Assembly (NCBI RefSeq): GCF_027912495.1
Contig: NZ_CP115463.1
Span: forward strand, 1,883,501 to 1,947,500
Direction: 5' to 3'
Length of the DNA: 64,000 nucleotides
Origin: Caulobacter sp. NIBR1757
GTDB taxonomy: Bacteria; Pseudomonadota; Alphaproteobacteria; Caulobacterales; Caulobacteraceae
Part shown: in pieces, positions 1 through 64,000 of the stretch
Layout of the letters: each line of letters opens with the position of its first letter
Position numbering within the stretch: position 1 is the stretch's first letter
Notes under the pieces: model-generated
Databases searched by the model: none
What the model was told of the DNA's origin: nothing
The model's input: the letters and a program-made list of their open reading frames with translations, nothing else
Position numbers and translations under genes: made by a program

Positions 1-786
1 GGCGGCATGCCAGTTGCGGGTGAAGTTGCGGTACCAGTTGATGCCGCCCGTGAAGCCCGTCCGCTCGAAGGTCTCGACATAGGCCTCGAATTCGTCGTCG
101 GTCAGGAAGAAGGGCCGGGGATCGACCTCCGGGCTCCACAGTTCCAGCATATCGACCATGGCGAACAGCGAGGGATCGCCCTCCTTGCGCTCGGTCGCGA
201 ACCCGCCGCCCACGGGCATCGGCATGTCCAGCGGCCGGCGCAGGAAGAAGTCCATCACCTTGCGCGGGTTCTTGCCCAGCGCCGCGTCGGCCTCGCCCGG
301 CGTCTGGAAGTGGACGATGTACATCCGCTCGCCCAGCCGCTTGCGCATGATCTCGATGGGATCGGCCGGGGCGCGGGGGCTGAAGGGGGTGTTCAGGCTG
401 ATCACCCCGGCCACCCGGTCCGGATGCCGCACCGACATGTACCAGACCACGAAGCCGCCCCAGTCGTGACCACAGAAGATGGCCTTGGGAATCTTCAGGT
501 GGTCCATCAGCGCCACCAGGTCGCCGCACAGATGCTCCAGGTCATAGCTCTCGACCTCGGCTGGCCGCTCGGTCAGGCCATAGCCCCGCTGATCCGGCGC
601 GATCACCCAGCGGCCGTGATCGCTCAGCGCCTTGATCTGGTGGCGCCAGCTGAAGGCCAGCTCCGGGAATCCGTGGCTGAAGATGATCGGCACGCCCTTC
701 CGCGGCCCGGCCTCGTAGTAGGCCATGCGGATGCCGTTCACATCGGCGTACTGCACTGGCGGCATCATGGTCTGAATCGCGGACAT
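1..786 (-). CDS. Alpha/beta hydrolase, epoxide-hydrolase-like (partial)
   Basis: The 5' 262 codons are present and the gene continues past the left edge. The fold is that of soluble epoxide hydrolases and haloalkane dehalogenases: the oxyanion motif HGFPE lies at residues 38-42, the DQRGYG loop near 65-70, and the nucleophile elbow is GHDWGG at 106-111, so the nucleophile is Asp108 rather than Ser. An Asp in this WGG context is typical of epoxide hydrolases. The charge-relay His would lie in the missing C-terminus. It is a cytosolic enzyme of unknown substrate. The ATG at 786 is used because the conserved N-terminal strand starts right after it. It is transcribed away from the MFS gene at 927, leaving a 140-nt shared upstream region. 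Family is clear, substrate is not. Confidence 0.85.
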   Translation of the reverse strand, partial: MSAIQTMMPPVQYADVNGIRMAYYEAGPRKGVPIIFSHGFPELAFSWRHQIKALSDHGRWVIAPDQRGYGLTERPAEVESYDLEHLCGDLVALMDHLKIPKAIFCGHDWGGFVVWYMSVRHPDRVAGVISLNTPFSPRAPADPIEIMRKRLGERMYIVHFQTPGEADAALGKNPRKVMDFFLRRPLDMPMPVGGGFATERKEGDPSLFAMVDMLELWSPEVDPRPFFLTDDEFEAYVETFERTGFTGGINWYRNFTRNWHAA

Positions 787-926
787 GGTCGCGTTCCCTC
801 TCCCTGTTTTGAGGCAAGCTGAACCGACCGCCGCCACGGAAGGCAACCCCCGCAATTCCGCCCTCATGACTTCGTCCCGGAGGAGGAATTGCACTCGCTG
901 CCCGCAGCGCCTAGGTAACCGCCACC

Positions 927-2147
927 TTGTCCGACAGCTCCCAATCCCTCCCGCCGCCGGCCCCCACCCCTTGGGGCCTCGTCATCCTGCTCGGCGCGAT
1001 GACGGCCTTCGCGCCGATGTCGATCGACATGTACCTGCCGGCCCAGACCGCCATCGTCGGGGCCCTGAAGGCCAGCCAGTCCCAGGTCGAGCTGACCCTG
1101 TCGACCTTCCTGGCTGGCATGGCCATCGGCCAGTTCTTCTACGGCAGCGCCTCGGACCGCTTCGGCCGCCGCATCCCCATCCTGATCGGCTGCGGGGTCT
1201 ACATCGTCGCCTCGGTCATCTGCGCACTCAGCAACGACATCAACGCCCTGATTGCCGCCCGCTTCCTGCAGGCGCTGGGCGGCTGCGCCGGCGGCGTCGT
1301 CGCCCGGGCTATCGTCCGCGACAACTTCGACCACCGCGACACCGCCCGCATCCTGTCGCTGCTCATGCTGGTCATGGGCCTGGCCCCCATCCTCGCCCCG
1401 GCCGCCGGCAGCCTGGTGCTGCAGATCGCCAGCTGGCGCGCCATCTTCTGGTGCCTGGCCGGGTTCGGCATCCTCGTCGCTCTGGCCGTCGCCTTCCGCC
1501 TGCCTGAGTCCCGCTCGGAGGAAACCGCCGCCCAGGCCCGTTCCGAAAATCCCTTCCAGGCTTACCTGGCCCTGCTGGCCCAGCCGAAACTGATCGGCTA
1601 CCTGCTGGCCGGCGCCCTCAACGGCGCGGTCCTCTTCACCTACATCTCGGCCTCGCCCGGCCTGATCATGGGCATCTACGGGGTCGGGCCGGTGGCCTAC
1701 GCCTGGCTGTTCGGCCTCAACGCCGTCGGCATCATCGGCGCCAACCAGGTCAACCGCATGCTGCTGCGCACCTACAGCCCCGACGCGGTGTTGAAGGCGG
1801 CCAGCACCGCCGGCATCGTCTTCGGCCTGCTCTTGCTGATCGCGTCCGTCACTGGCATCGGCGGTCCCTGGACCGTCCTGCCGCTGCTCTTCGTCACCCT
1901 GACCACCTACGCCCTGATGGCCGGCAACACGACCGCCGGGGCGCTCAACTGCGATCCCCGCCGGGCCGGCTCGATCTCGGCGCTCAGCGGCGGCCTGTCG
2001 TTCGGGGCGGGAGCGGTGGCCTCGGCCCTCGGCGGCCTGATGCACAACGGCACGCCCGTGCCGATGGCGGCGGTCATGCTGGCCTGCCTGATCGGATCGG
2101 CCCTGAGCCTGCGGTTGCTGGCGCTCAGTCGGCAGGGGCCCCTCTAG
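927..2147 (+). CDS. MFS drug-resistance transporter, Bcr/CflA family
   Basis: A 406-residue inner-membrane proton-driven efflux protein with about twelve hydrophobic segments. The N-terminal signature of the Bcr/CflA (DHA1) group is present: SIDMYLPA in the first helix, then the cytoplasmic loop GSASDRFGRRIPIL between helices 2 and 3. The start is a TTG at 927; the next ATG lies inside the first membrane helix, so TTG gives the normal 10-20 residue cytoplasmic leader. The Shine-Dalgarno sequence is weak. Its 3' end overlaps the convergent FkbM gene by four bases. Substrate (antibiotic, sulfonamide or metabolite) cannot be told from sequence. Confidence 0.88.
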   Translation: MSDSSQSLPPPAPTPWGLVILLGAMTAFAPMSIDMYLPAQTAIVGALKASQSQVELTLSTFLAGMAIGQFFYGSASDRFGRRIPILIGCGVYIVASVICALSNDINALIAARFLQALGGCAGGVVARAIVRDNFDHRDTARILSLLMLVMGLAPILAPAAGSLVLQIASWRAIFWCLAGFGILVALAVAFRLPESRSEETAAQARSENPFQAYLALLAQPKLIGYLLAGALNGAVLFTYISASPGLIMGIYGVGPVAYAWLFGLNAVGIIGANQVNRMLLRTYSPDAVLKAASTAGIVFGLLLLIASVTGIGGPWTVLPLLFVTLTTYALMAGNTTAGALNCDPRRAGSISALSGGLSFGAGAVASALGGLMHNGTPVPMAAVMLACLIGSALSLRLLALSRQGPL

Positions 2148-3010
2148 GGCCGCCCGTCCTTGAAGGCGTCGCGGACCGCGTCCAGATCCGCCGCCGGACA
2201 GGCGATGTAGTCGCACCGGTCCATGTCCCCGTGAATGCCGATGTCGTCGATCTCGGTCACGGCAGTCCCGTGGTCGGTCGAGATGCGGAACAGCCGGTAG
2301 TCGTTCTCGGCCAGCAGCGCCTGCAGCCGGTTCTGGCGGGCGATCCGGTCGGTGTTCTCCGCGCTGTAGCAGGGCAGGATTTCCATCACCACCAGCGGCC
2401 GGTCCCGCTGCAGGATCGGCAACAGCGCCTCGAGGACATCGAGCTCCGCGCCCTCGACATCGATCTTCACCACCGCGATGCCGGCCGGCAGAAGCTCGGC
2501 CGGCAGTTCCCTGGCGCTGAGCACCGCGACGTTCTTGCGAAAGGAAACCTTCTGCTCGGGCCGGAAGTTGGGAACGATGCTGGCGGCGGAGTCGGTATCG
2601 GTTCCGCTGAACAGGTCCAGGGTGACGATGCCGGCCGTCCGCGACAGGCCGACCGGGACCAGGCTGCACTGGCTCAAGCCGTTGGCGGCGATCAGCTTCT
2701 CGGCATAGGAAACGCAGGACGGGTTGGGCTCAAAGCCGATGTATCGCCGCTGGGGGTCGAGCGCCGCGACCTTCAGAAGCGTCTGGCCGAGGTTCACCCC
2801 GACGTCCACGAACGGTCCCTGGCGCGTCTTGAACAGGCGGCGAAGCACTTCCACCATCCAGGCCTCGGTCGGATCGGCCCGCTGCCCGTTCAGGGTTGGC
2901 AGGGCGAATCGCCGGCCGTTGATCGTGCAATGGGCGGTGCGGTTGATCTTCGCGAACAGCCCGGCGCGCCGAAGCACCCGGTCGGCGATGCGCTGCGTGG
3001 CTGAAAGCAT
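2144..3010 (-). CDS. FkbM family SAM-dependent methyltransferase
   Basis: A 288-residue protein whose core is the FkbM methyltransferase domain, roughly residues 65-235. The SAM-binding glycine motif is VDVGVNLGQT, followed by the acidic strand IGFEPNP and the family motif VVKIDVEGAELDVL. FkbM proteins methylate hydroxyl groups of polyketides, glycolipids or surface sugars. There is no signal peptide, so it acts in the cytosol. An AGGAA sequence precedes the ATG at 3010. It stands alone: the MFS gene converges on it and the next minus-strand gene is nearly 200 bases upstream. Nothing nearby identifies the acceptor. Confidence 0.85.
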   Translation of the reverse strand: MLSATQRIADRVLRRAGLFAKINRTAHCTINGRRFALPTLNGQRADPTEAWMVEVLRRLFKTRQGPFVDVGVNLGQTLLKVAALDPQRRYIGFEPNPSCVSYAEKLIAANGLSQCSLVPVGLSRTAGIVTLDLFSGTDTDSAASIVPNFRPEQKVSFRKNVAVLSARELPAELLPAGIAVVKIDVEGAELDVLEALLPILQRDRPLVVMEILPCYSAENTDRIARQNRLQALLAENDYRLFRISTDHGTAVTEIDDIGIHGDMDRCDYIACPAADLDAVRDAFKDGRP

Positions 3011-3113
3011 GTTCGAGATTCCTAGCTTGGCCCGACAGCTTTAGAGCCCGACGGGGGCAAATCAACGCCTGAAAGGCTCGCCGCCTGTCTTCAGCCGGCG
3101 GCCGACACCTCCA

Positions 3114-3188
3114 AGCCCCTCTCCCGCGAGGGAGAGGGAGGGGCCCGCCCTGCGTAGCCTTGGCGAAGCAGGTTGGGAGGGAGAGGGT
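3114..3188. repeat. GC-rich hairpin repeat between fkbM-like gene and DUF423 gene
   Basis: CCCCTCTCCC, a GCGA loop and GGGAGAGGG form a near-perfect stem, followed by a second purine-rich arm ending in GGGAGGGAGAGGG. It lies just 3' of the DUF423 gene, where it could end transcription, but there is no T-run on either strand. The style (short palindrome, long spacer, partial second arm) is like the other dispersed elements in this window, although the sequence is different. Confidence 0.5.
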
Positions 3189-3205
3189 TTACGGACCTCG
3201 GACGA

Positions 3206-3586
3206 CTAGCGGGTCTGGTCGGCGTTCCGGCCTCTGACCGCTGCCACCATCACCAGGACCCACCCCGCCATGAACGCCACCCCGCCAATCGGCGTGATCG
3301 CTCCGAACCAGCGCGGCGCCCCGAAGGCCATCGCCACCAGCGAGCCGCTGAACAGCAGCACCCCGATCAGAAACGCCAGGCTCGTCCCGCGCACCGGCCG
3401 AAACCCGCCCCGCGCCAGCCCCGCCAACGCCAGCACCGCCAGCCCATGCACCGCCCCGTACTGGCTCGCCGTCTTCAGCCATTCGATCGCCTTGGGGTCG
3501 CTCATCCCATGTGCGGCGAAGGCTCCGAAGCCCACCGACAGCAGCCCGACCACGGCCGCGGCCGCCACATCCCAATTCCGCGTCAC
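3206..3586 (-). CDS. DUF423 family small inner-membrane protein
   Basis: A 126-residue protein with four hydrophobic helices, matching the usual length and pattern of the DUF423 (YgdD-like) family. Typical elements are GAFAAHG near the end of helix 1 and the ITPIGG segment before helix 4. The GTG at 3586 was chosen over an upstream ATG (3658) because GGAGGG sits six bases before it and because family members start just ahead of the first helix. Function is unknown throughout the family. It is a single gene, divergent from the 3694 operon, leaving about 107 bases of shared promoter region. Confidence 0.85.
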   Translation of the reverse strand: MTRNWDVAAAAVVGLLSVGFGAFAAHGMSDPKAIEWLKTASQYGAVHGLAVLALAGLARGGFRPVRGTSLAFLIGVLLFSGSLVAMAFGAPRWFGAITPIGGVAFMAGWVLVMVAAVRGRNADQTR

Positions 3587-3693
3587 TTGACCCTCCGTCA
3601 CGGTTGCGTCTCGCTGCCGTCCGCGTAACCTGAACGCTGATAAGACACCGCCCGGCAAGAGGCGTGACCACCATTCGAGGGAAGGAATACGGC

Positions 3694-4803
3694 ATGGCGC
3701 TGACTCGCGGCGACGACTATCCGATTCACCAGACAGCGGAGCCGATCGCCTACGGCGGCACCGACCGCAATTTCTACGACCGCTATTTCTTCAACGGCTA
3801 CCACCCGACCGAGGGCGAGGACTTCTTCGCCGCCGCCTTCGGCGTCTACCCCCATCTCAACGTCACCGACGGAGCGTTCGTCGTCGTCCGAAACGGCGTC
3901 GAGACGGCCCTCCACGTCTCGGGCCAGCTGGGCGACCGGATGGACATGGCCTGCGGCCCCCTGCGCATCCTCGTCGTCGAGCCGCTGCACCGGCTGAAGA
4001 TCATCGTCGATTCCCCCGAACACGGCCTCAAGGCCGAGTTGGAGTTCACCAGCCGTTCGGGCCCCATCGAGGAGCCGCGCTTCATCCGCCGCATCGGCAC
4101 CCGCGCCTTCATGGACTACACCCGCCTGACCCAGAACGGCCGCTACACCGGCTGGATCGAACTGGACGGCGAGCGCCGCAGCGTCGATGGCTTCGTCGGA
4201 ACCCGCGACCGCAGCTGGGGCATCCGTCCGGTCGGCGCCCGCGACAGCCAGGACATCATTCCGGCTCCCGCGCCGCAGTTCTACTGGCTGTGGTCGCCCA
4301 GCAGCTTCGAGTCCGGCTCCTTCTTCTTCCACTCCAACGAGGACGCCGTCGGCCGCGCCTGGAACACCCGCGCCGTCTGGGCCCCCGACCAGGCGCTGGA
4401 GGAAGACTTCGAACACCTCAACGGCCAGGCCCAGGTGAACTGGAAATCCGGCACCCGCCACGCCACCGACGCCGTCGTCACCCTGACCGACGACTGGGGC
4501 AAGCCGGCCGGCAAGGTCGAGTTCAAGCCCCTGTATAATTTCCAGATGAACGGCCTCGGCTACACCCATCCCAAATGGAACCACGGCCTGCTGCATGGCG
4601 TGCTGGAGGTGGAGCGCGAGGACATCGTCCTTGCCGACGTCAACCCGACCCTGCCCTGGAACCTGCACGTCCAGGCCCTGAGCGAGGTGACCTACACCGA
4701 CGCCGACGGCGGCGTCCGCAAGGGCAGGGGCGTCCTCGAACAGCTGGTCATGGGCCCACACCAGCCTTCGGGCTTCACCGACATGCTGGACATGGCCAAA
4801 TGA
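3694..4803 (+). CDS. Conserved protein of the DUF7064/AttH-like beta-rich type
   Basis: A 369-residue soluble protein without signal peptide or membrane segments. The sequence is rich in Trp, Tyr and Phe (for example RDRSWGIRP and FYWLWSPSSF) with alternating strands, as in the lipocalin-like AttH/carotenoid 1,2-hydratase fold group; this is a similarity by pattern and not a firm assignment. The ATG at 3694 was preferred over 3664 because GAGGGAAGGAA precedes it. Its stop codon overlaps the ATG of the phosphotransferase gene (ATGA), which in turn overlaps the third gene, so the three products are translationally coupled and probably act on the same metabolite. Biochemical role unknown. Confidence 0.7.
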   Translation: MALTRGDDYPIHQTAEPIAYGGTDRNFYDRYFFNGYHPTEGEDFFAAAFGVYPHLNVTDGAFVVVRNGVETALHVSGQLGDRMDMACGPLRILVVEPLHRLKIIVDSPEHGLKAELEFTSRSGPIEEPRFIRRIGTRAFMDYTRLTQNGRYTGWIELDGERRSVDGFVGTRDRSWGIRPVGARDSQDIIPAPAPQFYWLWSPSSFESGSFFFHSNEDAVGRAWNTRAVWAPDQALEEDFEHLNGQAQVNWKSGTRHATDAVVTLTDDWGKPAGKVEFKPLYNFQMNGLGYTHPKWNHGLLHGVLEVEREDIVLADVNPTLPWNLHVQALSEVTYTDADGGVRKGRGVLEQLVMGPHQPSGFTDMLDMAK

Positions 4804-5813
4804 GCCTGCAGGACCAACTGGAAGCCTATCTGACCCGCACCGGCGGCAAGCCGGCGAAGGTGCATGACCTGTTTCGCATCCCGGGCGGGGCCAGTCGCGA
4901 GACCTACCGCTTCGACCTCGAGGTCGAGGGCAGCCGGCGCGGCATGATCCTGCGCCGCGACCCGGTCGGCAGCCTGATCGACACCGACCGCCGCGTCGAA
5001 TTCCTCGCCTTCCGCTCCTTCTTCGACAAGGGCCTGCCGGTGCCGGAAGCCCTGGCCCTGGAAGAGGAGGGGGCCGAACTCGAACGGCCCTTCTTCATCA
5101 TGGGCCGCATCGACGGCGGCAAGGCCCAGAGCCCCTTCACCCTGCCGCCCTATGGCGAGCACGCGGCGACCATCGGCGAGCAGTTCTTCAGCCATCTGGG
5201 CAAGATCGCCGCCGCCGACCCGGCCACCCTGCCGATCAGCGAGGCCGCCCCGTCGCCGGCCCTCGACGCCTGCTGGTCGAAGGAACTCGACTACTGGGAA
5301 GGCGTCATCGACGAGGATGAGGAACATCCCCAGATGATCGTCCGGGCGGCCATCCGCCGCCTGCGCCGCAACCCGCCGCCGCCGGCCCAGAAGCTCAGCG
5401 TCGTCCACGGCGACTACCGCACCGGCAACTTCATGCACGACGGCAATGGCAGGATCGTCGCCCTGCTCGACTGGGAAATGGCCCACATCGGCGACCCGCT
5501 GGAAGACCTCGGCTGGGCCATCGAGCCCCTGTGGTCCTACAAGGAAACCGACCGCGTCTCCGGCATGGTCCCGCGCGAGACAGCCATCGCCCTGTGGGAA
5601 GCGGCCAGCGGCCTCACGGTCGACCCCGCCGCCTTCGCCTGGTGGGAGCTGTTCGCCTCGGTCAAGGGCGCCGCCATCTGGATTTCGTCGGCCAAGGAAT
5701 ACCGGGCCGGCGGTATGAAGGACCCGGTGCTCGGCCTCTCCGGCTGGTTCACCGCCCGCCGCCAGGACGAGATCCTGGCCAATGTCCTCGCCAAACTGGA
5801 GGGCCTGGCATGA
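4800..5813 (+). CDS. Phosphotransferase family protein (APH/ACAD10-like kinase)
   Basis: A 337-residue aminoglycoside-phosphotransferase-fold protein. The Brenner catalytic loop is VHGDYRTGNF (His-Gly-Asp then Asn) and the metal-binding Asp lies in LLDWEMAHIGDPLEDLGW. The sequence groups with the ACAD10/11 N-terminal kinases and bacterial stand-alone relatives, which phosphorylate hydroxy-acyl-CoAs or other small alcohols, rather than with antibiotic-modifying enzymes. The ATG at 4800 overlaps the stop of the upstream gene, and its own stop overlaps the ATG at 5810. That strict coupling suggests one pathway with its neighbours. Confidence 0.85.
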   Translation: MSLQDQLEAYLTRTGGKPAKVHDLFRIPGGASRETYRFDLEVEGSRRGMILRRDPVGSLIDTDRRVEFLAFRSFFDKGLPVPEALALEEEGAELERPFFIMGRIDGGKAQSPFTLPPYGEHAATIGEQFFSHLGKIAAADPATLPISEAAPSPALDACWSKELDYWEGVIDEDEEHPQMIVRAAIRRLRRNPPPPAQKLSVVHGDYRTGNFMHDGNGRIVALLDWEMAHIGDPLEDLGWAIEPLWSYKETDRVSGMVPRETAIALWEAASGLTVDPAAFAWWELFASVKGAAIWISSAKEYRAGGMKDPVLGLSGWFTARRQDEILANVLAKLEGLA

Positions 5814-6226
5814 CCCCGACCGTCTCCGAACTGCTGCTCGGCAACTTTATCGCCCTGATGGAGCCGCCGCCCCCCGAGGCGCTCGGCGACTTCATGGCCG
5901 GCAAGGTGGCCGTCACCGGCATGATCGCCATGCTCGCCGCCCAGGAAGCCGAACGCGGCGCCGAGGCCCGCATCTGGGAAAACCAGGCCATCCGCGACCT
6001 GCTCACGAGCGGCGGCGCGGCCATCCCCGCCGGCGCCGAGACGGAAAAGGACTACGCCATCTGCGGCCTCGACCGCGTCAACGCCACCCTGCGCAAGGCC
6101 CTGATCGCCCTGCACACCCAGGTGGAAGAGAAGGGCGACCGCGACCTCGACCACGCCATCCTCCGCTTCTACGTCAAGAGCGCCGACATGCGGCGGTTGG
6201 ACATGCCCCCGATGCCGGGGAATTAG
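5810..6226 (+). CDS. Small conserved protein coupled to the phosphotransferase gene
   Basis: A 138-residue, mostly helical soluble protein of unknown function; I see no catalytic motif. It begins at an ATG overlapping the kinase stop (ATGA). Proteins of this kind often sit beside APH-like kinases of the ACAD10 group, so it may be an accessory subunit, but that rests on context only. The gene ends eight bases before a dispersed palindromic repeat. Confidence 0.6.
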   Translation: MTPTVSELLLGNFIALMEPPPPEALGDFMAGKVAVTGMIAMLAAQEAERGAEARIWENQAIRDLLTSGGAAIPAGAETEKDYAICGLDRVNATLRKALIALHTQVEEKGDRDLDHAILRFYVKSADMRRLDMPPMPGN

Positions 6227-6233
6227 CGTCGTT

Positions 6234-6411
6234 CCTTCTCCCGCTTGTCGGGAGAAGGTGGCGGCCGAAGGCCGTCGGATGAGGGCAGCGCCGGCATATT
6301 GTGACTCCGCTCGTTCTGGCGCCGTCCGCGCAGCCGCCAATATTCCGCCTTCCGCTCTGCCCTCATCCGACCCGCTTCGCGGGCCACCTTCCCCCGACAA
6401 GCGGGAGAAGG
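6234..6411. repeat. Dispersed inverted repeat, family A copy 1
   Basis: The left arm begins with the palindrome CTTCTCCCGCTTGTCGGGAG, followed by a GGTGG..CGAAGGCCGTCGGATGAGGGCAGCGCCGGC type segment. The right arm is the reverse complement (CCTCATCCGACC..GGCCACCTTC..CCGACAAGCGGGAG). The middle, about 70 bases, is unrelated between copies. The same element recurs at 27755-27938 and 56048-56224. It carries no gene and resembles a palindromic MITE or REP-type unit. Confidence 0.85.
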
Positions 6412-6431
6412 AATCGGGTCAATCTCCCCCC

Positions 6432-6683
6432 ATGGCCAAACCCATCGCCCTCGACCGCCAGACCACCGACATCCTCGAACGCAAGCTGCGCAAGCACCTG
6501 CAAGACGAATACGGCTTCGAGCTCGGCCAGTTCGAGGCCCTCGACCTCCTCGACTGGCTCGCCGAAACCCTCGGGCCCCTCTACTACAACCAGGCCCTCT
6601 ACGACGCCCAGGCCGTCCTGCGGAAACGCGCCGACGACCTGATCGAGGCGGTCTCGGCCATCGAGAAACCGGTCAAGCTATGA
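6432..6683 (+). CDS. DUF2164 family protein
   Basis: An 83-residue cytosolic protein matching the DUF2164 family in length and content: an N-terminal helix with RKLRKHLQDEYGFELGQFEA, then LDWLAETLGPLYYNQALYDA, the signature of the family. Function unknown. The ATG at 6432 begins at the usual point of the family; there is no good Shine-Dalgarno sequence, and the gene starts 20 bases after the family A repeat. The stop overlaps the start of the next membrane protein by four bases. Confidence 0.8.
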   Translation: MAKPIALDRQTTDILERKLRKHLQDEYGFELGQFEALDLLDWLAETLGPLYYNQALYDAQAVLRKRADDLIEAVSAIEKPVKL

Positions 6684-7261
6684 GCGCTTTCGAATTCTTC
6701 TTCAGCTTCTACGGCCTGCTGCTCGGCCTCTCCGTGGCCGTGCTGGCCACCGGCGCCGCCCGCGCCTTCAAGCATCGCCGGACCCGGCCGGTCGGCTGGC
6801 TGACCCCGCTGCTCGCCGTCTTCGTCGCCCTCGACATCGCCACCTTCTGGGACGCCGCCTGGGTCAACTACCGGGCCCTGCCTGTCAGCTACGGCCTGCT
6901 GGTCGGGGGCCTGATCGTCGCCGTGGTCTACTTCATCGCCGCCGCCCTGGTCTTTCCCGACGAGGGCGACACGCCGGCCCCGCTGGACGACCATTTCTGG
7001 GCCAACAGGCGAGCCGCGCTCTGCCTGCTGATCCTGGCCAACCTGTTCGGCGTCTGCGGCCAGCTGGCCGTCAACCTGACCCGCGAGAACGGCCAGGGCC
7101 TGGCGATCGCCTACGCGCAGAACATGGGCATCTACATCGTGCTGGTCGGGTGCGCCGCCTGGACCAAACGCCGCTGGCTGTTCGCCGTCGCCATCGGCCT
7201 GCACACGCTGCTCTACCTGGTCCTGGCCGTCCTCTCGATCTTCTCGCCGCCGGCCGCCTGA
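6680..7261 (+). CDS. Six-helix integral membrane protein, function unknown
   Basis: A 193-residue protein with six evident hydrophobic helices (roughly residues 5-30, 38-56, 68-90, 112-133, 143-162 and 167-190) and no soluble domain. Translation is coupled to DUF2164 through an ATGA overlap. I do not recognise the family. It ends immediately before a 36-nt perfect palindrome. Confidence 0.65.
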   Translation: MSAFEFFFSFYGLLLGLSVAVLATGAARAFKHRRTRPVGWLTPLLAVFVALDIATFWDAAWVNYRALPVSYGLLVGGLIVAVVYFIAAALVFPDEGDTPAPLDDHFWANRRAALCLLILANLFGVCGQLAVNLTRENGQGLAIAYAQNMGIYIVLVGCAAWTKRRWLFAVAIGLHTLLYLVLAVLSIFSPPAA

Positions 7262-7264
7262 AAG

Positions 7265-7300
7265 CCCAACATGAATATGTCTAGACATATTCATGTTGGG
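7265..7300. repeat. Perfect 36-nt AT-rich palindrome
   Basis: Both halves read CCCAACATGAATATGT and meet at a central CTAG, so the element is fully self-complementary. It starts four bases after the stop of the six-helix membrane protein. It could be a bidirectional terminator stem (no T-run follows), a dimeric-protein operator, or the scar of a small element. Its base composition is far lower in GC than its surroundings. Confidence 0.8.
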
Positions 7301-7639
7301 GAAGGGAGGCAGCATGACTTGCCGCGAGCCTCCTCGCCGGGCCCCGCTCCAGCGGTGCGCGGCGATTCAACCTGTTCACTCCGCCTGTCGTCGGCGTCAC
7401 CTCCATCACCCACACGACCCCCAACACAGTCCCGGCGTCTCCCCCCACGAAGACCGGCGCCCGCCACCGGCGTTTCACCGTCAGAATCCCGCCAAAAACC
7501 CAACAAATTAAGGGGCTTGGCCCGCATTTCTTCGCCAAAACCCGATTTTGCCCTGTCGCACCGTCCCGCAGTATAATGGTCGCCGCTTCGATAAGCCTCC
7601 CGCAGGCGCGCGGTCCGCGACTCCTGCTAACGGAACCCC
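7301..7639. other. Non-coding gap before the PPP-family MFS gene
   Basis: I find no gene with coding character here. The stretch is C-rich with runs such as CACCCACACGACCCCC, which resemble, on the other strand, the GT-rich intergenic segments at 25932 and 62901. The last part probably holds the promoter of the MFS gene at 7640 (a TATAAT hexamer occurs at 7572-7577). Confidence 0.4.
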
Positions 7640-8815
7640 ATGCCGACCAACCTGCGCCTTGGCCTCTACTACTGCGCCATCTTCATCGGCACGGGGGCCA
7701 GCCTGCCCTACATGCCGGTGTGGTTCCGCGCCCAGGGCCTCAGCGGCGCCGAGATCGGCATCATCCTGGCGGCGCCGTCCCTGGCCCGCATCGTCATCTC
7801 GCCGATGGCCGCCGTCTGGGCCGACGGCTTCCGCCTGCGCCGCACGCCGCTGGTCATTCTGGGGACCGTCGCCGCCCTGGCCTATGGCGTCGTCGGCCTG
7901 GTGCATGGCTTCACCGCCTGGCTGCTGGCCTGGACCATCGGCATGGCCATGCTCGGCACCCTGCCGTCGCTGGCCGACGTCATGGGCCTGCGCCTCTCCC
8001 GCCGCGAGGGCTTCTCCTACCCCTTCGCCCGGGGGCTGGGGTCGATCGCCTTCATCGTCGGCAACCTCGCGGTCGGGGCCCTGCTGGCTGTCGTCACCCC
8101 GGACCTGGTGCTGTTCTGGACCATCAGCGCCGCCGCCCTGGCCGCCATCTTCGCCGGGGTCCTGCTGCCGCCCGAACCGGTCCATGAAGGCGGCGAGGCG
8201 CCGCCCCGCACCTCCCGCTGGCGCGGCCTCTCCGACCTGCTGCGCAACCGCCTGTTCATGCTCGCCGTGGTCGGGGCGGGAGTCATCCAGGCCAGCCACG
8301 GCTTCTACTACGCCTTCTCGGCCCTGCTCTGGCGCCGGCAGGAGATCGGCGAGGCCTGGATCGGCGCCCTGTGGGCCATCGGCGTCATCCTCGAGGTCGC
8401 CTTCATGTGGTTCGCCGAGGGCTGGCGGCGCCGCGTCCGGCCCGAAGTCATGGTCGCCATCGGCGGCGTCGCGGCCCTCATTCGCTGGTCGGCCCTGGCC
8501 TTCTCGCCGCCGCTCTGGCTGCTGTTTCCGCTGCAGGGCCTGCATTCCCTCAGCTTCACCGCCACCTTCCTCGGCTCCCTGGCCCTGATCGAACGCTACG
8601 CCCCGCCGCACACCGCCAGCGCCGCCCAGACCATCAGTTCGTCCCTGGCCGGCGGCCTGTTCATCGGCCTGGCGACCCTCGGTTCCGGCCCGTTGTTCGA
8701 CGCCTTCGGTCCCTTCGGCTACCTCGGCATGACCGTCATGACGCTGATCGGGATGGCGGTCATCGGCCTGGTCATCCGCGAGACGGGGCGTGGCAACCTG
8801 TCCAATTCTTCATGA
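7640..8815 (+). CDS. MFS transporter, PPP (HcaT-like) family
   Basis: A 391-residue twelve-helix inner-membrane transporter. The opening, with an aromatic first helix and SLPYMPVWFRAQGLSGAEIG, is characteristic of the phenylpropionate permease group (HcaT/YfgH-like MFS). The conserved loop after helix 2 contains WADGFRLRR. Substrates in this group include phenylpropionic acid, but most members are uncharacterised, and no aromatic degradation genes adjoin it here. It appears monocistronic. Confidence 0.82.
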   Translation: MPTNLRLGLYYCAIFIGTGASLPYMPVWFRAQGLSGAEIGIILAAPSLARIVISPMAAVWADGFRLRRTPLVILGTVAALAYGVVGLVHGFTAWLLAWTIGMAMLGTLPSLADVMGLRLSRREGFSYPFARGLGSIAFIVGNLAVGALLAVVTPDLVLFWTISAAALAAIFAGVLLPPEPVHEGGEAPPRTSRWRGLSDLLRNRLFMLAVVGAGVIQASHGFYYAFSALLWRRQEIGEAWIGALWAIGVILEVAFMWFAEGWRRRVRPEVMVAIGGVAALIRWSALAFSPPLWLLFPLQGLHSLSFTATFLGSLALIERYAPPHTASAAQTISSSLAGGLFIGLATLGSGPLFDAFGPFGYLGMTVMTLIGMAVIGLVIRETGRGNLSNSS

Positions 8816-8885
8816 TCGGGCATATTGCCACACTGCCGCCCAGGTTGGATAACCGGGATATTCGGTTCCGGGGAGGGGACGCCCC

Positions 8886-9101
8886 ATGCAAGCCATTGTT
8901 GAACTGCTCGTCGCCGTCATCGTCTGGATGGCCGTGGCCAGCCTCAATCAGCTTGGCCTCAAGGTCGACATGCCTGATCCGCCGGCCAAGGCCGAGCGGG
9001 TGATCCAACGCGAATCAGCCCCCGACCAGAAGGCCGACGCCCGCGATCCCGACTGCCCCGACGTGGTAAAGACCGCCAGGCCGAAGGCCAGAGCCGCCTA
9101 G
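8886..9101 (+). CDS. Small single-span membrane protein
   Basis: A 71-residue product with one N-terminal hydrophobic helix (IVELLVAVIVWMAVASL, about residues 4-20) and a charged, proline-containing tail. A strong GGGGAGGGG sequence lies six bases before the ATG, which supports real translation. No family recognised; a small membrane-anchored protein is as far as the sequence goes. Confidence 0.55.
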   Translation: MQAIVELLVAVIVWMAVASLNQLGLKVDMPDPPAKAERVIQRESAPDQKADARDPDCPDVVKTARPKARAA

Positions 9102-9127
9102 TCCTTGGGGCCTGAATTTCCTCAATA

Positions 9128-9146
9128 AACGCCAGCCTGCTGGCGC
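9128..9146. terminator. Short hairpin downstream of the 71-residue protein gene
   Basis: CGCCAG, a four-base loop and CTGGCG form a perfect six-pair stem followed by CAATT, in the 218-base gap ahead of the tipN-like gene. There is no T-run, so termination is only possible. The rest of the gap must contain the tipN promoter; isolated TTAA half sites occur at 9193 and 9216 but are not spaced like a CtrA box. Confidence 0.3.
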
Positions 9147-9319
9147 AATTGGACCTCGGCGCCCATTCGCGCCGTTCGTCCGGCGTCAAACCTTAATGAA
9201 ATCGTTGCAAGCCGCTTAACGCGCAGCCCTTTCCCGTCTAGGTTTCTCCCGTTGCGCGAGGCAGGGGTCGGGGCCTTGGCGCAGGTTGGAGGTCCGGCCC
9301 CCAGGACGACGCTAAGCGC

Positions 9320-11857
9320 ATGGCCAAGAAGCGCCCGACGCTCGATTTCACTCGCATCGCGCCGGAGGGAATCGTCCCGCGTTTCGAGCCCGCCCCGGAG
9401 CAGCGCCTCGACGCGCCGCCGGTGCTTGAGGCCGAGCTGGAGATCGTCGAAGCTCCCATCGTCCGGATGGCGGTCGAGCCTGTCTGGTCCGAACCCGCCC
9501 GGTTCGAGCCGGCGAGGTCCGAACCTGCGAGATCCGAGCCCGCCCTGTCCGAGCCCGACTCCGCCCTGACCCCGCCGACCCCCGAACAGACCCTCAAGCC
9601 CGTGGCAGAGCCGCCGCTGCCGCCCGCCGTCCTGCAGCGGGCGCCCCGGGTCAAGGAGCCAAGCCCCGCCCCGGTTCTCGCCCTGGCCTTCGTGGTTTCG
9701 GCCATCTGGGCCGCCGCGCCGATCGCCTACGCCTTCGGCTATCGCCAGAATATCGCCCCGTTGCAGAACGATCCCATGGCGATGACCGTCTTCGCCCTGC
9801 TGGCCGTCGGGCCCCTGGCCCTGATCTGGCTGGTCGCCTATTTCGCGATGCAGGGCCGCAAGCTGTCGGTCGAGATCCGCCGCACCCGCGAGCTGGCCCA
9901 GACCATGGTCGGCCCCGCCGCCCTGGCCTCGGCCGAGGCCGGCAGCGCCGTCGAACTCATCCGCGGCCAGATCGATGCCGCCGCCGCCTCCGCCACCGAG
10001 GCTCGCGAAACCATGCTGGCCCTGCGCCGGGCCCTGGCCGAGGAAACCGAACGCCTGGCCGCCGCCGCCGCCACCGCCGAGCGCACCGCCGGCGATCTGG
10101 CCGTGACCCTCGGACGCCAGCGCGACGCCCTCAGCGCCCTCTCGGGCGAGCTCGACGCCCGCTCGGCCGCCGTGTCCGACAGCATCTCGATGCAGGCCCG
10201 CATGGTCGCCGAAGCCTCCGACCTGGCCGAGACCCAGCTGCGCGAGGCCGAGGCCGCCCTGACCGCCCGCGCCGCCGACCTGGCGGCCGCCGCCGGCGAG
10301 GCCAGCGACGCCGCCCGCGTCGCCGGCGAGGACCTGGCCCGCCAGGTCGCCCGCCTGGAAACCGCCGGCGTCGGGGTCGGCGACCAGATGCGCCTGGTCG
10401 AGGCCGGCCTGTCGCAGCAGCGCGCCTCGCTGGTCACCGTCAGCCACGCCATCCGCGCCGACCAGGAGGACTTTGCCGCCCAGGCCGAGACCCGCGCCGC
10501 CCAGCTCAACGAATTCATGGCCCAGGCGACGATGAGCGCCTCGGAGCTTGGCGACACCGCCGCCCGCGGCGGAGAGGCCCTGCGCAACCTTATCGGCGAA
10601 GCCGCCAGCCAGATGTCGGCCCTGCTCGAAACCGCCGCCGCCGAGCGCGAGGCCCTGACCGGCGAAAGCCAGAACGCCCTCAACCTGCTCAGCGACGCCG
10701 CCGCCGGCGAGCGCAACCGCATGGAGCGCGACCTGCGTGACGCCATCGACCGCCTGACCCGCGCCGCCCTCGAGGCCAAGGACGCCGCCGAGGGCCACGC
10801 CGGCGCCGCCCAGCACCGCGTCGATCAGCTGAACGAAGCCGCCTTCGCCGCCCACCAGAAGGCCGACGCCATCTTCCAGGCCCGCCTGGACGAGGCCCGC
10901 GACCTGATCGAATCCTCCGCCCAGATGGTCGAACAGGCCGGCGCCCAGACCGCCCAGCGGCTGGAGGAGGGGGCCGCCTCGGCCAGGACCACCCTGTCCG
11001 AACTCCAGGCCCTGCTGGCCGACCTTGAGCAACGCACCCGCGCCCTGCCCGAACAGGCCCGCGCCCAGACCCAGCAGGTCAAGGCCGCCGTCGACCAGGG
11101 CATGGAAGACCTGATGGACTCTGCCCGCCGCACGGCCGAGGAGACGCAAGCCATCGACTCCGCCTTCCAGGATCGCGTCCGTCGCAACTACGACATGCTG
11201 ACCGACGCGGTGAAGCTGATGGGCGTCGTCGCCGGCGCCGCCGGACAGGCCGCGCCCGCGCCGCACGTCACCCCGCCGCCGGCCTCCCTGCGCAGCCGCG
11301 AGATCAGCGGCGAAGCCGTCAGCCGCGAGGCCGGCCTGCGTCCCCGCCTGCGCCTGACCCCGACCTCCACCGACGAGGAATTCCGCAGCGTCTTCGAAGC
11401 CGCCGGCGGCCGCGCCCCCGTCGAACCTCCGCCGGAAAGCGATGGCAGCTGGAGCTGGAAGGACCTGCTCTCGACCATCGACGGCGACGACAGCGACGCC
11501 GAGGGCCTGGCCGAGCGCCTGCTGGGCGAGATCGAGGCCATGGGCATCGACCCCACGGCCCTGCTGCCGCGCAACCGCATCGACGAACTGGCGGCCGCCG
11601 TCCAGACCCGCGACTACGGCGGCGCCCGCGAGGTGGTCCGCCGCCTGGCGCCCGCCGCCATCCGCCGCCTGGTCCGCCGCCTGTTCTCCGACGCAGCCCT
11701 GCGTGGCCAGACCGAGCGCTACCTGCGCCGCTTCACCGGCATGCTCGACGAAGCGGCCGAGCGCGACCGCGGCGGCATGCTGGTCTCCAGCCTGCTGTCG
11801 TCGGACGCCGGCCGCGCCTGGCTCCTCCTCGACGCCGCCCACGGCGACCTGGTCTGA
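9320..11857 (+). CDS. tipN: TipN-like polarity protein: two membrane spans and long coiled coil
   Basis: An 845-residue protein. Residues 1-110 are proline-rich and acidic with a degenerate SEPAR repeat (about 57-80). Two membrane helices follow (about 117-139 and 153-175), then some 430 residues of Ala/Glu/Arg-rich coiled coil, a linker near 630-690 and a conserved C-terminal helical domain from about 700. This order and length match Caulobacter TipN, the new-pole marker that guides division-plane and flagellum placement and contacts ParA. The assignment rests on architecture, length and the PodJ homologue in the same window; other membrane-anchored coiled-coil proteins could look similar. 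The LacI gene starts seven bases after the stop. Confidence 0.65.
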   Translation: MAKKRPTLDFTRIAPEGIVPRFEPAPEQRLDAPPVLEAELEIVEAPIVRMAVEPVWSEPARFEPARSEPARSEPALSEPDSALTPPTPEQTLKPVAEPPLPPAVLQRAPRVKEPSPAPVLALAFVVSAIWAAAPIAYAFGYRQNIAPLQNDPMAMTVFALLAVGPLALIWLVAYFAMQGRKLSVEIRRTRELAQTMVGPAALASAEAGSAVELIRGQIDAAAASATEARETMLALRRALAEETERLAAAAATAERTAGDLAVTLGRQRDALSALSGELDARSAAVSDSISMQARMVAEASDLAETQLREAEAALTARAADLAAAAGEASDAARVAGEDLARQVARLETAGVGVGDQMRLVEAGLSQQRASLVTVSHAIRADQEDFAAQAETRAAQLNEFMAQATMSASELGDTAARGGEALRNLIGEAASQMSALLETAAAEREALTGESQNALNLLSDAAAGERNRMERDLRDAIDRLTRAALEAKDAAEGHAGAAQHRVDQLNEAAFAAHQKADAIFQARLDEARDLIESSAQMVEQAGAQTAQRLEEGAASARTTLSELQALLADLEQRTRALPEQARAQTQQVKAAVDQGMEDLMDSARRTAEETQAIDSAFQDRVRRNYDMLTDAVKLMGVVAGAAGQAAPAPHVTPPPASLRSREISGEAVSREAGLRPRLRLTPTSTDEEFRSVFEAAGGRAPVEPPPESDGSWSWKDLLSTIDGDDSDAEGLAERLLGEIEAMGIDPTALLPRNRIDELAAAVQTRDYGGAREVVRRLAPAAIRRLVRRLFSDAALRGQTERYLRRFTGMLDEAAERDRGGMLVSSLLSSDAGRAWLLLDAAHGDLV

Positions 11858-11863
11858 GTCTGG

Positions 11864-12916
11864 ATGCCGCCTCGCAAGCCAATGTCCGAGAATGATACCG
11901 ATTTCTCGCGCAAGCGGGCGACGATCAACGACGTCGCCCGTCTGGCCGGCGTTTCCAAGAAGACCGTCAGCCGGGTCATCAACGACAGCCCTTCGGTGCA
12001 GCAGGAGACCCGCGAGCGCATCGAGGCGGTGATCAAGCAGACCGGCTATGTCCCCGACCCGCAGGCCCGGGGCCTGGCCTTCCGCCGCTCCTTCCTGATC
12101 GGCCTGATCTACGACAACCCCAACCCGCAGTATGTCGTGAACATGCAGCTGGGCCTGCTCGACGCCATGCGCGGCAGCGGTTTCGAACTCGTGGTGCATC
12201 CCTGCGACCGGGCCCATCCGCCGCTGGTCGACGACATCCGCAACTTCATCGAGCGGCAGAAACTCTACGGCGTCGTCCTCACGCCCTCGGTCTCCGAAGA
12301 CGAGCGCATTGCCGAGATGCTGCGCGAGATCGATTGCGCCTATATCCGCATCGCCTCCGTCGCCCTCGACGCGCCCGGCCGCATGATCGAGACCCGGGAC
12401 CGGCTCGGCGGTCTGGCGGCGGCGCGCCACCTGGCCGAGCTGGGCCACCGGCGCGTCGGCTTCATCTCCGGGGTCTCCACCTTCCGCTCGAGCAGCGAGC
12501 GCCGCTCGGGCCTGGAGGAGGGCCTAGCCGAGCACGGCCTCAGCCTCGACCCGGATAGGGTCGCCGAGGGGGCCTACACCTTCGAATCCGGCCTGGAGTG
12601 CGCCCGCGCCCTGCTGTCCAGGCCGGACCGCCCGACCGGCATCTTCGCGGGCAACGACGAGATGGCCGCCGGCGCCCTGCACGCCGCCCGCGAACTGGGC
12701 CTCAAGGTGCCCGACGACGTCTCCATCGTCGGCTACGACGACTTCCAGATCGCCAGCCGCGTCTGGCCGCCGCTGACCACGGTCCGCACCCCGACCCGCC
12801 GCATCGGCCAGATGGCCGCCGAGAAGCTGATGGGCAAGGAGACGGCCGAACCGGCCCCCGAGGACCGTCTGCCGATGATCGTGGTCAGGCAATCGAGCGG
12901 TCCACCGCCGCAATAG
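11864..12916 (+). CDS. LacI family transcriptional regulator
   Basis: A 350-residue protein with the N-terminal LacI helix-turn-helix at about residues 20-40 (INDVARLAGVSKKTVSRVIN), the hinge region with PDPQARGLAFRRS, and a periplasmic-binding-protein-like sensor domain from about 70 to 340 (LIGLIYDNPNPQY, FAGNDEMAAGAL, IVGYDDFQIA). Such proteins usually repress sugar-use genes and respond to a sugar or sugar phosphate. No sugar genes adjoin it, so its targets are elsewhere. The start is either the ATG at 11864 or the one at 11882; neither has a good Shine-Dalgarno sequence. It probably shares the tipN transcript. Confidence 0.9.
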   Translation: MPPRKPMSENDTDFSRKRATINDVARLAGVSKKTVSRVINDSPSVQQETRERIEAVIKQTGYVPDPQARGLAFRRSFLIGLIYDNPNPQYVVNMQLGLLDAMRGSGFELVVHPCDRAHPPLVDDIRNFIERQKLYGVVLTPSVSEDERIAEMLREIDCAYIRIASVALDAPGRMIETRDRLGGLAAARHLAELGHRRVGFISGVSTFRSSSERRSGLEEGLAEHGLSLDPDRVAEGAYTFESGLECARALLSRPDRPTGIFAGNDEMAAGALHAARELGLKVPDDVSIVGYDDFQIASRVWPPLTTVRTPTRRIGQMAAEKLMGKETAEPAPEDRLPMIVVRQSSGPPPQ

Positions 12917-12963
12917 CGTAAATCCCTGTTCCACTCTTCCGCGCCGCACACTAGATACGCCGC

Positions 12964-15606
<2,643 letters not shown>

Positions 15607-15620
15607 ACGGCAGCGCTTGA

Positions 15621-15851
15621 AAAATCCTCCTCCGGCAGGCCGAAGGCCTGACGGGGGAGGGGGACCGCGCGCGCAGCGCGTGGTGGAGGGGGCAGCGCCG
15701 GCCCCCGACGACTATCCGGAACGCCGTCATCGCCGCCCGCGCCAGAACGCAGCTAGTCCCAACCGCCGGCGCTGCCCCCTCCACCACCGGCCCTAAGTCG
15801 GGCCGGTGGTCCCCCTCCCCCGTGACGCTTCGCGCCCCGGAGGAGGATTTT
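15621..15851. repeat. Large inverted repeat, family B, spanning the end of the DUF559 gene
   Basis: The outer arms AAAATCCTCCTCCGG and CCGGAGGAGGATTTT are exact complements. Further in, GGGGGAGGGGGACC pairs with GGTCCCCCTCCCCC and GTGGAGGGGGCAGCGCCGGC pairs with GCCGGCGCTGCCCCCTCCAC. Between them lie about 40 unrelated bases. Small internal hairpins (GGCCGAAGGCC, GGCCCTAAGTCGGGCC) interrupt each arm. It follows alaS and its right arm supplies the last codons and stop of the DUF559 gene. Confidence 0.85.
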
Positions 15852-16203
15852 GGCGGTCGTCGACAGCGGCGAGAATGGTCATCACGGCGGAGTCCATATC
15901 GCGGAGAACCAACGACGCCGGCAGGCGGAGGACGCGAAAGCCCTGGCCAACCAGCCAGGCGTCGCGAGCTTCATCTCGATCAGGGCGATCACCGAAGTAG
16001 TGTGACTGCCCATCGATCTCGATAACCAGCCTGCGGGCCCCGCAATAGAAATCCGCTACGTAGGGACCGATCGGCTGCTGGCGGCGAAAGCGGATGCTCT
16101 CGACCTTGCAACGTCGCAGAGCCTGCCAGAGCAAAACCTCTGGCAAGCTCATCTCCCGTCTCAGCGCCCGCGCCAGACCGACAGTCGTCCGCCGTCCGCG
16201 CAT
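15793..16203 (-). CDS. DUF559 family endonuclease-like protein (Vsr-type fold)
   Basis: A 136-residue protein with the DUF559 pattern: MSLPEVLLWQALR, then FRRQQPIGPYVADFYC and RLVIEIDGQSHY. The Glu, the Asp of VADF and the EID/Q.H residues correspond to the active site of the very-short-patch-repair/PD-(D/E)XK fold. Cellular role is not established for the family. The ATG at 16203 gives the usual N-terminus (about 20 residues before MSLPE). The final 19 codons are written by the arm of repeat B, so the natural C-terminus was replaced or extended when that element arrived. The VOC gene ends one base upstream of its start. Confidence 0.8.
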   Translation of the reverse strand: MRGRRTTVGLARALRREMSLPEVLLWQALRRCKVESIRFRRQQPIGPYVADFYCGARRLVIEIDGQSHYFGDRPDRDEARDAWLVGQGFRVLRLPASLVLRDMDSAVMTILAAVDDRQNPPPGREASRGRGTTGPT

Positions 16204-16204
16204 G

Positions 16205-16597
16205 TCACGCCGCCGCGAACAGCGCGATCTTGTTTCCCGTCGGATCCCGCAGATACGCCCCGTAGAACCCCGGCGTGCCCGGCGGCCGATGCCCCGGCGC
16301 CCCCTCGTCAGTCCCACCGGCGGCGAGACCGGCGGCATGGGCCGCATCGATCTCGGCCGCCGTCTGGGCCTGATAGGCGATCATGATGCCGTTGCCGGGG
16401 CGGGCCGGCTGGCCGTCAAAGGGCGGGCAGATGGCCGTGTGGCAGTCAGCAAAGCCCTCGCCGCCGCCCTTGGGGCCGTAGCCGATCCAGCCGCCGCCTT
16501 CCGTGCGGCGGTCATGGCCGAGCGCGTCGAACACCGCGTCGTAGAACCTGCCCGATTGCTCGCTGTCGAGCGCCCCGATGGTGACATAGCCGATCAT
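16205..16597 (-). CDS. VOC family protein (glyoxalase/bleomycin-resistance fold)
   Basis: A 130-residue protein starting MIGYVTIGALDSEQSGRFYD and ending DPTGNKIALF, the entry and exit strands of the vicinal-oxygen-chelate fold. Members bind a divalent metal and act as glyoxalases, dioxygenases or resistance proteins; this short version belongs to the broad glyoxalase-like group without assigned substrate. The start at 16597 is supported by GGGAGG seven bases before it. DUF559 follows one base after its stop, so the two are probably co-transcribed. Confidence 0.85.
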   Translation of the reverse strand: MIGYVTIGALDSEQSGRFYDAVFDALGHDRRTEGGGWIGYGPKGGGEGFADCHTAICPPFDGQPARPGNGIMIAYQAQTAAEIDAAHAAGLAAGGTDEGAPGHRPPGTPGFYGAYLRDPTGNKIALFAAA

Positions 16598-16654
16598 GAA
16601 AACCTCCCGTGTCTGAGGAGGAGACCGTACGCCCAAATCGGAACAAAACAAGAA

Positions 16655-17218
16655 CTATCGTTCGCCTTCCGGCAGCTGCACATGCACCAGCTTCCAGGCG
16701 AACAGGCTGCGGCGCTCGAAGGTCAACAGGGTCACCTTCTCCGGCGCGTCCGGCCGCTTGACCGCGAACCGCACCCGCTCCAGCCCGAAGTAGGCCACGC
16801 CCGGCCAAGGGCCGCTGACCATGCCCTTGGCCCCGCTCATGAAACTGCCGTCCGGCTTTTCCTCAGGCGGGGCCGTGTCCGGGGCATAGCCGCGGAGCAC
16901 GTCGCCGAGCCCGGCGACGGTGACGTAGCGGTCGACCTTCGGCGGCTGCGGCGCGACATCCTTCCAGGCCCGCTTCAGCGCCCCGACCGGATCCTGCCAG
17001 ATGGTCGGCGGCTCGGCCGTGCGGGTGCTGTCTGGGTCCAGCTGGCCGGCCAGGCTCTTGCGAACGGCGGGGAAGTCGACGAGCTGGCTCATCGCCGTCA
17101 CGTCCTCGGCCACGGTGGCGGCCCGCAGGGCCCGGTAGCTGTAGAAGGGCGCCGCCACGAAGGCGATGGCGAAGACCGCCAGGGCGAGCAGGATGAGACG
17201 GAAGAGGGTGTTGCGCAT
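16655..17218 (-). CDS. DUF2939 family membrane-anchored protein
   Basis: A 187-residue protein with an N-terminal membrane anchor or signal segment (about residues 6-24) followed by the DUF2939 pattern: YSYRALRAATVAEDV, LVDFPAVRKSLAGQL, then an exported beta-rich domain ending in FERRSLFAWKLVHVQLP. Function unknown. The ATG at 17218 places the hydrophobic segment at the N-terminus as expected; an in-frame ATG at 17254 would add twelve uncharacteristic residues. It lies between the VOC gene (57 bases away) and the LuxR/hydrolase gene. Confidence 0.75.
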   Translation of the reverse strand: MRNTLFRLILLALAVFAIAFVAAPFYSYRALRAATVAEDVTAMSQLVDFPAVRKSLAGQLDPDSTRTAEPPTIWQDPVGALKRAWKDVAPQPPKVDRYVTVAGLGDVLRGYAPDTAPPEEKPDGSFMSGAKGMVSGPWPGVAYFGLERVRFAVKRPDAPEKVTLLTFERRSLFAWKLVHVQLPEGER

Positions 17219-17278
17219 GGCCCCATTCAGAGGGCCAAACCGCGCGGCCTGCAAGGGTGCTCCCTCCCGGCGCGTGTC

Positions 17279-19126
17279 TCAGCCGCTCTGACAGGCGGCC
17301 AGGGTTTCGGCCACCAGGTCGGCGTGGCTCATGGCCAGGAACCGGGCTGCGTCCTCGACCCAGTCGATGCGGGCCTCCGGAAGGATCGCGCGCCAGACCG
17401 CGTGGGTCCGGACGGGATCGTGCAGGAAGTCCTGCCGGCTGAGCAACACCCGCCAGTGGGCGGCGTTTTCCAGCGGTGCGGACGTCCAGCGGCCTATGGC
17501 CGTCTGCTCGGCCACATAGCCGGAGATCCGCCCGGTCGCGAACATCCGGAAGCCCCGCCGGTAGTCCGCCAGGTTGCGCGGATCGGAGAAGGTGGCCAGG
17601 TCCAGCGGGCTGCCTTCGACCGACTTCAGCATGATCCGTTTGGACTGGTCGGTGGAGAGGTTGGCGACAATCAGTCTGACCAGCCCCTCGATCAGGTCCG
17701 GATGCCGCAGATAGGCCTCCTGCAGGGCGCCCACCGGCCCGCGTCGTCGGTCGTGCGAGGCGCTGGCCGGGTCCGGGTTGACCAGCAGCACGCGGCCCAT
17801 CGTCTCCGGGGCCAGTCGGGCCATGGCCACCGCCACCTGGGCGCCGCCCTTGGCCACCACATCGACGCGCTCGAGCTTCAGATGGCGCAGGAACAGCCGC
17901 ACGTCATCGACGGCGGCGTCGAACGGCGCGGCCCTGGCCCGCGCCTTGTCGGGATGCGGATCGGTCAGGCCGAACCCCGGCCGGTCGAGACTGAGGGGCC
18001 GGAAGCCCCTGGCCTGCAGGGCCGCCACCAGCCGGCTCGGGGCCGGCCGCGAGGCGGAACTGGAATGCAGAACCAGCACCGGCCGTCCCGACCTCGGTCC
18101 ATAGTCGCTGTAGGCCACCTGGCTGCCGTCCGGCCGGCGGAACAGGCTGAAGGGCTCTACGGTGTCGCTGTCCAGCTGCGCCTCGCCGTGGGTGGCGTCG
18201 GTGATCAGGGCGAGGGCGCGCGCCTCGGTCACCGCCCGGGCCAGGGCGGCGGCCGACCTGACGCCCATGGCCTCGAAGATGACCTCCAGTTCCTTCTTGG
18301 CGGTGGCTTCGGAAATTCCCGCCGCCGCCGCGGCCTCGGCCCGGGTGAGGCCCTCGGAGATCCGCAGCGCCAGGCTGGCCTGCCTGGCCGACAGGCCCCA
18401 GACGTCGGTCAGCTCCGCCGCCCCGGCTTCGCCCTGCGGCCAGACCCCGAACGACAACCGCACCAGCCGCTCGATGAAGCCGGTGATGCGGGGCGCCCCG
18501 ACCCGCTTCATGGCGTCGAAGGCGACCTTTCGGGCGGTCTGGTAGGAGACGCCGGCCTGCCGCGCCGCGCCGCGAACATCGCCACTTCGCACCAGGCCGA
18601 TGGCGACGCGGGTCTGCAGGTCGGTCAGGCCGAACGCCCGGCAGACGTCGGCCAGCACCTGAGCGGCCGACAGGGCCCCGACGACGACGATCACCGCCGC
18701 CGCCCGGTCGTCCTCGAGGCAGTCGATCGCCTCCTGAGGCAGGGCCCAGTCCCGGGCCCGCGCGACGGCGGCGTAGAGGGCGGTGGAGCGGCCGGCCGAG
18801 GCCTCGCCATGATCGATCAGCACCGTTCGGCGACTGCCCCCGGCGATCACCTCCGCCAAGACCGCTCGGTCCGGCGGGGTGCTGTCGAAGACCTGGCGCC
18901 AGGCGGCGTTGGCGAAAAGTGCCGACCCCAGCCGATCGACCACGGCCACCCCCAGCCGTTCGGCCCGCACCAGGGCGAACGCCGTCGTCGGCCCTCCCAG
19001 TCCCCGGGCGAAGTCACGCGAGCCGGAGCGCAGCAACTCGGTCAGGGCGGCGGATTCGTTGAGCCAGGGCTCGATCGAGCGACCTGGCAGGCTCTCGTCT
19101 TCCGCCAGGGGAGTCCGGTGATCCAA
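17279..19126 (-). CDS. Regulator with two LuxR-like HTHs fused to a degenerate alpha/beta hydrolase
   Basis: A 615-residue protein. Residues 1-150 form an uncharacterised region with PAS-like features (VVDRLGSALFANAAW). Two LuxR-type helix-turn-helix segments follow, at about 167-212 (LTDLQTRVAIGLVRSGD) and 245-293 (LSARQASLALRISEGLTRAE). Residues 325-612 are an alpha/beta hydrolase fold (VLVLHSSSASRP, LDRPGFGLTDPHP). The nucleophile elbow, normally GxSxG, reads AKGGA at 425-429 with Gly427 where Ser should be, and the oxyanion HG is HS. So the hydrolase part is probably a ligand sensor and not an enzyme. DNA binding is inferred from the HTHs. It is monocistronic, and a TGGTGATCACCA palindrome lies upstream. 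Confidence 0.75.
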   Translation of the reverse strand: MDHRTPLAEDESLPGRSIEPWLNESAALTELLRSGSRDFARGLGGPTTAFALVRAERLGVAVVDRLGSALFANAAWRQVFDSTPPDRAVLAEVIAGGSRRTVLIDHGEASAGRSTALYAAVARARDWALPQEAIDCLEDDRAAAVIVVVGALSAAQVLADVCRAFGLTDLQTRVAIGLVRSGDVRGAARQAGVSYQTARKVAFDAMKRVGAPRITGFIERLVRLSFGVWPQGEAGAAELTDVWGLSARQASLALRISEGLTRAEAAAAAGISEATAKKELEVIFEAMGVRSAAALARAVTEARALALITDATHGEAQLDSDTVEPFSLFRRPDGSQVAYSDYGPRSGRPVLVLHSSSASRPAPSRLVAALQARGFRPLSLDRPGFGLTDPHPDKARARAAPFDAAVDDVRLFLRHLKLERVDVVAKGGAQVAVAMARLAPETMGRVLLVNPDPASASHDRRRGPVGALQEAYLRHPDLIEGLVRLIVANLSTDQSKRIMLKSVEGSPLDLATFSDPRNLADYRRGFRMFATGRISGYVAEQTAIGRWTSAPLENAAHWRVLLSRQDFLHDPVRTHAVWRAILPEARIDWVEDAARFLAMSHADLVAETLAACQSG

Positions 19127-19193
19127 CTGTCAGCCTCTTAAGCAACCAATACGCGCATTTACGTCAACTGAACGCGACGTAGTTTCACTGTGC

Positions 19194-19205
19194 TGGTGAT
19201 CACCA
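19194..19205. promoter_or_regulatory. Palindrome TGGTGATCACCA upstream of the LuxR/hydrolase gene
   Basis: A perfect 12-base palindrome 68 bases before the start of the 615-residue regulator, in the otherwise empty 19127-19338 gap. It is a candidate dimer operator, possibly for autoregulation. Evidence is symmetry and position only. Confidence 0.35.
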
Positions 19206-19340
19206 ATAGAGGATGTAGTGCGACGCAGGCCGTGACAAGGATCACGCTGTTATCTTCACGGCGGCGTTGTCGCGGTACTTATGAAACTCAAACTTGAGCG
19301 CCGACGGGGCGTGGCGCAGGGCGGGGAGACCCGCGGGCGG

Positions 19341-19375
19341 CAAGAAGAAGGGGCGGAGAGTTTCCTCGCCGCCCC
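19341..19375 (-). terminator. Intrinsic terminator of icd
   Basis: On the minus strand GGGGCGGCGAG, a GAAA tetraloop and CTCTCCGCCCC form an 11-base stem with one mismatch, followed by TTCTTCTTG. It starts nine bases after the icd stop codon, the expected place for a Rho-independent terminator. Confidence 0.75.
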
Positions 19376-19384
19376 CCGGTCTTC

Positions 19385-20602
19385 CTAGGCCTTGGCCATC
19401 GCCGCCTTGAGGTTCTCATCGACCTTGTCGAGGAACCCTTCGGTGGTCAGCCAGCTCTGCTTGTCGCCGACCAGCAGCGCCAGGTCCTTGGTCATGAAGC
19501 CCGCTTCGACGGTGTCGATGCAGACCTTTTCCAGGGTGTCGGCGAAATTGGCCAGATCGGCGTTGTCGTCCAGCTTGGCGCGGTGGGCGAGGCCACGGGT
19601 CCAGGCGAAGATCGAGGCGATCGAGTTGGTCGAGGTCGACTGACCCTTCTGGTGCTGGCGGTAGTGGCGGGTGACGGTGCCGTGGGCGGCCTCGGCCTCG
19701 ACGGTCTGGCCATCGGGGGTCAGCAGCACCGAGGTCATCAGGCCCAGCGAGCCGAAGCCCTGCGCCACGATGTCCGATTGCACGTCGCCGTCGTAGTTCT
19801 TGCAGGCCCAGACGTAGCCGCCCGACCACTTGAGGGCCGAGGCCACCATGTCGTCGATCAGGCGGTGCTCGTAGGTCAGGCCGAGGGCGTCGAACTGAGC
19901 CTTGTATTCGGCGTCGAAGACTTCCTGGAAGATGTCCTTGAAGCGGCCGTCGTAGGCTTTCAGGATGGTGTTCTTGGTCGACAGATAGACCGGGTACTGG
20001 CGCGACAGGCCGTAGGCGAAGCTGGCGTGGGCGAAGTCGCGGATCGAGTCGTCGAGGTTGTACATCGCCATGGCGACGCCGGCGCTGGGCGCGTCGAAGA
20101 CTTCCTTTTCGATCACCGTGCCGTCTTCACCGACGAACTTGATGCTGAGCTTGCCGGCGCCCGGGAACAGGAAGTCGGTGGCGCGGTACTGGTCGCCGAA
20201 GGCGTGGCGGCCGACGATGATCGGCTGGGTCCAGCCGGGCACCAGGCGCGGGACGTTCTGGCAAATGATCGGCTCGCGGAAGATGACGCCGCCCAGGATG
20301 TTGCGGATAGTGCCGTTGGGGCTCTTCCACATCTTCTTGAGCTTGAATTCCTCGACCCGCTGTTCGTCCGGGGTGATCGTCGCGCACTTCACCGCCACGC
20401 CATGACGCTTGGTGGCGTTGGCGGCGTCGATGGTCACCTGGTCGTCGGTGGCGTCGCGATGCTCGATCGAGAGGTCGTAGTAGTCGAGCTCGAGGTCGAG
20501 GTAGGGGAAGATCAGCTTGTCCTTGATGAGCTTCCAGATGATGCGGGTCATTTCATCGCCGTCCATGTCGACGACGGGATTGGCGACCTTGATCTTGGCC
20601 AT
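19385..20602 (-). CDS. icd: NADP-dependent isocitrate dehydrogenase
   Basis: A 405-residue enzyme of the eukaryote-like/alphaproteobacterial homodimeric IDH type ([20 protein letters not shown] at the N-terminus). It oxidises isocitrate to 2-oxoglutarate in the TCA cycle, making NADPH. The substrate-binding motif SPNGTIRN is at 94-101, metal-binding Asp residues lie in the YDGDVQSD segment, and the NADP-binding HGTVTRHYR is near 310. The ATG at 20602 is the family start; an upstream codon at 20620 would add six residues. A hairpin terminator follows, so it is a single-gene unit. The TetR gene is divergent. Confidence 0.97.
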
Positions 20603-20767
20603 GAGGCGGTAGTCTCCCAAAAGGCGTTAAGCGCCGGGGTTGAGCGCGCTGAAGTGGGGGGACACAGGCCCGTCCGCGCCGCGCGAGATGGGCAGGGCTA
20701 TAGACCCGATTTCGGCCCCGTCCAACAGGCGGCTTGCGCGCGGCCCCCGGCGGGTTATGACCGGATC

Positions 20768-21349
20768 ATGCCGCTGGACCAGCAGACCGCCGTCGCCGAA
20801 GACCAGAGGGTGCTCGACACCGCCCGCTCGGCCTTCGCCCGGCTTGGCTTCGACGGCGCCGAGATGGCCGCCATCGCCGAGGGCGCGGGGCTGTCGGCCG
20901 AGCGGCTCTCCAGCCTCTACCCCGACAAGAAGGCGCTGTTCACCGCCGTCCTGGTCTCGCTGGAAAAGGCCTTTGACGCCCATTGCCGCGAGGCCTCCTC
21001 CGACCTGATCGGCGAGCCGCTGGCGCTGTTCCTGTCCGGGTGCCGGGCGGCGCTGGAGTTCAGCGACCGGCGCGACTTCGCCCGCATCGTCATGATCGAG
21101 GGTCCGGCCGTCCTGGGAGAGGCGGAGTGGGAGCGGATCGATCACGGACTCGGCTTGCCGACCATCCGCCAGGGCCTGCGCAACATGGCCCCGCACGCCG
21201 GCGAGGCGGCGCTGCGGCCGATGGCGGTGATGATCATGGGCGCGCTGAACGAACTGATCCTCGCCCTGGCGCGGGGCGAGAAGGGCGTCGAGGTCGAGGA
21301 AAGCCTGGCGGTGCTGGAGCGGCTGTTGAAGGCCTGGGCCGCGCGCTAG
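20768..21349 (+). CDS. TetR family transcriptional regulator
   Basis: A 193-residue regulator with the TetR DNA-binding region at about 14-60 (LDTARSAFARLGFDGAEMAAIAEGAGLSAERLSSLYPDK split by the usual helices) and a helical ligand domain with a TetR C-terminal pattern (MIEGPAVLGEAEWERID). It may control its own expression or a distant target; icd is divergent with 165 bases between. Its 3' end overlaps the convergent Crp/Fnr gene by four bases. Confidence 0.88.
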   Translation: MPLDQQTAVAEDQRVLDTARSAFARLGFDGAEMAAIAEGAGLSAERLSSLYPDKKALFTAVLVSLEKAFDAHCREASSDLIGEPLALFLSGCRAALEFSDRRDFARIVMIEGPAVLGEAEWERIDHGLGLPTIRQGLRNMAPHAGEAALRPMAVMIMGALNELILALARGEKGVEVEESLAVLERLLKAWAAR

Positions 21350-22059
21350 TCGAAGCTGGCCGGAAGCAACCGGTCGTAGATGCCCCGCACCGCGCCATAG
21401 CATTCGCAGGCGATGGCTTCGAGCCCGGCCCGGTCGAGGATGTCGACGACGCCGCGGCGATAGCGGATCAGCCCCTTGGCCTGCAGGCTGCCGGCCACCG
21501 CCGTGACCGTCGTGCGCTGCACGCCCAGCATGTCGGCCAGGAATTCCTGGGTCAGGCTGACGGTGTCGCTGTCAATGCGGTCGTGGCAGCTCAGCAGCCA
21601 GCGGCAGAACCGCGCCTCGACCGAGTGCAGGGCGTTGCAGGCGACCGAATGGACGGCATGGCCGAACAGGGCGTCGTTGTGGCGATCCACCAGACCGATC
21701 AGGGCCGGGCTGCGCTTGCAGCACTGATGAAAGGCGTTCGCCGAGATGCGCGAGGCCGAGCCGGCCACCTGGATGATGGCCCGCGACAGCGAGGCGCGGG
21801 GGCCCAGGGCGGTCATCAGCCCGTAGGCGCCTTCCCGGCCGATGGTCACCGATTCGATGGCCGCGCCGCTGTGCATCAGCGTCATCAGGGAGATGACGCA
21901 GTCGTGCGGGAAGTATACCGTCTCGATCGGGTCGCCGGGATCGTACAGCAGGCGGCCCTTCTCCATGTCCACGGGCGTGAGCTGCGCGGAAAGCAGGGCG
22001 AAATCCTCCGGGGGCAGGCTGGATAGCAGGCGGTTTTTCAAGCGCGGTGAACTCATCAT
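21346..22059 (-). CDS. Crp/Fnr family transcriptional regulator
   Basis: A 237-residue protein with an N-terminal cyclic-nucleotide-binding-like beta barrel (about 15-135, GRLLYDPGDPIETVYFPHDC) and a C-terminal winged helix with LTQEFLADMLGVQRTTVT near 165-182. No FNR-type N-terminal cysteine cluster is present, and the cAMP-binding RxS/T residues are not evident, so the ligand is unknown. This subgroup (PHDC, GREGAYGL) is common in Caulobacter and rhizobia. Two TGTC-N8-GACA sites lie in the gap between it and the divergent aldo/keto reductase gene and are its best operator candidates. Confidence 0.88.
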   Translation of the reverse strand: MMSSPRLKNRLLSSLPPEDFALLSAQLTPVDMEKGRLLYDPGDPIETVYFPHDCVISLMTLMHSGAAIESVTIGREGAYGLMTALGPRASLSRAIIQVAGSASRISANAFHQCCKRSPALIGLVDRHNDALFGHAVHSVACNALHSVEARFCRWLLSCHDRIDSDTVSLTQEFLADMLGVQRTTVTAVAGSLQAKGLIRYRRGVVDILDRAGLEAIACECYGAVRGIYDRLLPASFD

Positions 22060-22123
22060 GGCGAATCGAAAACGCCGTTACTACGGCGCGGGTTGCAAGC
22101 TATCGGGGCGCGAAGACAAGCAC

Positions 22124-22139
22124 TGTCAGATGGCCGACA
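22124..22139. promoter_or_regulatory. Candidate operator 1, TGTC-N8-GACA
   Basis: TGTCAGATGGCCGACA, an imperfect dyad followed by TAG. It lies 65 bases before the Crp/Fnr start. The second copy is 97 bases to the right and shares the GCCGACATAG half. Confidence 0.45.
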
Positions 22140-22220
22140 TAGTCCTTTCGGGTATCGGCGTTTGATTTGCCTATACAGAATGGGGCCGGGGGTTTCTGGC
22201 CTTTGAGAAATTCACGATGC

Positions 22221-22236
22221 TGTCGAGAAGCCGACA
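22221..22236. promoter_or_regulatory. Candidate operator 2, TGTC-N8-GACA
   Basis: TGTCGAGAAGCCGACA, again followed by TAG. It lies 50 bases before the aldo/keto reductase ATG. Same spacing and outer half sites as copy 1, so one regulator could control both divergent genes. Confidence 0.45.
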
Positions 22237-22285
22237 TAGACTTCATTAGGCGAAACTCGTTCAGGGTCATTTCGGGAGAATAGTG

Positions 22286-23329
22286 ATGAAGTACCGCCGC
22301 TTGGGCCGCACCGGCCTCTATGTTTCCGAAATCTGCCTCGGGGCCATGACCTTCGCCGAGGAAAGCACCGGCATGTGGGGCGCCATCGGCGCCGTGGCCC
22401 AGCCGGGCGTCGACGCCATGATCGAGCGGGCGCTGGCCGCCGGGGTCAACTTCATCGACACCGCCGACGTCTATTCGGCCGGCCAGTCCGAGAAGTTGGT
22501 CGGGCAGGCGCTGCGCAACCTCGGGGTCAAGCGCAGCGACGTGGTCATCGCCACCAAGGTCTATGGCGAGATGGGCCGGGGGCCGAACGACCGGGGCGCC
22601 TCGCGCGGCCACATCATGGACGGGGTCAAGGCCAGCCTCGACCGCATGGGGCTGGATCACATCGACCTCTTCCAGATCCATGCCGACGATCCGATCACGC
22701 CGGTCGAGGAGACCCTGCGGGCGCTCGACGATCTCGTGAGCCAGGGCCTGGTCCGTTACATCGGCTGCTCCAACTGGCAGGCCTGGAAGATGATGAAGGC
22801 CCACGGCATCAGCGAACGGCTGGGCTACGCCCGGTTCGAGACGGTGCAGGCCTACTATTCCATCGCCGGCCGCGACCTGGAGCGCGATATCGTGCCGATG
22901 CTGGAGGACCAGCAGATGGGGCTGATGGTCTGGTCGCCGCTGGCGGGCGGCCTGCTGTCGGGCAAGTTCGGGCCGGGCAGCGATGGGCCGGAGGGGGCGC
23001 GGCGCGCCTCGTTCGACTTCCCGCCGGTGGACCGCGACCGCGCCTGGCCCTGCGTGGCGGCCATGCGCGAGATCGCGGAGGCGCGCGGGGTGTCGGTGGC
23101 GCGGATCGCCCTGGCCTATGTGCTCAGCCGGCCGTTCGTCACCACGGTGATCATCGGCGCCAAGACCAACGAGCAGCTGGACGACAACCTCGCCGCCGCC
23201 GAGATCGAGCTGACGGCCGAAGAGCTGAAGGGCCTCGACGCGGTGTCCGCCCTGCCGCCGGAATACCCGGGCTGGATGCTGTCCCGTCAGGGGCCCAACC
23301 GCGTGCCGCGGCCGTTCAAGCCGAAGTAG
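22286..23329 (+). CDS. Aldo/keto reductase
   Basis: A 347-residue NADPH-dependent oxidoreductase of the AKR barrel fold. The catalytic tetrad is visible as Asp58, Tyr63, Lys91 and His132, and the C-terminal NADP site as VIIGAKTNEQLDDNL. The N-terminus MKYRRLGRTGLYVSEICLGA is typical of the YajO/general stress AKR group. The ATG at 22286 has GGGAG seven bases before it; a GTG one codon earlier is possible. Divergent from the Crp/Fnr regulator with two dyad sites between, so it is a likely regulatory target. Physiological substrate unknown. Confidence 0.9.
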   Translation: MKYRRLGRTGLYVSEICLGAMTFAEESTGMWGAIGAVAQPGVDAMIERALAAGVNFIDTADVYSAGQSEKLVGQALRNLGVKRSDVVIATKVYGEMGRGPNDRGASRGHIMDGVKASLDRMGLDHIDLFQIHADDPITPVEETLRALDDLVSQGLVRYIGCSNWQAWKMMKAHGISERLGYARFETVQAYYSIAGRDLERDIVPMLEDQQMGLMVWSPLAGGLLSGKFGPGSDGPEGARRASFDFPPVDRDRAWPCVAAMREIAEARGVSVARIALAYVLSRPFVTTVIIGAKTNEQLDDNLAAAEIELTAEELKGLDAVSALPPEYPGWMLSRQGPNRVPRPFKPK

Positions 23330-23336
23330 GGAGCGG

Positions 23337-23843
23337 CTAGTTCAGCGTCACGTCAGCGCGCCCGCCGAGGTCGGGGGTGCTGTGCGTGGCGTTGGCCCGG
23401 GCCACTTCCCACAGATACTTCACCGGGCCGGCGTCGCTGATCCATACGCGGGCGTCATGGCATTTGACGCGCAGCAGGCGAAGGTCCGGATCGTCCTGGC
23501 CGTCGGGGTACCAGGCGGCGACCATCGGGCTCCACCATCTGGCGATCCTGGCGCGGTCCATCTCGACGGTCATCTCGCCGTCGATGCAGGCCTGAAAGTC
23601 CTTGTCCTTCGACTGGACGATGAACATCACCTGGCGGGCGCCGTGGCTGGCGTCGCGGGCGAGGTCGGTCTCGGCCCGGGTGAAGAACCAGATCTCGCCG
23701 TCGCCGGGCACGGTGAAGGCGGTCATCGGCTGGAAATGCTGCGGCTCGCCATCGACGATGCCCACCATGCCGATGCGGGCCTTGTCGATCTCGTCCCAGA
23801 GACGCTCTTCGACGGCGGCTTGATCGTGGGTGTCGGTGGACAT
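23337..23843 (-). CDS. Pyridoxamine 5'-phosphate oxidase-like flavin-binding protein
   Basis: A 168-residue split-barrel protein of the general-stress-protein-26 group of PPOX-like proteins (WDEIDKARIGMVGIVDGEP at the N-terminus, then IWFFTRAETDLARD and VMFIVQSKDKDFQACIDG). Members bind FMN, FAD or F420, with varied or unknown function. The ATG at 23843 has GCAGGAG seven bases before it. It converges on the aldo/keto reductase gene seven bases away. Confidence 0.85.
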   Translation of the reverse strand: MSTDTHDQAAVEERLWDEIDKARIGMVGIVDGEPQHFQPMTAFTVPGDGEIWFFTRAETDLARDASHGARQVMFIVQSKDKDFQACIDGEMTVEMDRARIARWWSPMVAAWYPDGQDDPDLRLLRVKCHDARVWISDAGPVKYLWEVARANATHSTPDLGGRADVTLN

Positions 23844-23904
23844 GGCAACTCCTGCGAAAACTGTCGCAAGAGAATGCCGGCCGGACCCGGTCGTTCCGAA
23901 CAAA

Positions 23905-24756
23905 CTAGCCCTTGGGGGCGGGCAGGCCGACCTGCTGGTCGACGAGGATCGACCAGGTCTGGCCGGCCCGCCGCCAGACCCGCAGGTAATGGCCCCGGCG
24001 CGGCTTGCCGCCTTCGGTCCAGCGGTTCTCGCCCCAGACGTAGGCCAGGTCGCTGCTTTTCGACATGCCGCCGCCGAGGGTGGTGGCGGTAACCTGGGCG
24101 GGGTCCCTGGCCAGGAGGGCGCGGATATCTTCGGCCGTTGTCGCCGGCGCGTGGCCGGCCCGGACGACCCGGCTGCCGACCGTCAGGCGCTTGCGGATGG
24201 CGGCCGGCGCGTCGCGCGACATCTCGTCGGCCAGCACCGCTTCCAGGCCGGCGGGGGTGGCCTTGGACTCGCCGACAGCGACGCCGACGTGGAAGGTCGC
24301 GGCCGCGCCGGGGGCCGTGTAGAGGTTGGGCGTCCCGGGCGTGCCGCGATCCAGCGCGAACTTCCAGCCGCCGTCCGGCTGCCTGGCCCAGACGGTCAGG
24401 TAGTAGCCGGGATCGACCCCGTCCTTGGTCGTCCATTGCGACGGCCCGGAGGCGACGGCCAGGTCGGCGGCGCCCGAGACCGCCACGAAATCCGGCCGCC
24501 ATTCGATCAGGCCGGGCCAGTCGGCCTTTGCCAGATAGTCGGTGGCGACCATCGGCTCGGGCAGGAACATGATCACGCCGGGCGCGGCGAACTCCCGGAA
24601 GGCGGGCACATTGCCGATCTCGGCCGCCCGTTTGGCAAAGGCGGCCTCGGTGGCGACGACGCTCTGGGCGTCGGCCGCGTCGCTGGCCATAGCCCCGTTG
24701 GCGAGGATCAGCCCGGCGGCGAGGGCCGCCAGGCCGGCCTGGATCGCGGCTTTCAC
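23905..24756 (-). CDS. Exported protein with two DUF4440/SnoaL-like halves
   Basis: A 283-residue protein with a signal peptide (about 1-24, cleavage after NGAMASD or nearby). Two similar halves each contain a Trp-rich closing strand (GYYLTVWARQPDGGWKFALD near 120 and GHYLRVWRRAGQTWSILVDQ near 260), which suggests a duplicated SnoaL/DUF4440-type cone fold. It acts in the periplasm; ligand unknown. Its ATG overlaps the stop of the CsgG/SH3 gene, so the two exported proteins are translationally coupled. Confidence 0.7.
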   Translation of the reverse strand: MKAAIQAGLAALAAGLILANGAMASDAADAQSVVATEAAFAKRAAEIGNVPAFREFAAPGVIMFLPEPMVATDYLAKADWPGLIEWRPDFVAVSGAADLAVASGPSQWTTKDGVDPGYYLTVWARQPDGGWKFALDRGTPGTPNLYTAPGAAATFHVGVAVGESKATPAGLEAVLADEMSRDAPAAIRKRLTVGSRVVRAGHAPATTAEDIRALLARDPAQVTATTLGGGMSKSSDLAYVWGENRWTEGGKPRRGHYLRVWRRAGQTWSILVDQQVGLPAPKG

Positions 24757-25703
24757 CGGGGGCTCGCGAAGGCGCTGCTCATCCAGCCGCGATTGCCGTT
24801 CTCGTCGTCGACCTCCATCCAGACCCCGTTGCGGGCCCCGGTCGGATAGACCAGCGCGCCCTGCTTGAGGGTGTAGAGGATCGGGGCGGTCGGGGCCGGG
24901 GCCTTGCGCAGCTTGACCTCGGCGGTGGTCACCTGGGCGACCGGGCCGGCGTTGTATTTCGCGTCCTCGCCCGACTGCACGCCGCCGGCCTGGATATGGT
25001 TCACCAGGTCGAGGAAGGCGTTGAAGTAGGCGGCGCTGATGATCTTGCCGATGTCGGTGTCGGAGTAGCCGCCGCCGACCGCGCCGATCAGGGCGCCGAG
25101 GCCCACCCCGCCGCCGCCGGCGCTGAAGCTGATGTCGCGCTTTTTGGCGGTGCCCTCGGCGACATAGACCTGTTCGGTGGTGCGGGCGTCGACCAGGGTG
25201 ATCAGCGCCTGGGCCTCCAGGTTCTTGGTGCGCAGCCCGCCGACCACGCCGCCGACCGTGCCGCCGATCAGGCCGCCGGCGATCCCCGCCACCGCGCCGC
25301 CGCCGGTGTTCTCGTCGGCGTTGGCAAGGTCGGGGATGATGAAGTAGTCGGCCGCCTTGACCGTGCCGCGGCCGATGCCGCTGTCACGGCGCAGCTCGCC
25401 GCTCTCGGCCAGTTCGCGCTCGCCCCTGCGCATCTCCATGCCGGCCCCGCGATCGACGACCCGCAGGCAGTTGGAGCGGGAGGCGAACAGCTTGATCAGC
25501 TTTTCCGGGTTGGACAGGCCATAGGACCGCCACCACTGCACCTCGGGCTCCTGGATGGCCACGGTGGCGATGGGCGCGGCGCAGCGCGGCAGCTCCGGCG
25601 TCGCCGCCTTGGGAGCCGGCTTGGCGCCGTACTGGGCATAGGCCGGCGCCGACAGGGCGGCGGTCATGCCGATGGCCAGGAGGGTGGCGATGATCTTGCG
25701 CAT
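24753..25703 (-). CDS. Exported CsgG/HfaB-like protein with C-terminal SH3 domain
   Basis: A 316-residue protein with a cleavable signal peptide (about 1-24, ending AYAQ). Residues 45-250 resemble the CsgG family (ATVAIQEPEVQWW, RSNCLRVVDRGAGM, ADYFIIPDL, two glycine-zipper stretches, ITLVDARTTEQVYVAEGTA). Residues about 260-316 look like a bacterial SH3 domain (VKLRKAPAPTAPILYTL, WMEVDDENGNRGWM). CsgG proteins secrete curli, and HfaB in Caulobacter helps anchor the holdfast, but no holdfast genes adjoin. The lipobox expected of CsgG/HfaB is missing (the signal ends without Cys), so a different role is likely. Coupled to the gene at 23905. Confidence 0.65.
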   Translation of the reverse strand: MRKIIATLLAIGMTAALSAPAYAQYGAKPAPKAATPELPRCAAPIATVAIQEPEVQWWRSYGLSNPEKLIKLFASRSNCLRVVDRGAGMEMRRGERELAESGELRRDSGIGRGTVKAADYFIIPDLANADENTGGGAVAGIAGGLIGGTVGGVVGGLRTKNLEAQALITLVDARTTEQVYVAEGTAKKRDISFSAGGGGVGLGALIGAVGGGYSDTDIGKIISAAYFNAFLDLVNHIQAGGVQSGEDAKYNAGPVAQVTTAEVKLRKAPAPTAPILYTLKQGALVYPTGARNGVWMEVDDENGNRGWMSSAFASPR

Positions 25704-25823
25704 GGAAGTTCCCCGAAGTGGTTCCGCGAACGGTAGTCACTGAACCTTACGCAGGCAATCGCCCAGCGGTTTGATGCGAAGCAAATTCGAAAGGTCGGGA
25801 CGGCTGGGGGTGGTTTGTCGAAG

Positions 25824-25849
25824 CGGCTCCATTATATCAGGAGGAGCCG
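25824..25849. repeat. Isolated stem-loop in the 25704-26010 gap
   Basis: CGGCTCC, a 12-base AT-rich loop and GGAGCCG form a perfect seven-pair stem, extended outward by TCGAA/TTCGA with one bulge. It lies in a 307-base gap between the promoter side of the CsgG/SH3 gene and the 3' end of the acyl-CoA dehydrogenase. No ORF in this gap has coding character. Further right the gap is GT-rich (see 25932-25963). Confidence 0.5.
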
Positions 25850-26010
25850 TTCGATAGAAGAATAAATCGTTTTAAATCAATGCGATGACGTGGCGGTAGC
25901 GCCGGTTTTGTGTCGGGTCGGGGTTGCGGGGGTGTGGGTGGTGGTGACGGGAATCGGCCGGGCAAACGCCGGAAAGTGTCGGGCGGCCGCGAGGGGCCGC
26001 CCGCCGTCGA

Positions 26011-27126
26011 TCAGAAGCCGAGGACCTTCGCATAGCGGTCCTTGTGGAACCCCGCCCCGCCGAACAGCTGCTCGGTGACCCGGGCCCGCTTCATGTAGAG
26101 GCCGGCGTCGTGGACGTCGGTCATGCCGATGCCGCCGTGCATCTGGACCATCTCGTTGGAGACGAGGTGGATCAGCTCGCTGGCCTTGCACTTGGCGAGC
26201 GACGCGGCGGCGCGGACGTCGCCCGTACCGGCGTCGAGGGCTTCGAGGGCGGCCTCGATGGCGGAACGGGCCATCTCCAGGTCGGTGAACATCTTGGCGG
26301 CGCGGTGCTGCAGGGACTGGAAGGTCCCGATCACCTGGCCGAACTGGGTGCGGACCTTGAGGTAGTCGAGGGTGATCTCGAAGGCCTGCAGGGCGCTGCC
26401 GAGCATCTCGGCCGAGAGGCCGATGCGGGCGCGGTCGAGGATGGCCTCCAGCGGTTCCCAGCCCTGGCCTTCGGCGCCGAGTAGTTCGCCGGGGGTGTTG
26501 TCGAAGGTCAGCTCGGCGGCGCCGCGGCTGTCGGCCAGGGCCAGATGCTTCACGGTCAGGCCGGGGGCGCCTTTGGGCACGAGGTAGAGGGTGATGCCGG
26601 CGGTGTCGCCCGCTTTGCCCGACGTGCGGGCGGCGACGATGAACAGATCGGCGACGTCTCCGTCGATGACAAAGGTCTTCTTGCCGGTCAGCTTGCCGCC
26701 GACAGCGGCCAACGCCGTGCGGGCCGGGTTGTGGTGAGGGCCTTCATCGACGGCCAGGGCGGTGACGACGGCGCCCTCGGCGATCTTCGGCAGCCATTCC
26801 GCCTTCTGGGCGTCGGAGCCGTACAGCGACAGGGCGCTGGCCCCGATCAGGGCGGTGGAGAGGAGGGGGGAGGCGGTCAGGGTGCGGCCGGTCTCTTCGA
26901 GGATCAGGCCGAGGCTCAGGTAGCCGAAGGCCGAGCCGCCGTGCTCTTCCGGCACGATGACCCCGGCCCAGCCCATGGCCCCCATCTCGGCCCAGGCGGC
27001 CGGATCGAAGGGGGCGTGGCTGCCGGAATCCCGCAGGGCCCGCAGTTTGGTGGTCGGCGACTCGGTTTGCGTCCAGGCCTTGGCGCCGTCGCGCAGCATG
27101 GTCTGTTCTTCGTTCAGGACGGCCAT
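26011..27126 (-). CDS. Acyl-CoA dehydrogenase family protein (subunit 1)
   Basis: A 371-residue FAD-dependent acyl-CoA dehydrogenase-fold protein. The central beta domain shows KKTFVIDGDVADLFIVAAR, and the C-terminal helical domain ends VQMHGGIGMTDVHDAGLYMK. It is shorter than the second dehydrogenase at 27958, and such unequal pairs form heterotetramers in several proteobacteria and actinobacteria, acting on CoA esters with bulky groups. The ATG at 27126 overlaps the stop of the isomerase gene (TGATG). Substrate unknown. Confidence 0.88.
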   Translation of the reverse strand: MAVLNEEQTMLRDGAKAWTQTESPTTKLRALRDSGSHAPFDPAAWAEMGAMGWAGVIVPEEHGGSAFGYLSLGLILEETGRTLTASPLLSTALIGASALSLYGSDAQKAEWLPKIAEGAVVTALAVDEGPHHNPARTALAAVGGKLTGKKTFVIDGDVADLFIVAARTSGKAGDTAGITLYLVPKGAPGLTVKHLALADSRGAAELTFDNTPGELLGAEGQGWEPLEAILDRARIGLSAEMLGSALQAFEITLDYLKVRTQFGQVIGTFQSLQHRAAKMFTDLEMARSAIEAALEALDAGTGDVRAAASLAKCKASELIHLVSNEMVQMHGGIGMTDVHDAGLYMKRARVTEQLFGGAGFHKDRYAKVLGF

Positions 27127-27737
27127 CAGGCGGTCTCCATCGTTCTGTGGTGGACGGCCCAATCGAGGGCGGATTCTAGACGGTCGTTGCCCCAGAAGAG
27201 CTCGCCGTCGGCGGTCAGGAAGCTGGGGGAGCCGAACAGGCCGCGTTCGCGGGCCTGGACGACGTGGTCCTTGAGGCGGGCCTTGGTCTCATCGGAGCCG
27301 GCGGCGTCGAACACGGCGCCGGGGGCGGCGCCGACCTCGGCCAGCAGGGGTTCGAGGACCTCGGGCTTGGAGATGTCGAGGTCGGCGACGAAGTTGGCCT
27401 GGTAGACGGCGCGGCTGAAGGCCGGGGTCCAGCCGTCATCGAGGCCGACGATGGCGCAGCGGGCCGGCAGGATGGTGTGGCGCGGGAACTGGCTGGGGTG
27501 GGTGAGGGGCAGGCCCTCTTCCTGGCAGACCCGCTCCATGTCGCGCCACATGTAGGTCCCCTTGACGGGGACGACGTTGAACGGGCTGTCGGTCATGCCC
27601 TGGTGCTCATGCAGCAGGGGGCCGAGCAGGAACGGCCGCCAGGCGACGGCGACGCCCCGCTCGGCGGCCAGCGCCTCGATGCGCATGGCGGCCGGGTAGC
27701 TGTAGGTGGAGGCGAACTCGTACCAGAATTCAAGCAT
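27126..27737 (-). CDS. DsbA-family 2-hydroxychromene-2-carboxylate isomerase-like protein
   Basis: A 203-residue thioredoxin-fold protein of the kappa-GST/HCCA isomerase group. The N-terminus FWYEFASTYSYPAAMRIE has Ser10 where DsbA has its CXXC, the mark of the glutathione-dependent isomerases; the motif FGSPSFLTADGELFWGNDRL near 165-185 holds the cis-Pro. Members isomerise 2-hydroxychromene-2-carboxylate in naphthalene breakdown, but many sit in other catabolic clusters. The stop overlaps the dehydrogenase start, so the two are one transcript. Confidence 0.85.
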   Translation of the reverse strand: MLEFWYEFASTYSYPAAMRIEALAAERGVAVAWRPFLLGPLLHEHQGMTDSPFNVVPVKGTYMWRDMERVCQEEGLPLTHPSQFPRHTILPARCAIVGLDDGWTPAFSRAVYQANFVADLDISKPEVLEPLLAEVGAAPGAVFDAAGSDETKARLKDHVVQARERGLFGSPSFLTADGELFWGNDRLESALDWAVHHRTMETA

Positions 27738-27754
27738 GGGGCCTGCCCCATGCG

Positions 27755-27938
27755 CCCTTCTCCCGCTTGCCGGGAGAAGGTGGCCGCGAAGCGGTCGGAT
27801 GAGGGCAGCACCGGCCTGTGAAGGCCTGGCTGGCGACGCTGCCGCAAATGCTGGTGTTCATGGTCATCTTGATCCGCTGGCGCTGCCCTCATCCGACCCC
27901 CTTCGGGGGCCACCTTCTCCCGACAAGCGGGAGAAGGG
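27755..27938. repeat. Dispersed inverted repeat, family A copy 2
   Basis: The left arm starts CCCTTCTCCCGCTTGCCGGG and the right arm ends CCGACAAGCGGGAGAAGGG. Inner parts GGTGGCC..CGGATGAGGGCAGC and GCTGCCCTCATCCGACC pair as in copy 1. It separates the isomerase gene from the second acyl-CoA dehydrogenase, so it lies inside what would otherwise be one operon. Confidence 0.85.
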
Positions 27939-27957
27939 ATCCGAGAGCGCGGGGCCC

Positions 27958-29166
27958 CTACTGGTGATCCAGCAGCCCAAGCACGCGCTTGGCGATGACG
28001 TTGAGGTTCACCTCGCTGGTGCCGCCCTCGATGCTGTTGGCCTTGGCGCGCAGCATCGCGCGGATCGAGCCCAGTTCCTCGTTCGAGAAACCTTCGCCCT
28101 CCCAGCCCAGGCCCTGCAGGCCCAGGCTCTCGACCAGCAGCTCGGTGCGTTCCTGGTTCAGCTTGGCGGCGGCGTACTTGATGATCGAGGTGGCGGCGCT
28201 GGGGCCGGCGCCCTGTTTGCTCTCGGCCTCGGCCCGCTTGATGGTCAGGGCGAAACAGGCCTGGTCCATCTTGTGGCTGGCGATGCGGCCGCGCAGGTCC
28301 GGGTCCTCGATGCGGCCGGCCTCGTCCGTGCCGACATACTTCTTGGCCGCGTCGGCGACATCCATCGCCGCCCCGCCGCCGAAGCCGCCGGCCGAGATGT
28401 TCTGGCGCTCGTACTGCAGCAGCCGCTTGGCGATTTCCCAGCCGCCGTTCAGCCGGCCGACCAGCTGGTCCTTGGGCACCTTCACGTCGGTGAAGAAGGT
28501 TTCGCAGAAGGGCGAGCTGCCGCTGATCAGCTTGATCGGCCGGGTCTCGACGCCCGGGCTGGTCATGTCGAACAGGATGAAGCTGATGCCCTCATGCTTC
28601 TTGGAGGTGTCGGTGCGCACCAGGCAGAAGATCCAGTCGGCCTGGTCGGCGTAGGAGGTCCAGACCTTCTGGCCGTTGATCAGGTAGTGATCGCCCTGAT
28701 CCTCGCAGCGGGTCTGCAGGCCGGCGAGGTCGCTGCCCGCGCCAGGCTCTGAGTAACCCTGGCACCAACGGATCTTGCCCTTGACGATGTCCGGCAGGAA
28801 CCGCTGCTTCTGTTCCTCGGTGGCGTACTCCAGCAGCACCGGGCCCAGCATCCAGATGCCGAAGCTGGCCAGGGCGGGCCGCGCCTTGATCCGCCGCAGT
28901 TCGCTTTCGAGGACGCGGTTCTGCTCCTTGGAGAGGCCGCCGCCGCCATAGGCCGCCGGCCACATCGGCGCGGTCCAGCCCTTCTCGGCCATGCGGTCCA
29001 TCCAGACCTGGACATCAGGATTGGAATAGCTGGCCTTGCGCCCGCCCCAGGGGGTGTCGTCTTCGGTCGTCATCGGCGCGTTCAGCGAGGCCGGATAGTT
29101 GGCCTCCAGCCAGGCCCGGGTCTCGGTCCGGAAGGCGTCGAGGTCGGTGGCGCCGAAGTCGGCCAT
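27958..29166 (-). CDS. Acyl-CoA dehydrogenase family protein (subunit 2)
   Basis: A 402-residue acyl-CoA dehydrogenase. Residues about 120-145 hold WCQGYSEPGAGSDLAGLQTR, the FAD/substrate-contact segment, followed by the beta domain (QKVWTSYADQADWIFCLVRT) and the C-terminal domain ending IEGGTSEVNLNVIAKRVLG. The FadE-type PGAGSDL motif is intact. It stands upstream of the isomerase and the shorter dehydrogenase on the same strand, with repeat A between. The start at 29166 is a clear ATG with GGGAGAC upstream. Confidence 0.92.
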   Translation of the reverse strand: MADFGATDLDAFRTETRAWLEANYPASLNAPMTTEDDTPWGGRKASYSNPDVQVWMDRMAEKGWTAPMWPAAYGGGGLSKEQNRVLESELRRIKARPALASFGIWMLGPVLLEYATEEQKQRFLPDIVKGKIRWCQGYSEPGAGSDLAGLQTRCEDQGDHYLINGQKVWTSYADQADWIFCLVRTDTSKKHEGISFILFDMTSPGVETRPIKLISGSSPFCETFFTDVKVPKDQLVGRLNGGWEIAKRLLQYERQNISAGGFGGGAAMDVADAAKKYVGTDEAGRIEDPDLRGRIASHKMDQACFALTIKRAEAESKQGAGPSAATSIIKYAAAKLNQERTELLVESLGLQGLGWEGEGFSNEELGSIRAMLRAKANSIEGGTSEVNLNVIAKRVLGLLDHQ

Positions 29167-29266
29167 GGCGTGGTCTCCCGGTAGCGTGATTGGCGTCCGG
29201 CGTTGGCGGCCGGTTCGGGCGGGAGATTAGCGGGGGAGGCGGGGAGGGGGAAGGGGATTCAAACGG

Positions 29267-30493
29267 GTGTTTAGCTATGAGTTTGCCAATGATCCCACTG
29301 CCCATCCGCAATTTGCACTTTCGGCGAGAATTCTATCCAATGCCGGCGCTGTGATTGAATTTTCTGGAGGGGGTGAATTGTTGGGTAGAGATCAATCTAG
29401 TGAACTTGCCGTGCTTTTCGAGCACTTGGTCCGTCAAGTTATGGAGCAAGCCTCGTACAAGATCGAAGACCTAGAGCGTTCCCCTCAATCGGCTGACTGG
29501 CGGGTGGATTTCCGATGTTCTCACCCCGGCGAAGATTATGAGCGTTTGATCGACGTAAAGTGGTTGCCAGTCGAACGAGCTAGCGCTTTGCTTATCCGAG
29601 AACTGCTCGGAATTTATCACATGGAGATAGGCTGGGATGTTGGGCTTACCTTTACAATAGTTGTGTCTGCTATCGTGGCCGACAGCATAAAGGAGTGGGT
29701 TGTCGATTCTTATGGGGTACAGATACTTGACCGGCGCGATCTGGTCAAAATGGCGGGCACCGAATATCTCCGAAGAGAGCTTGAGCGCTTTTTTCAACGT
29801 TCCCGAGGTCAGTTGGAAAAGCGGCCAAGTGCGGACGCCGGCTCGCTGGCTGAACATTTAAACGCTGACGCCGAAGCATTCGAACATGTTCAGCTTGCAG
29901 TGGCGAGCGACCCGACCGAACGAAAGCTTCGGGGCGCGGACCTGTGTGCGGAGCTTCGCCGCCACCCGGCCGGCCCCAAGGGCGCGCCAGGCTACGAGAA
30001 GCTATGCCTAAGAATATTCAATTTCCTGTTCTTCGGCGAACTGTCTGACGCGAACGTTGTTAAGCGCACAGATAGCGGTATGGACATATATGATATTGCT
30101 TACCGAATAACAAACAGGACAAGATTTTGGTCGTCTTTGTCTAGAGATTTTCGGTGCAGGGTTCTTTTGGTGGAATGTAAGAACTATTCTCATCCAATTG
30201 AGGCGATGCAGGTATACACTACCGAGAGATATTTGAGTCTGGCCGCTATGAGATCTGTTTGTTTCATTTTGACCAGATTGACGCCAAAACCTCAAGCTTA
30301 CGCCGCCGCCCAAGGTGCGCTAAGAGAGAATGGAAAATTGATAATATTTTTGACGGACAAAGATCTTTGCAAGATGTTGCATCTGAAAGATGATCAGCGG
30401 GCGGCTAATTCGGTAGAGGATCGGGAGGCGTTTGACCCGTCTCTGATGCTCGACAGAGTTATACATAGGGCGCTCGCCCGGATGCCGAGATAA
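29267..30493 (+). CDS. Tandem PD-(D/E)XK nuclease-like protein
   Basis: A 408-residue soluble protein with two restriction-endonuclease-like halves. The first (about 45-165) has Glu52 in FEHLV, Asp81 in WRVDF and Asp96-Val-Lys98 in LIDVKW, followed by LDRRDLVKM. The second (about 240-372) has Glu244 in GYEKLC, Asp273/Asp276 in DIYDIAYR and Glu303-Cys-Lys305 in LLVECKNY, followed by FLTDKDLCKML. Each set fits the Mrr-type order. The start is a GTG at 29267; a TTG near 29379, after GGAGGGGG, is an alternative. The DNA is clearly AT-richer than the flanking genes, a sign of acquisition. It converges on the patatin/exonuclease operon. Nuclease activity is inferred. Confidence 0.65.
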   Translation: MFSYEFANDPTAHPQFALSARILSNAGAVIEFSGGGELLGRDQSSELAVLFEHLVRQVMEQASYKIEDLERSPQSADWRVDFRCSHPGEDYERLIDVKWLPVERASALLIRELLGIYHMEIGWDVGLTFTIVVSAIVADSIKEWVVDSYGVQILDRRDLVKMAGTEYLRRELERFFQRSRGQLEKRPSADAGSLAEHLNADAEAFEHVQLAVASDPTERKLRGADLCAELRRHPAGPKGAPGYEKLCLRIFNFLFFGELSDANVVKRTDSGMDIYDIAYRITNRTRFWSSLSRDFRCRVLLVECKNYSHPIEAMQVYTTERYLSLAAMRSVCFILTRLTPKPQAYAAAQGALRENGKLIIFLTDKDLCKMLHLKDDQRAANSVEDREAFDPSLMLDRVIHRALARMPR

Positions 30494-30657
30494 ATACACT
30501 CAGGATTTCTTCTGAGCATTTCTGGTGCGCCCTATAGGGTGTTAATTTAATTAAAGAGCAGTAGTGTCGCGCAAAATAAATATTTTGATACTGCAGTTCT
30601 TGGCGTCGGGCGTGGTATCAAGAAATATATATAGTGTGTGCCGATTATTGAATGCAT
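30494..30657. terminator. AT-rich gap with two hairpins between convergent island genes
   Basis: CTCAG..CTGAG (about 30509-30526) and CCTATAGG within GCGCCCTATAGGGTGT (about 30527-30542) form short stems, the second followed by TTAATTTAATTAAAG. As both flanking genes converge here, this is a likely bidirectional terminator region. The stretch is too short and too AT-rich to hold a gene. Confidence 0.4.
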
Positions 30658-31242
30658 TCAAGCGGGTGTTTGGGGGCGAGCAATTCGGACGAGGTTGGTG
30701 AGGAGTGAGGCTGTGGCAACCGCATCACCGAGAGCCGTGTGCCTATCTCGCCCTGGAGGAGAGATACCAAAATACTCAAATGCACTTGTAGAGTTGGAGT
30801 CCCAAAGTGGGAGTTGTCCCGAAAGGGAAAGAAATCGGATGACAGATGCGGTGTCCAATACCCTATGGGAGAACCGTTCATCAAACGACTGACCGGCGAG
30901 CCGATATAATCTTTTCAAGAACGAAACATCGAAATTTACATTGTGTCCAGCTAGAACAATGCCGTCCTTCTGATCGCTGCCATCGAAGTTGTCTTGAATG
31001 AAAGTGTCAATAAGCTTAACGGCTTCAGCGGGCTCCACGGCGCTTAGAATATGTTTTTCAATGTCAATTTTGTTTATTTCAAGGGATCGATCGTCAGCGC
31101 ATATCTCGGGTTCGGCAACGTTGATCAGGAATCTCTCTCCGGTGCGTCCGGATTCCCAAAGCACGCCTGCAATCGACAATATACTTGCACTACTCGCGTC
31201 AAGGCCGCCGGTTTCGGTATCTACTACTAGAAGGCGGTTCAC
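30658..31242 (-). CDS. DEDDh 3'-5' exonuclease
   Basis: A 194-residue stand-alone exonuclease of the DnaQ/RNase T fold. All five signature residues are visible: Asp8 and Glu10 in VVDTETGG, Asp105 in HNVNFDVSFL, then His168 and Asp173 in HTALGDA. It should remove 3' nucleotides from DNA or RNA with two metal ions. The start is GTG at 31242 with GGAG seven bases before it. It lies 21 bases after the patatin gene on the same strand, making an operon. AT-rich like its neighbours. In this context it may be part of a defence or nucleic-acid-processing module rather than the replicative proofreading subunit. Confidence 0.85.
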   Translation of the reverse strand: MNRLLVVDTETGGLDASSASILSIAGVLWESGRTGERFLINVAEPEICADDRSLEINKIDIEKHILSAVEPAEAVKLIDTFIQDNFDGSDQKDGIVLAGHNVNFDVSFLKRLYRLAGQSFDERFSHRVLDTASVIRFLSLSGQLPLWDSNSTSAFEYFGISPPGRDRHTALGDAVATASLLTNLVRIARPQTPA

Positions 31243-31263
31243 AATAATCTCCGATGGTAGGCG

Positions 31264-32499
31264 TTAGGCGGGCAGAATATGGGTTTGACGAAGCTGGGTG
31301 TGTTCGGCTTCGTCAATCATTGTTTCGCCGGGCCGGCGGGGGTCAGGGCGATCGCGCAGTGTTCTTAAAGCGTCGTTGTACCCATGGGTGATGTTCTGTG
31401 CGGCATGTTTGGGGGCGAAGTTCAACACATCTCCCAAAGAGACTGATGGCTCAATCTCAATCAATGGAACCGCGACGCGAGGTCGAGGCCCGCCAAGTCT
31501 CTTGAATTCCTCGGTGATTATCGCAGTAAGATCAGATTTCTGTTCATCGCGAAAATCTTGAGCTTGAATCCATTCAGCTATTCTATCAACTTTGTTATTC
31601 TGCTCTTCGACTTCGCGATTAATTCTGTTCCATCCATCAACGATTGGCTTCATGTGCACCCAGCTGAACACATCCATTGTCCGCATAAGGATGCTCACGA
31701 AATCGAACCCGTCGGATTCTCCGTGGAATACAGTGGGATTGTCGAGTTTTACGCAGAACGCTACTCGTGGAATGCCCAAGCCCGATTGCTCTAAGAAGCG
31801 ATTGAAGTAAGCGGCCTCGCGTGTGGGGGTGTTATTTCCTACGCCGCCATCAACAAACCATGATTTCTCCGGAACGCCATCGTAATTCGATGATATTTCA
31901 ACAGGCGGGAATATTATTGGGATCGCGGCAGAAGCGACTAGTGCTTGAACCAGCATCTCGTCATTTTCAATTCGTCGGAGGTGCTTGAGCCGTCGCTTTC
32001 GCACTTCAATTTTTCCATCTTCATGCAAGAATCCGTCGATCAAATCTGACCTGTAGAAGGCTTTCGGGGTGCCTGTAGAGTAGTCGGTCGTTGCCACTAT
32101 GAGGGGGCTGTGTAGGCGATCCAGGGTGGCATTTTCTGCGACTAGCTTCTTGATCGCGGTGTTGGTGTAGAGCGAGAAGGGTTCACTAGACCCGAGTAAG
32201 CTCTTACCGAGCTTGACGGCCGCAGCAAGCTTTGGGTGTTTGTTTTTCGTGCCCAAGATGCGCTGATTGTCGATTTCGAGCCAGAACTTGATGAGGTCGT
32301 CTGCTCCGCCAGAGGCGAGGATATAGGCGTTTAGTGCTCCGGCCGAAGCTCCAACATAGACAACGGGATTGGTGAGGCCACGCAGCCGTCTGAAGAGCTC
32401 GATAGCCTTTGCTACCCCGGCCCCATAGGCTCCCTTCGCACCGCCGCCGCTGAGGACGAAGCAGTCGTATTCCGAGGGGGCAGAAGTTGGCTTGATCAT
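31264..32499 (-). CDS. Patatin-like phospholipase
   Basis: A 411-residue patatin-fold lipase. The oxyanion motif GGGAKG is at 18-23, the nucleophile elbow GASAG at 50-54 with Ser52, and the catalytic Asp in DGG at 217-219, so the Ser-Asp dyad is complete. There is no signal peptide or membrane helix, so it is made in the cytosol and would attack the inner membrane from inside. The C-terminal 150 residues (from about 260) have no recognisable domain. It is the first gene of an operon with the DEDDh exonuclease. Patatin lipases act as membrane-degrading effectors in several phage-defence systems, but no signal synthase (CD-NTase) is present nearby. Confidence 0.82.
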   Translation of the reverse strand: MIKPTSAPSEYDCFVLSGGGAKGAYGAGVAKAIELFRRLRGLTNPVVYVGASAGALNAYILASGGADDLIKFWLEIDNQRILGTKNKHPKLAAAVKLGKSLLGSSEPFSLYTNTAIKKLVAENATLDRLHSPLIVATTDYSTGTPKAFYRSDLIDGFLHEDGKIEVRKRRLKHLRRIENDEMLVQALVASAAIPIIFPPVEISSNYDGVPEKSWFVDGGVGNNTPTREAAYFNRFLEQSGLGIPRVAFCVKLDNPTVFHGESDGFDFVSILMRTMDVFSWVHMKPIVDGWNRINREVEEQNNKVDRIAEWIQAQDFRDEQKSDLTAIITEEFKRLGGPRPRVAVPLIEIEPSVSLGDVLNFAPKHAAQNITHGYNDALRTLRDRPDPRRPGETMIDEAEHTQLRQTHILPA

Positions 32500-32950
32500 G
32501 CCAAAGCGTCGGGCCGCAATCCTCTGGTGTCAACAGCCTCACATTGTAGATGGTGGCGGAGCAGTCGAAGAGGGGACATTTGCTTGCTTCATTAATCAGC
32601 GCCTGATCCCTCGCCGACATCTCACATCAGGTGCCGATCGCCGTCGCCGACCTGCAGGGCAAGTCGTGGTTACCGATTGAGGCAGCGGCCTAGGCGTGAC
32701 TGGGGCACAGCGGATCTCCAGCTCGCTTAGTTGACTTCCACCCCACCCACACCCCACATCTCCTGCATGTTCCGTGCAACCTTCCAGCGTTTCCGGCATC
32801 ACGGCGGTAGCCTGCAGGCAGGCCTCTAGCCCCGGGCCATCCTTGCGCCGCGCGCACAGGTCCGGGGTTTCTACCCTTCCGCCAAATCCAAATCCCATCT
32901 CCCGTCTCGCCCAGCGGCGAGGCGTGGCCGTTTGCGAAGACTCCATTGCC
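32500..32950. other. Gap at the right edge of the AT-rich island
   Basis: No complete gene is recognisable. The left part should carry the promoter of the patatin operon. At 32631-32693 a GC-rich frame reads PIAVADLQGKSWLPIEAAA and stops, which looks like the tail of a chromosomal gene cut off when the island arrived. The remaining 250 bases up to the rnk-like gene are GC-rich and empty. Confidence 0.4.
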
Positions 32951-33388
32951 ATGACCATCACCACGACCCCCACCCGGGCGCAGCCCGCGTCCCGCACCGC
33001 CGCCACCCGCCCCGCCATCATCCTGGGCGCCGCCGAGGCTGAGCGGCTGTCGGCCCTGGCCTTAGCGTCGGAGGCCGCCGCGCCGCGGGTCGCCGAACTG
33101 TTGCTGGGCGAGATCGAGCGGGCGCGGATCTGTCCCGACGCGCGCGTGCCGGCCGATGTCGTGCGCATCGGCTCGCGCGTCGCCTTTGTCGACGAGGCGC
33201 ACGGCGAGGCGCGGACCGTGCAGCTGGTCTGGCCGGCGGAGGCGGATATCGCGCAAGGGCAGGTGTCGGTGATGACGCCGGTGGGGGCGGGGCTGATCGG
33301 CCTGCGGCCCGGGCAGAGCATCCTGTGGCCGGACCGGGGCGGGGAGCAGCGGCTGTTGCGGATCGAGGCGGTGACGCCGCCGGGGTGA
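32951..33388 (+). CDS. rnk: Nucleoside diphosphate kinase regulator-like protein (GreA/GreB C-terminal domain)
   Basis: A 145-residue protein. The N-terminal half is a short helical region and the C-terminal half, from about residue 70, is the GreA/GreB FKBP-like domain (VRIGSRVAFVDEAHGEARTVQLVWPAEAD in part, MTPVGAGLIGLRPGQSI). This is the Rnk layout: the RNA-polymerase-binding part of Gre factors without the full coiled-coil hairpin. Rnk proteins bind RNA polymerase and compete with Gre factors. The start is ATG 32951. The gene ends just before the five-copy repeat array. Confidence 0.8.
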   Translation: MTITTTPTRAQPASRTAATRPAIILGAAEAERLSALALASEAAAPRVAELLLGEIERARICPDARVPADVVRIGSRVAFVDEAHGEARTVQLVWPAEADIAQGQVSVMTPVGAGLIGLRPGQSILWPDRGGEQRLLRIEAVTPPG

Positions 33389-33405
33389 GGGCTTGCTTCA
33401 TTCTC

Positions 33406-34386
33406 CTGTCATCCTTCGGTTGGGCGGAGCCCAATCCGGAGGACCCACCGTTGGGGCGGAACCGGCTGGCGTTCGGGGTGGCCCCGCGGACGAAGCCGGT
33501 TGTCCAGACGCCAGGCGCGTGGCGGACGGGTGGGTCCTCCGGATCGCTGCGCGACCGAAGGATGACAGGGTTGGGGGTGTCGCTGGCGAGCCAGGCCTTC
33601 ATCCGCCTGTCATCCTTCGGTTGGGCGGAGCCCAATCCGGAGGACCCACCGTTGGGGCGGAACCGGCTGGCGTTCGGGGTGGCCCCGCGGACGAAGCAGG
33701 TTGTCCAGACGCCAGGCGCGTGGCGGACGGGTGGGTCCTCCGGATCGCTGCGCGACCGAAGGATGACAGGGTTTGGGTTGTCGCTGGCGGGTCAGGCCTT
33801 CATCTCCATGTCATCCTTCGGTTGGGCGGAGCCCAATCCGGAGGATCCACCGTTGGGGCGGAACCGGCTGGCGTTCGGGGTGGCCCCGCGGACGAAGCAG
33901 GTTGTCCAGACGCCAGGCGCGTGGCGGACGGGTGGGTCCTCCGGATCGCTGCGCGACCGAAGGATGACAGGGTTGGGGGTGTCGCTGGCGAGTCAGGCCT
34001 TCATTCGCTTTCCCCCTGTCATCCTTCGGTTGGGCGGAGCCCAATCCGGAGGACCCACCGTTGGGGCGGAACCGGCTGGCGTTCGGGGTGGCCCCGCGGA
34101 CGAAGCCGGTTGTCCAGACGCCAGGCGCGTGGCGGACGGGTGGGTCCTCCGGATCGCTGCGCGACCGAAGGATGACAGGGTTTGGGGCGCCGCTGGCGAG
34201 TCAGGCCTTCATTCGCTTTCCCCCTGTCATCCTTCGGTTGGGCGGAGCCCAATCCGGAGGACCCACCGTTGGGGCGGAACCGGCTGGCGTTCGGGGTGGC
34301 CCCGAGGGCGAAGCAGGTTGTCCAGACGCCAGGCGCGTGGCGGACGGGTGGGTCCTCCGGATCGCTGCGCGACCGAAGGATGACAG
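33406..34386. repeat. Tandem array of five 163-bp fold-back units
   Basis: Five near-identical units lie at 33406-33568, 33607-33769, 33808-33970, 34016-34178 and 34224-34386, separated by related 38, 38, 45 and 45-base spacers. Each unit opens with CTGTCATCCTTCGGT and closes with ACCGAAGGATGACAG; further in, ATCCGGAGGACCCACC pairs with GGTGGGTCCTCCGGAT, and CTGGCGT pairs with ACGCCAG, so each folds into one long hairpin. Copies 1 and 4 have AAGCCGGTT and copies 2, 3 and 5 AAGCAGGTT. Long ORFs run through in several frames but only because there are no stops. No transposase adjoins. Confidence 0.92.
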
Positions 34387-34399
34387 GGAGGCGGCGGAT

Positions 34400-34936
34400 C
34401 TAGTGGGGGGCGCCCGGGGGTGGGGGGAGGGGTTTTCCGTCGGGGCCGAAGGGCATCATGTTTTCGTAGGGCGTCGTCGGTTCCTGGCCGGGGGGGACGT
34501 TGGCCGGGGCGGGGCCGCCGCCGGGGCCTAGGGACTTGATGTAGTCGTAGAGGGCGGCCTTGTTGGCCGGGGTCATGGCGTGGACGCTGGGCCAGGGCAT
34601 GGGCGGCAGGCCCTGGCGGGCGCCCAGCATGGCGACGAACTGGTCCTTCGACATGGCCTGCACCGTCAGCCGCAGGTTGCTGGCGTAGGTCACGCCCCAG
34701 GGGCCGCGATAGCCGACCGGGTTGCCGGTCAGCCACTGGGCCTCGCCCGGGGTCTTGCCGCCGGAGGGGGCGTAGCCGGGGGTGTGGCAGTCGTTGCAGC
34801 CGCCCGTGAGCACGATGTAGCGGCCGACGGCGATGGCGTCCGGGCCGGTGACCTCGGTGGTGGCGGGCGGTTTCGCGGCGCCGCAGGCGCTGAGGCCGAG
34901 CGTGGCGGCGAGGCCGATGGCGAGACGTCTGATCAT
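34400..34936 (-). CDS. Lipoprotein cytochrome c, class I
   Basis: A 178-residue exported haem protein. The signal peptide ends in a lipobox (LSAC, Cys18), so it should be lipid-anchored. One haem-binding CXXCH is present (CNDCH, residues 47-51), with the distal Met probably in the GLPPMPWPSVHAMTPA segment (about 110-125), and a proline-rich tail. It is a low-complexity single-haem c-type cytochrome that could pass electrons to an oxidase or dehydrogenase; partner unknown. The gene ends 14 bases from the repeat array and is divergent from the histidine kinase gene. Confidence 0.85.
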   Translation of the reverse strand: MIRRLAIGLAATLGLSACGAAKPPATTEVTGPDAIAVGRYIVLTGGCNDCHTPGYAPSGGKTPGEAQWLTGNPVGYRGPWGVTYASNLRLTVQAMSKDQFVAMLGARQGLPPMPWPSVHAMTPANKAALYDYIKSLGPGGGPAPANVPPGQEPTTPYENMMPFGPDGKPLPPPPGAPH

Positions 34937-35124
34937 GATGGCTGTTCCCCCGGTTCGGGAACAGGAGGCCGCGCGGCGAAGGCCGGGTCAAGGGCTTTCG
35001 GCGACCGTTGTGCGGGGAAATTGGCCGCGGCCCGGGGCTCTCGCACCCCGCGCCCGACCGCGCTATAGAAGCCTCCCCGCCGTTGGCCCTTTGCGCCGAA
35101 CGCCGCCCGCGTAGAGTTCCGCCC

Positions 35125-36198
35125 ATGACCGACCAGGACGACCCCACCGGCCTGCTCGCGTCTCCGGACCTGGCGCAGGTTCTCGAATCCGACCGATTCC
35201 GGCAGTTCCTCGACCAGGTGCCGATCGCCATCGCCGTGGCCGACCTGCGGCCGGACGAGCGCATCTGTTACGCCAATGTCGAGTTCGAGCGGCTGACCGG
35301 GCTGGCGGCCGCCGATCTGGAGGACCGGCCGTGGTCGGCGCTGGCCGGGACGGCGACGCGGGACGGGCGGGCGCTGGCCGAGGCGGTGACGGCCGAGAGC
35401 GACTATCTGGGCGTCTTCGCCTTCGAGCCGGCCGGGGCGGTGGGCTCGGTCGATGTGTGGAGCAACCTGATCGAGGACGAGAGCGGCGAGGCGGTGTTCC
35501 GGCTGATCGCCCTGGTCGGGGCCGACGGGCGAGGCGAGGTCGACCTCACCGCCTATGAACTGCGCATCCAGGAGAAGGACACCCTGTTGCGCGAGCTGCA
35601 GCACCGGGTGGCCAACAACCTGCAGATGGTCACCGCCCTGATCCGCATCGAGGCGCGCAATGTCTCCGAGGCCGATGCCGGCCGGCCGCGCGACGACCGC
35701 TTCGACCGGCTGGCCGGGCGGATCGAGGCCATGGGGCTGCTCTATCGCTCGCTGTCGGGGGAGGGGGCGGGCGACACCGTCGACCTGGGCGCCTTTCTGT
35801 CGGGGATCGCCTCGTCGGTGATGCAGGCCCATGCGGTGGAGGGCATCCACCTGAACCTGCAGGTCGACAGCTGGCCGGTGTCGATCAATGTGGCCATGCC
35901 GACCGGGCTGGTGGTCAACGAGCTGCTGACCAATGCGCTGAAGCACGCCTTCGCCGGGCGGGACGGCGGGACGATTACCCTGAAATGCCTGGTCGACGAG
36001 GACGGCTGCCGGGTGGTGGTGGCCGACGACGGGGTGGGGCTGGCCCCGGGCGTGGTCTGGCCGCGGCCGGGCAAGCTGAGCAACCTGATCGTGCAGTCGC
36101 TGCGCCAGAACGCCAAGGCGCGGGTGGAGATCGAGACGGCGCCGGGCGAGGGGATGACGGTGACGGCCTGGTTCAGCCGGGAGGATGGGTTGGGGTAG
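35125..36198 (+). CDS. PAS-containing HisKA_2 sensor histidine kinase
   Basis: A 357-residue cytosolic kinase with no membrane helix. Residues about 28-135 form a PAS domain (FLDQVPIAIAVADL, ICYANVEFERLTG). The dimerisation and phosphoacceptor region is of the HisKA_2 type with His160 in LLRELQHRVANNLQ, and the ATPase domain has the N box near 264-273 (VNELLTNALKHAF) and a G box (VADDGVGLAPG). HisKA_2 kinases are common in Alphaproteobacteria in general stress and cell-cycle signalling. No response regulator adjoins, so it is an orphan kinase. Confidence 0.9.
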   Translation: MTDQDDPTGLLASPDLAQVLESDRFRQFLDQVPIAIAVADLRPDERICYANVEFERLTGLAAADLEDRPWSALAGTATRDGRALAEAVTAESDYLGVFAFEPAGAVGSVDVWSNLIEDESGEAVFRLIALVGADGRGEVDLTAYELRIQEKDTLLRELQHRVANNLQMVTALIRIEARNVSEADAGRPRDDRFDRLAGRIEAMGLLYRSLSGEGAGDTVDLGAFLSGIASSVMQAHAVEGIHLNLQVDSWPVSINVAMPTGLVVNELLTNALKHAFAGRDGGTITLKCLVDEDGCRVVVADDGVGLAPGVVWPRPGKLSNLIVQSLRQNAKARVEIETAPGEGMTVTAWFSREDGLG

Positions 36199-36199
36199 C

Positions 36200-36805
36200 C
36201 TACTGCGGCCTGGGCGCCTTCGCCGCCGAGCAGCCCTTGGCCAGATCGCCCTGCATCAGGGTCACCGCCTCCAGCAGCGCCTGGTTCAGGAGGCCCGAGG
36301 TTTCACTCTTCGTCCCCGCCCAGTTCACGGCTTCCTTGCCGCCGCGGTAGATGTTCTGGCCCAGTTCGCCGCCGGCATGGCTGTAGCGCACGCGCAGGAC
36401 GACGCTGGCCGCCTTGCTGGTGCTGACGGCGAAGATGTAGCTCTTGAGGATCTCGACGTTGAGGACGAGGTCGGCGGTCTCGGCCTTGTCGGCGAGGGCC
36501 CAGCGGGCGTCGCCCTGCAGGGTGACCAGGCCCGAGCGCACCCAGCCGGGGGCGTCGGACGACAGCACCATCCGGGATTCCATGTAGCCCATGCTGGTCG
36601 GATCCGCGCGCCGGTCCTCGACGCCGGCGATGTACAGCCGGCAGGGCGGGACCTTGCCGGGCCGGGGCGGCGTCGGGGCGGGCGGGCCGACCGTGGCGTT
36701 GATGTCGAACGGAACGGGTGGGGCGGCGAGGGCGACGCCGGCCGGGCTGGCCACGGCGAGCAGCAGCGCCAGCGGTCCGGCGATCAGGGCGGAGCGAAGG
36801 GTCAT
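36200..36805 (-). CDS. Exported protein of unknown function
   Basis: A 201-residue protein with a signal peptide (about 1-27, ending VALAAPP). The mature part is beta-rich (CRLYIAGVEDRRADPTS, VLNVEILKSYIFAVSTSK). It resembles no family I can name. The ATG at 36805 was chosen because the signal peptide follows directly; a longer frame upstream lacks coding character. It shares strand with the lipoprotein gene 64 bases upstream, so the two are probably co-transcribed and both act in the envelope. Confidence 0.6.
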   Translation of the reverse strand: MTLRSALIAGPLALLLAVASPAGVALAAPPVPFDINATVGPPAPTPPRPGKVPPCRLYIAGVEDRRADPTSMGYMESRMVLSSDAPGWVRSGLVTLQGDARWALADKAETADLVLNVEILKSYIFAVSTSKAASVVLRVRYSHAGGELGQNIYRGGKEAVNWAGTKSETSGLLNQALLEAVTLMQGDLAKGCSAAKAPRPQ

Positions 36806-36869
36806 GGCAAATCCAGCGATGGCTAGAAAAATGGCCAGGACCGGCAGGCCCTGGCCATTGATCGGTTGC

Positions 36870-37664
36870 TTACTTGGCGGCGACAGGCGGCGGCGCGCGC
36901 TGGATGTCGGTGGCCAGCTTGCCGGCGACGGCGGCGGAACCGGCGTCGAGGGCCTCGCGGATGGCCTTGCCGTTGTCGGCGGCCCACATGCGGATGTTGG
37001 TGTCCCGGACGGTGGTCGGGGCCGGCAGCAGCTGGCTGTAGGTGAAGGTGTTGCGGTAGATCGCATTGCCGCCGTAGGACGGGACCTTGGCGTTGGCCGT
37101 GGCCGTCGGCTTGAAGGGCGTCAGGGCGGCGCTGTTGGCGTAGAGGTCGGCGGCCAGGGTGACGGTCACCGAGGCGGCGTCGGTCGAGAACTGGTAGTCG
37201 GCGACGGTGATCAGCACGGCGCTGGCCTTGGAGTCGGCGATGGCCTTGTCGAGGCCGGGCTGGAAGGCGTCCTTGGACACCCGCACGCCGTCGACCTTGA
37301 GGAAGCTGACGCCGCTAAGCTGGGTCTGCAGGTCGGCCTTCAGGCGGGCGTCGAAGTCGTAGTCGACGATCGAGTCGCGGGCCGGCTGCACGGCCTTCTG
37401 GGCCGCTTCGGTCGAGGCGGCGTCGATGCCGGCGGCGACCAGCGCCCCGATCAGACCGCCCTGGCCGCCGGTGCTGACCGGGGCGACATAGACGTAGATC
37501 TCGCTCTGCTTGACCGGCGCGACGACCTCGGTCGAGGTGATGGCGTCGCGGGCCCCGGTGGCCAGCGGCACCTTGAACGGCACCGGCGTCACGCAGGCGC
37601 TGAGCGAGGCGCCGGCCAGCGTCACGGCGCAGGCGAGCAGGATGGATCTGGTGGTGTTGCGCAT
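36870..37664 (-). CDS. Lipoprotein of unknown function
   Basis: A 264-residue exported protein. The signal ends in LSAC with Cys24 as the lipid-attachment site. The mature domain (KQSEIYVYVAPVSTGGQGGL, VDYDFDARLKADLQTQLSGV, VLITVADYQFSTDAASVTV) looks like a secretin-adjacent or DUF-type beta/alpha domain, with no assigned role. The start at 37664 puts the signal peptide at the N-terminus. Upstream gene of the pair with 36200. Confidence 0.65.
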   Translation of the reverse strand: MRNTTRSILLACAVTLAGASLSACVTPVPFKVPLATGARDAITSTEVVAPVKQSEIYVYVAPVSTGGQGGLIGALVAAGIDAASTEAAQKAVQPARDSIVDYDFDARLKADLQTQLSGVSFLKVDGVRVSKDAFQPGLDKAIADSKASAVLITVADYQFSTDAASVTVTLAADLYANSAALTPFKPTATANAKVPSYGGNAIYRNTFTYSQLLPAPTTVRDTNIRMWAADNGKAIREALDAGSAAVAGKLATDIQRAPPPVAAK

Positions 37665-37793
37665 GGGGCCCCCCGGCCGGATGTGGCGGTTACTTTTCCG
37701 GGGGCGAGATAGCCCCCTCATCGCCAAGTAGCACCCGAACCGAGGAAGGCAAGTGAAGTTCCGGTGGCGCCCCGGGGGAGGGCCGCAAGCGGC

Positions 37794-38153
37794 CTAGCGG
37801 CGGGCCTTGCGGGCGGCGTACTTGGCGTCGCGGGCGGCCTGGGCCTCGGCCTTGGTCAGGGCCTTGCGTTCCTTGCGCTCGCCGCGCTTGGCGTCGAGGG
37901 CGGCGGCCTCGTCGGCGAGGCGGGCGGCTTCGGCGTCGGCGGCGGCATCGGCCTGGGCCTGCTTCTTGGCGGCCTTCTCGGCGGTGCGTTCTTCGCGAAC
38001 GCGGGCCAGTTCCTCGGCCTTCTTCTCGGCGCGGGGTTTCAGGGCCGGGTCGGTGACGGTGGGCTTGGGCTTGAATCGGGCGAGCAGGGCGGCCTTGGCT
38101 TCGGCGGCGGTCTTCTGGCGGTCGGCGAAAGTATCGCCCAGGGCGTTTTTCAT
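37794..38153 (-). CDS. Lys/Arg/Ala-rich small protein (DUF6481-type)
   Basis: A 119-residue, highly charged helical protein (LARVREERTAEKAAKKQAQA and RKERKALTKAEAQAARD), consistent with the DUF6481 family of Alphaproteobacteria. It is basic overall and probably binds nucleic acid, though that is an inference from composition. Function unknown. No Shine-Dalgarno stands out beyond GAGAGG before the ATG. Monocistronic. Confidence 0.65.
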   Translation of the reverse strand: MKNALGDTFADRQKTAAEAKAALLARFKPKPTVTDPALKPRAEKKAEELARVREERTAEKAAKKQAQADAAADAEAARLADEAAALDAKRGERKERKALTKAEAQAARDAKYAARKARR

Positions 38154-38433
38154 CAGGGTCCTTGAGAGGGATGTGGCAGCGGGCGGGAGGGTGAAACCTC
38201 ACGCCATCATCGTAACGCGCCAGAAAAACAGAAGGTCCAGCCGGCGAAACGAAGTCGTTTTCAGGTCATCGATCCGAAGAGCCGGGCCGACGTGCGAGGC
38301 GACAGGGTGCGTTTTTCAAGCGGTAAATGCAAGAAATATTGGCTGGTGGCGCTTTGGCAGCCCCGAAAACTTGCCGAAAATTGTTCGGCGGGCGGTGCTT
38401 TTCGGATGGCCGCGCGGGCCCTATAGGACGGCC
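38154..38433. other. Divergent 280-base promoter region
   Basis: This lies between the DUF6481-type gene (minus) and the methyltransferase gene (plus). It holds no ORF with coding character. It is somewhat AT-richer near 38310-38380 and should contain both promoters. Confidence 0.4.
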
Positions 38434-39108
38434 ATGATCCCCTGGCTTCACCTCTCCACCGCAACCATGCCCGGCGGCGGCGGCACCCTGCGTCTGATGC
38501 AGCGGGGCCAGGAGTTCTCGATCATGGCCGAGGGCGGCATCGAGCTGATGAACAGCCGGCTGAGCGGCTCCGAGCAGGCGCTGGCCGGGTTGACGGCGGA
38601 GCGGCTGGCCGGGCGGCCCGGGCAGCGGGTGCTGATCGGCGGCCTCGGGATGGGGTTCACCCTGCGGGCGGCGCTGGCGGCCTGGCCGAAGGAGACGCGG
38701 ATCGTCGTCGGCGAACTGGCGCCCGAGGTGGTCGACTGGGCGCGGGGTCCGATGGCGGCAGTGTACGGCGGATGCCTGGACGATCCCCGGGTGAGCCTCG
38801 CGGTCGGCGACGTGCGCGATCAGATCCGCGGCGAGGCGGTGTGGGACGCCATCCTGCTCGACGTCGACAACGGGCCGGAGGGGCTGACCCGGCGGGCGAA
38901 TGACAGCCTCTATGATGTGGCCGGTCTGGCGGCGGCGCGGGCGGCCTTGAAGCCAGGCGGGGTGCTGGCGGTGTGGTCCTCGGCGCCGCACGCGGTGTTC
39001 AGCAGGCGGGTGCGCTCGGCGGGGTTCGTGGTCGAGGAGCTGAAGGTCAAGGCCGGGCCAGGGCGGCGCAAGGCCAGCCATGTGATCTGGCTGGCGGTGA
39101 AGCGGTAG
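38434..39108 (+). CDS. Spermidine-synthase-like methyltransferase-fold protein
   Basis: A 224-residue protein of the spermine/spermidine synthase (SpeE) superfamily. The nucleotide-binding loop is VLIGGLGMGFTLRAAL, followed by the acidic strand VVGELAPEV and the GDVRDQI segment, then ILLDVDNGPEGL. It is shorter than true spermidine synthases and lacks their N-terminal beta domain, so the donor (decarboxylated SAM or SAM) and acceptor are unknown. The ATG at 38434 starts the family N-terminus (WLHLSTATMPGGGGTLRLM). Confidence 0.82.
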   Translation: MIPWLHLSTATMPGGGGTLRLMQRGQEFSIMAEGGIELMNSRLSGSEQALAGLTAERLAGRPGQRVLIGGLGMGFTLRAALAAWPKETRIVVGELAPEVVDWARGPMAAVYGGCLDDPRVSLAVGDVRDQIRGEAVWDAILLDVDNGPEGLTRRANDSLYDVAGLAAARAALKPGGVLAVWSSAPHAVFSRRVRSAGFVVEELKVKAGPGRRKASHVIWLAVKR

Positions 39109-39170
39109 TCTTTTCGCCTCTTGCCCACCGCTGCGGAACCTCGCCAGTCTGCGGCCAACAGGAGGAAGCC

Positions 39171-39986
39171 ATGACCGAACCCGCCAACGATCGCGTCACC
39201 ATCGACATCCAGGACGGCGTCGCCGATGTGCGCCTGGTCCGCACCGACAAGATGAACGCCCTGGACGACGCCATGTTCGCCGCCCTGATCGCGGCCGGCG
39301 AGCGGCTGAAGACCGAGAAAGGCGTGCGGGCCGTGGTGCTGTCGGGCGAGGGCCGGGGCTTCTGCGCCGGGCTGGACATGGGCAATTTCGGCAAGATGGC
39401 GTCCGGCGAGCGCAGCGGCGGGGCCGGCCTGGTCGATACCCCGCGCACCGAGAGCGGCGCCAACCGGGCCCAGAACGCGGTGATGATCTGGCGCGACATT
39501 CCCGTGCCGGTGATCGCCGCTGTGCATGGGGTGGCGCTGGGCGGCGGCTTTCAGCTGACCCTGGGGGCCGACATGCGCTTCGTGGCCCCCGATACGAAGA
39601 TGGCGGTGCTGGAGATCAAGTGGGGCCTGGTGCCCGACATGGCCGGGATCGCCCTGCTGCGCGGGCTGGTCCGGGACGATGTGGCGCGGGACCTGACCTA
39701 TACGGGGCGCATCTTCACCGGCGAGGAAGCCTTCACCCTGGGCATCGCCACCCGCGTCTGCGCCGATCCGAGGGCCGAGGCGCTGGCGGCGGCGCGTGAG
39801 ATCGCCGGGAAGAACCCGGCCGCCATTCGCGGCAACAAGCGGCTGCTGAACCTGATGGCCGATGGCGACCAGCATGCGATCCTGCTGGCCGAGAGCGTCG
39901 AGCAGGGGGCGCTGATCGGCTCGCCCGGCAACATCGAGGCGGTGATGGCCAACATGGAAAAGCGGTCCCCGGTCTTCAGCGACTAG
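39171..39986 (+). CDS. Enoyl-CoA hydratase/isomerase (crotonase) family protein
   Basis: A 271-residue crotonase-fold enzyme that hydrates or isomerises enoyl-CoA thioesters. The oxyanion-hole segments are GEGRGFCAGLDMGNFG (about 59-74) and VHGVALGGGFQLTLGADMRF (about 118-137), followed by the helix with ALLRGLVRDDVARDL. A Glu at the position of one of the two catalytic glutamates of hydratase 1 is not obvious, so isomerase or related activity is possible. AGGAGG precedes the ATG at 39171 by seven bases. Confidence 0.88.
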   Translation: MTEPANDRVTIDIQDGVADVRLVRTDKMNALDDAMFAALIAAGERLKTEKGVRAVVLSGEGRGFCAGLDMGNFGKMASGERSGGAGLVDTPRTESGANRAQNAVMIWRDIPVPVIAAVHGVALGGGFQLTLGADMRFVAPDTKMAVLEIKWGLVPDMAGIALLRGLVRDDVARDLTYTGRIFTGEEAFTLGIATRVCADPRAEALAAAREIAGKNPAAIRGNKRLLNLMADGDQHAILLAESVEQGALIGSPGNIEAVMANMEKRSPVFSD

Positions 39987-40023
39987 CCCACAGGGGGCGA
40001 CACCCGCTAAGCCTGCGGGGTTC

Positions 40024-41658
40024 ATGCGCACCTCAGAGATCCGCTCCGCCGCCCTTGCCATCGCCCCGACCCTGTCGGCGGCGGCGGCGTTGTTTGGCGG
40101 CTGGCTGCTGCTGGCCTCCGGCGCGACGCCGACCGATCCCGAGCGATTGAGCTTCCTGCTGCGGATGAGCGAGCCGGCGGTCATCGACGCCAGCCACTTC
40201 GCCTCCTCGATGCTGGGCCTGTTCCTGGTGCTGCTGGCGTTTGGATTGAGGGCCCGGCTCGGCGCGGCCTGGGCGGCGACGGTCGCCTGCCTGCTGGTGG
40301 CGGCGCTGCTGGCCCCGCTGAAGGGGGTGAACCTCGAGGAGACCGGCATCCTGGTGGTGCTGCTGCTCGTGGTCGCGCCCTTCCGCGCCGCCTTCGACCG
40401 CACCGCGCGGCTGACCCGCATGGAGATCACCCCCGGCTGGCTGCTGTCGGCCGCCGCCGCCGTGGCGGGCGCGGGCCTGCTCGGCTGGTGGTCGTTCAGC
40501 AATGCCGACTACGGCGACCGACAGGTCTGGCGGATGATGTTCGACGCCGATGTCGAGCGCGCCATCCGCAGCTCGATCGGGGCGGGCGTGCTGCTGCTCG
40601 GCATCGGCGTCTGGCGCCTGTTCGCCACCCCCGCGACGCCTGCCGTCGCCGGTGAGGACGATCCCGACTTCGCCCGCGTCCGCGCCATCCTGGCCAAGGC
40701 CGAGAGCGCCGAGCCGGAGTCCAACCTGGCCCTGCTGGGCGACAAGCGGTTCCTGTTCTCGACCAGCGGTGAGACCTTCATGATGTTCGGGGTGCGGGGC
40801 CGCAGCTGGGTGGCCATGGGTCCGCCGGTGGGCCGCCGCGACGAGCACATGGAGCTCTTCTGGCGGTTCCGCGAGATGGCCGACGCCCACGCGGCGAGGC
40901 CCTGCATCTATGGCCTGGAGCCCGAGGACCTCGTCGAGGTCATTGAACTGGGCTTCTTCATCCAGAAGACCGGGGAAAGCGCCCGGGTGCCGCTGGCCGA
41001 TTTCTCCCTGGCCGGTCGCCGACGCGAGGTCCTGCGCCGCAACTGGCGCAAGGCCGGCGAGAGCGGCGCGACCTTCGAGGTGGTCCCCCCCGGCGCGGCG
41101 CCGATGGACGAGCTGGAGCGCATCTCCGACGCCTGGCTGGCCGACCACGCGGGCGGCGAGAAGGCCTTCAGCCTGGGCGGCTTCATTCCCCGCTACGTCG
41201 AGGAGTTCCCCGTCGCCCTGGTCCGGGTCGCGGGCCGGATCGTCGCCTTCGCCACCCTGTGGCCGACGGCCGCCAAGTCCAGCCTGTCGATGGACCTGAT
41301 GCGCTACGGCGCCGAGGCCCCCAAGAACATCATGGACTTCCTGTTCGTCGAGCTGATGACCTGGGGCCGCGAGCAGGGCTACCTGGCCTTCGATTTCGGG
41401 GTCGCGCCGCTGGCCGGCCTCGAGGACCGGCCGCTGGCCCCGATCCTCAGCCGGGTCGGCCGGCTGCTCTTCGAGCGGGGCGAGGACTTTTACAATTTCC
41501 GCGGCGTGCGGCGGTACAAGGAGAAGTACGACCCGCTCTGGCGACCCCGCTACATGGCCTGTCCGCACAAATGGCAGGTGCCGTTCCTGCTGGCGGACAT
41601 CGGCCTGTTGTCGTCGGGCGGCATGGCCGGGATGATGGGGCGTTCGAAGAAGGACTAG
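40024..41658 (+). CDS. MprF-like phosphatidylglycerol lysyltransferase C-terminal domain protein
   Basis: A 544-residue membrane protein with about six N-terminal hydrophobic helices (to about residue 205) and a C-terminal LPG_synthase/DUF2156 domain (about 225-530), a double GNAT fold (FMMFGVRGRSWVAMGPPVG, LVRVAGRIVAFATLWPT, MDFLFVELMTWGREQGYLAFD, YNFRGVRRYKEKYDPLW). MprF proteins transfer an amino acid from tRNA to phosphatidylglycerol and usually also carry an eight-helix flippase; here only a part of the membrane half is present. It may aminoacylate lipids without flipping them, or modify another substrate. Confidence 0.85.
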   Translation: MRTSEIRSAALAIAPTLSAAAALFGGWLLLASGATPTDPERLSFLLRMSEPAVIDASHFASSMLGLFLVLLAFGLRARLGAAWAATVACLLVAALLAPLKGVNLEETGILVVLLLVVAPFRAAFDRTARLTRMEITPGWLLSAAAAVAGAGLLGWWSFSNADYGDRQVWRMMFDADVERAIRSSIGAGVLLLGIGVWRLFATPATPAVAGEDDPDFARVRAILAKAESAEPESNLALLGDKRFLFSTSGETFMMFGVRGRSWVAMGPPVGRRDEHMELFWRFREMADAHAARPCIYGLEPEDLVEVIELGFFIQKTGESARVPLADFSLAGRRREVLRRNWRKAGESGATFEVVPPGAAPMDELERISDAWLADHAGGEKAFSLGGFIPRYVEEFPVALVRVAGRIVAFATLWPTAAKSSLSMDLMRYGAEAPKNIMDFLFVELMTWGREQGYLAFDFGVAPLAGLEDRPLAPILSRVGRLLFERGEDFYNFRGVRRYKEKYDPLWRPRYMACPHKWQVPFLLADIGLLSSGGMAGMMGRSKKD

Positions 41659-41662
41659 GTTT

Positions 41663-41866
41663 CTAGCGGCCAGCCATGAGGCCGAGCAGGGCGGCCAGGT
41701 GGGCGCCGGTCATCACCACGCCGGTCGCGAAGACGATCATCAGCGGTCGCCAGGGAATCATCCGCGGACCCTTCACCAGGTTCGGGGGCTGCGCGCCCCG
41801 CCAGCCGGCGAAGGCGGTGAGGGCCGCCAGCGTCGCCAGCACGATCAGGGTCACGGTCATCGTCAT
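41663..41866 (-). CDS. Small two-helix membrane protein
   Basis: A 67-residue product with two hydrophobic segments (TVTLIVLATLAALTAFAGW and PLMIVFATGVVMTGAHLAAL). The ATG at 41866 starts it just before the first helix; longer frames upstream lack coding character. No family recognised. It converges on the MprF-like gene five bases away. Confidence 0.5.
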   Translation of the reverse strand: MTMTVTLIVLATLAALTAFAGWRGAQPPNLVKGPRMIPWRPLMIVFATGVVMTGAHLAALLGLMAGR

Positions 41867-42055
41867 GCGGCCCAGATGGAACCCGCCGTCCGGTCGCACA
41901 AGTGGGGCGCGGTGTTTCAGCGCGGGGCGGGGTTTGCGGGCCACAGCGGCTGATCTGGAAAGGTCTTTTTAACCCTAACCGGCGCGAAGTTGGTCCCGAA
42001 ACGGGCGGCGCGGCCATCCGTCCACAGGATATCGCGGGCAACGCAAGATATAGCG

Positions 42056-42070
42056 TTAACCTCGCGTTTA
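42056..42070 (+). promoter_or_regulatory. Candidate CtrA box upstream of podJ
   Basis: TTAACCTCGCGTTTA fits the CtrA consensus TTAA-N7-TTAA with one mismatch in the second half (TTTA). It lies 56 bases ahead of the podJ ATG in the 259-base gap 41867-42125, which is AT-richer than its surroundings and otherwise empty. Regulation by CtrA is inferred from this match and the gene identity. Confidence 0.4.
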
Positions 42071-42125
42071 CACACAAGGGCTCGCTGGCTAGCGTCCGAG
42101 CCTAAGTGCCGGGAGAACGATTCGT

Positions 42126-45056
42126 ATGACGGCGGGGGCGCCCTGGAGCGTTAAGGGTATCGACCCCAAAGCGAGGGAGATCGCGAAGGATCTCGCGCGC
42201 CGCTCCGGCATGACTCTGGGCGAGTGGCTGAACCACATGATCGTCGAGGGCGAGGCGCCCGATACGGACATCGAAACCGCCGATCCCTCCGTCATCCCGC
42301 ATCCCCGCCCGGACGCCCCGGCCCGGCTCGAAGCCGTGCACCATCCGGCCGACGAGGTCGGCAAGGTTACCGACGCCATCGAACGGCTGACCAGCCGCAT
42401 CGAGGCCGCCGAGCAGCGCTCGACCCTGGCCATCACCGGCATCGACCAGTCGGTGCGCGGCGCGCTGAGCCGTCTGGAAGGGGCCGAGCGGGAGCATATC
42501 TCGGTGGCCGCCCGCTTTGAAGGCGCCGTCGACGAAATCCGCACCGAACAGTCGCGCGCCATCGAGCGCCTGCGCCGCATCGAGGCGGAATCGACCGGGC
42601 CCCGCTCGGCCGAGGCGCTGCGGGCCCTGGAGGGGTCCGTCGGCAAGGTGGCCAGCGCCGTCTACGACACCGAGGCCCGCAGCCGCGAGGCCATCGCCGC
42701 CCTGGAAGCCAAGGTCGCCGCCCTGGAAGCCGGTGGGGCCGCGCCGGACTCCGCCGCCCTGGCCGAGGAAGTCGCCGCCCGGGTTCTCGGCCGTCTCGAG
42801 GCCGCCGAGACGCAGACGAAAGAGGCCATCCGCGACCTCGGCTACAGCTTCGTCAAGCTGGACGGGCGCTTGCGCAAGGTGGAGGGGGCCGACAACACCG
42901 CCGCCCTGCAGACCCTGTCGCATGGCCTCAACGCCCGCCTGGAGCAGGTGCGCCAGGAGATGGCCGAGCAGCTGCGCCGGTCCTCCGATGGCGGCTTCGG
43001 CCGGGTCGAGCAGAAGCTGGGAGAAATGACCGCCCACGTCCATGCCGCCGAGCAACGCTCGGCCATGGCCATCGAGCGGATGGGCCGGGAGATGGTCAGC
43101 ATGGCCGACAATCTCAGCCGCCGGGTGCAGTCGGTCGAGGGACGCAGCGCCCAGGCCGTCGAGAACGTCGGCAGTGAAGTGTCGCGGATCGCAGGATTGG
43201 TCGAGCAACGGTTGGCCCACAATGACGGAAGTCAGGCCCAGGCGCTGGAGCGCCTCGGCGTCGAGATCGCCCGCATCACCGAGCGACTGAGCGAGCGCAT
43301 CGCCAACAGCGAGCGCCGCAGCGCCCAGGCCATCGACGATGTCGGCGAGCAGGTCGCCCGGGTCACCGAGCGGATCAGCCAGCGCCAGGAGCGGGTCTCC
43401 ACCGATCTGGCTGAACGCATCCGTCAGAGCGAGGAGCGCACGGCCCGGCTGCTCGACGAGGCGCGCGAGAAGATCGACGCCTCGATGACCAGCGCCACGC
43501 GGCGCATCGCCGATTCGGTCACCGCCGCCGTCCCCGCGCCGGCCCCGGCTCCGACGGTTCGCCGCCCCGGACCGGCCGGCATGGACCCCTTCGCGCCCGA
43601 TCCCTTCCCGACCCGGGGTCAGGCCATCCCGGACGACGCCTTCGCGCCGCGCGGCTTCGAGTCCCCGTCGTTCGCCGCCGCCACGCTGGGGCCGGCGGAA
43701 CCGGGCTTCGACGATGATTTCCCCAGCCGCGACACCGGCCCGGCCGCCTTCTCCGACGCCGACTTCGACGCCGCCGACGAATTCGTGGCCCTCGATGACG
43801 ACAACGGGGAGCCTGAATTCGAGGCCGCTCCGGCCCCCGTGTTCGACGCCGAGCCCAGCCGCCCCCTGAGCACGCGCGAGGTCATCGAGCAGGCTCGCGC
43901 CGCCGCCCGCAACGCCGGCGGCGCCGCCAGCGCCCCGGCCGCCGCCAAGCCGGCCCGCAAGGGTCTGTTCGGCAGCCGGCCTAAGCCGGCGAAGAAGCAG
44001 GCCAGCTCGGCCCTGACCACGGCCCTGGCCATCACCGCCGTCCTGGCCTGCGGCGGCATCGCGACCACCGGCTATGTGCTCCAGAGCGGCGGCAAGGCCG
44101 GCGACGTGGGCGATCGCATCGCCCAGAGCCTGAAGATCAAGGAAGCCGACAGCCGGGAAATCCTGACGGCCGAAGCGGACACGACGCCGGGCCTGACCAC
44201 CGCTCCGCGTGTGGCCCTGGCCCTGGCGCCGGACGTCGTCGATCCGGAAGCGGCTACAGTCCCACAGCCGACCGCGGTTCCGGCGCCGCCGGCCGCCAAC
44301 CCGCCGTTGACCGCCGCCGGTCTGTTCGGCGACGCGGTCCGCAAGATCGAAGCCCGCCAGGCCGGCGGCCTCGACGCCCTGCGCAAGTCCGCCAACCAGG
44401 GCTACGCCCCGGCCCAGTTCTATCTCGCCAAGCTGTACGAGAACGGCGAGGGCGGGTTGGCCAAGGATGCGGCCCAGGCCCGCAACTGGACCGAACGCGC
44501 CGCCCAGGGCGGTGAGCGCAAGGCCATGCACAATCTCGGCCTCTACTATTTCGAGGGCACCGGCGGGCCCACCAATCAAAAGCGTGCCGCCGAGTGGTTC
44601 CGACGCGCCGCCGACCTCGGCCTGACCGACAGCCAGTACAATCTGGGCAAGCTCTACGAGATCGGCTCGGGCGTCCCCCCGAACAGCGCCGAGGCCTACA
44701 AATGGTACCTGATCGCCGGCCGGGCCGGTGACGCCGAAGCCAGGGCCAGCGCCCAGCGTCTGCGCGACAGCCTGCCGCCCGCCGCCCGCACCGGCGCCGA
44801 ACGGGCCGCCAGCGGCTACCGTGTCGCCGCCCCGACCCCGGCGGCCAGGCTGATGGCGGCCGCGCACGCGGTCGGCACGTCCGCCCAGGCCCAGCGAGCC
44901 CTGTCACGGCTCGGCTACTACCAGGGTCCCCAGGACGGCAAGGCCTCGCCGGCGCTGGAAGGCGCCCTGAAGGCCTACCAGAAGGACAAGGGCCTGCCGG
45001 TCACCGGCCAGATGGACGCCCAGAGTTCCTCGTCGCTGGCGATCTACGCGCAGTAA
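42126..45056 (+). CDS. podJ: PodJ polar localisation factor
   Basis: A 976-residue protein, the length known for Caulobacter PodJ. The N-terminus (PWSVKGIDPKAREIAKDLAR, RSGMTLGEWLNHMI) is the PodJ signature. A long coiled coil follows to about residue 460, then a Pro/Asp-rich linker, one membrane helix (about 630-652), Sel1-like repeats (about 757-875; GYAPAQFYLAKLYENGEGG, KAMHNLGLYYFEGTGG, SQYNLGKLYEIGSG) and a C-terminal peptidoglycan-binding domain (about 920-976). The cytoplasmic part organises PleC and flagellar/pilus factors at the new pole; the periplasmic part binds the wall and is cleaved in the cell cycle in Caulobacter. The gene is single, with a possible CtrA box upstream. Confidence 0.95.
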   Translation: MTAGAPWSVKGIDPKAREIAKDLARRSGMTLGEWLNHMIVEGEAPDTDIETADPSVIPHPRPDAPARLEAVHHPADEVGKVTDAIERLTSRIEAAEQRSTLAITGIDQSVRGALSRLEGAEREHISVAARFEGAVDEIRTEQSRAIERLRRIEAESTGPRSAEALRALEGSVGKVASAVYDTEARSREAIAALEAKVAALEAGGAAPDSAALAEEVAARVLGRLEAAETQTKEAIRDLGYSFVKLDGRLRKVEGADNTAALQTLSHGLNARLEQVRQEMAEQLRRSSDGGFGRVEQKLGEMTAHVHAAEQRSAMAIERMGREMVSMADNLSRRVQSVEGRSAQAVENVGSEVSRIAGLVEQRLAHNDGSQAQALERLGVEIARITERLSERIANSERRSAQAIDDVGEQVARVTERISQRQERVSTDLAERIRQSEERTARLLDEAREKIDASMTSATRRIADSVTAAVPAPAPAPTVRRPGPAGMDPFAPDPFPTRGQAIPDDAFAPRGFESPSFAAATLGPAEPGFDDDFPSRDTGPAAFSDADFDAADEFVALDDDNGEPEFEAAPAPVFDAEPSRPLSTREVIEQARAAARNAGGAASAPAAAKPARKGLFGSRPKPAKKQASSALTTALAITAVLACGGIATTGYVLQSGGKAGDVGDRIAQSLKIKEADSREILTAEADTTPGLTTAPRVALALAPDVVDPEAATVPQPTAVPAPPAANPPLTAAGLFGDAVRKIEARQAGGLDALRKSANQGYAPAQFYLAKLYENGEGGLAKDAAQARNWTERAAQGGERKAMHNLGLYYFEGTGGPTNQKRAAEWFRRAADLGLTDSQYNLGKLYEIGSGVPPNSAEAYKWYLIAGRAGDAEARASAQRLRDSLPPAARTGAERAASGYRVAAPTPAARLMAAAHAVGTSAQAQRALSRLGYYQGPQDGKASPALEGALKAYQKDKGLPVTGQMDAQSSSSLAIYAQ

Positions 45057-45057
45057 A

Positions 45058-45783
45058 TCAGTCGCCGCCGAGCATCGCCCAGCTGAGCGGGTGGGCCTTG
45101 TCCCTGCCCAGCGCCACGGCCAGCGGCGCGCCGCTGAACATCCCGGCATAGGCCTTGTCGCGAATATTGAGACCCCCCGCATAGGCCCCGAAGGCCGGCA
45201 GGATGACCCGCTCACCATCGGTGGCGAAGCATCGGCGGCGCACCGCGCGGCCTCTCCCGACCAGACGGGCGCAGGGGTGGAGGTGGCCGGCGATCTCGCC
45301 GGGCTGGCGTCCTCCCCGCGGTTCGTGGCGGAGAATGAGGGTTCCGACGCTGAGTTCGTCGGCCAGCTCGCCGGGGAGGGCGCTCGGCCCATCTTCGTCA
45401 TGGTTGCCGACCGCCCAGATCAGGGTGCGGCCGGCGGCGAGGGCGGCGATGCGCTCGGCGACCATGGGGGCGAGGCGGGCCTCGGCCTGGCCGTCGTGGA
45501 AGCTGTCGCCGAGGAAGACCAGCGTGGCCGGCGTCGTGGCGGCGACCTCGGCCTCCAGCCGGGCGAGGGTCTCGACGGTGTCATAGGGCGGCAGCAGCTG
45601 GCCGCGTGACGCGTAGGCGCTGCCCTTTTCGAAGTGCAGGTCGGCGACGACCAGCGTCCGCTCGCCGGGCAGCCACAGGGCGCCGCTGTGGCGCATGACC
45701 AGCGGGTGGCCGTGGATGGCCATGGCGACGCCGCCGCAGGGGCTCATGGCGAAGAATCGGTCGCGCAGGGCCTGGGCGTTCAC
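45058..45783 (-). CDS. pdeM: Ligase-associated DNA damage response endonuclease PdeM
   Basis: A 241-residue calcineurin-like metallophosphoesterase. Metal-binding motifs are Asp48/His50 in VVADLHFEKGSA, FLGDSFHDG at about 90-98, GNHDE at 126-130 and GHLHPC near 167. It starts at a GTG overlapping the stop of the helicase (TCGTGA), which fixes the start and shows translational coupling. PdeM enzymes occur with an Lhr helicase, an exonuclease and an ATP-dependent ligase in a repair cassette; here only the helicase adjoins. It likely processes DNA ends. Confidence 0.9.
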   Translation of the reverse strand: MNAQALRDRFFAMSPCGGVAMAIHGHPLVMRHSGALWLPGERTLVVADLHFEKGSAYASRGQLLPPYDTVETLARLEAEVAATTPATLVFLGDSFHDGQAEARLAPMVAERIAALAAGRTLIWAVGNHDEDGPSALPGELADELSVGTLILRHEPRGGRQPGEIAGHLHPCARLVGRGRAVRRRCFATDGERVILPAFGAYAGGLNIRDKAYAGMFSGAPLAVALGRDKAHPLSWAMLGGD

Positions 45784-48251
45784 GACAGGGCCTCCGCGAT
45801 CAGGTCCTCGGCCGCCTCGGCCAGGATCATGTCGGCCGTATCGCCACCGACCCTCTCCTTGCCGATCTCCAGCAGGATCGGCACGGCGAAGGGCGACAGG
45901 TGGTCGAGCCGAGAATGCAGGATCTGGCCGCGGATGCGCTCCAGCATGTGGCCGACGCGGGCGACGTCGATCATGCCGCTGGCGGCGTCGATCCGCGCGG
46001 TGCGCAGCAGCAGGTGGTCGGGTTGATGGCGGCGCAGCACGTCGTAGATCAGATCAGTCGAAAAGGTCACCTGGCGCCCGGTTTTTTCGGCGCCGGGCAT
46101 GCGCCGTTCGATGAGGCCGGCGATCAGGGCGCAGCCCTTGAACGCCCGCTTCATCATGAAGCTCTCGTCCAGCCAGGCCTCGAGGTCGTCTCCCAGCATG
46201 TCCTGATCGAACAGTGAGTCGAAATCGAGGTCATCCATCGGTTTCAGAGACCAGATGGCCAAGGCGTAGTCGTTGACCACGAAGCCCAGCGGTCCGACGC
46301 GCAGGCGGTCGAGGCGCTTGGTCAGCAGCATGGCCAGGGTGGTGTGCGCAAGCCGCCCCTCGAACGGGTAGATGACCAGGAAGTGGCGTTTTCCGCGGGC
46401 GAAGGTCTCCAGCAACATCTGCTCGGGCGTCGGGATCATCGACTTGTCCTGCTGAACGGTCAGCCATTCGCAGACGTCGGTGGGCAGGGCCTTCCAGGTT
46501 TCCGGATCGCTCATCATCCGGCGCACCTTGGCGGCCAGGAAGGTGGAGATGGCGAACTTGCTGCCGCCCCAGCTTGGCAGCTTGGGATCGTCATTCGGGG
46601 CCGGCGTGACCAAGGCGTCGGTCGAGGTGACGCCCTGCAGTCGCCAGACGCCGCCAGCGAAGATGAAGGTATCGCCGGGCTCCAGCATCTCGAGGTAGCC
46701 CTCCTCGACCTCGCCGATCTTGCGGCCGACCGTGCCGCGCCGCCCGGCCAGCCGGATGTTAAGGACGGCCGGGGAAACGATGGCCCCGACATTCATCCGG
46801 TGGCGCTGGGCGGTCTGGGCGTCGCGCACGCGCCAGAGGCCGTCCTGGCCCTTCACGATCCGGCGGAAGCGGTCGTAGGTGCGCAGGGCGTAGCCGCCGG
46901 TGGAGACGAACTCGACCACCTGTTCGAAGTCTTCCCAGGTCAGCTCGCGGTAGGGGCCGGCGGTTCGGACCTCGTCGTAGAGGGCTAGGAGGTCGAAGGG
47001 CTCGGAGACGGCGCAGCCCATGACATGCTGCGCCAGGACATCGAGGGCGCCGATGCGGGGCGGTTCAGCGTCGAAGGCGTTTTCGGCGATGGCCTCGCGG
47101 GCCGCGTGGCATTCGAGGACCTCGAAGCGGTTGGCCGGCACGAAGATGGCTTTCGACGGCTCGTCGAGCCGGTGGTTGGCCCGGCCGATCCGCTGGACCA
47201 TCCGCGAGGCGCCCTTGGGCGCGGCCAGCTGGATGACCAGGTCGACGTCGCCCCAGTCGATGCCGAGGTCGAGGGTGGAGGTGCAGACCACGGCCCTGAG
47301 GTCGCCCCGGGCCATGGCGGCCTCGACCTTGCGGCGCTGTTCGGCGGCCAGGCTGCCGTGGTGCAGGGCGATGGGCAGGCCCTCGTCATTGAGCTTCCAC
47401 AGCTCCTGGAAGGCGAACTCGGCCTGGAAGCGGGTGTTGACGAAGATCAGCGAGGTCCTGTGGCGCTTGATGACCTCGTAGACGTCGGCCATCGCATGCT
47501 GGGCCGTATGGCCGGCCCAGGGGACGCGGCCTTCGGAAATCAGGACATCGACCTGGGGCAGGGGGCCGGGCGGGCCACGGACCAGGCGGACGGCCTGTGC
47601 GGGGTCTGCATCCTCGCCGCCGGCGGGACTGAGCCAACGCCGGATCATGTCCGGATCATCGACCGTCGCAGAGAGGCCGACGCGGCGCATGGTCGGGGCG
47701 AACTGCTGCAGCCGGGCGATGTCGAGGGCCAGCAGGTCGCCGCGCTTCTGAGGCCAGAGGCTGTGGATTTCGTCAATGATAACGCAGCGCAGGTCCTCGA
47801 AATACCGCCGCGCCCCTTCCCAGGCGCAGAACAGGGCCAGCTGCTCGGGCGTGGTCAGCAGGATGTCCGGCGGCTTGACCCGCTGGCGTGCTTTTCGGGC
47901 CTCGCCGGTGTCGCCGGTGCGCGACTCGGCGGTGATGTTCAGTCCCATCTGGGCGATGGGGGTCATCAGGTTGCGCTCGACATCGACCGCCAGGGCCTTG
48001 AGCGGCGAGATGTAGAGGGTGTGAACCCCGCGCGGGGTATTGGGCGGCGGTCGGTGCGACAGTTCGATCAGGCTGGGCAGGAAGCCGGCCAGGGTCTTGC
48101 CGCCGCCGGTCGGGGCGATGAGCAGGGCGTGGGCCTCGTCCTCGCCGGCCTTGACCATGTCCAGCTGGTGCTGACGCGGCGCCCAGCCCCGTCCGGCGAA
48201 CCAGGCTTCGAAGCGGTCGGGAAGGAGCGCGGGAAGCGCGGCGGCGGTCAT
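45780..48251 (-). CDS. Ligase-associated DNA damage response DEXH helicase (Lhr family)
   Basis: An 823-residue superfamily 2 helicase. The Walker A motif APTGGGKT is at 46-53, DEIH at 160-163 (VIIDEIHSLWP), and motif VI appears in MVQRIGRANHRLDEPSKA near 340. A winged-helix and Lhr-core C-terminal region follow (VNDYALAIWSLKPMDDLDFD). The Lhr-like core fits the ligase-associated form of about 800-850 residues. It unwinds nucleic acid during repair and is translated together with PdeM. The gene start is an ATG just before the family's N-terminus; a DUF4180 gene is divergent. Confidence 0.92.
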   Translation of the reverse strand: MTAAALPALLPDRFEAWFAGRGWAPRQHQLDMVKAGEDEAHALLIAPTGGGKTLAGFLPSLIELSHRPPPNTPRGVHTLYISPLKALAVDVERNLMTPIAQMGLNITAESRTGDTGEARKARQRVKPPDILLTTPEQLALFCAWEGARRYFEDLRCVIIDEIHSLWPQKRGDLLALDIARLQQFAPTMRRVGLSATVDDPDMIRRWLSPAGGEDADPAQAVRLVRGPPGPLPQVDVLISEGRVPWAGHTAQHAMADVYEVIKRHRTSLIFVNTRFQAEFAFQELWKLNDEGLPIALHHGSLAAEQRRKVEAAMARGDLRAVVCTSTLDLGIDWGDVDLVIQLAAPKGASRMVQRIGRANHRLDEPSKAIFVPANRFEVLECHAAREAIAENAFDAEPPRIGALDVLAQHVMGCAVSEPFDLLALYDEVRTAGPYRELTWEDFEQVVEFVSTGGYALRTYDRFRRIVKGQDGLWRVRDAQTAQRHRMNVGAIVSPAVLNIRLAGRRGTVGRKIGEVEEGYLEMLEPGDTFIFAGGVWRLQGVTSTDALVTPAPNDDPKLPSWGGSKFAISTFLAAKVRRMMSDPETWKALPTDVCEWLTVQQDKSMIPTPEQMLLETFARGKRHFLVIYPFEGRLAHTTLAMLLTKRLDRLRVGPLGFVVNDYALAIWSLKPMDDLDFDSLFDQDMLGDDLEAWLDESFMMKRAFKGCALIAGLIERRMPGAEKTGRQVTFSTDLIYDVLRRHQPDHLLLRTARIDAASGMIDVARVGHMLERIRGQILHSRLDHLSPFAVPILLEIGKERVGGDTADMILAEAAEDLIAEALS

Positions 48252-48322
48252 CCCGGCCGATATAGCATGTTCCCGTTCTGTTTCGAGGGCCTGTGCTAAC
48301 CTGCCGCGACAGGAGGATGACG

Positions 48323-48655
48323 ATGGACGTGCGGACGATCGGTGAGGCGAAAGTGCTGATGGTTCCGGCCGAAGGGCCGCCGTTGGGCAGCGAGCGGGAC
48401 GCGACCGACCTGATCGGCGACGCCCTGTCGATGGGGGCCGAGGCAGTGGCCATCCCGGTCGAGCGGCTGCATCCGGAGTTCCTGAGCCTGGCCAGCCGGA
48501 TGGCAGGGCTGATGATCCAGAAGTTCACCAACTATCGGCTGGACGTGGTGTTCGTCGGCGACATTTCGCAGGCTCTGGCGAAGAGTGAGGCGCTGCGGGC
48601 CTTCGTCGTCGAGTCCAATCGCGGCAAGGGCGTGCGGTTCGTCGATCAACTCTGA
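48323..48655 (+). CDS. DUF4180 family protein
   Basis: A 110-residue protein fitting DUF4180: start with VRTIGEAKVLMVPAEGPPL, then RDATDLIGDALSMGAEAVAIP, LAGLMIQKFTNYRLDVVFVGD-like segments. Function unknown. The ATG at 48323 has AGGAGG six bases upstream, which decides the start over the ATG at 48317 that touches the Shine-Dalgarno sequence. It is divergent from the Lhr gene. Confidence 0.82.
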   Translation: MDVRTIGEAKVLMVPAEGPPLGSERDATDLIGDALSMGAEAVAIPVERLHPEFLSLASRMAGLMIQKFTNYRLDVVFVGDISQALAKSEALRAFVVESNRGKGVRFVDQL

Positions 48656-48710
48656 TACCTCTGTGGTCGTTCCCCTTTCGTTTCGGGGCGGATCGGACTA
48701 GGGAAACGGG

Positions 48711-51533
48711 GTGAACGCCGTCACCTCCAGCCTCAATCTTGCGCCGGCCCTGATCGTGCTGCCGGGGCCGCGTTGCGCCGTAGCCGATGGCAGTGGGGCG
48801 CGGGAGCTGCGGCCGCCGGCGGCGCGGGACCTGGCCGAAGCTGGGCCGGTGCTGGTGGTGCATGCCGGGATGACCGCCAAGCGGCTGGGGCTGAACACGC
48901 CGCCCCGGGCGCGGGGGGTGTTCGACGCCCTGGAGCTGTTCGCCTTCGTCAAGCCGGCGACCTTCGCGGCCCCGTCGGCGGTGGGGCTGTCGCAGGCGCT
49001 CGGATTGACCGAACCGAAGGGGGCCGTGGAGCAGGCGACGACCCTGCGCGAGGCCTGTGAGCTCCTGCTGCGCGACCTGGAGACGGCGCCCTGGCCGTCG
49101 CGGGAAGAGGCGCTGAATCTGGCCGAGACCATGGACCGGGCCGGCTGGGCCTGGGGGCCGGCGGTGATTAACGCCCTGCGCAGCCGCACCGTCGGCGAGG
49201 CGGGGCGGCGCGGGTCCGGGCTGGATGTCTGGGCGAGGGTGTCCGAATGGGAGGACGAGGCGCCGCCCGGGCAGCCGGGCTCCCGCACGGTGACGCCGCA
49301 GGCGGCCGAGGCGCGGCTGACCCTGTTGCTGCAACGCTCGGGTCTGGACGAGGCGCGGCCGATGCAGGCGGTGTTCGCGGCCGAGACCGCCTACGCCTTC
49401 TCACCCCGCGACAAGGAGGGCGAGCCGCGCATGGTGCTGGCCGAGGCCGGGACCGGGGTTGGCAAGACGCTGGGCTATTTGGCGCCGGCCTCGTTGTGGG
49501 CCGAGGAGAACGGGCCGGCGGTGTGGATCAGCACCTACACCCGCGCCCTGCAGCGACAGATCGAGCGGGAGAGCGCCTCCATCTATCCCGACCCCGCCGT
49601 TCGGGCCCGCAAGGCGGTGGTGCGCAAGGGGCGGGAGAACTACCTCTGCCTGCTGAACTTCCAGGAACAGGTGCAGACCGCCCAGCTGGGCAACGGCGAT
49701 GTCATCGGCATGGGCCTGGCGGCGCGCTGGGTGCGCAAGACGCGGGACGGCGACATGACCGGCGGCGATTTCCCCGGCTGGCTGCCGGCGCTGTTCGCGG
49801 TGCCGCCCTCGGCCCAGGCCAGCGCGGCCAACCTCGTCGATCGGCGGGGCGAGTGCGTGCATGCCGCCTGCGCCCACTACCGCGCCTGCTATGTGGAGAA
49901 AGCCATCCGGGGCAGTCGGCGGGCTGATCTGGTCATCGCCAACCATGCGCTGGTGCTGACCCAGGCGGCGTTCGATGGGGCGCGGCGGGCGCGGGGCGGC
50001 AAGACGGATGTCGAGACGGCGCAGCTCAGACGCATCGTCTTCGACGAGGGTCACCACCTGTTCGACGCCGCCGACTCCGCCTTTTCGGCGGCGTTGAGCG
50101 GGGCGGAGGCGGCCGAGCTGCGGCGCTGGATCCGCGGGCCGGAATCGCGCGGGCGGCGGGGCAGGGGGCTGGAGCACCGCCTGCTCGACGTGATCGGCGA
50201 CCGGGAGGAGCCAAGACGGGCGCTGCACGATGTGACCCGGGCGGCGGCGGTGCTGCCGGGCGAGGGGTGGTCCGGGCGGATCGCGCCGCCGAACGGCGAG
50301 ATCAATCCGATCGGGCCGGTGGAGAACTTCCTGGCCGCGGTGCTGGAGCAACTGCGGGCCCGCAACAGCGAGCGCAACGCCGGCGCGGCCGACATCGGCA
50401 TGGAGTGCCAGGCCCGGCCGGCCATCGACCGGGTGCGTGAGACGGCGGCCGACGCCGCCTCGGCGCTGGCGAGCGTCGAGGCGCCGTTGCTGGCCCTGGC
50501 GCGGCATCTGGAAGACCTGCTCGACGACGAGGCGGACGAGCTCGGCCCCAGCGAGCGGGCGCGGATCGAGGGCGCCCTGCGCGGGCTGGACCGGCGGGCG
50601 CGGATGACCCTGCCGGCCTGGCGCTCGATGCTGAAGGCCATCGAGGAGGACGCCGAGGACGATCCCGACTTCGTCGACTGGTTCGACGCGACCTTCCTGT
50701 ATGGCCGGGTGGTCGACGCCTCCAGCCGCCGCCATTGGGTTGATCCGACCGAACCCCTGACCGCCGCCGTGCTGGCCCCGGCCCACGGGGTGCTGGTGAC
50801 CAGCGCCACCCTGACCGATCCGTCGTCGGAGGATCCGTTCGCCCTGGCCGAGATGCGGACCGGCGGGGCGCGGCTGCCCGAGCGGCCCAAGACCATCCGC
50901 CTGGCCTCGCCCTTCGACTACGCCAACCAGGCGCGGGCCTTCGTGGTCACCGACGTCGCCAAGGACGATGCGAGGCAGGTGGCCGCCGCCATGCGAGAGC
51001 TGTTCCTGGCGGCCGGCGGCGGCGGGGTGGGACTGTTCACCGCCATCCGGCGCCTGCGGGCGGTGCATGAGAAGATCGCCGCGCCCCTGGCCGACAAGGG
51101 GCTGGCCCTCTACGCCCAGCACGTCGATCCGATCGAGGTCGGCGGGCTGGTCGACATCTTCCGGGCCGAGGAGGACAGCTGCCTGCTCGGCACCGACGCG
51201 GTGCGCGACGGGGTGGACGTGCCGGGCCGATCCCTTCGCCTGCTGGTCTTCGACCGCGCGCCCTGGCCCCGGCCCGACATCCTGCACAAGGCCCGCCGGG
51301 CGCGGTTTGGCGGCAAGGGCTATGACGACGCCGTGGCCCGCAACCGCATCGCCCAGGCCTTCGGTCGGCTGATCCGCCGGGCGGACGACAAGGGGGTGTT
51401 CGTCATGCTGGACCCGGCCTCGCCGACACGGCTGTTCGCGGGCCTGCCCGAAGGGGTGGAGATCCAGCGGGTCGGTCTGGTCGAGGCCATCGAGGCGACG
51501 GCGGACTTCTTGAAGAAGGACAGTGCGACATGA
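48711..51533 (+). CDS. DinG-like ATP-dependent DNA helicase (XPD/Rad3 type)
   Basis: A 940-residue iron-sulfur superfamily 2 helicase. Residues 1-225 are an N-terminal region with no recognised motif. The Walker A is AEAGTGVGKT (about 245-255) and the DEGHH box about 445. Four cysteines near 313 (NYLCLLNF), 382, 387 and 393 (ECVHAACAHYRAC) should hold a 4Fe-4S cluster. Motifs V-VI appear as GTDAVRDGVDVPGRSLRLL and QAFGRLIRRADD. It should unwind DNA with 5'-3' polarity in repair. The start is GTG at 48711. Its stop overlaps the O-methyltransferase start. Confidence 0.9.
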   Translation: MNAVTSSLNLAPALIVLPGPRCAVADGSGARELRPPAARDLAEAGPVLVVHAGMTAKRLGLNTPPRARGVFDALELFAFVKPATFAAPSAVGLSQALGLTEPKGAVEQATTLREACELLLRDLETAPWPSREEALNLAETMDRAGWAWGPAVINALRSRTVGEAGRRGSGLDVWARVSEWEDEAPPGQPGSRTVTPQAAEARLTLLLQRSGLDEARPMQAVFAAETAYAFSPRDKEGEPRMVLAEAGTGVGKTLGYLAPASLWAEENGPAVWISTYTRALQRQIERESASIYPDPAVRARKAVVRKGRENYLCLLNFQEQVQTAQLGNGDVIGMGLAARWVRKTRDGDMTGGDFPGWLPALFAVPPSAQASAANLVDRRGECVHAACAHYRACYVEKAIRGSRRADLVIANHALVLTQAAFDGARRARGGKTDVETAQLRRIVFDEGHHLFDAADSAFSAALSGAEAAELRRWIRGPESRGRRGRGLEHRLLDVIGDREEPRRALHDVTRAAAVLPGEGWSGRIAPPNGEINPIGPVENFLAAVLEQLRARNSERNAGAADIGMECQARPAIDRVRETAADAASALASVEAPLLALARHLEDLLDDEADELGPSERARIEGALRGLDRRARMTLPAWRSMLKAIEEDAEDDPDFVDWFDATFLYGRVVDASSRRHWVDPTEPLTAAVLAPAHGVLVTSATLTDPSSEDPFALAEMRTGGARLPERPKTIRLASPFDYANQARAFVVTDVAKDDARQVAAAMRELFLAAGGGGVGLFTAIRRLRAVHEKIAAPLADKGLALYAQHVDPIEVGGLVDIFRAEEDSCLLGTDAVRDGVDVPGRSLRLLVFDRAPWPRPDILHKARRARFGGKGYDDAVARNRIAQAFGRLIRRADDKGVFVMLDPASPTRLFAGLPEGVEIQRVGLVEAIEATADFLKKDSAT

Positions 51534-52195
51534 CCCAGCCCCTGTGGACCGCCGTCGACGGCTATTTCAACGACAGCCTCGGCGCCAACGACGCCGCCCT
51601 CGATCATGCGCTGGCGGCCAGCCGGGGGGCGGGGCTGCCGGCCATCGCCGTGGCGCCGAACCAGGGGAAGTTGCTGAACCTGCTGGCGCGGTCGATCGGG
51701 GCAAGGCGCATTCTCGAGGTCGGCACGCTGGGCGGCTACAGCACCATCTGGCTGGCGAGGGCATTGCCGGAGGGCGGCCGGCTGGTCAGCCTGGAGATCG
51801 ATCCGCACCATGCGGAGGTGGCGCGCGGGAACCTGGCGTTTGCGGGGCTTGAGGCGGTCGCCGAAGTGCGGACCGGGGCGGGGATCGATCTCTTGCCCGT
51901 GCTGGCGGCCGAGGGCGGGCCGCCGCTGGACCTGACCTTCATCGACGCCGACAAGCCGTCGAACCCGGACTATTTCCGCTGGGCGCTGCAGATGACACGG
52001 CCGGGCGGACTGATCATCGTCGACAACGTCGTGCGCGCCGGGGCGGTGATCGACGAGAACGGCGACGCCTCGGTGCAGGGGGTGCGGCGGCTGGCCGAAC
52101 TGATCGCCGCCGAGCCGCGCGTGGACGCCACGGCGCTGCAGACGGTGGGCGACAAGGGCTATGACGGGCTGCTGATTGCGCTCGTGAAATCCTGA
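51530..52195 (+). CDS. O-methyltransferase, caffeoyl-CoA/catechol type
   Basis: A 221-residue class I SAM methyltransferase of the CCoAOMT group: VGTLGGYSTIWLARALPEGG (SAM site, about 64-83), FIDADKPSNPDYFRWAL (metal-binding Asp, about 137-153) and DNVVRAGAVIDENGDAS. These enzymes methylate catechol-like hydroxyls with a divalent metal. The ATG overlaps the stop of the helicase (ATGA), so it is on that transcript although the functions seem unrelated. Confidence 0.9.
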   Translation: MTQPLWTAVDGYFNDSLGANDAALDHALAASRGAGLPAIAVAPNQGKLLNLLARSIGARRILEVGTLGGYSTIWLARALPEGGRLVSLEIDPHHAEVARGNLAFAGLEAVAEVRTGAGIDLLPVLAAEGGPPLDLTFIDADKPSNPDYFRWALQMTRPGGLIIVDNVVRAGAVIDENGDASVQGVRRLAELIAAEPRVDATALQTVGDKGYDGLLIALVKS

Positions 52196-52300
52196 ATGTC
52201 CGTGTGAGGACGAAGCGCCAAGCCTTTGACTTGAAACGGTCGTCTTGCGGCGATGTTGCCGGTCTATCTCCTCCCGTCGGGGCGAGACGGAGAGACGACG

Positions 52301-52579
52301 ATGCATATGGCGCCCATCCATCCTGATCGGCCGATCGACGAGTCGGCCCGGCCCGAGGGCAGTTTCTGCGCCCGCGCCATGGTCCAGCGGGTGCGCTGGG
52401 GCACGGGACTGACCCAGGACGCCTTTGCCCGGACCTTCCGGCTGGACGCCGACGCCCTGTGCGAGATCGAGGCGGGCCGGACGCTGCCGGACGCGGCGCT
52501 GCTGGCCTATCTGCAGGTCATCGAATGGCGGCCCGCGGCGGTTCTCGACGCGCTGGACCAGGGCGACAAACCCGTTTGA
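52301..52579 (+). CDS. Small XRE-type helix-turn-helix protein
   Basis: A 92-residue protein. Residues 29-75 form an HTH of the XRE/Cro type (TGLTQDAFARTFRLDADALCE, IEAGRTLPDAALLAYLQVI). The N-terminal 28 residues have no domain. The ATG at 52301 is preceded by GGAG at a long spacing. It ends inside the -35 box of the ArsR promoter. Probably a DNA-binding regulator; target unknown. Confidence 0.65.
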   Translation: MHMAPIHPDRPIDESARPEGSFCARAMVQRVRWGTGLTQDAFARTFRLDADALCEIEAGRTLPDAALLAYLQVIEWRPAAVLDALDQGDKPV

Positions 52580-52605
52580 CATGCAACCAAATGGTTGCCT
52601 ATAGT
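52576..52605 (+). promoter_or_regulatory. Promoter with ArsR operator: TTGACA, 18 bp, TATAGT
   Basis: The -35 TTGACA (52576-52581) and -10 TATAGT (52600-52605) are near consensus with an 18-bp spacer. The spacer holds the perfect dyad GCAACCA-AA-TGGTTGC (52583-52598), the operator form widely found in front of ArsR-SRPBCC operons. The first A of the ATG at 52614 lies only about two bases after the expected transcription start, so the arsR message should be leaderless or nearly so. Confidence 0.75.
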
Positions 52606-52613
52606 CCGCCGCG

Positions 52614-52943
52614 ATGGAGACGGATGCGGTCTTTCGCGCGCTGGCCGATGCAAGCCGGCGCGACCTGCTGGACCGGCTGTTCGTGCGCAACGGACAGACG
52701 CTGATGGACCTGTGTGACGGCCTGGCGATGACCCGCCAGGCGGTCAGCAAGCACCTTCGCATCCTGGAGGAGGCCAGCCTCGTCACCGCCGTGAAGCGGG
52801 GGCGGGAGAAGCTGCACTACCTGAACCCGATCCCCATCGCCCAGATCGCCGATCGCTGGATCGGCAAGTTCGAACGGGCCCGGGTCGAAGACCTGGTGGC
52901 GTTCAAGACCCAACTCGAGAACCCGGAAGGGGAGACAGAATGA
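52614..52943 (+). CDS. ArsR family transcriptional repressor
   Basis: A 109-residue winged-helix repressor (DAVFRALADASRRDLLDRLF at the N-terminus, MTRQAVSKHLRILEEASLV as recognition helix). No metal-binding Cys pair is present, as usual for the SRPBCC-linked ArsR group. It should bind the GCAACCA/TGGTTGC dyad in its own promoter and repress the operon until a ligand releases it. Its stop overlaps the next gene by four bases. Confidence 0.9.
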   Translation: METDAVFRALADASRRDLLDRLFVRNGQTLMDLCDGLAMTRQAVSKHLRILEEASLVTAVKRGREKLHYLNPIPIAQIADRWIGKFERARVEDLVAFKTQLENPEGETE

Positions 52944-53365
52944 GCGACCCGGCCTTCGTCTATGTGATCTACATCCGCACCACGCCGCAGAAGCTGTGGG
53001 ACGCCCTGACTGACCCCGACCTGCGGCCGAAATTCTGGTTCGGCCGACGCTCGGAGAGCGACTGGAAGGCCGGATCGAAGCACGTTCTGCACGCACCGGA
53101 CGGAAGTATCGACTTCCAGGGCGTGGTGCTGGAGAGCGATCCGCCCCGCAAGCTGACCTACAGCTTCGAGACCGCCTCGCCGACGACGACGGTGACCTAT
53201 CTGCTGGAGCCGGTGGAGGACGCGGTGCGTTTGACGGTGACGCACGACGGCTTCCCGGACGACAGCGAGCAGCGCAAGGGGGTCAGCAACGGCTGGCCGG
53301 CGATCATGTCAGCCCTGAAGAGCCTGCTGGAGAACGGCGAGCCGACGCCGCAGGTCATGCCGTAG
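52940..53365 (+). CDS. SRPBCC (AHSA1-type) protein 1
   Basis: A 141-residue START/AHSA1-fold protein (VYVIYIRTTPQKLWDALTDP, FWFGRRSESDWKAGS, GFPDDSEQRKGVSNGWPAIM). The fold has a deep hydrophobic cavity for a small ligand. It is translationally coupled to ArsR, a common pair in Proteobacteria and Actinobacteria whose ligand is unknown. A second paralogue follows eleven bases later. Confidence 0.88.
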   Translation: MSDPAFVYVIYIRTTPQKLWDALTDPDLRPKFWFGRRSESDWKAGSKHVLHAPDGSIDFQGVVLESDPPRKLTYSFETASPTTTVTYLLEPVEDAVRLTVTHDGFPDDSEQRKGVSNGWPAIMSALKSLLENGEPTPQVMP

Positions 53366-53376
53366 GAGCAACAACG

Positions 53377-53856
53377 ATGTCCAAAGATCCGGTGGCGAAA
53401 GCCCAGACGATGATCCGGGCGCCGGTCGCGAGGGTTTTCGAGGCCTTTATCGATCCGGCGGTGACGACGACGTTCTGGTTCAGCAAGGCGAGCGGGCCGT
53501 TGAAGGCCGGTGAGACGGTGCGCTGGGACTGGGACATGTATGGCGCCGGCGACGACATCCATGTCCGCGCTATCGAAGCGGATAAGACCATTATCTACGA
53601 TTGGGGCGGGCAAGGGAATTTATCGCGGGTGGAAATGACCTTTTCCGCCCTTGATGACGGCCAGACCTTCGTCGAGGTGAGCAACAGCGGCTTTCATGGC
53701 GATGCGGAGTCGGTCGTCGCCCAGGCCCTGGACAGCAATGGCGGCTTCACCACCGTGCTGTGCGCGGCCAAGGTCTGGCTGGAGCATGGCATCAACGCCC
53801 GACTGATCGAGGACAAGTTTCCGCAGGCGCTGTCGGCGGACTGGAAGGGACGCTGA
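53377..53856 (+). CDS. SRPBCC (AHSA1-type) protein 2
   Basis: A 159-residue AHSA1-type protein (AQTMIRAPVARVFEAFIDPA, TTFWFSKASGPLKAGETV, WDMYGAGDDIHV). It is a paralogue of the previous gene, but longer and more divergent at the C-terminus. Third gene of the ArsR operon and probably regulated by it. Converges on rtcB with 54 bases between. Confidence 0.85.
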   Translation: MSKDPVAKAQTMIRAPVARVFEAFIDPAVTTTFWFSKASGPLKAGETVRWDWDMYGAGDDIHVRAIEADKTIIYDWGGQGNLSRVEMTFSALDDGQTFVEVSNSGFHGDAESVVAQALDSNGGFTTVLCAAKVWLEHGINARLIEDKFPQALSADWKGR

Positions 53857-53910
53857 CCCAACTCATGGGAAAACGAGAAATGCCGCCGGGGTTGCCCCCG
53901 ACGGCGTAAC

Positions 53911-55128
53911 TCAGCCCTTTACGCAGACCACCTGCCGAAGCGTGTGGACGATGTCGACCAGGTCGGCTTGCGCCGCCATGACCGCGTCGATGTCCTTGTA
54001 GGCCATCGGCGTTTCGTCGATCACCTCGGCGTCCTTGCGGCACTCGACCCCGGCGGTGGCGGCCACATGGTCTTCGACGGTGAACCGCCGCTTGGCTTCG
54101 GTCCGGCTCATCGCCCGGCCGGCCCCGTGCGAGCAGGTGCAGAAGCTGTCCGGGTTACCCTTGCCGCGCACGATGAAGGACTTGGCCCCCATCGAACCCG
54201 GGATGATCCCCAGTTCACCTTCCTTCGCCGACACCGCGCCCTTGCGGGTGATGAAGACATCCTTGCCGAAGTGCTTCTCCCTGGTGACGTAGTTGTGGTG
54301 GCAGTTCACCGCTTCCTGCGTCACGTCCAGCGTCGGGAACAGGCCCCGCAACACGCCCAGCACCTGGTCCATCATCGTTTCCCGGCTAGCCCGGGCGTAC
54401 TTCTGCGCCCAGCTCACCGCCCGGATGTAGTCGATGAAGCCCTCCGACCCTTCCGGGAAGTAGGCCAGGTCCTGGTCCGGCAGGTTGATGAACCAGCGCC
54501 GCATGTCGTGCTTGGCCCGCTCGATGAAGTAGGAGCCGAAGCGGTTGCCGACGCCGCGCGAGCCGGAGTGCAGCATCACCCAGACGTCGCCCGCCTCATC
54601 GAGGCAGAGCTCGATGAAGTGGTTGCCGGTGCCCAACGTGCCCAGGTGGCCAAAGCCGCGCGGGTGCGCTGCTTTCGGGTGCTTGTCGACGACGGCCTGG
54701 TAGCCGGCCTCGAGGTCCGCCCACCGGGTCTTCGCCGCTTCCGGCGGATCGACCTGCCAGGCGCCCACGTCGTTTCGTCCGCCGTTGTCGGTCCGGCCGT
54801 GCGGGACGGCCGCCTCGATCAGGGAGCGGATCTCGAACAGGTTGTCCGGCAGGTGCTCGGCCCGGATGTTGAGCCGCGCCGCCATCATGCCGCAGCCGAT
54901 GTCGACCCCCACGGCGGCCGGGATGATCGCCCCGACGGTCGGGATGACCGAGCCCACGGTCGCGCCCCGGCCCCAGTGCACGTCCGGCATCACCGCCAGG
55001 TGCTTGTGGATGAACGGCAGGCTGGCGACGTTTCGCAGCTGCCGCATGGCCGCGTCCTCGATCGGAACGCCCTTCGTCCACGCCTTGATGTGGACCTTCT
55101 CGCCTTCAAACGCTTGGAAGCCGCTCAT
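53911..55128 (-). CDS. rtcB: RNA-splicing ligase RtcB
   Basis: A 405-residue RtcB ligase that joins 2',3'-cyclic-phosphate or 3'-phosphate ends to 5'-OH RNA using GTP and manganese. Cys79 lies in GVDIGCGM, metal-binding His in TGNHFIE and CHHNYV, and His334 in CSHGAGRAMSR is the guanylylated residue. All are present. The start is ATG 55128 with AGGAGGAG before it. No RtcR or RtcA gene is visible. The minus-strand leader contains a 32-codon small ORF and a GC hairpin (see 55193-55351). Confidence 0.95.
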   Translation of the reverse strand: MSGFQAFEGEKVHIKAWTKGVPIEDAAMRQLRNVASLPFIHKHLAVMPDVHWGRGATVGSVIPTVGAIIPAAVGVDIGCGMMAARLNIRAEHLPDNLFEIRSLIEAAVPHGRTDNGGRNDVGAWQVDPPEAAKTRWADLEAGYQAVVDKHPKAAHPRGFGHLGTLGTGNHFIELCLDEAGDVWVMLHSGSRGVGNRFGSYFIERAKHDMRRWFINLPDQDLAYFPEGSEGFIDYIRAVSWAQKYARASRETMMDQVLGVLRGLFPTLDVTQEAVNCHHNYVTREKHFGKDVFITRKGAVSAKEGELGIIPGSMGAKSFIVRGKGNPDSFCTCSHGAGRAMSRTEAKRRFTVEDHVAATAGVECRKDAEVIDETPMAYKDIDAVMAAQADLVDIVHTLRQVVCVKG

Positions 55129-55192
55129 CGGGCTCCTCCTTCTTTGCCATTCCCTCCCGGCGTCACGGACTGAATGGATCCCCCACAACGAA

Positions 55193-55225
55193 GGAACCCC
55201 TCCAGGCCGGGCCGGGAGGGGTTCC
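55193..55225 (-). terminator. Hairpin between the small ORF and rtcB
   Basis: GGAACCCCTCC (55193-55203) and GGAGGGGTTCC (55215-55225) are fully complementary, with an 11-base loop and a weak TTCGTTGT run on the minus strand. It starts 27 bases after the small ORF and 65 bases before rtcB, so it could end the small ORF transcript or attenuate rtcB. Confidence 0.6.
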
Positions 55226-55252
55226 TACGTACGATCTCAAGGTTTGATGCCT

Positions 55253-55351
55253 TTAGACGTTGGTCCCTTCCCACGCGCAGCCGCTATCGCGCTCAGGCTG
55301 ATTGCCGAGCGAGACGGGCTTGCAGATCATGGTCAGGGCTTTGCGGGCCAC
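55253..55351 (-). CDS. Putative 32-residue small protein upstream of rtcB
   Basis: A short reading frame on the minus strand, GTG start at 55351, ending TAA at 55253, with AAGGAGAG eight bases before the start. The product (starting MARKALTMICKPVSLGNQPE) has two cysteines and no membrane helix. It is followed closely by a strong hairpin, which is how small free-standing genes look, and fits in a 357-base gap that has no other use. Translation is not proven; it could also be a leader peptide for rtcB. I recognise no family. Confidence 0.4.
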   Translation of the reverse strand: MARKALTMICKPVSLGNQPERDSGCAWEGTNV

Positions 55352-55485
55352 GGCGGTCTCTCCTTGAGGGCGCGGCGGGTAACACGGGATTCTCAGCTTC
55401 GCCAAGCGCCAAATTCGCGGCTGTCTCCATCCGCCCGGGGTGTGCCTTCGTAGCTACACCGTCAGGTCGGGGCCGGGAGAGACAG

Positions 55486-56046
55486 ATGCGACCGATGACG
55501 CTTGGACTATCACTGGCCCTGCTGGCGGGGGTGGCGACCGCCGCGCCGGCGCCGCCATCCGCCGAAAAGACGCTGGCGGCCGGCAGGCCCTGGGTGAGCG
55601 TCACGCCATCCGGAGATGCGGCCTTCATCCATGGCGCCATCGATATCGACGCCTCGCCCCGACAGGTCTGGGCCGTGCTGGTGGACTGCGCGCAGGCGAA
55701 AAAGGTGATCTCCAACCTGACGGTCTGCCGGGTGGTGGAGAAGGGCGCGACCTGGGACGTGCGCGAGCAGGTCAGCAAGGGTAACATGTTCGTGCCGACG
55801 ATCCGCAACCTGGTGCGGGCCGACTACACGCCCTACAGCCGGATCACCTTCCGGCGGACCGGCGGCGACCTGAAGGTCATGCAGGGCGAGTGGCGGCTGG
55901 AGCCGCGCGGCCGCGGCACGCGGCTGATCTACGAGAACCGAGTGGCCGCCGACATCAAGCTGCCGGCCGAGGTGGTGCGGGCCGGGATGAAGACCGACTG
56001 CAGCAAGGTGCTGGTCAATCTGCGCAAGGCCGTGACGGGGAAGTGA
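55486..56046 (+). CDS. Exported SRPBCC/START-like protein
   Basis: A 186-residue protein with a signal peptide (about 1-20, ending TAAPAPP). The mature part is a START/SRPBCC fold (FIHGAIDIDASPRQVWAVLV, CRVVEKGATWDVREQVSKGN, EWRLEPRGRGTRLIYENRV). It may bind a lipid or hydrophobic small molecule in the periplasm. The ATG at 55486 is fixed by the signal peptide and GGGAGAG upstream. Not part of the ArsR operon. Confidence 0.75.
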   Translation: MRPMTLGLSLALLAGVATAAPAPPSAEKTLAAGRPWVSVTPSGDAAFIHGAIDIDASPRQVWAVLVDCAQAKKVISNLTVCRVVEKGATWDVREQVSKGNMFVPTIRNLVRADYTPYSRITFRRTGGDLKVMQGEWRLEPRGRGTRLIYENRVAADIKLPAEVVRAGMKTDCSKVLVNLRKAVTGK

Positions 56047-56047
56047 T

Positions 56048-56224
56048 CCCTGTCCCGCTTGTCGGGAGAGGGTGGCCGCGAAGCGGTCGGGTGAGGGCAG
56101 GACCGGCTTCTGACGATTGGCGACTGCTCTGATCGCGCCAGAACAGGGACTTTCAGGATGGGCCGGCGCTGCCCTCATCCGACCCCCTTCGGGGGCCACC
56201 TTCTCCCGACAAGCGGGAGAAGGG
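56048..56224. repeat. Dispersed inverted repeat, family A copy 3
   Basis: The left arm (CCCGCTTGTCGGGAGAGGG, then GGTGGCCGCGAAGCGGTCGG) and right arm (CCACCTTCTCCCGACAAGCG) match copies 1 and 2; the centre differs. It fills the gap between the exported SRPBCC gene and the convergent prephenate dehydrogenase gene. Confidence 0.85.
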
Positions 56225-56234
56225 CGCTGCGCTT

Positions 56235-57176
56235 TCAGTGCTTGCCGCGATCCCGGCCGAAGTTGGGTTCGGGGCTTTCCTGGCCGAGCGCGATGACGCC
56301 GCGGCGGATTTCGCGGGTTCTCGTGAACAGCTCGTGCAGCTTCTCCGCCTCGCCCCAGCGGATGGCGCGGGAGAGGGCCTGCAGGTCTTCGGTGAAGCGG
56401 CCGAGAACGTCGAGGACGGCCTCGCGGTTGGCGACGAAGATGTCGCGCCACATGGTCGGGTCGGAGGCGGCGATGCGGGTGAAGTCGCGGAAGCCGCCGG
56501 CCGAGTATTTCATCACCTCGGCCTGGGTGACCTCCTCCAGGTCGGCGGCGGTGCCGACGATGTTGTAGGCGATCAGGTGAGGCAGGTGGCTGGTGACGGC
56601 CAGGACCAGGTCGTGGTGGCGCTCGTCCATCTGCTCGACCTGGGCCCCGAGGGTGCGCCAGAAGCTGGCCAGCTTCGCCACGGCCAGGGCGTAGGCGTCG
56701 TCGTGGCGGGCGGCGATGGGGGTGAGGATGGTCCAGCGGTCCTGGAACAGTTCGGCGAAGCCGGCGTCGGGGCCGGACTGTTCGGTGCCGGCGATCGGGT
56801 GGCCGGGGATGATGTGGACGCCGACCGGGGCGGCGGCCTGCATGGCCTCGGAGACGCTGCCCTTGACCGAGCCGACGTCGGAGATGGTCGCGCCGGCCTT
56901 CAGGTGCGGGGCGATGGTGGCCATGACATCGGCGACGGCCAGCACCGGCGTGGCGAAGATCACCAGGTCGGCGGTCTCGACGGCCTTGCCGAGGTCGGCT
57001 TCGACGGCGTCGGCGATGCCGAGGGCGGCGACGCGGTCGAGGACGGTCTGGCTGATGTCGGCGACGGTGATGTGGCCGGCGGCCTTGTATTCGCGGGCGG
57101 CGCGGACGACCGAGGAGCCGATCAGCCCGCAGCCGATGACGGTCAGGCGTTCGAAGACGGGCAGCGGCGTGGTCAT
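56235..57176 (-). CDS. tyrC: Prephenate/arogenate dehydrogenase (cyclohexadienyl dehydrogenase)
   Basis: A 313-residue NAD(P)-dependent dehydrogenase of tyrosine synthesis. The Rossmann motif VIGCGLIGSSVV is at 13-24, and HIIPGHPIAGTEQSGPDAGF near 118-137 is the prephenate-binding segment. The helical dimer domain follows (EVMKYSAGGFRDFTRIAASDP). The start at 57176 overlaps the stop of the aminotransferase gene, placing it second in the order cm-hisC-tyrC. It converts prephenate to 4-hydroxyphenylpyruvate or arogenate to tyrosine. Confidence 0.93.
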   Translation of the reverse strand: MTTPLPVFERLTVIGCGLIGSSVVRAAREYKAAGHITVADISQTVLDRVAALGIADAVEADLGKAVETADLVIFATPVLAVADVMATIAPHLKAGATISDVGSVKGSVSEAMQAAAPVGVHIIPGHPIAGTEQSGPDAGFAELFQDRWTILTPIAARHDDAYALAVAKLASFWRTLGAQVEQMDERHHDLVLAVTSHLPHLIAYNIVGTAADLEEVTQAEVMKYSAGGFRDFTRIAASDPTMWRDIFVANREAVLDVLGRFTEDLQALSRAIRWGEAEKLHELFTRTREIRRGVIALGQESPEPNFGRDRGKH

Positions 57177-58282
57177 TTGCCCATGAACTCCGCCAGGCCC
57201 TCGACGACCGCGCGGTTGTGCTCTTCCAGGCCGATGGTGATGCGCAGATGGTTCACGAGGCCGTAGTTGCCGACGCCCCGGGTCAGCAGGCCCTTGGTGG
57301 CCAGGAAGCCCTCGGCCTCGACGGCGGTCTTGCCGGAGACCTCCGGGAAACCGACCAGGACGAAGTTGGCGGCGCTGGGCACGACGTCGAGGCCAAGACC
57401 GTTGATCTGCTGGGTCAGCCAGGGGCGCCATTGCTCGACCAGGGCCACCGAGCGGGCGGCGAAGGCCTCGTCCTTGAGGGCGGCGACGGCGGCCAGCTGG
57501 GCCGGGATGTTGACGTTGAAGGGCAGGCGGATGCGGTCCACCGCGTCGGCCATCTCGGCCGGCATATAGCCCCAGCCGACGCGCAGGGCGGCCAGGCCAT
57601 GAATCTTGGAGAAGGTGCGGGTCACCACGATGTTGTGGGCATTGCGCGCCAGACCGAGACCATCCTCGAAGCGCGGGTCGGTGTTGAACTCGGCATAGGC
57701 GCCGTCGAGCACCAGAACGACGCTGGGCGGCAGGCCCTCGTGCAGGCGGCGGACCTCGTCTGCGTCGATCCAGGTGCCGGTCGGGTTGGCCGGATTGGCC
57801 AGGAAGATCAGGCGGGTGCGCTCATCGACGGCCTCCAGCATGGCGTCGACGTCGATGGTGAAGTTCTTCTCGGGAACGTACTTCACGACCCCGCCGCAGG
57901 CGTGCGTGCCTATGGCGTAGGCGGCGAAGCCGTGCGCGCCCTGGATCATGTTGTCGCCGGGCTCGAGGAAGGTCTGGTTGAGCAGCTGGAAGATCTCGTC
58001 CGAGCCGCAGCCGAACAGCAGGCGCTCTGGCTCCAGATTGTATTTCTCGGCGACGGCGGCGCGCAGGATGTCGGCGCGGCCGGCCGGGTAGAGGTTCAGC
58101 TTGCCGGCGGCCTCGGCATAGGCGGCGCGGGCCTCGTCGGAGCAGCCGAGGATGTTCTCGTTGGCCGACAGCTTGATGGGGCTGGCGACGCCCTCGGCCG
58201 CGGCCTTGCCGGGCTTGTAGGGGGCGATGTCCAGGATGCCGGGCTTGGGAACGGGACGGGGCGCGGCGAAACGGTCGGTCAT
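57173..58282 (-). CDS. hisC: Histidinol-phosphate/aromatic aminotransferase
   Basis: A 369-residue PLP-dependent fold type I aminotransferase (KLSANENILGCSDEARAAYA, FLANPANPTGTW, TRTFSKIHGLAALRVGW with the PLP Lys in SK). HisC-type enzymes use histidinol phosphate and often aromatic 2-oxo acids; its position between chorismate mutase and prephenate dehydrogenase suggests that it makes phenylalanine and tyrosine here, perhaps besides histidine. Stop overlaps the tyrC start. Confidence 0.92.
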   Translation of the reverse strand: MTDRFAAPRPVPKPGILDIAPYKPGKAAAEGVASPIKLSANENILGCSDEARAAYAEAAGKLNLYPAGRADILRAAVAEKYNLEPERLLFGCGSDEIFQLLNQTFLEPGDNMIQGAHGFAAYAIGTHACGGVVKYVPEKNFTIDVDAMLEAVDERTRLIFLANPANPTGTWIDADEVRRLHEGLPPSVVLVLDGAYAEFNTDPRFEDGLGLARNAHNIVVTRTFSKIHGLAALRVGWGYMPAEMADAVDRIRLPFNVNIPAQLAAVAALKDEAFAARSVALVEQWRPWLTQQINGLGLDVVPSAANFVLVGFPEVSGKTAVEAEGFLATKGLLTRGVGNYGLVNHLRITIGLEEHNRAVVEGLAEFMGK

Positions 58283-58308
58283 AGCAGGTCCTTCTGGAGG
58301 CCCGCGTC

Positions 58309-59112
58309 TTACACGTCGAACGGCTCGGGTGCAGCCCCGATGACGCCGGAAAGTCGTCCGGGGGCGCGGGCGAGGCGTTCGTCGTCCTTCTGGTAGAAGC
58401 CGGCCAGGGTGAACAGCTTGAGGCCGCCCGACTGCATCATCGGGGCGGCGGCGACGCCGTCACGGCTGAGGGCGTTGATGATCTCTCCGGCGCCGAGCGG
58501 GGAATCGGTGACCCACAGGGTCTGGTCGGCCCCGGTCGGCTCGACCGGCACGGCGCCGACGGCCAGGGCCCGGGTCGGACCCCATTGGGCCAGGCAGGGC
58601 AGGGTGGCGAACACCCGGATCTCGGGTTCGGCCAGCAGGCGGCCCCACCAGCTGGAATCGGAGGTCAGGGCCAGGACACCGACGCCGCCCAGCTGGCGGG
58701 CGCCGGCCAGGGCGTCCTCGGGTTTCGTCACCATGGTCACCGGCGGGGCGACGCCGAAGCGCTGGCGGGCGGCTTCCAGGGTCTGGGCCTCGGCGCGGCC
58801 GCCCCAGACGGTGACGTGGAACGGGCCCTGGCGCGACAGGCTGTCGGCGATCAGTTCGCGCCAGACGCGGACCACCAGGCCGGGGCCGGCGACAGGATTT
58901 TCGCGCTGGATCTTCTTGCGGATGACCTGGGCTTCGCGGGACGGGCGCAGGCCGAACTTGAACTCGCCGCCGGCCGCCTTCTTGGCCTCGGCGACGGCGG
59001 CGGCCAGGGACGAGCGCTCGTCGATCAGGCGCAGCAGTTCGGCATCGACCTCGTCGATGCGGGCGCGGACCGCTTCAAGGGATGGCGGCGCTGTTGGTGT
59101 GTCCCGACCCAT
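58309..59112 (-). CDS. Chorismate mutase with degenerate C-terminal domain
   Basis: A 267-residue protein. Residues 11-95 are an AroQ chorismate mutase (ARIDEVDAELLRLIDERSSL, LRPSREAQV with Arg59-Glu60). Residues about 97-265 resemble a prephenate dehydratase-like fold without its catalytic TRF motif, so only the mutase reaction, chorismate to prephenate, is expected. The ATG at 59112 was preferred over 59148 because TTGAGGAAC precedes it. It is the first gene of the aromatic amino acid group. Confidence 0.82.
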   Translation of the reverse strand: MGRDTPTAPPSLEAVRARIDEVDAELLRLIDERSSLAAAVAEAKKAAGGEFKFGLRPSREAQVIRKKIQRENPVAGPGLVVRVWRELIADSLSRQGPFHVTVWGGRAEAQTLEAARQRFGVAPPVTMVTKPEDALAGARQLGGVGVLALTSDSSWWGRLLAEPEIRVFATLPCLAQWGPTRALAVGAVPVEPTGADQTLWVTDSPLGAGEIINALSRDGVAAAPMMQSGGLKLFTLAGFYQKDDERLARAPGRLSGVIGAAPEPFDV

Positions 59113-59223
59113 TTGTTCCTCAAACTCGTAGTTCGGGCCTAAAGCCATGCGGCCGGGGACGCAATAGGCGGCAAGCGGCGCAAGAATCTTGCGCCGCTTT
59201 TGCCACAGGCTTCACCACACCCC

Positions 59224-60177
59224 CTACCAGACTCTCGGTGAGGGGCCGACTTCCAACGGGCCGATGCGGGCCTTGCCATCCGACAGGCTGACGCGGCCCT
59301 GCAGGGCCTGGCCGCTGCCGGTCAGGTCGCCGAGGGTGGCGTCGAGGTCGCCGCTCAGGCGGCCGTTGGCGTCGGGGGTCAGGGTGCCGGCCTTGGCCGA
59401 CAGCTTCGCCGCGCCGCCACTGACCGACGCCTGGCGCACCTGGATGACCCCGCCCTTGGCGGCCCAGGCGCGGGCGGCGGCTTCCCAGTCCTCGCCGGCC
59501 AGCGCGGACATCTTCGTCAGGGTCAGGTCGAGGTCCATGTCGACGAGGCCGCCCTCGGTGGCGCGGGCGGCCAGGCCCTCAAGGGCCATGCGGGCGCCGC
59601 CGATGTGGAGGAGGACGCCGCCGAGGTCGTCGGGCCCGGCCATGATCTTCAGGTTCAGCTGCCGGGCCGCCGACAGGAAGTAGGGCTTGGCGCCGGCCTC
59701 CGGGGCGAAGGTCAGTTCGACGCCCTCGAGCATGATGCTGGGCGGATGCTTGTCGAAGTCGGCGAGGGAGGCGCGCATGGCCTTGCCCTGAACGATGACC
59801 GCGCCGCCGTCGGGACGGGTGAAGGTCAGGCCCTGCGGCGCGACCAGCACCCAGTGGTCGAGGCGGTAGATGTAGGCTTCGCCCTTGATCAGCGGCGCGG
59901 TGAGCTGCCAGCCGGAGGGTTCGGAGACGGCGGCGTCCTTCAGGTTGACGTCGAGGCGGAAGGGAAAGCCGCTGACCGTGCGCTCGCTCCAGGTCAGGCG
60001 GTAACCCTTGTCGGCCAAGGTCTTGGCGGTGTCGTCCATCCGCCGCATGGCCTCGCCGCGCAGGTACCACCAGCCGCCCGACCAGGCGGCGATGACGATG
60101 GCGGCCAGCAGGAAGGGGATGAAGGGCCCACGGCGTTTGCGGCGCGGTGCGGGATCGGGCAGGGTCGTCTCTGACAA
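59224..60177 (-). CDS. DUF2125 family membrane-anchored periplasmic protein
   Basis: A 317-residue protein with an N-terminal membrane anchor (FIPFLLAAIVIAAWSGGWWY, about 19-38) and a beta-rich exported domain matching DUF2125 (TWSERTVSGFPFRLDVNLKD, GEAYIYRLDHWVLVAPQGL). Function unknown, common in Alphaproteobacteria. No ATG fits; a TTG at 60177 gives the shortest leader that keeps the hydrophobic anchor, and CAGGTCGGC-like upstream sequence is poor. ChaC is divergent. Confidence 0.7.
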   Translation of the reverse strand: MSETTLPDPAPRRKRRGPFIPFLLAAIVIAAWSGGWWYLRGEAMRRMDDTAKTLADKGYRLTWSERTVSGFPFRLDVNLKDAAVSEPSGWQLTAPLIKGEAYIYRLDHWVLVAPQGLTFTRPDGGAVIVQGKAMRASLADFDKHPPSIMLEGVELTFAPEAGAKPYFLSAARQLNLKIMAGPDDLGGVLLHIGGARMALEGLAARATEGGLVDMDLDLTLTKMSALAGEDWEAAARAWAAKGGVIQVRQASVSGGAAKLSAKAGTLTPDANGRLSGDLDATLGDLTGSGQALQGRVSLSDGKARIGPLEVGPSPRVW

Positions 60178-60203
60178 AGGGCGCTCTTTTTCAGGTCGGC
60201 TTA

Positions 60204-60737
60204 ATGGACAGTGCGGGCGGCGAAGGCCGTTGGGTGTTCGGGTATGGATCGCTGATGTGGCGGCCCGGGTTCCCGTTTGTAGAGCGAAAGGGCGCGGTTC
60301 TCCACGGCCGGAGACGGGCGTTCTGCATCTATTCGGTGCATCACCGGGGGACGTACGAGCGGCCGGGCCTGGTGCTGGGCCTGGCGCCCGGCGGGGCGAC
60401 GCGGGGGGCGGCGTATCGCGTGGCCGAGGACGCCTGGCCGGAGGTCTATGCATACCTGAGGGAGCGGGAGCAGCCGACGGAGACCTATGTCGAGGCCTGG
60501 CGTGAGGTGCGGCTGGACGGGGGGCTGAGGGCGCCGGCGCTGGTCTTCCTGTCGGACAAGGGGCATCGGCAGTGGGCCGGGGATCTGAGCCTGGAGCGGC
60601 AGGCGGAGCTGATTCACGGGGCGGTCGGGCTGTCGGGGCGGAACGAGGATTACCTGACCGACCTGGTGGAACACCTGCGGGCCGAGGGGATCCGGGACGA
60701 GGGGATGGAGCGGTTGCTGAGGATGGTGGAGGGGTAA
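60204..60737 (+). CDS. chaC: Gamma-glutamylcyclotransferase, ChaC type
   Basis: A 177-residue ChaC-family enzyme that cleaves glutathione to 5-oxoproline and Cys-Gly. The nucleotide-like YGSL motif is WVFGYGSLMWRPGF at about 10-23, and a conserved Glu follows in REREQPTETY near 85-94. Length and order match bacterial ChaC. The stop is 14 bases before a large inverted repeat. Confidence 0.88.
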   Translation: MDSAGGEGRWVFGYGSLMWRPGFPFVERKGAVLHGRRRAFCIYSVHHRGTYERPGLVLGLAPGGATRGAAYRVAEDAWPEVYAYLREREQPTETYVEAWREVRLDGGLRAPALVFLSDKGHRQWAGDLSLERQAELIHGAVGLSGRNEDYLTDLVEHLRAEGIRDEGMERLLRMVEG

Positions 60738-60751
60738 CCGCCGACGGTGGG

Positions 60752-60839
60752 GAGATACGGGGACACTATACCTATCTCGGTCACGGACCGTGCGGCCGCC
60801 GTGATCTCGGATGAGATAGGTATAGTGTCCCCGTATCTC
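60752..60839. repeat. 27-bp perfect inverted repeat with RAYT-type arms
   Basis: Left arm at 60752-60778 and right arm at 60813-60839 are exact reverse complements; each carries ATACGGGGACACTATACCTA or its complement. The 34-base centre holds a second small hairpin (TCACGG/CCGTGA). The GGGGACACTATACCTA core matches, in my memory, ends of palindromes found with RAYT (IS200-like) transposases in many bacteria, but no transposase adjoins. The right arm contains the stop codon of the GNAT gene. Confidence 0.75.
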
Positions 60840-61368
60840 AGAGCGACTTCCCCATCATCAAGAGCGGCACCGGCTCACCCGCGCGGTCGTCGTGGAAGGC
60901 TTCGATGGGGTGATAGCCGCAGGCTTCGTAGAGGGGCTTGCCGGACATCGTGGCGACGAGTTCGACCTTGCTGAAGCCGGCGGATCTGGCGGCGTCTTCG
61001 CAGAGCGACAGGATCAGGCGGGCGACGCCGCGGCGTTCGAAGCCGGGGGCGGTGTACATGGCGCGGATTTTGGCGGCGTCATGGGCGGGGTCGAGGATGG
61101 CGGCATCCCGGCCCGGGGAATGGTCGCCGCCATGGGTGGTGGCGCGCCGGCTCCAGCCGCCGCAGCCGGCGATCTCTCCGCCGTCCTCGACAATGAAGTA
61201 GCCGCCGTCGGCGATCAGCTGGCTGTCGAGGCCCATCAGCTTGCGGCTGGCCTCGAGCTGGGCGGGCGTGAGGACGGCGGCTAGGTGGACGTCGATGGCG
61301 TCGGCGATGACGGCGATCAGGGCCGGGATATCGGCTTCGACAGCCAGGCGGTGGGCGAGGGCGCTCAG
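60838..61368 (-). CDS. GNAT family N-acetyltransferase
   Basis: A 176-residue acetyltransferase: N-terminal strand and helix (AHRLAVEADIPALIAVIADA), then the acetyl-CoA-binding loop MYTAPGFERRGVARLILS, and the C-terminal strand LYEACGYHPIEAF. An ATG exists only at 61236, which would delete the first strand and helix. Frame and homology to GNAT starts point to a CTG at 61368 that overlaps the stop of plsC (CTGA). That would be a rare start; it could also be made by reinitiation after plsC. Acceptor unknown. Confidence 0.7.
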   Translation of the reverse strand: MSALAHRLAVEADIPALIAVIADAIDVHLAAVLTPAQLEASRKLMGLDSQLIADGGYFIVEDGGEIAGCGGWSRRATTHGGDHSPGRDAAILDPAHDAAKIRAMYTAPGFERRGVARLILSLCEDAARSAGFSKVELVATMSGKPLYEACGYHPIEAFHDDRAGEPVPLLMMGKSL

Positions 61369-62081
61369 AGGCCTTCTTCCAGCAAGCGGTTGCAGGCGGT
61401 CTCGATGGAGGTTTCCAGCTGGCGCATGAAGTCGGCGCGCTTGAGGCCGGGCGGGATGGGCGGCTGGAACTCGAAGACGATGGTTCCCGGGGCCATGATG
61501 AAGCCCTTGGCGACGTTCCAGTGTCGGCCGGTGTTAAGCGCCAGGGGCGTTACCGGCAGCTCAAGTTCGCGGTAGAGGGCGGCGATGCCGGGTTTGTAGT
61601 CGCCGGCGTCACCCGGCTCCTTGCGGGTGCCTTCCGGGAAGATGACCAGCTGGCGGTCTTCCAGCATGCGTTCCTTGGAGTCGGTGACCAGTTTGCGCAG
61701 GGCGGCCGAATGGCCTTCGCGATCGACGACGATCATCTGCGAGCGCAGGGCCCACCAGCCGAAGAAGGGGATGCTGACCAGTTCCTTCTTCAGCACGAAA
61801 CAGGCGTCGGGCAGGAAGGCGAAGGCACCGAAGATATCGAACATCCGCTGGTGCTTGGTGGCGATCAGGGCGGCGCCGACGGGCAGGTGCTCACGGCCGC
61901 GAACCTCGACCTTCACGCCGCAGATGGCGCGCAACATCAGGGTGACCAGCTTGCCCCAGAAATTCATCACCGCCATCAGCGGCTTGCGGGGGCCGAGCAG
62001 CAGGGGGGAGAGGCCGATCGCGAGGATGGCCGAGACCCCATAGAAGACGACCAGGAAGATCAGCGAGCGGAAGACGTTCAA
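61365..62081 (-). CDS. plsC: 1-acyl-sn-glycerol-3-phosphate acyltransferase
   Basis: A 238-residue phospholipid-synthesis enzyme. The first residues hold one membrane helix (about 7-30). The catalytic HX4D motif is His77-Asp82 in KHQRMFD, and the glycerol-phosphate motif is FPEGTRK near 150-156. It makes phosphatidic acid from lysophosphatidate on the inner membrane. It overlaps YdcF upstream and the GNAT gene downstream, one operon. Confidence 0.93.
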   Translation of the reverse strand: MNVFRSLIFLVVFYGVSAILAIGLSPLLLGPRKPLMAVMNFWGKLVTLMLRAICGVKVEVRGREHLPVGAALIATKHQRMFDIFGAFAFLPDACFVLKKELVSIPFFGWWALRSQMIVVDREGHSAALRKLVTDSKERMLEDRQLVIFPEGTRKEPGDAGDYKPGIAALYRELELPVTPLALNTGRHWNVAKGFIMAPGTIVFEFQPPIPPGLKRADFMRQLETSIETACNRLLEEGL

Positions 62082-62704
62082 TTCGTCTTTTCCTTGGATG
62101 GTGGGTCAGCGTCGGGCGTTTTGCGCAGCAGGCCCATGACAGATTCCTGCACCAGCACCGCCAGGTATTTGCAGTATTCCAGGGTCAAGCGGCGCATCTG
62201 GGTCTGGTCGCGCCACCATTTGCCGGCGTCCACGGCATCGGTCTTGACCGGGTAGGGGATCAGCTTGGTCCCGGGCATCTGGCCGCGCAGCTCCAGCATC
62301 GAGCGGGGCATGTGGTAGTCGGCGGTGACGACGATCACCTGTTTGAAGCTGTGCTTCTCGGCCCAGGCGGCGATCTCCTGGGCGTTGCCCTTGGTGTCGG
62401 CGGCCTCGAAGCCGAGGTCGACGCAGCACTGGTAGATCGGCTTCCAGGCGCCGGTGACGTCCAGCAGGTCCTCGCGGGTGACCTCGGTGTTGACGCCGCT
62501 GACCAGCAGCCGCTTGCCCTTGCCCTCCTCAAGCAGGCGGACGGCGACCTTGATGCGCTCGGTCGAGGCGCCGGTCAGCACGGCGACGGCGTCCGACACC
62601 GGCGGTTCGGCGGCGGGCGTCAGCTTGTCGATACGGCCAGCGAAGGCCAGCAGGCCGACGAACCAGACCACGACGACGATGAGCAGCAGGGACAGGCGGC
62701 GCAT
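62078..62704 (-). CDS. YdcF/SanA-like DUF218 membrane protein
   Basis: A 208-residue protein with an N-terminal membrane anchor (about 4-23) and the DUF218 domain (DAVAVLTGASTERIKVAVRL, GKRLLVSGVNTEVT, VTADYHMPRSMLEL). SanA and related proteins affect envelope integrity; the reaction is not known. The stop overlaps the plsC start (four bases). Its GC hairpin neighbour is absent, so the promoter must lie in the gap upstream. Confidence 0.82.
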   Translation of the reverse strand: MRRLSLLLIVVVVWFVGLLAFAGRIDKLTPAAEPPVSDAVAVLTGASTERIKVAVRLLEEGKGKRLLVSGVNTEVTREDLLDVTGAWKPIYQCCVDLGFEAADTKGNAQEIAAWAEKHSFKQVIVVTADYHMPRSMLELRGQMPGTKLIPYPVKTDAVDAGKWWRDQTQMRRLTLEYCKYLAVLVQESVMGLLRKTPDADPPSKEKTN

Positions 62705-62937
62705 GGGGCTGTTCTATCGGGTTCCGTGGCGCTGTGAAGGCCGGGGCGCGGAGTCCGTTAACGATGCGGACGATCATTGTATCATGATCTTGCGCGATGC
62801 AAGGCGATCGAGGTATAATAAAGTCAATAAAATCAATTTGTTAGTGTGGGTGGTCGGGTTGCGGTGATGCGGAGTCCAGGTGGGTGACGGCGCCGGGCCG
62901 GTGTGGGTGATTGTGCCGGGATTTGGCCGGTCTGGCG
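62705..62937. other. Gap between YdcF and ftsX, partly AT-rich
   Basis: The left half is AT-rich (about 62765-62840, with runs such as AATAAAGTCAATAAAATC), probably the promoter of the YdcF-plsC-GNAT operon. The right half is GT-rich and ends with the segment 62901-62932 that resembles 25932-25963. No gene is visible. Confidence 0.4.
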
Positions 62938-63834
62938 TCAGCCCAACTGTTTGAGGATGGCGGCGGCGGCCAGGCGGGCGGCGATAGCGGCGGTGAGGGC
63001 GGCCAGCAGGGGGGCGGGGAGGACGGCCAGCAGGTCGATCCAGGCCAGCGGCAGGACGGGGGTCAGGCCCTGGCCGCCGCCGGCCAGGCGGGCGAGGGCG
63101 GCGACCGCCGCCGCGCCGCCGGCCCCGAACACCCCGGCGATGCCGGCGGCGATGGCGAAGCGGGTCTGGAACAGGCGGGCGACGAAGCCGGTCTCGGCCC
63201 CGGAGAGGTGAAGCACCTCGATGACGTCGCGGTGGGCGGCGAGGCCGGCGCGGGTGGCGAAGCCGATGACGGCGGTGGCGGCGGCGATGATCAACAGGCA
63301 GATGGCCAGGGCCGACCAGCGGGCGACGCCTGCGGCGCGCTTGATGTCATCGATCCAGACGCTGTGGTCATCGACCTTGGCATCGACCCCGGCGGCTTTC
63401 AGGGCGCGGTCGAGGTCGATGGCCTTGGCGGGCGCCTTGGGGTCGAGATCGACAGTGACCAGGCGCGGGACCGGCAGGTCGTCGATCAGGGCCTCGCGGC
63501 CGAGCCAGGGTTCGAGCAGGGCCTCGGCCTTTTCCTTTTCGAGCGCGCGGGCTTCGCTGACGCCCTTCACCCCGGCCAGCACCTCGGCGGCGCGGGCGGC
63601 GGCGGCGTCAGGGGTCTCGGCGCCGTGCGGCTGGATGACGACGGTGGCGCTGTCGGAAAGCTGGCTGGTCCAGCCGCGGGCGGCGCGGTCGGCGGCCAGG
63701 GCCCCGATGGAGGTCAGGCAGGCGAGGAAGCAGAGGACGGCGACGACGAAGATCAGGGCCCCGTCGCGGGCGTCGCGGCGCGGCAGCAGGGGGCCGGGGC
63801 GCCAGCGGGCGGGGTCGAACATGGCATCGCTCAT
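62938..63834 (-). CDS. ftsX: Cell division ABC transporter permease FtsX
   Basis: A 298-residue FtsX: cytoplasmic leader (SDAMFDPARWRPGPLLPRRD), helix 1 (about 27-52), large periplasmic loop to about 165, then helices 2-4 (about 176-198, 231-252 and 268-290). The loop is where FtsX contacts cell-wall hydrolase activators. It works with FtsE to switch on wall splitting at the septum. The ATG at 63834 overlaps the ftsE stop (TGATG-type overlap). Confidence 0.92.
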   Translation of the reverse strand: MSDAMFDPARWRPGPLLPRRDARDGALIFVVAVLCFLACLTSIGALAADRAARGWTSQLSDSATVVIQPHGAETPDAAAARAAEVLAGVKGVSEARALEKEKAEALLEPWLGREALIDDLPVPRLVTVDLDPKAPAKAIDLDRALKAAGVDAKVDDHSVWIDDIKRAAGVARWSALAICLLIIAAATAVIGFATRAGLAAHRDVIEVLHLSGAETGFVARLFQTRFAIAAGIAGVFGAGGAAAVAALARLAGGGQGLTPVLPLAWIDLLAVLPAPLLAALTAAIAARLAAAAILKQLG

Positions 63835-64000
63835 CGCTCGCCGCTCCGGCCGTAGGCGAGCAGGCGGCCGCCGTCGAGGTGCAGCACCGGCTGGCCGCTG
63901 CGGGCGACGAGGTCCTCGTCGTGGGTGGCGATCAGCACCGTCGTGCCCAGCCGGTTGAGTTCGACGAACAGGCGCAGGATGCGCAGGGCGTGGCCGTGAT
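63831..64000 (-). CDS. ftsE: Cell division ABC transporter ATP-binding protein FtsE (partial)
   Basis: The C-terminal 55 codons are in the window and the gene runs off the right edge. The visible end includes the switch-His strand VLIATHDEDLVARSG followed by VLHLDGGRLLAYG, normal for an ABC ATPase C-terminus. Its stop overlaps the ftsX ATG, the standard ftsEX order. Confidence 0.88.
   Translation of the reverse strand, partial: HGHALRILRLFVELNRLGTTVLIATHDEDLVARSGQPVLHLDGGRLLAYGRSGER

Follow-up and report, generated by a model that had tools for sequence, protein, structure and literature searches.

Gene content and composition of the island

The 64,000-nucleotide stretch of Caulobacter sp. 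NIBR1757 DNA analysed here (the window) contains three intact genes, coding for a nuclease, an exonuclease and a patatin-like phospholipase, that are much poorer in GC than their surroundings (Table 1). The patatin and exonuclease genes are co-directional and separated by 21 bp, and the nuclease gene is convergent. The GC content is 49.9% for the exonuclease gene and 52.3% for the patatin gene, compared with 68.5% for the window. GC3 is 53.1%, 47.7% and 57.0% for the nuclease segment, exonuclease gene and patatin gene, respectively, compared with 92.8% for the flanking acyl-CoA dehydrogenase gene and 91.9% for the flanking histidine-kinase gene. The AT-rich island and the foreign origin proposed in an initial annotation are thus both borne out by composition. 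The same holds for the flanks, where Pfam recognizes two acyl-CoA dehydrogenase genes and an rnk-like gene with a GreA/GreB C-terminal domain, and for the three domain calls: Mrr_cat (32.1 bits, cut-off 21), RNase_T and Patatin (cut-off 27.7) all score above their Pfam cut-offs. No tRNA or known RNA family was found in the window, a promoter scan performed no better than shuffles (3 versus 3.2), and there are six terminator-like sites versus 3.7 in shuffles (sd 1.8).

Table 1. Features of the island and its left edge (positions in the window)
Feature	Position	Strand	Remarks
Operator-like palindrome ATTCAAACGGGTGTTT of the acyl-CoA dehydrogenase gene	29257..29272	.	left island edge
Nuclease cargo segment	29273..30655	+	1,383 bp, 49.3% GC, bounded by two operator-like repeats
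Mrr-like protein, two PD-(D/E)XK-like motif sets, 370 aa	29381..30493	+	TTG start
Second operator-like copy ATTCAAGCGGGTGTTT	30656..30671	.	overlaps 3' end of exonuclease gene
DEDDh exonuclease, 194 aa	30658..31242	-	RNase_T 37.1 bits
Patatin-like phospholipase, 411 aa, first gene of the pair	31264..32499	-	Patatin 107.3 bits

While the domain call for the nuclease stood, its start had to be moved. The GTG at 29267 is too far upstream and falls within the operator-like palindrome of the neighbouring gene; the TTG at 29381, seven bases after GGAGGGGG, is where the homologs begin, which gives the nuclease its length of 370 aa.

An operator-like palindrome at the insertion spot

The two operator-like copies constitute a direct repeat (15/16 match) that separates the nuclease from the patatin-exonuclease pair. 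ATTCAARCGGRTGTTT has only two exact matches in the 4.47-Mb genome, 1,399 bp apart. We considered this 16-bp repeat as an integrase attachment site and rejected the idea, as its sequence is a conserved, operator-like palindrome that belongs to the neighbouring gene: the pattern TTCAAAC-N3-5-GTT[T/C] lies upstream of the same acyl-CoA dehydrogenase gene in 23/23 same-genus loci read, and in 0/4600 shuffles. The palindrome beside this gene resembles the PsrA site, given as C/GAAAC-N2-4-GTTTG/C in the accessible text of PMC13104628.

With acyl-CoA dehydrogenase genes adjoining and a PsrA-like operator at its edge, the island might be read as metabolic cargo, that is, a lipase tied to fatty-acid oxidation accompanied by an unrelated DNA-repair exonuclease. 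We regard this as quite unlikely: the operator precedes the dehydrogenase gene in every one of the 23 same-genus loci, the lipase is absent from the DNA read at all of them and is foreign by both GC and GC3, and its apparent partner elsewhere is the exonuclease.

In the nearest relative, G014, which has a flank about 90% identical, the alignment to the window ends at 29272, and a different AT-rich gene (45% GC, 319 aa, no match in Pfam or PADLOC) occupies the same operator edge. Near the right border of the island, at 32628-32670, two short stretches resemble both the histidine-kinase gene (near 35215) and the copy of it in G014, and are perhaps a remnant.

A probable stand-alone nuclease of a family carried by phages and plasmids

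The motif sets of the nuclease are D43..D58-x-K60 and D238..E265-x-K267, with Asp43, Lys60, Asp238, Glu265 and Lys267 kept in 10/10 aligned sequences. In Mrr, a winged helix stands ahead of the Mrr_cat domain. The protein shares this domain with Mrr-type restriction endonucleases, and likewise has no methylase with it among the three island genes; it differs from them in layout, with Mrr_cat N-terminal and the second nuclease-like motif set following. It matches phrog_31260 with 151 bits. The PADLOC candidate defence protein PDC-M36A matches residues 242-378 of the longer reading (46.4 bits), a likeness that covers about 135 residues in the C-terminal part. PDC-M36 is a candidate system, presumably a multi-gene one going by the 'M' in the label, whereas the nuclease here stands alone and resembles component A in part only.

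Relatives of the nuclease are found in 12 viral loci. In eight of these they sit between the tail genes S and V of P2-like phages, a count in which L117 stops before V and the gap in L124 and L127 holds further ORFs; the other four have no such setting. According to the accessible text of PMC3091744, acquired genes are common at this orf30 site. It is a known cargo position that the nuclease family occupies, though not the window copy. In 12/12 loci the viral copy is GC-poorer than the rest of the locus, by 6-31 points, and one locus, L119, encodes Septu PtuA/PtuB as well. Searches with the nuclease gave 28 plasmid records (25 of them predicted conjugative, one matching over at least 80% of the protein) and none among 50,697 phage records. 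The copy on plasmid At of A. fabrum C58 has a SIR2-like protein two genes away and Gabija GajB/GajA at a distance of 3.6 kb, while the A. leguminum copy is surrounded by metabolic genes. In another genome, G242, the nuclease is a lone 41% GC gene flanked by genes of 64% and 66% GC.

These relatives bear on the suggestion of the initial annotation that the three genes make up one locus, which would be a single defence system with a lipase and two nucleases acting jointly. The genes are directly adjacent, share an island and are similarly low in GC, and among the matches listed one nuclease and one patatin homolog are both on contigs of length 5,519. The source tags of that match differ (jgi versus ena), however, and we therefore do not count the coincidence as support. 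Against a joint system, the nuclease gene is convergent and enclosed by the operator-like repeat, and the patatin-exonuclease pair seems to recur without it. In the DNA read around the nuclease relatives, a profile search detected members of the patatin and exonuclease families in 0/12 viral loci, 0/2 plasmid stretches and 0/1 other genome (G242). The three genes were not found together elsewhere. A three-gene system is accordingly very unlikely. The likeliest reading of the nuclease, cargo 1, is as a restriction or exclusion nuclease that stands alone, from a family that is often phage-borne. Restriction without a partner methylase suggests that it would be modification-dependent or otherwise self-sparing.

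The patatin-exonuclease pair

In the patatin, GGGxxG, GASAG (Ser52) and DGG (Asp217) are conserved, as in patatin-like phospholipases: Ser52 is kept in 119/120 aligned sequences, the window's own included (one has a gap), and Asp217 in 120/120. The Patatin match leaves about 180 C-terminal residues outside. Only 9/120 patatins were flagged in a hydropathy scan, so a general membrane anchor is lacking. The exonuclease has the DxE, D and H-x4-D motifs within its RNase_T domain, which makes it a putative 3'-5' exonuclease of the DEDDh type, with Asp8, Glu10, Asp105, His168 and Asp173 kept in 117-120 of 120 aligned sequences. Its nearest solved relatives are RNase T, a PolC-type chain and a 3'-5' exonuclease. 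It shares the motifs, over a full-length match, with RNase T, the PolC exonuclease domain and CRISPR-associated DEDDh proteins, but reaches the cut-off of none of the 25 listed NCBIfam models and is paired with a lipase. Another likeness is to the diDNases (NrnC-like DEDD dinucleases), whose genes are associated with genomic islands and phage-defence genes; these are NrnC homologs of Actinomycetes and Clostridia, and patatin or phospholipase does not appear in the accessible main text of PMC11706625.

About 8,000 candidates were scored in each of the patatin and nuclease protein searches, and the pair counts below hold among the matches listed. We compared 120 listed patatins (of 312) with 120 listed exonucleases (of 268), matching contigs of the same length. 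Besides the window's own pair, 14 patatin-exonuclease pairs lie on contigs of identical length, versus a mean of 0.97 and a maximum of four in a length-shift control (120 shifts). On contigs above 6 kb there are 10 such pairs besides the window's, against a control mean of 0.025. The source tags are identical in 13 of the 14 pairs, and the fourteenth has one tag in common. Two of the same-length contigs, of 2,048 and 2,184 bp, have less than 400 bp to spare beyond the two genes. One of the matches between short contigs may be coincidental. The patatin and exonuclease distances correlate (r 0.79, n=15, Mantel p 0.0002, the lowest value obtainable with 5,000 permutations). Patatin and exonuclease apparently form a conserved two-gene module, with adjacency read directly in this genome and deduced elsewhere from the same-length contigs.

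The pairing is patchy. Among the other patatins listed, 105/119 have no partner among the exonucleases listed, and of 289 genomes of the class, 299 of the phylum and 398 of the order (overlapping sets), only this one was found to have the pair. A scan of genome contigs gave at least 80 patatin loci, and none of the 80 listed has an exonuclease of the island's family by profile. Only L014 among them is a full-length close relative, and its 11.3-kb contig lacks an exonuclease; the remaining 79 patatins are distant (23-33% identity) and were left out of the pairing evidence. Searches with the patatin gave no phage records, three distant plasmid records (at most 46% covered, adding no context) and two distant patatins on viral contigs. 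The exonuclease matched one phage record and one plasmid record, H4, in which neither annotation nor profile places a lipase beside it, and viral contigs carry close exonuclease relatives without a lipase. No pair was seen in a defence neighbourhood elsewhere, and no report of the pair was found in the titles and abstracts of the open-licence papers listed, two of which (PMC12657218 and PMC12881547) mention patatin-like phospholipases.

A two-gene operon with correlated divergence and such a patchy spread could also be a toxin-antitoxin-like or addiction module whose main effect is to maintain itself, any phage defence being secondary or lacking. We consider this unlikely, as L014 has the full-length patatin without the exonuclease on its contig and we know of no DEDDh exonuclease antitoxin. 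Searches of Pfam, PADLOC and NCBIfam found no known antitoxin domain in the three island proteins.

CapV and CapE are phospholipase effectors of CBASS. They have in common with the patatin the Patatin domain, the Ser-Asp dyad and a proposed membrane-damaging role; in contrast, the apparent partner here is a DEDDh exonuclease and the protein extends well beyond the Patatin match. The patatin could nevertheless be a CBASS-type effector fed by a cyclic-nucleotide synthase encoded elsewhere in the genome: its profile relatives of solved structure include a cUMP-AMP-activated phospholipase (31.4 bits) and CapV (20.7 bits), and the PADLOC 'Effector, Phospholipase' model gives 47 bits. However, VipD (31.3 bits) and ExoU (28 bits) score as high, and the resemblance is therefore not specific. 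The patatin reaches 46.1 of the 200 bits of the CBASS_lipase equivalog cut-off, and 24.2 of the 400 bits for the anti-phage phospholipase DS2_1 (NF053870). There is no CD-NTase among the island ORFs, and one SMODS family model, which matched 4/14 control genomes, had no match in the whole genome. The CBASS reading is thus highly improbable, and membership in CBASS is rejected, in agreement with the initial annotation. The annotation was also right to set aside retron and Thoeris membership, since the three proteins include no reverse transcriptase or TIR protein (Pfam, PADLOC, NCBIfam).

A probable composite island and its possible mechanism

The explanation we favour, with moderate confidence, is that the island is a composite of a stand-alone nuclease and a patatin-exonuclease operon, each independently mobile, that share one spot by the operator. 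The two are probably independent anti-virus cargoes rather than one system, and the defence-like character first ascribed to the island is upheld. This explanation draws on the observed motif residues, pairing on same-length contigs, correlated divergence, foreign composition, common insertion spot and the phage and defence neighbourhoods of the nuclease family.

Both cargoes would have settled beside the operator of the acyl-CoA dehydrogenase gene. The nuclease would most likely cut incoming or replicating foreign DNA. The role of the pair, cargo 2, is likely to be abortive infection or toxin-antitoxin. The patatin may be a membrane-damaging effector that is kept inactive in healthy cells, while the DEDDh exonuclease would bind or trim nucleic-acid 3' ends (of phage DNA or an oligonucleotide) and thereby gate the lipase; infection would then free the phospholipase activity and end the infected cell. 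The defence role of the pair, the gating of the lipase, the substrate of each nuclease and the order in which the cargoes arrived are what we infer.

Known lipase effectors of bacterial immunity are switched on by cyclic nucleotides. Tentatively, patatin and DEDDh exonuclease could form an undescribed two-gene immune module in which control of a membrane-killing lipase falls to the exonuclease instead of a nucleotide cyclase. This controller might be swappable, because the gene of one exonuclease relative, on viral contig L137, shares a 4-bp overlap with that of a 261-aa hydrophobic protein and has restriction-type genes around it (HNH nucleases and an MrcB_N/NOV_C protein). If this is true, a lipase travelling with a DEDDh exonuclease and without a cyclase would represent a different switch for immunity lipases. 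The nuclease adds a mobile family of stand-alone tandem nucleases, whose place in a known phage cargo slot tells where to seek its targets, and the operator-edge site common to the window and G014 is one at which small cargoes can insert and leave a metabolic gene intact.

The AT-rich island begins at an operator-like site

The AT-rich island runs from 29273 to about 32500 within a single-contig genome of 4.47 Mb and contains three intact ORFs, matched in Pfam by Mrr_cat, RNase_T and Patatin. GC content of the window is 68.5%, and GC3 is 53.1% in the nuclease, 47.7% in the exonuclease and 57.0% in the patatin gene, while two genes on the flanks reach 92.8% and 91.9%; these low island values bear out the initial annotation's view of the island as foreign DNA, and the defence-like flavour it ascribed to the contents holds as well.

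The flank in the nearest relative's genome, G014, is ~90% identical as far as base 29272, and alignment resumes at 35040. Beyond the shared edge G014 carries a different gene, without a match in Pfam or PADLOC. The final bases common to both genomes are ATTCAAACGGGTGTTT (29257-29272). The motif TTCAAAC-N3-5-GTT[T/C] lies just upstream of the same acyl-CoA dehydrogenase gene in all 23 same-genus loci read, a count that leaves out G015 (a 70% complete genome with no match), and in 0 of 4600 shuffles. It is similar to the binding site of the TetR-type regulator PsrA, which in Pseudomonas acts as repressor of an acyl-CoA dehydrogenase gene (PMC13104628). Since the shared sequence ends with this conserved motif, the insert starts at the far edge of the operator-like site. 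AT-rich cargo is found at this edge in two of 24 same-genus genomes read (this one and G014); the remaining 22 have no AT-rich stretch adjoining the site.

Features of the island, its surroundings and related loci (window coordinates unless a locus is named)
Feature	Position	Strand	Details
Acyl-CoA dehydrogenase genes	left of island		Pfam
Interspersed repeat	27752-27941		partly palindromic, ~180-200 bp; recurs at several sites, both strands, in this genome, G014 and G017 (another genome compared)
Nuclease	29381-30493	+
Exonuclease	30658-31242	-
Patatin	31264-32499	-
Two short stretches	32628-32670		close to right border; like histidine-kinase gene near 35215 and its G014 copy
GreA/GreB-type, rnk-like gene	right of island		Pfam
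Repeat array	33396-34400		local; partly palindromic repeats, ~180-200 bp
AT-rich gene of G014	L010 4767-5726		319 aa, 45% GC; same operator edge
Nuclease flanks	L118		Phage_tail_S; Phage_base_V and Apex, GPW_gp25, Baseplate_J, Tail_P2_I (Pfam)
Septu PtuA/PtuB genes	L119 4722-6499		shortly before tail S gene of nuclease-bearing P2-like contig (PADLOC scan of L119); same layout in L120

Relatives of the nuclease are found apart from the other two genes

The nuclease had been annotated from GTG 29267, a start that is not supported: this codon is part of a palindrome, and homologs begin near TTG 29381, which stands seven bases after GGAGGGGG and gives a product of 370 aa. Two sets of nuclease-type motifs are recognisable in the protein, Asp43/Asp58-x-Lys60 and Asp238/Glu265-x-Lys267, and all their residues except Asp58 are invariant in 10 aligned sequences (the window's own included); we interpret both sets as putative PD-(D/E)XK motifs. 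Pfam matches the first half alone, leaving the second unrecognised. With 8,000 candidates scored, 10 proteins (again including the window's own) were retrieved at E 1e-3, and the candidate defence protein PDC-M36A is a relative.

In viral contigs the family occupies 12 loci, with 0 matches in 50,697 phage records. Its GC is below that of the rest of the locus in all 12, by 6-31 points. Eight place the gene where the P2-like tail genes S and V meet, as judged by Pfam in the viral contig L118 and by tblastn with the L118 flank proteins elsewhere; L116, L122, L123 and L126 lack this setting. Since L119 and L120 look like near-copies, L117 stops short of V, and L124 and L127 have extra ORFs in the gap, the independent cases are fewer than eight. 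This slot is orf30, one of three sites at which P2-like phages often bear acquired genes (PMC3091744); the defence hot spot tested by Rousset et al. is a different site, near cos (PMC9122126).

A nuclease relative is encoded on plasmid At of A. fabrum C58, 3.6 kb from GajB and GajA; a SIR2-like gene, which at 24.3 bits narrowly misses the Pfam cut-off of 24.5, is two genes away. Around the relative on an A. leguminum plasmid, the annotated genes have metabolic, transport and regulatory functions. The sole other match among 289 class genomes, in G242, is a gene of 41% GC flanked by genes of 64% and 66% GC. Neither a patatin nor an exonuclease of these families turned up in a profile search of the 12 viral loci, both plasmid stretches and the G242 stretch, which argues against the single three-gene system initially proposed. 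The best fit would be a mobile nuclease that acts on its own, in restriction or exclusion.

The patatin and the DEDDh exonuclease seem to form a pair

The patatin and exonuclease genes lie 21 bp apart on one strand. Each domain on its own is already known; our literature search found no published account of the pair. Among the best 120 of 312 patatins and the best 120 of 268 exonucleases, 14 pairs besides the window's lie on contigs of equal length. In controls with lengths shifted by 1-60 bases in either direction, coincidences averaged 0.97 and never exceeded 4; roughly one of the matches on short contigs may be due to chance. Above 6 kb there are 10 such pairs (11 with the window) against a control mean of 0.025. 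In 13 of the 14 the source tags match in full, in the remaining one in part. Two of the contigs measure 2,048 and 2,184 bp, of which the patatin and exonuclease genes together take up 1,809 and 1,800 bp; if the length match is real, these genes must therefore lie close to each other. Patatin and exonuclease distances are correlated over 15 pairs (r 0.79; Mantel p 0.0002, the lowest value that the permutations allow), to which shared whole-genome descent could also contribute.

Pairing is not strict. No listed exonuclease partner exists for 105 of 119 other patatins (among the best 120 of 312), and the Hyphomicrobiaceae contig L014 encodes a nearly full-length, 47% identical patatin and no exonuclease. 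In viral contigs L128, L131, L133 and L149, exonuclease relatives of 46-47% identity follow a gene that, judged from its sequence, encodes a putative DNA methylase. A 37% identical relative in L137 (7201-8555), amid HNH and MrcB_N/NOV_C genes, overlaps by 4 bp the gene of a 261-aa protein that has hydrophobic segments and matches no known family; this single case hints that the exonuclease may pair with other membrane proteins.

With limited candidates scored per genome, the patatin profile, run on 289 class, 299 phylum and 398 order genomes (overlapping sets), matched at E 1e-40 in this genome alone, and the exonuclease profile (E 1e-20) likewise in no other of the 289. The module thus appears to be rare.

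A second operator-like copy and a possible order of arrival

The operator-like site has a second copy, ATTCAAGCGGGTGTTT, at 30656-30671. It overlaps the 3' end of the exonuclease gene and encodes the last exonuclease residues, which run beyond the conserved end of the relatives. The pattern ATTCAARCGGRTGTTT, drawn up after both copies were known, has these two as its only exact matches in the genome; allowing up to 2 mismatches gives 8 matches versus 1 for a backwards control. Sequence beyond the second copy resembles the G014 operator flank (18/20 bases, E 0.11). We infer that the exonuclease-patatin pair may have settled first and that the nuclease segment then came between, duplicating the operator.

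A possible working of the pair

The patatin retains its oxyanion loop, Ser52 and Asp217, and the exonuclease all five DEDDh residues. By analogy with the lipase effectors of CBASS, the patatin would likely cleave phospholipids; secreted effectors of patatin fold score equally high in the structure-relative comparison, and only 9 of 120 listed patatins have a strongly hydrophobic stretch. Because a search of the 4.47-Mb genome with one family model gave no SMODS-type cyclase, the exonuclease is the likeliest candidate to switch the patatin, and it could act as a sensor of DNA ends, as a remover of an activating oligonucleotide or as an antitoxin.
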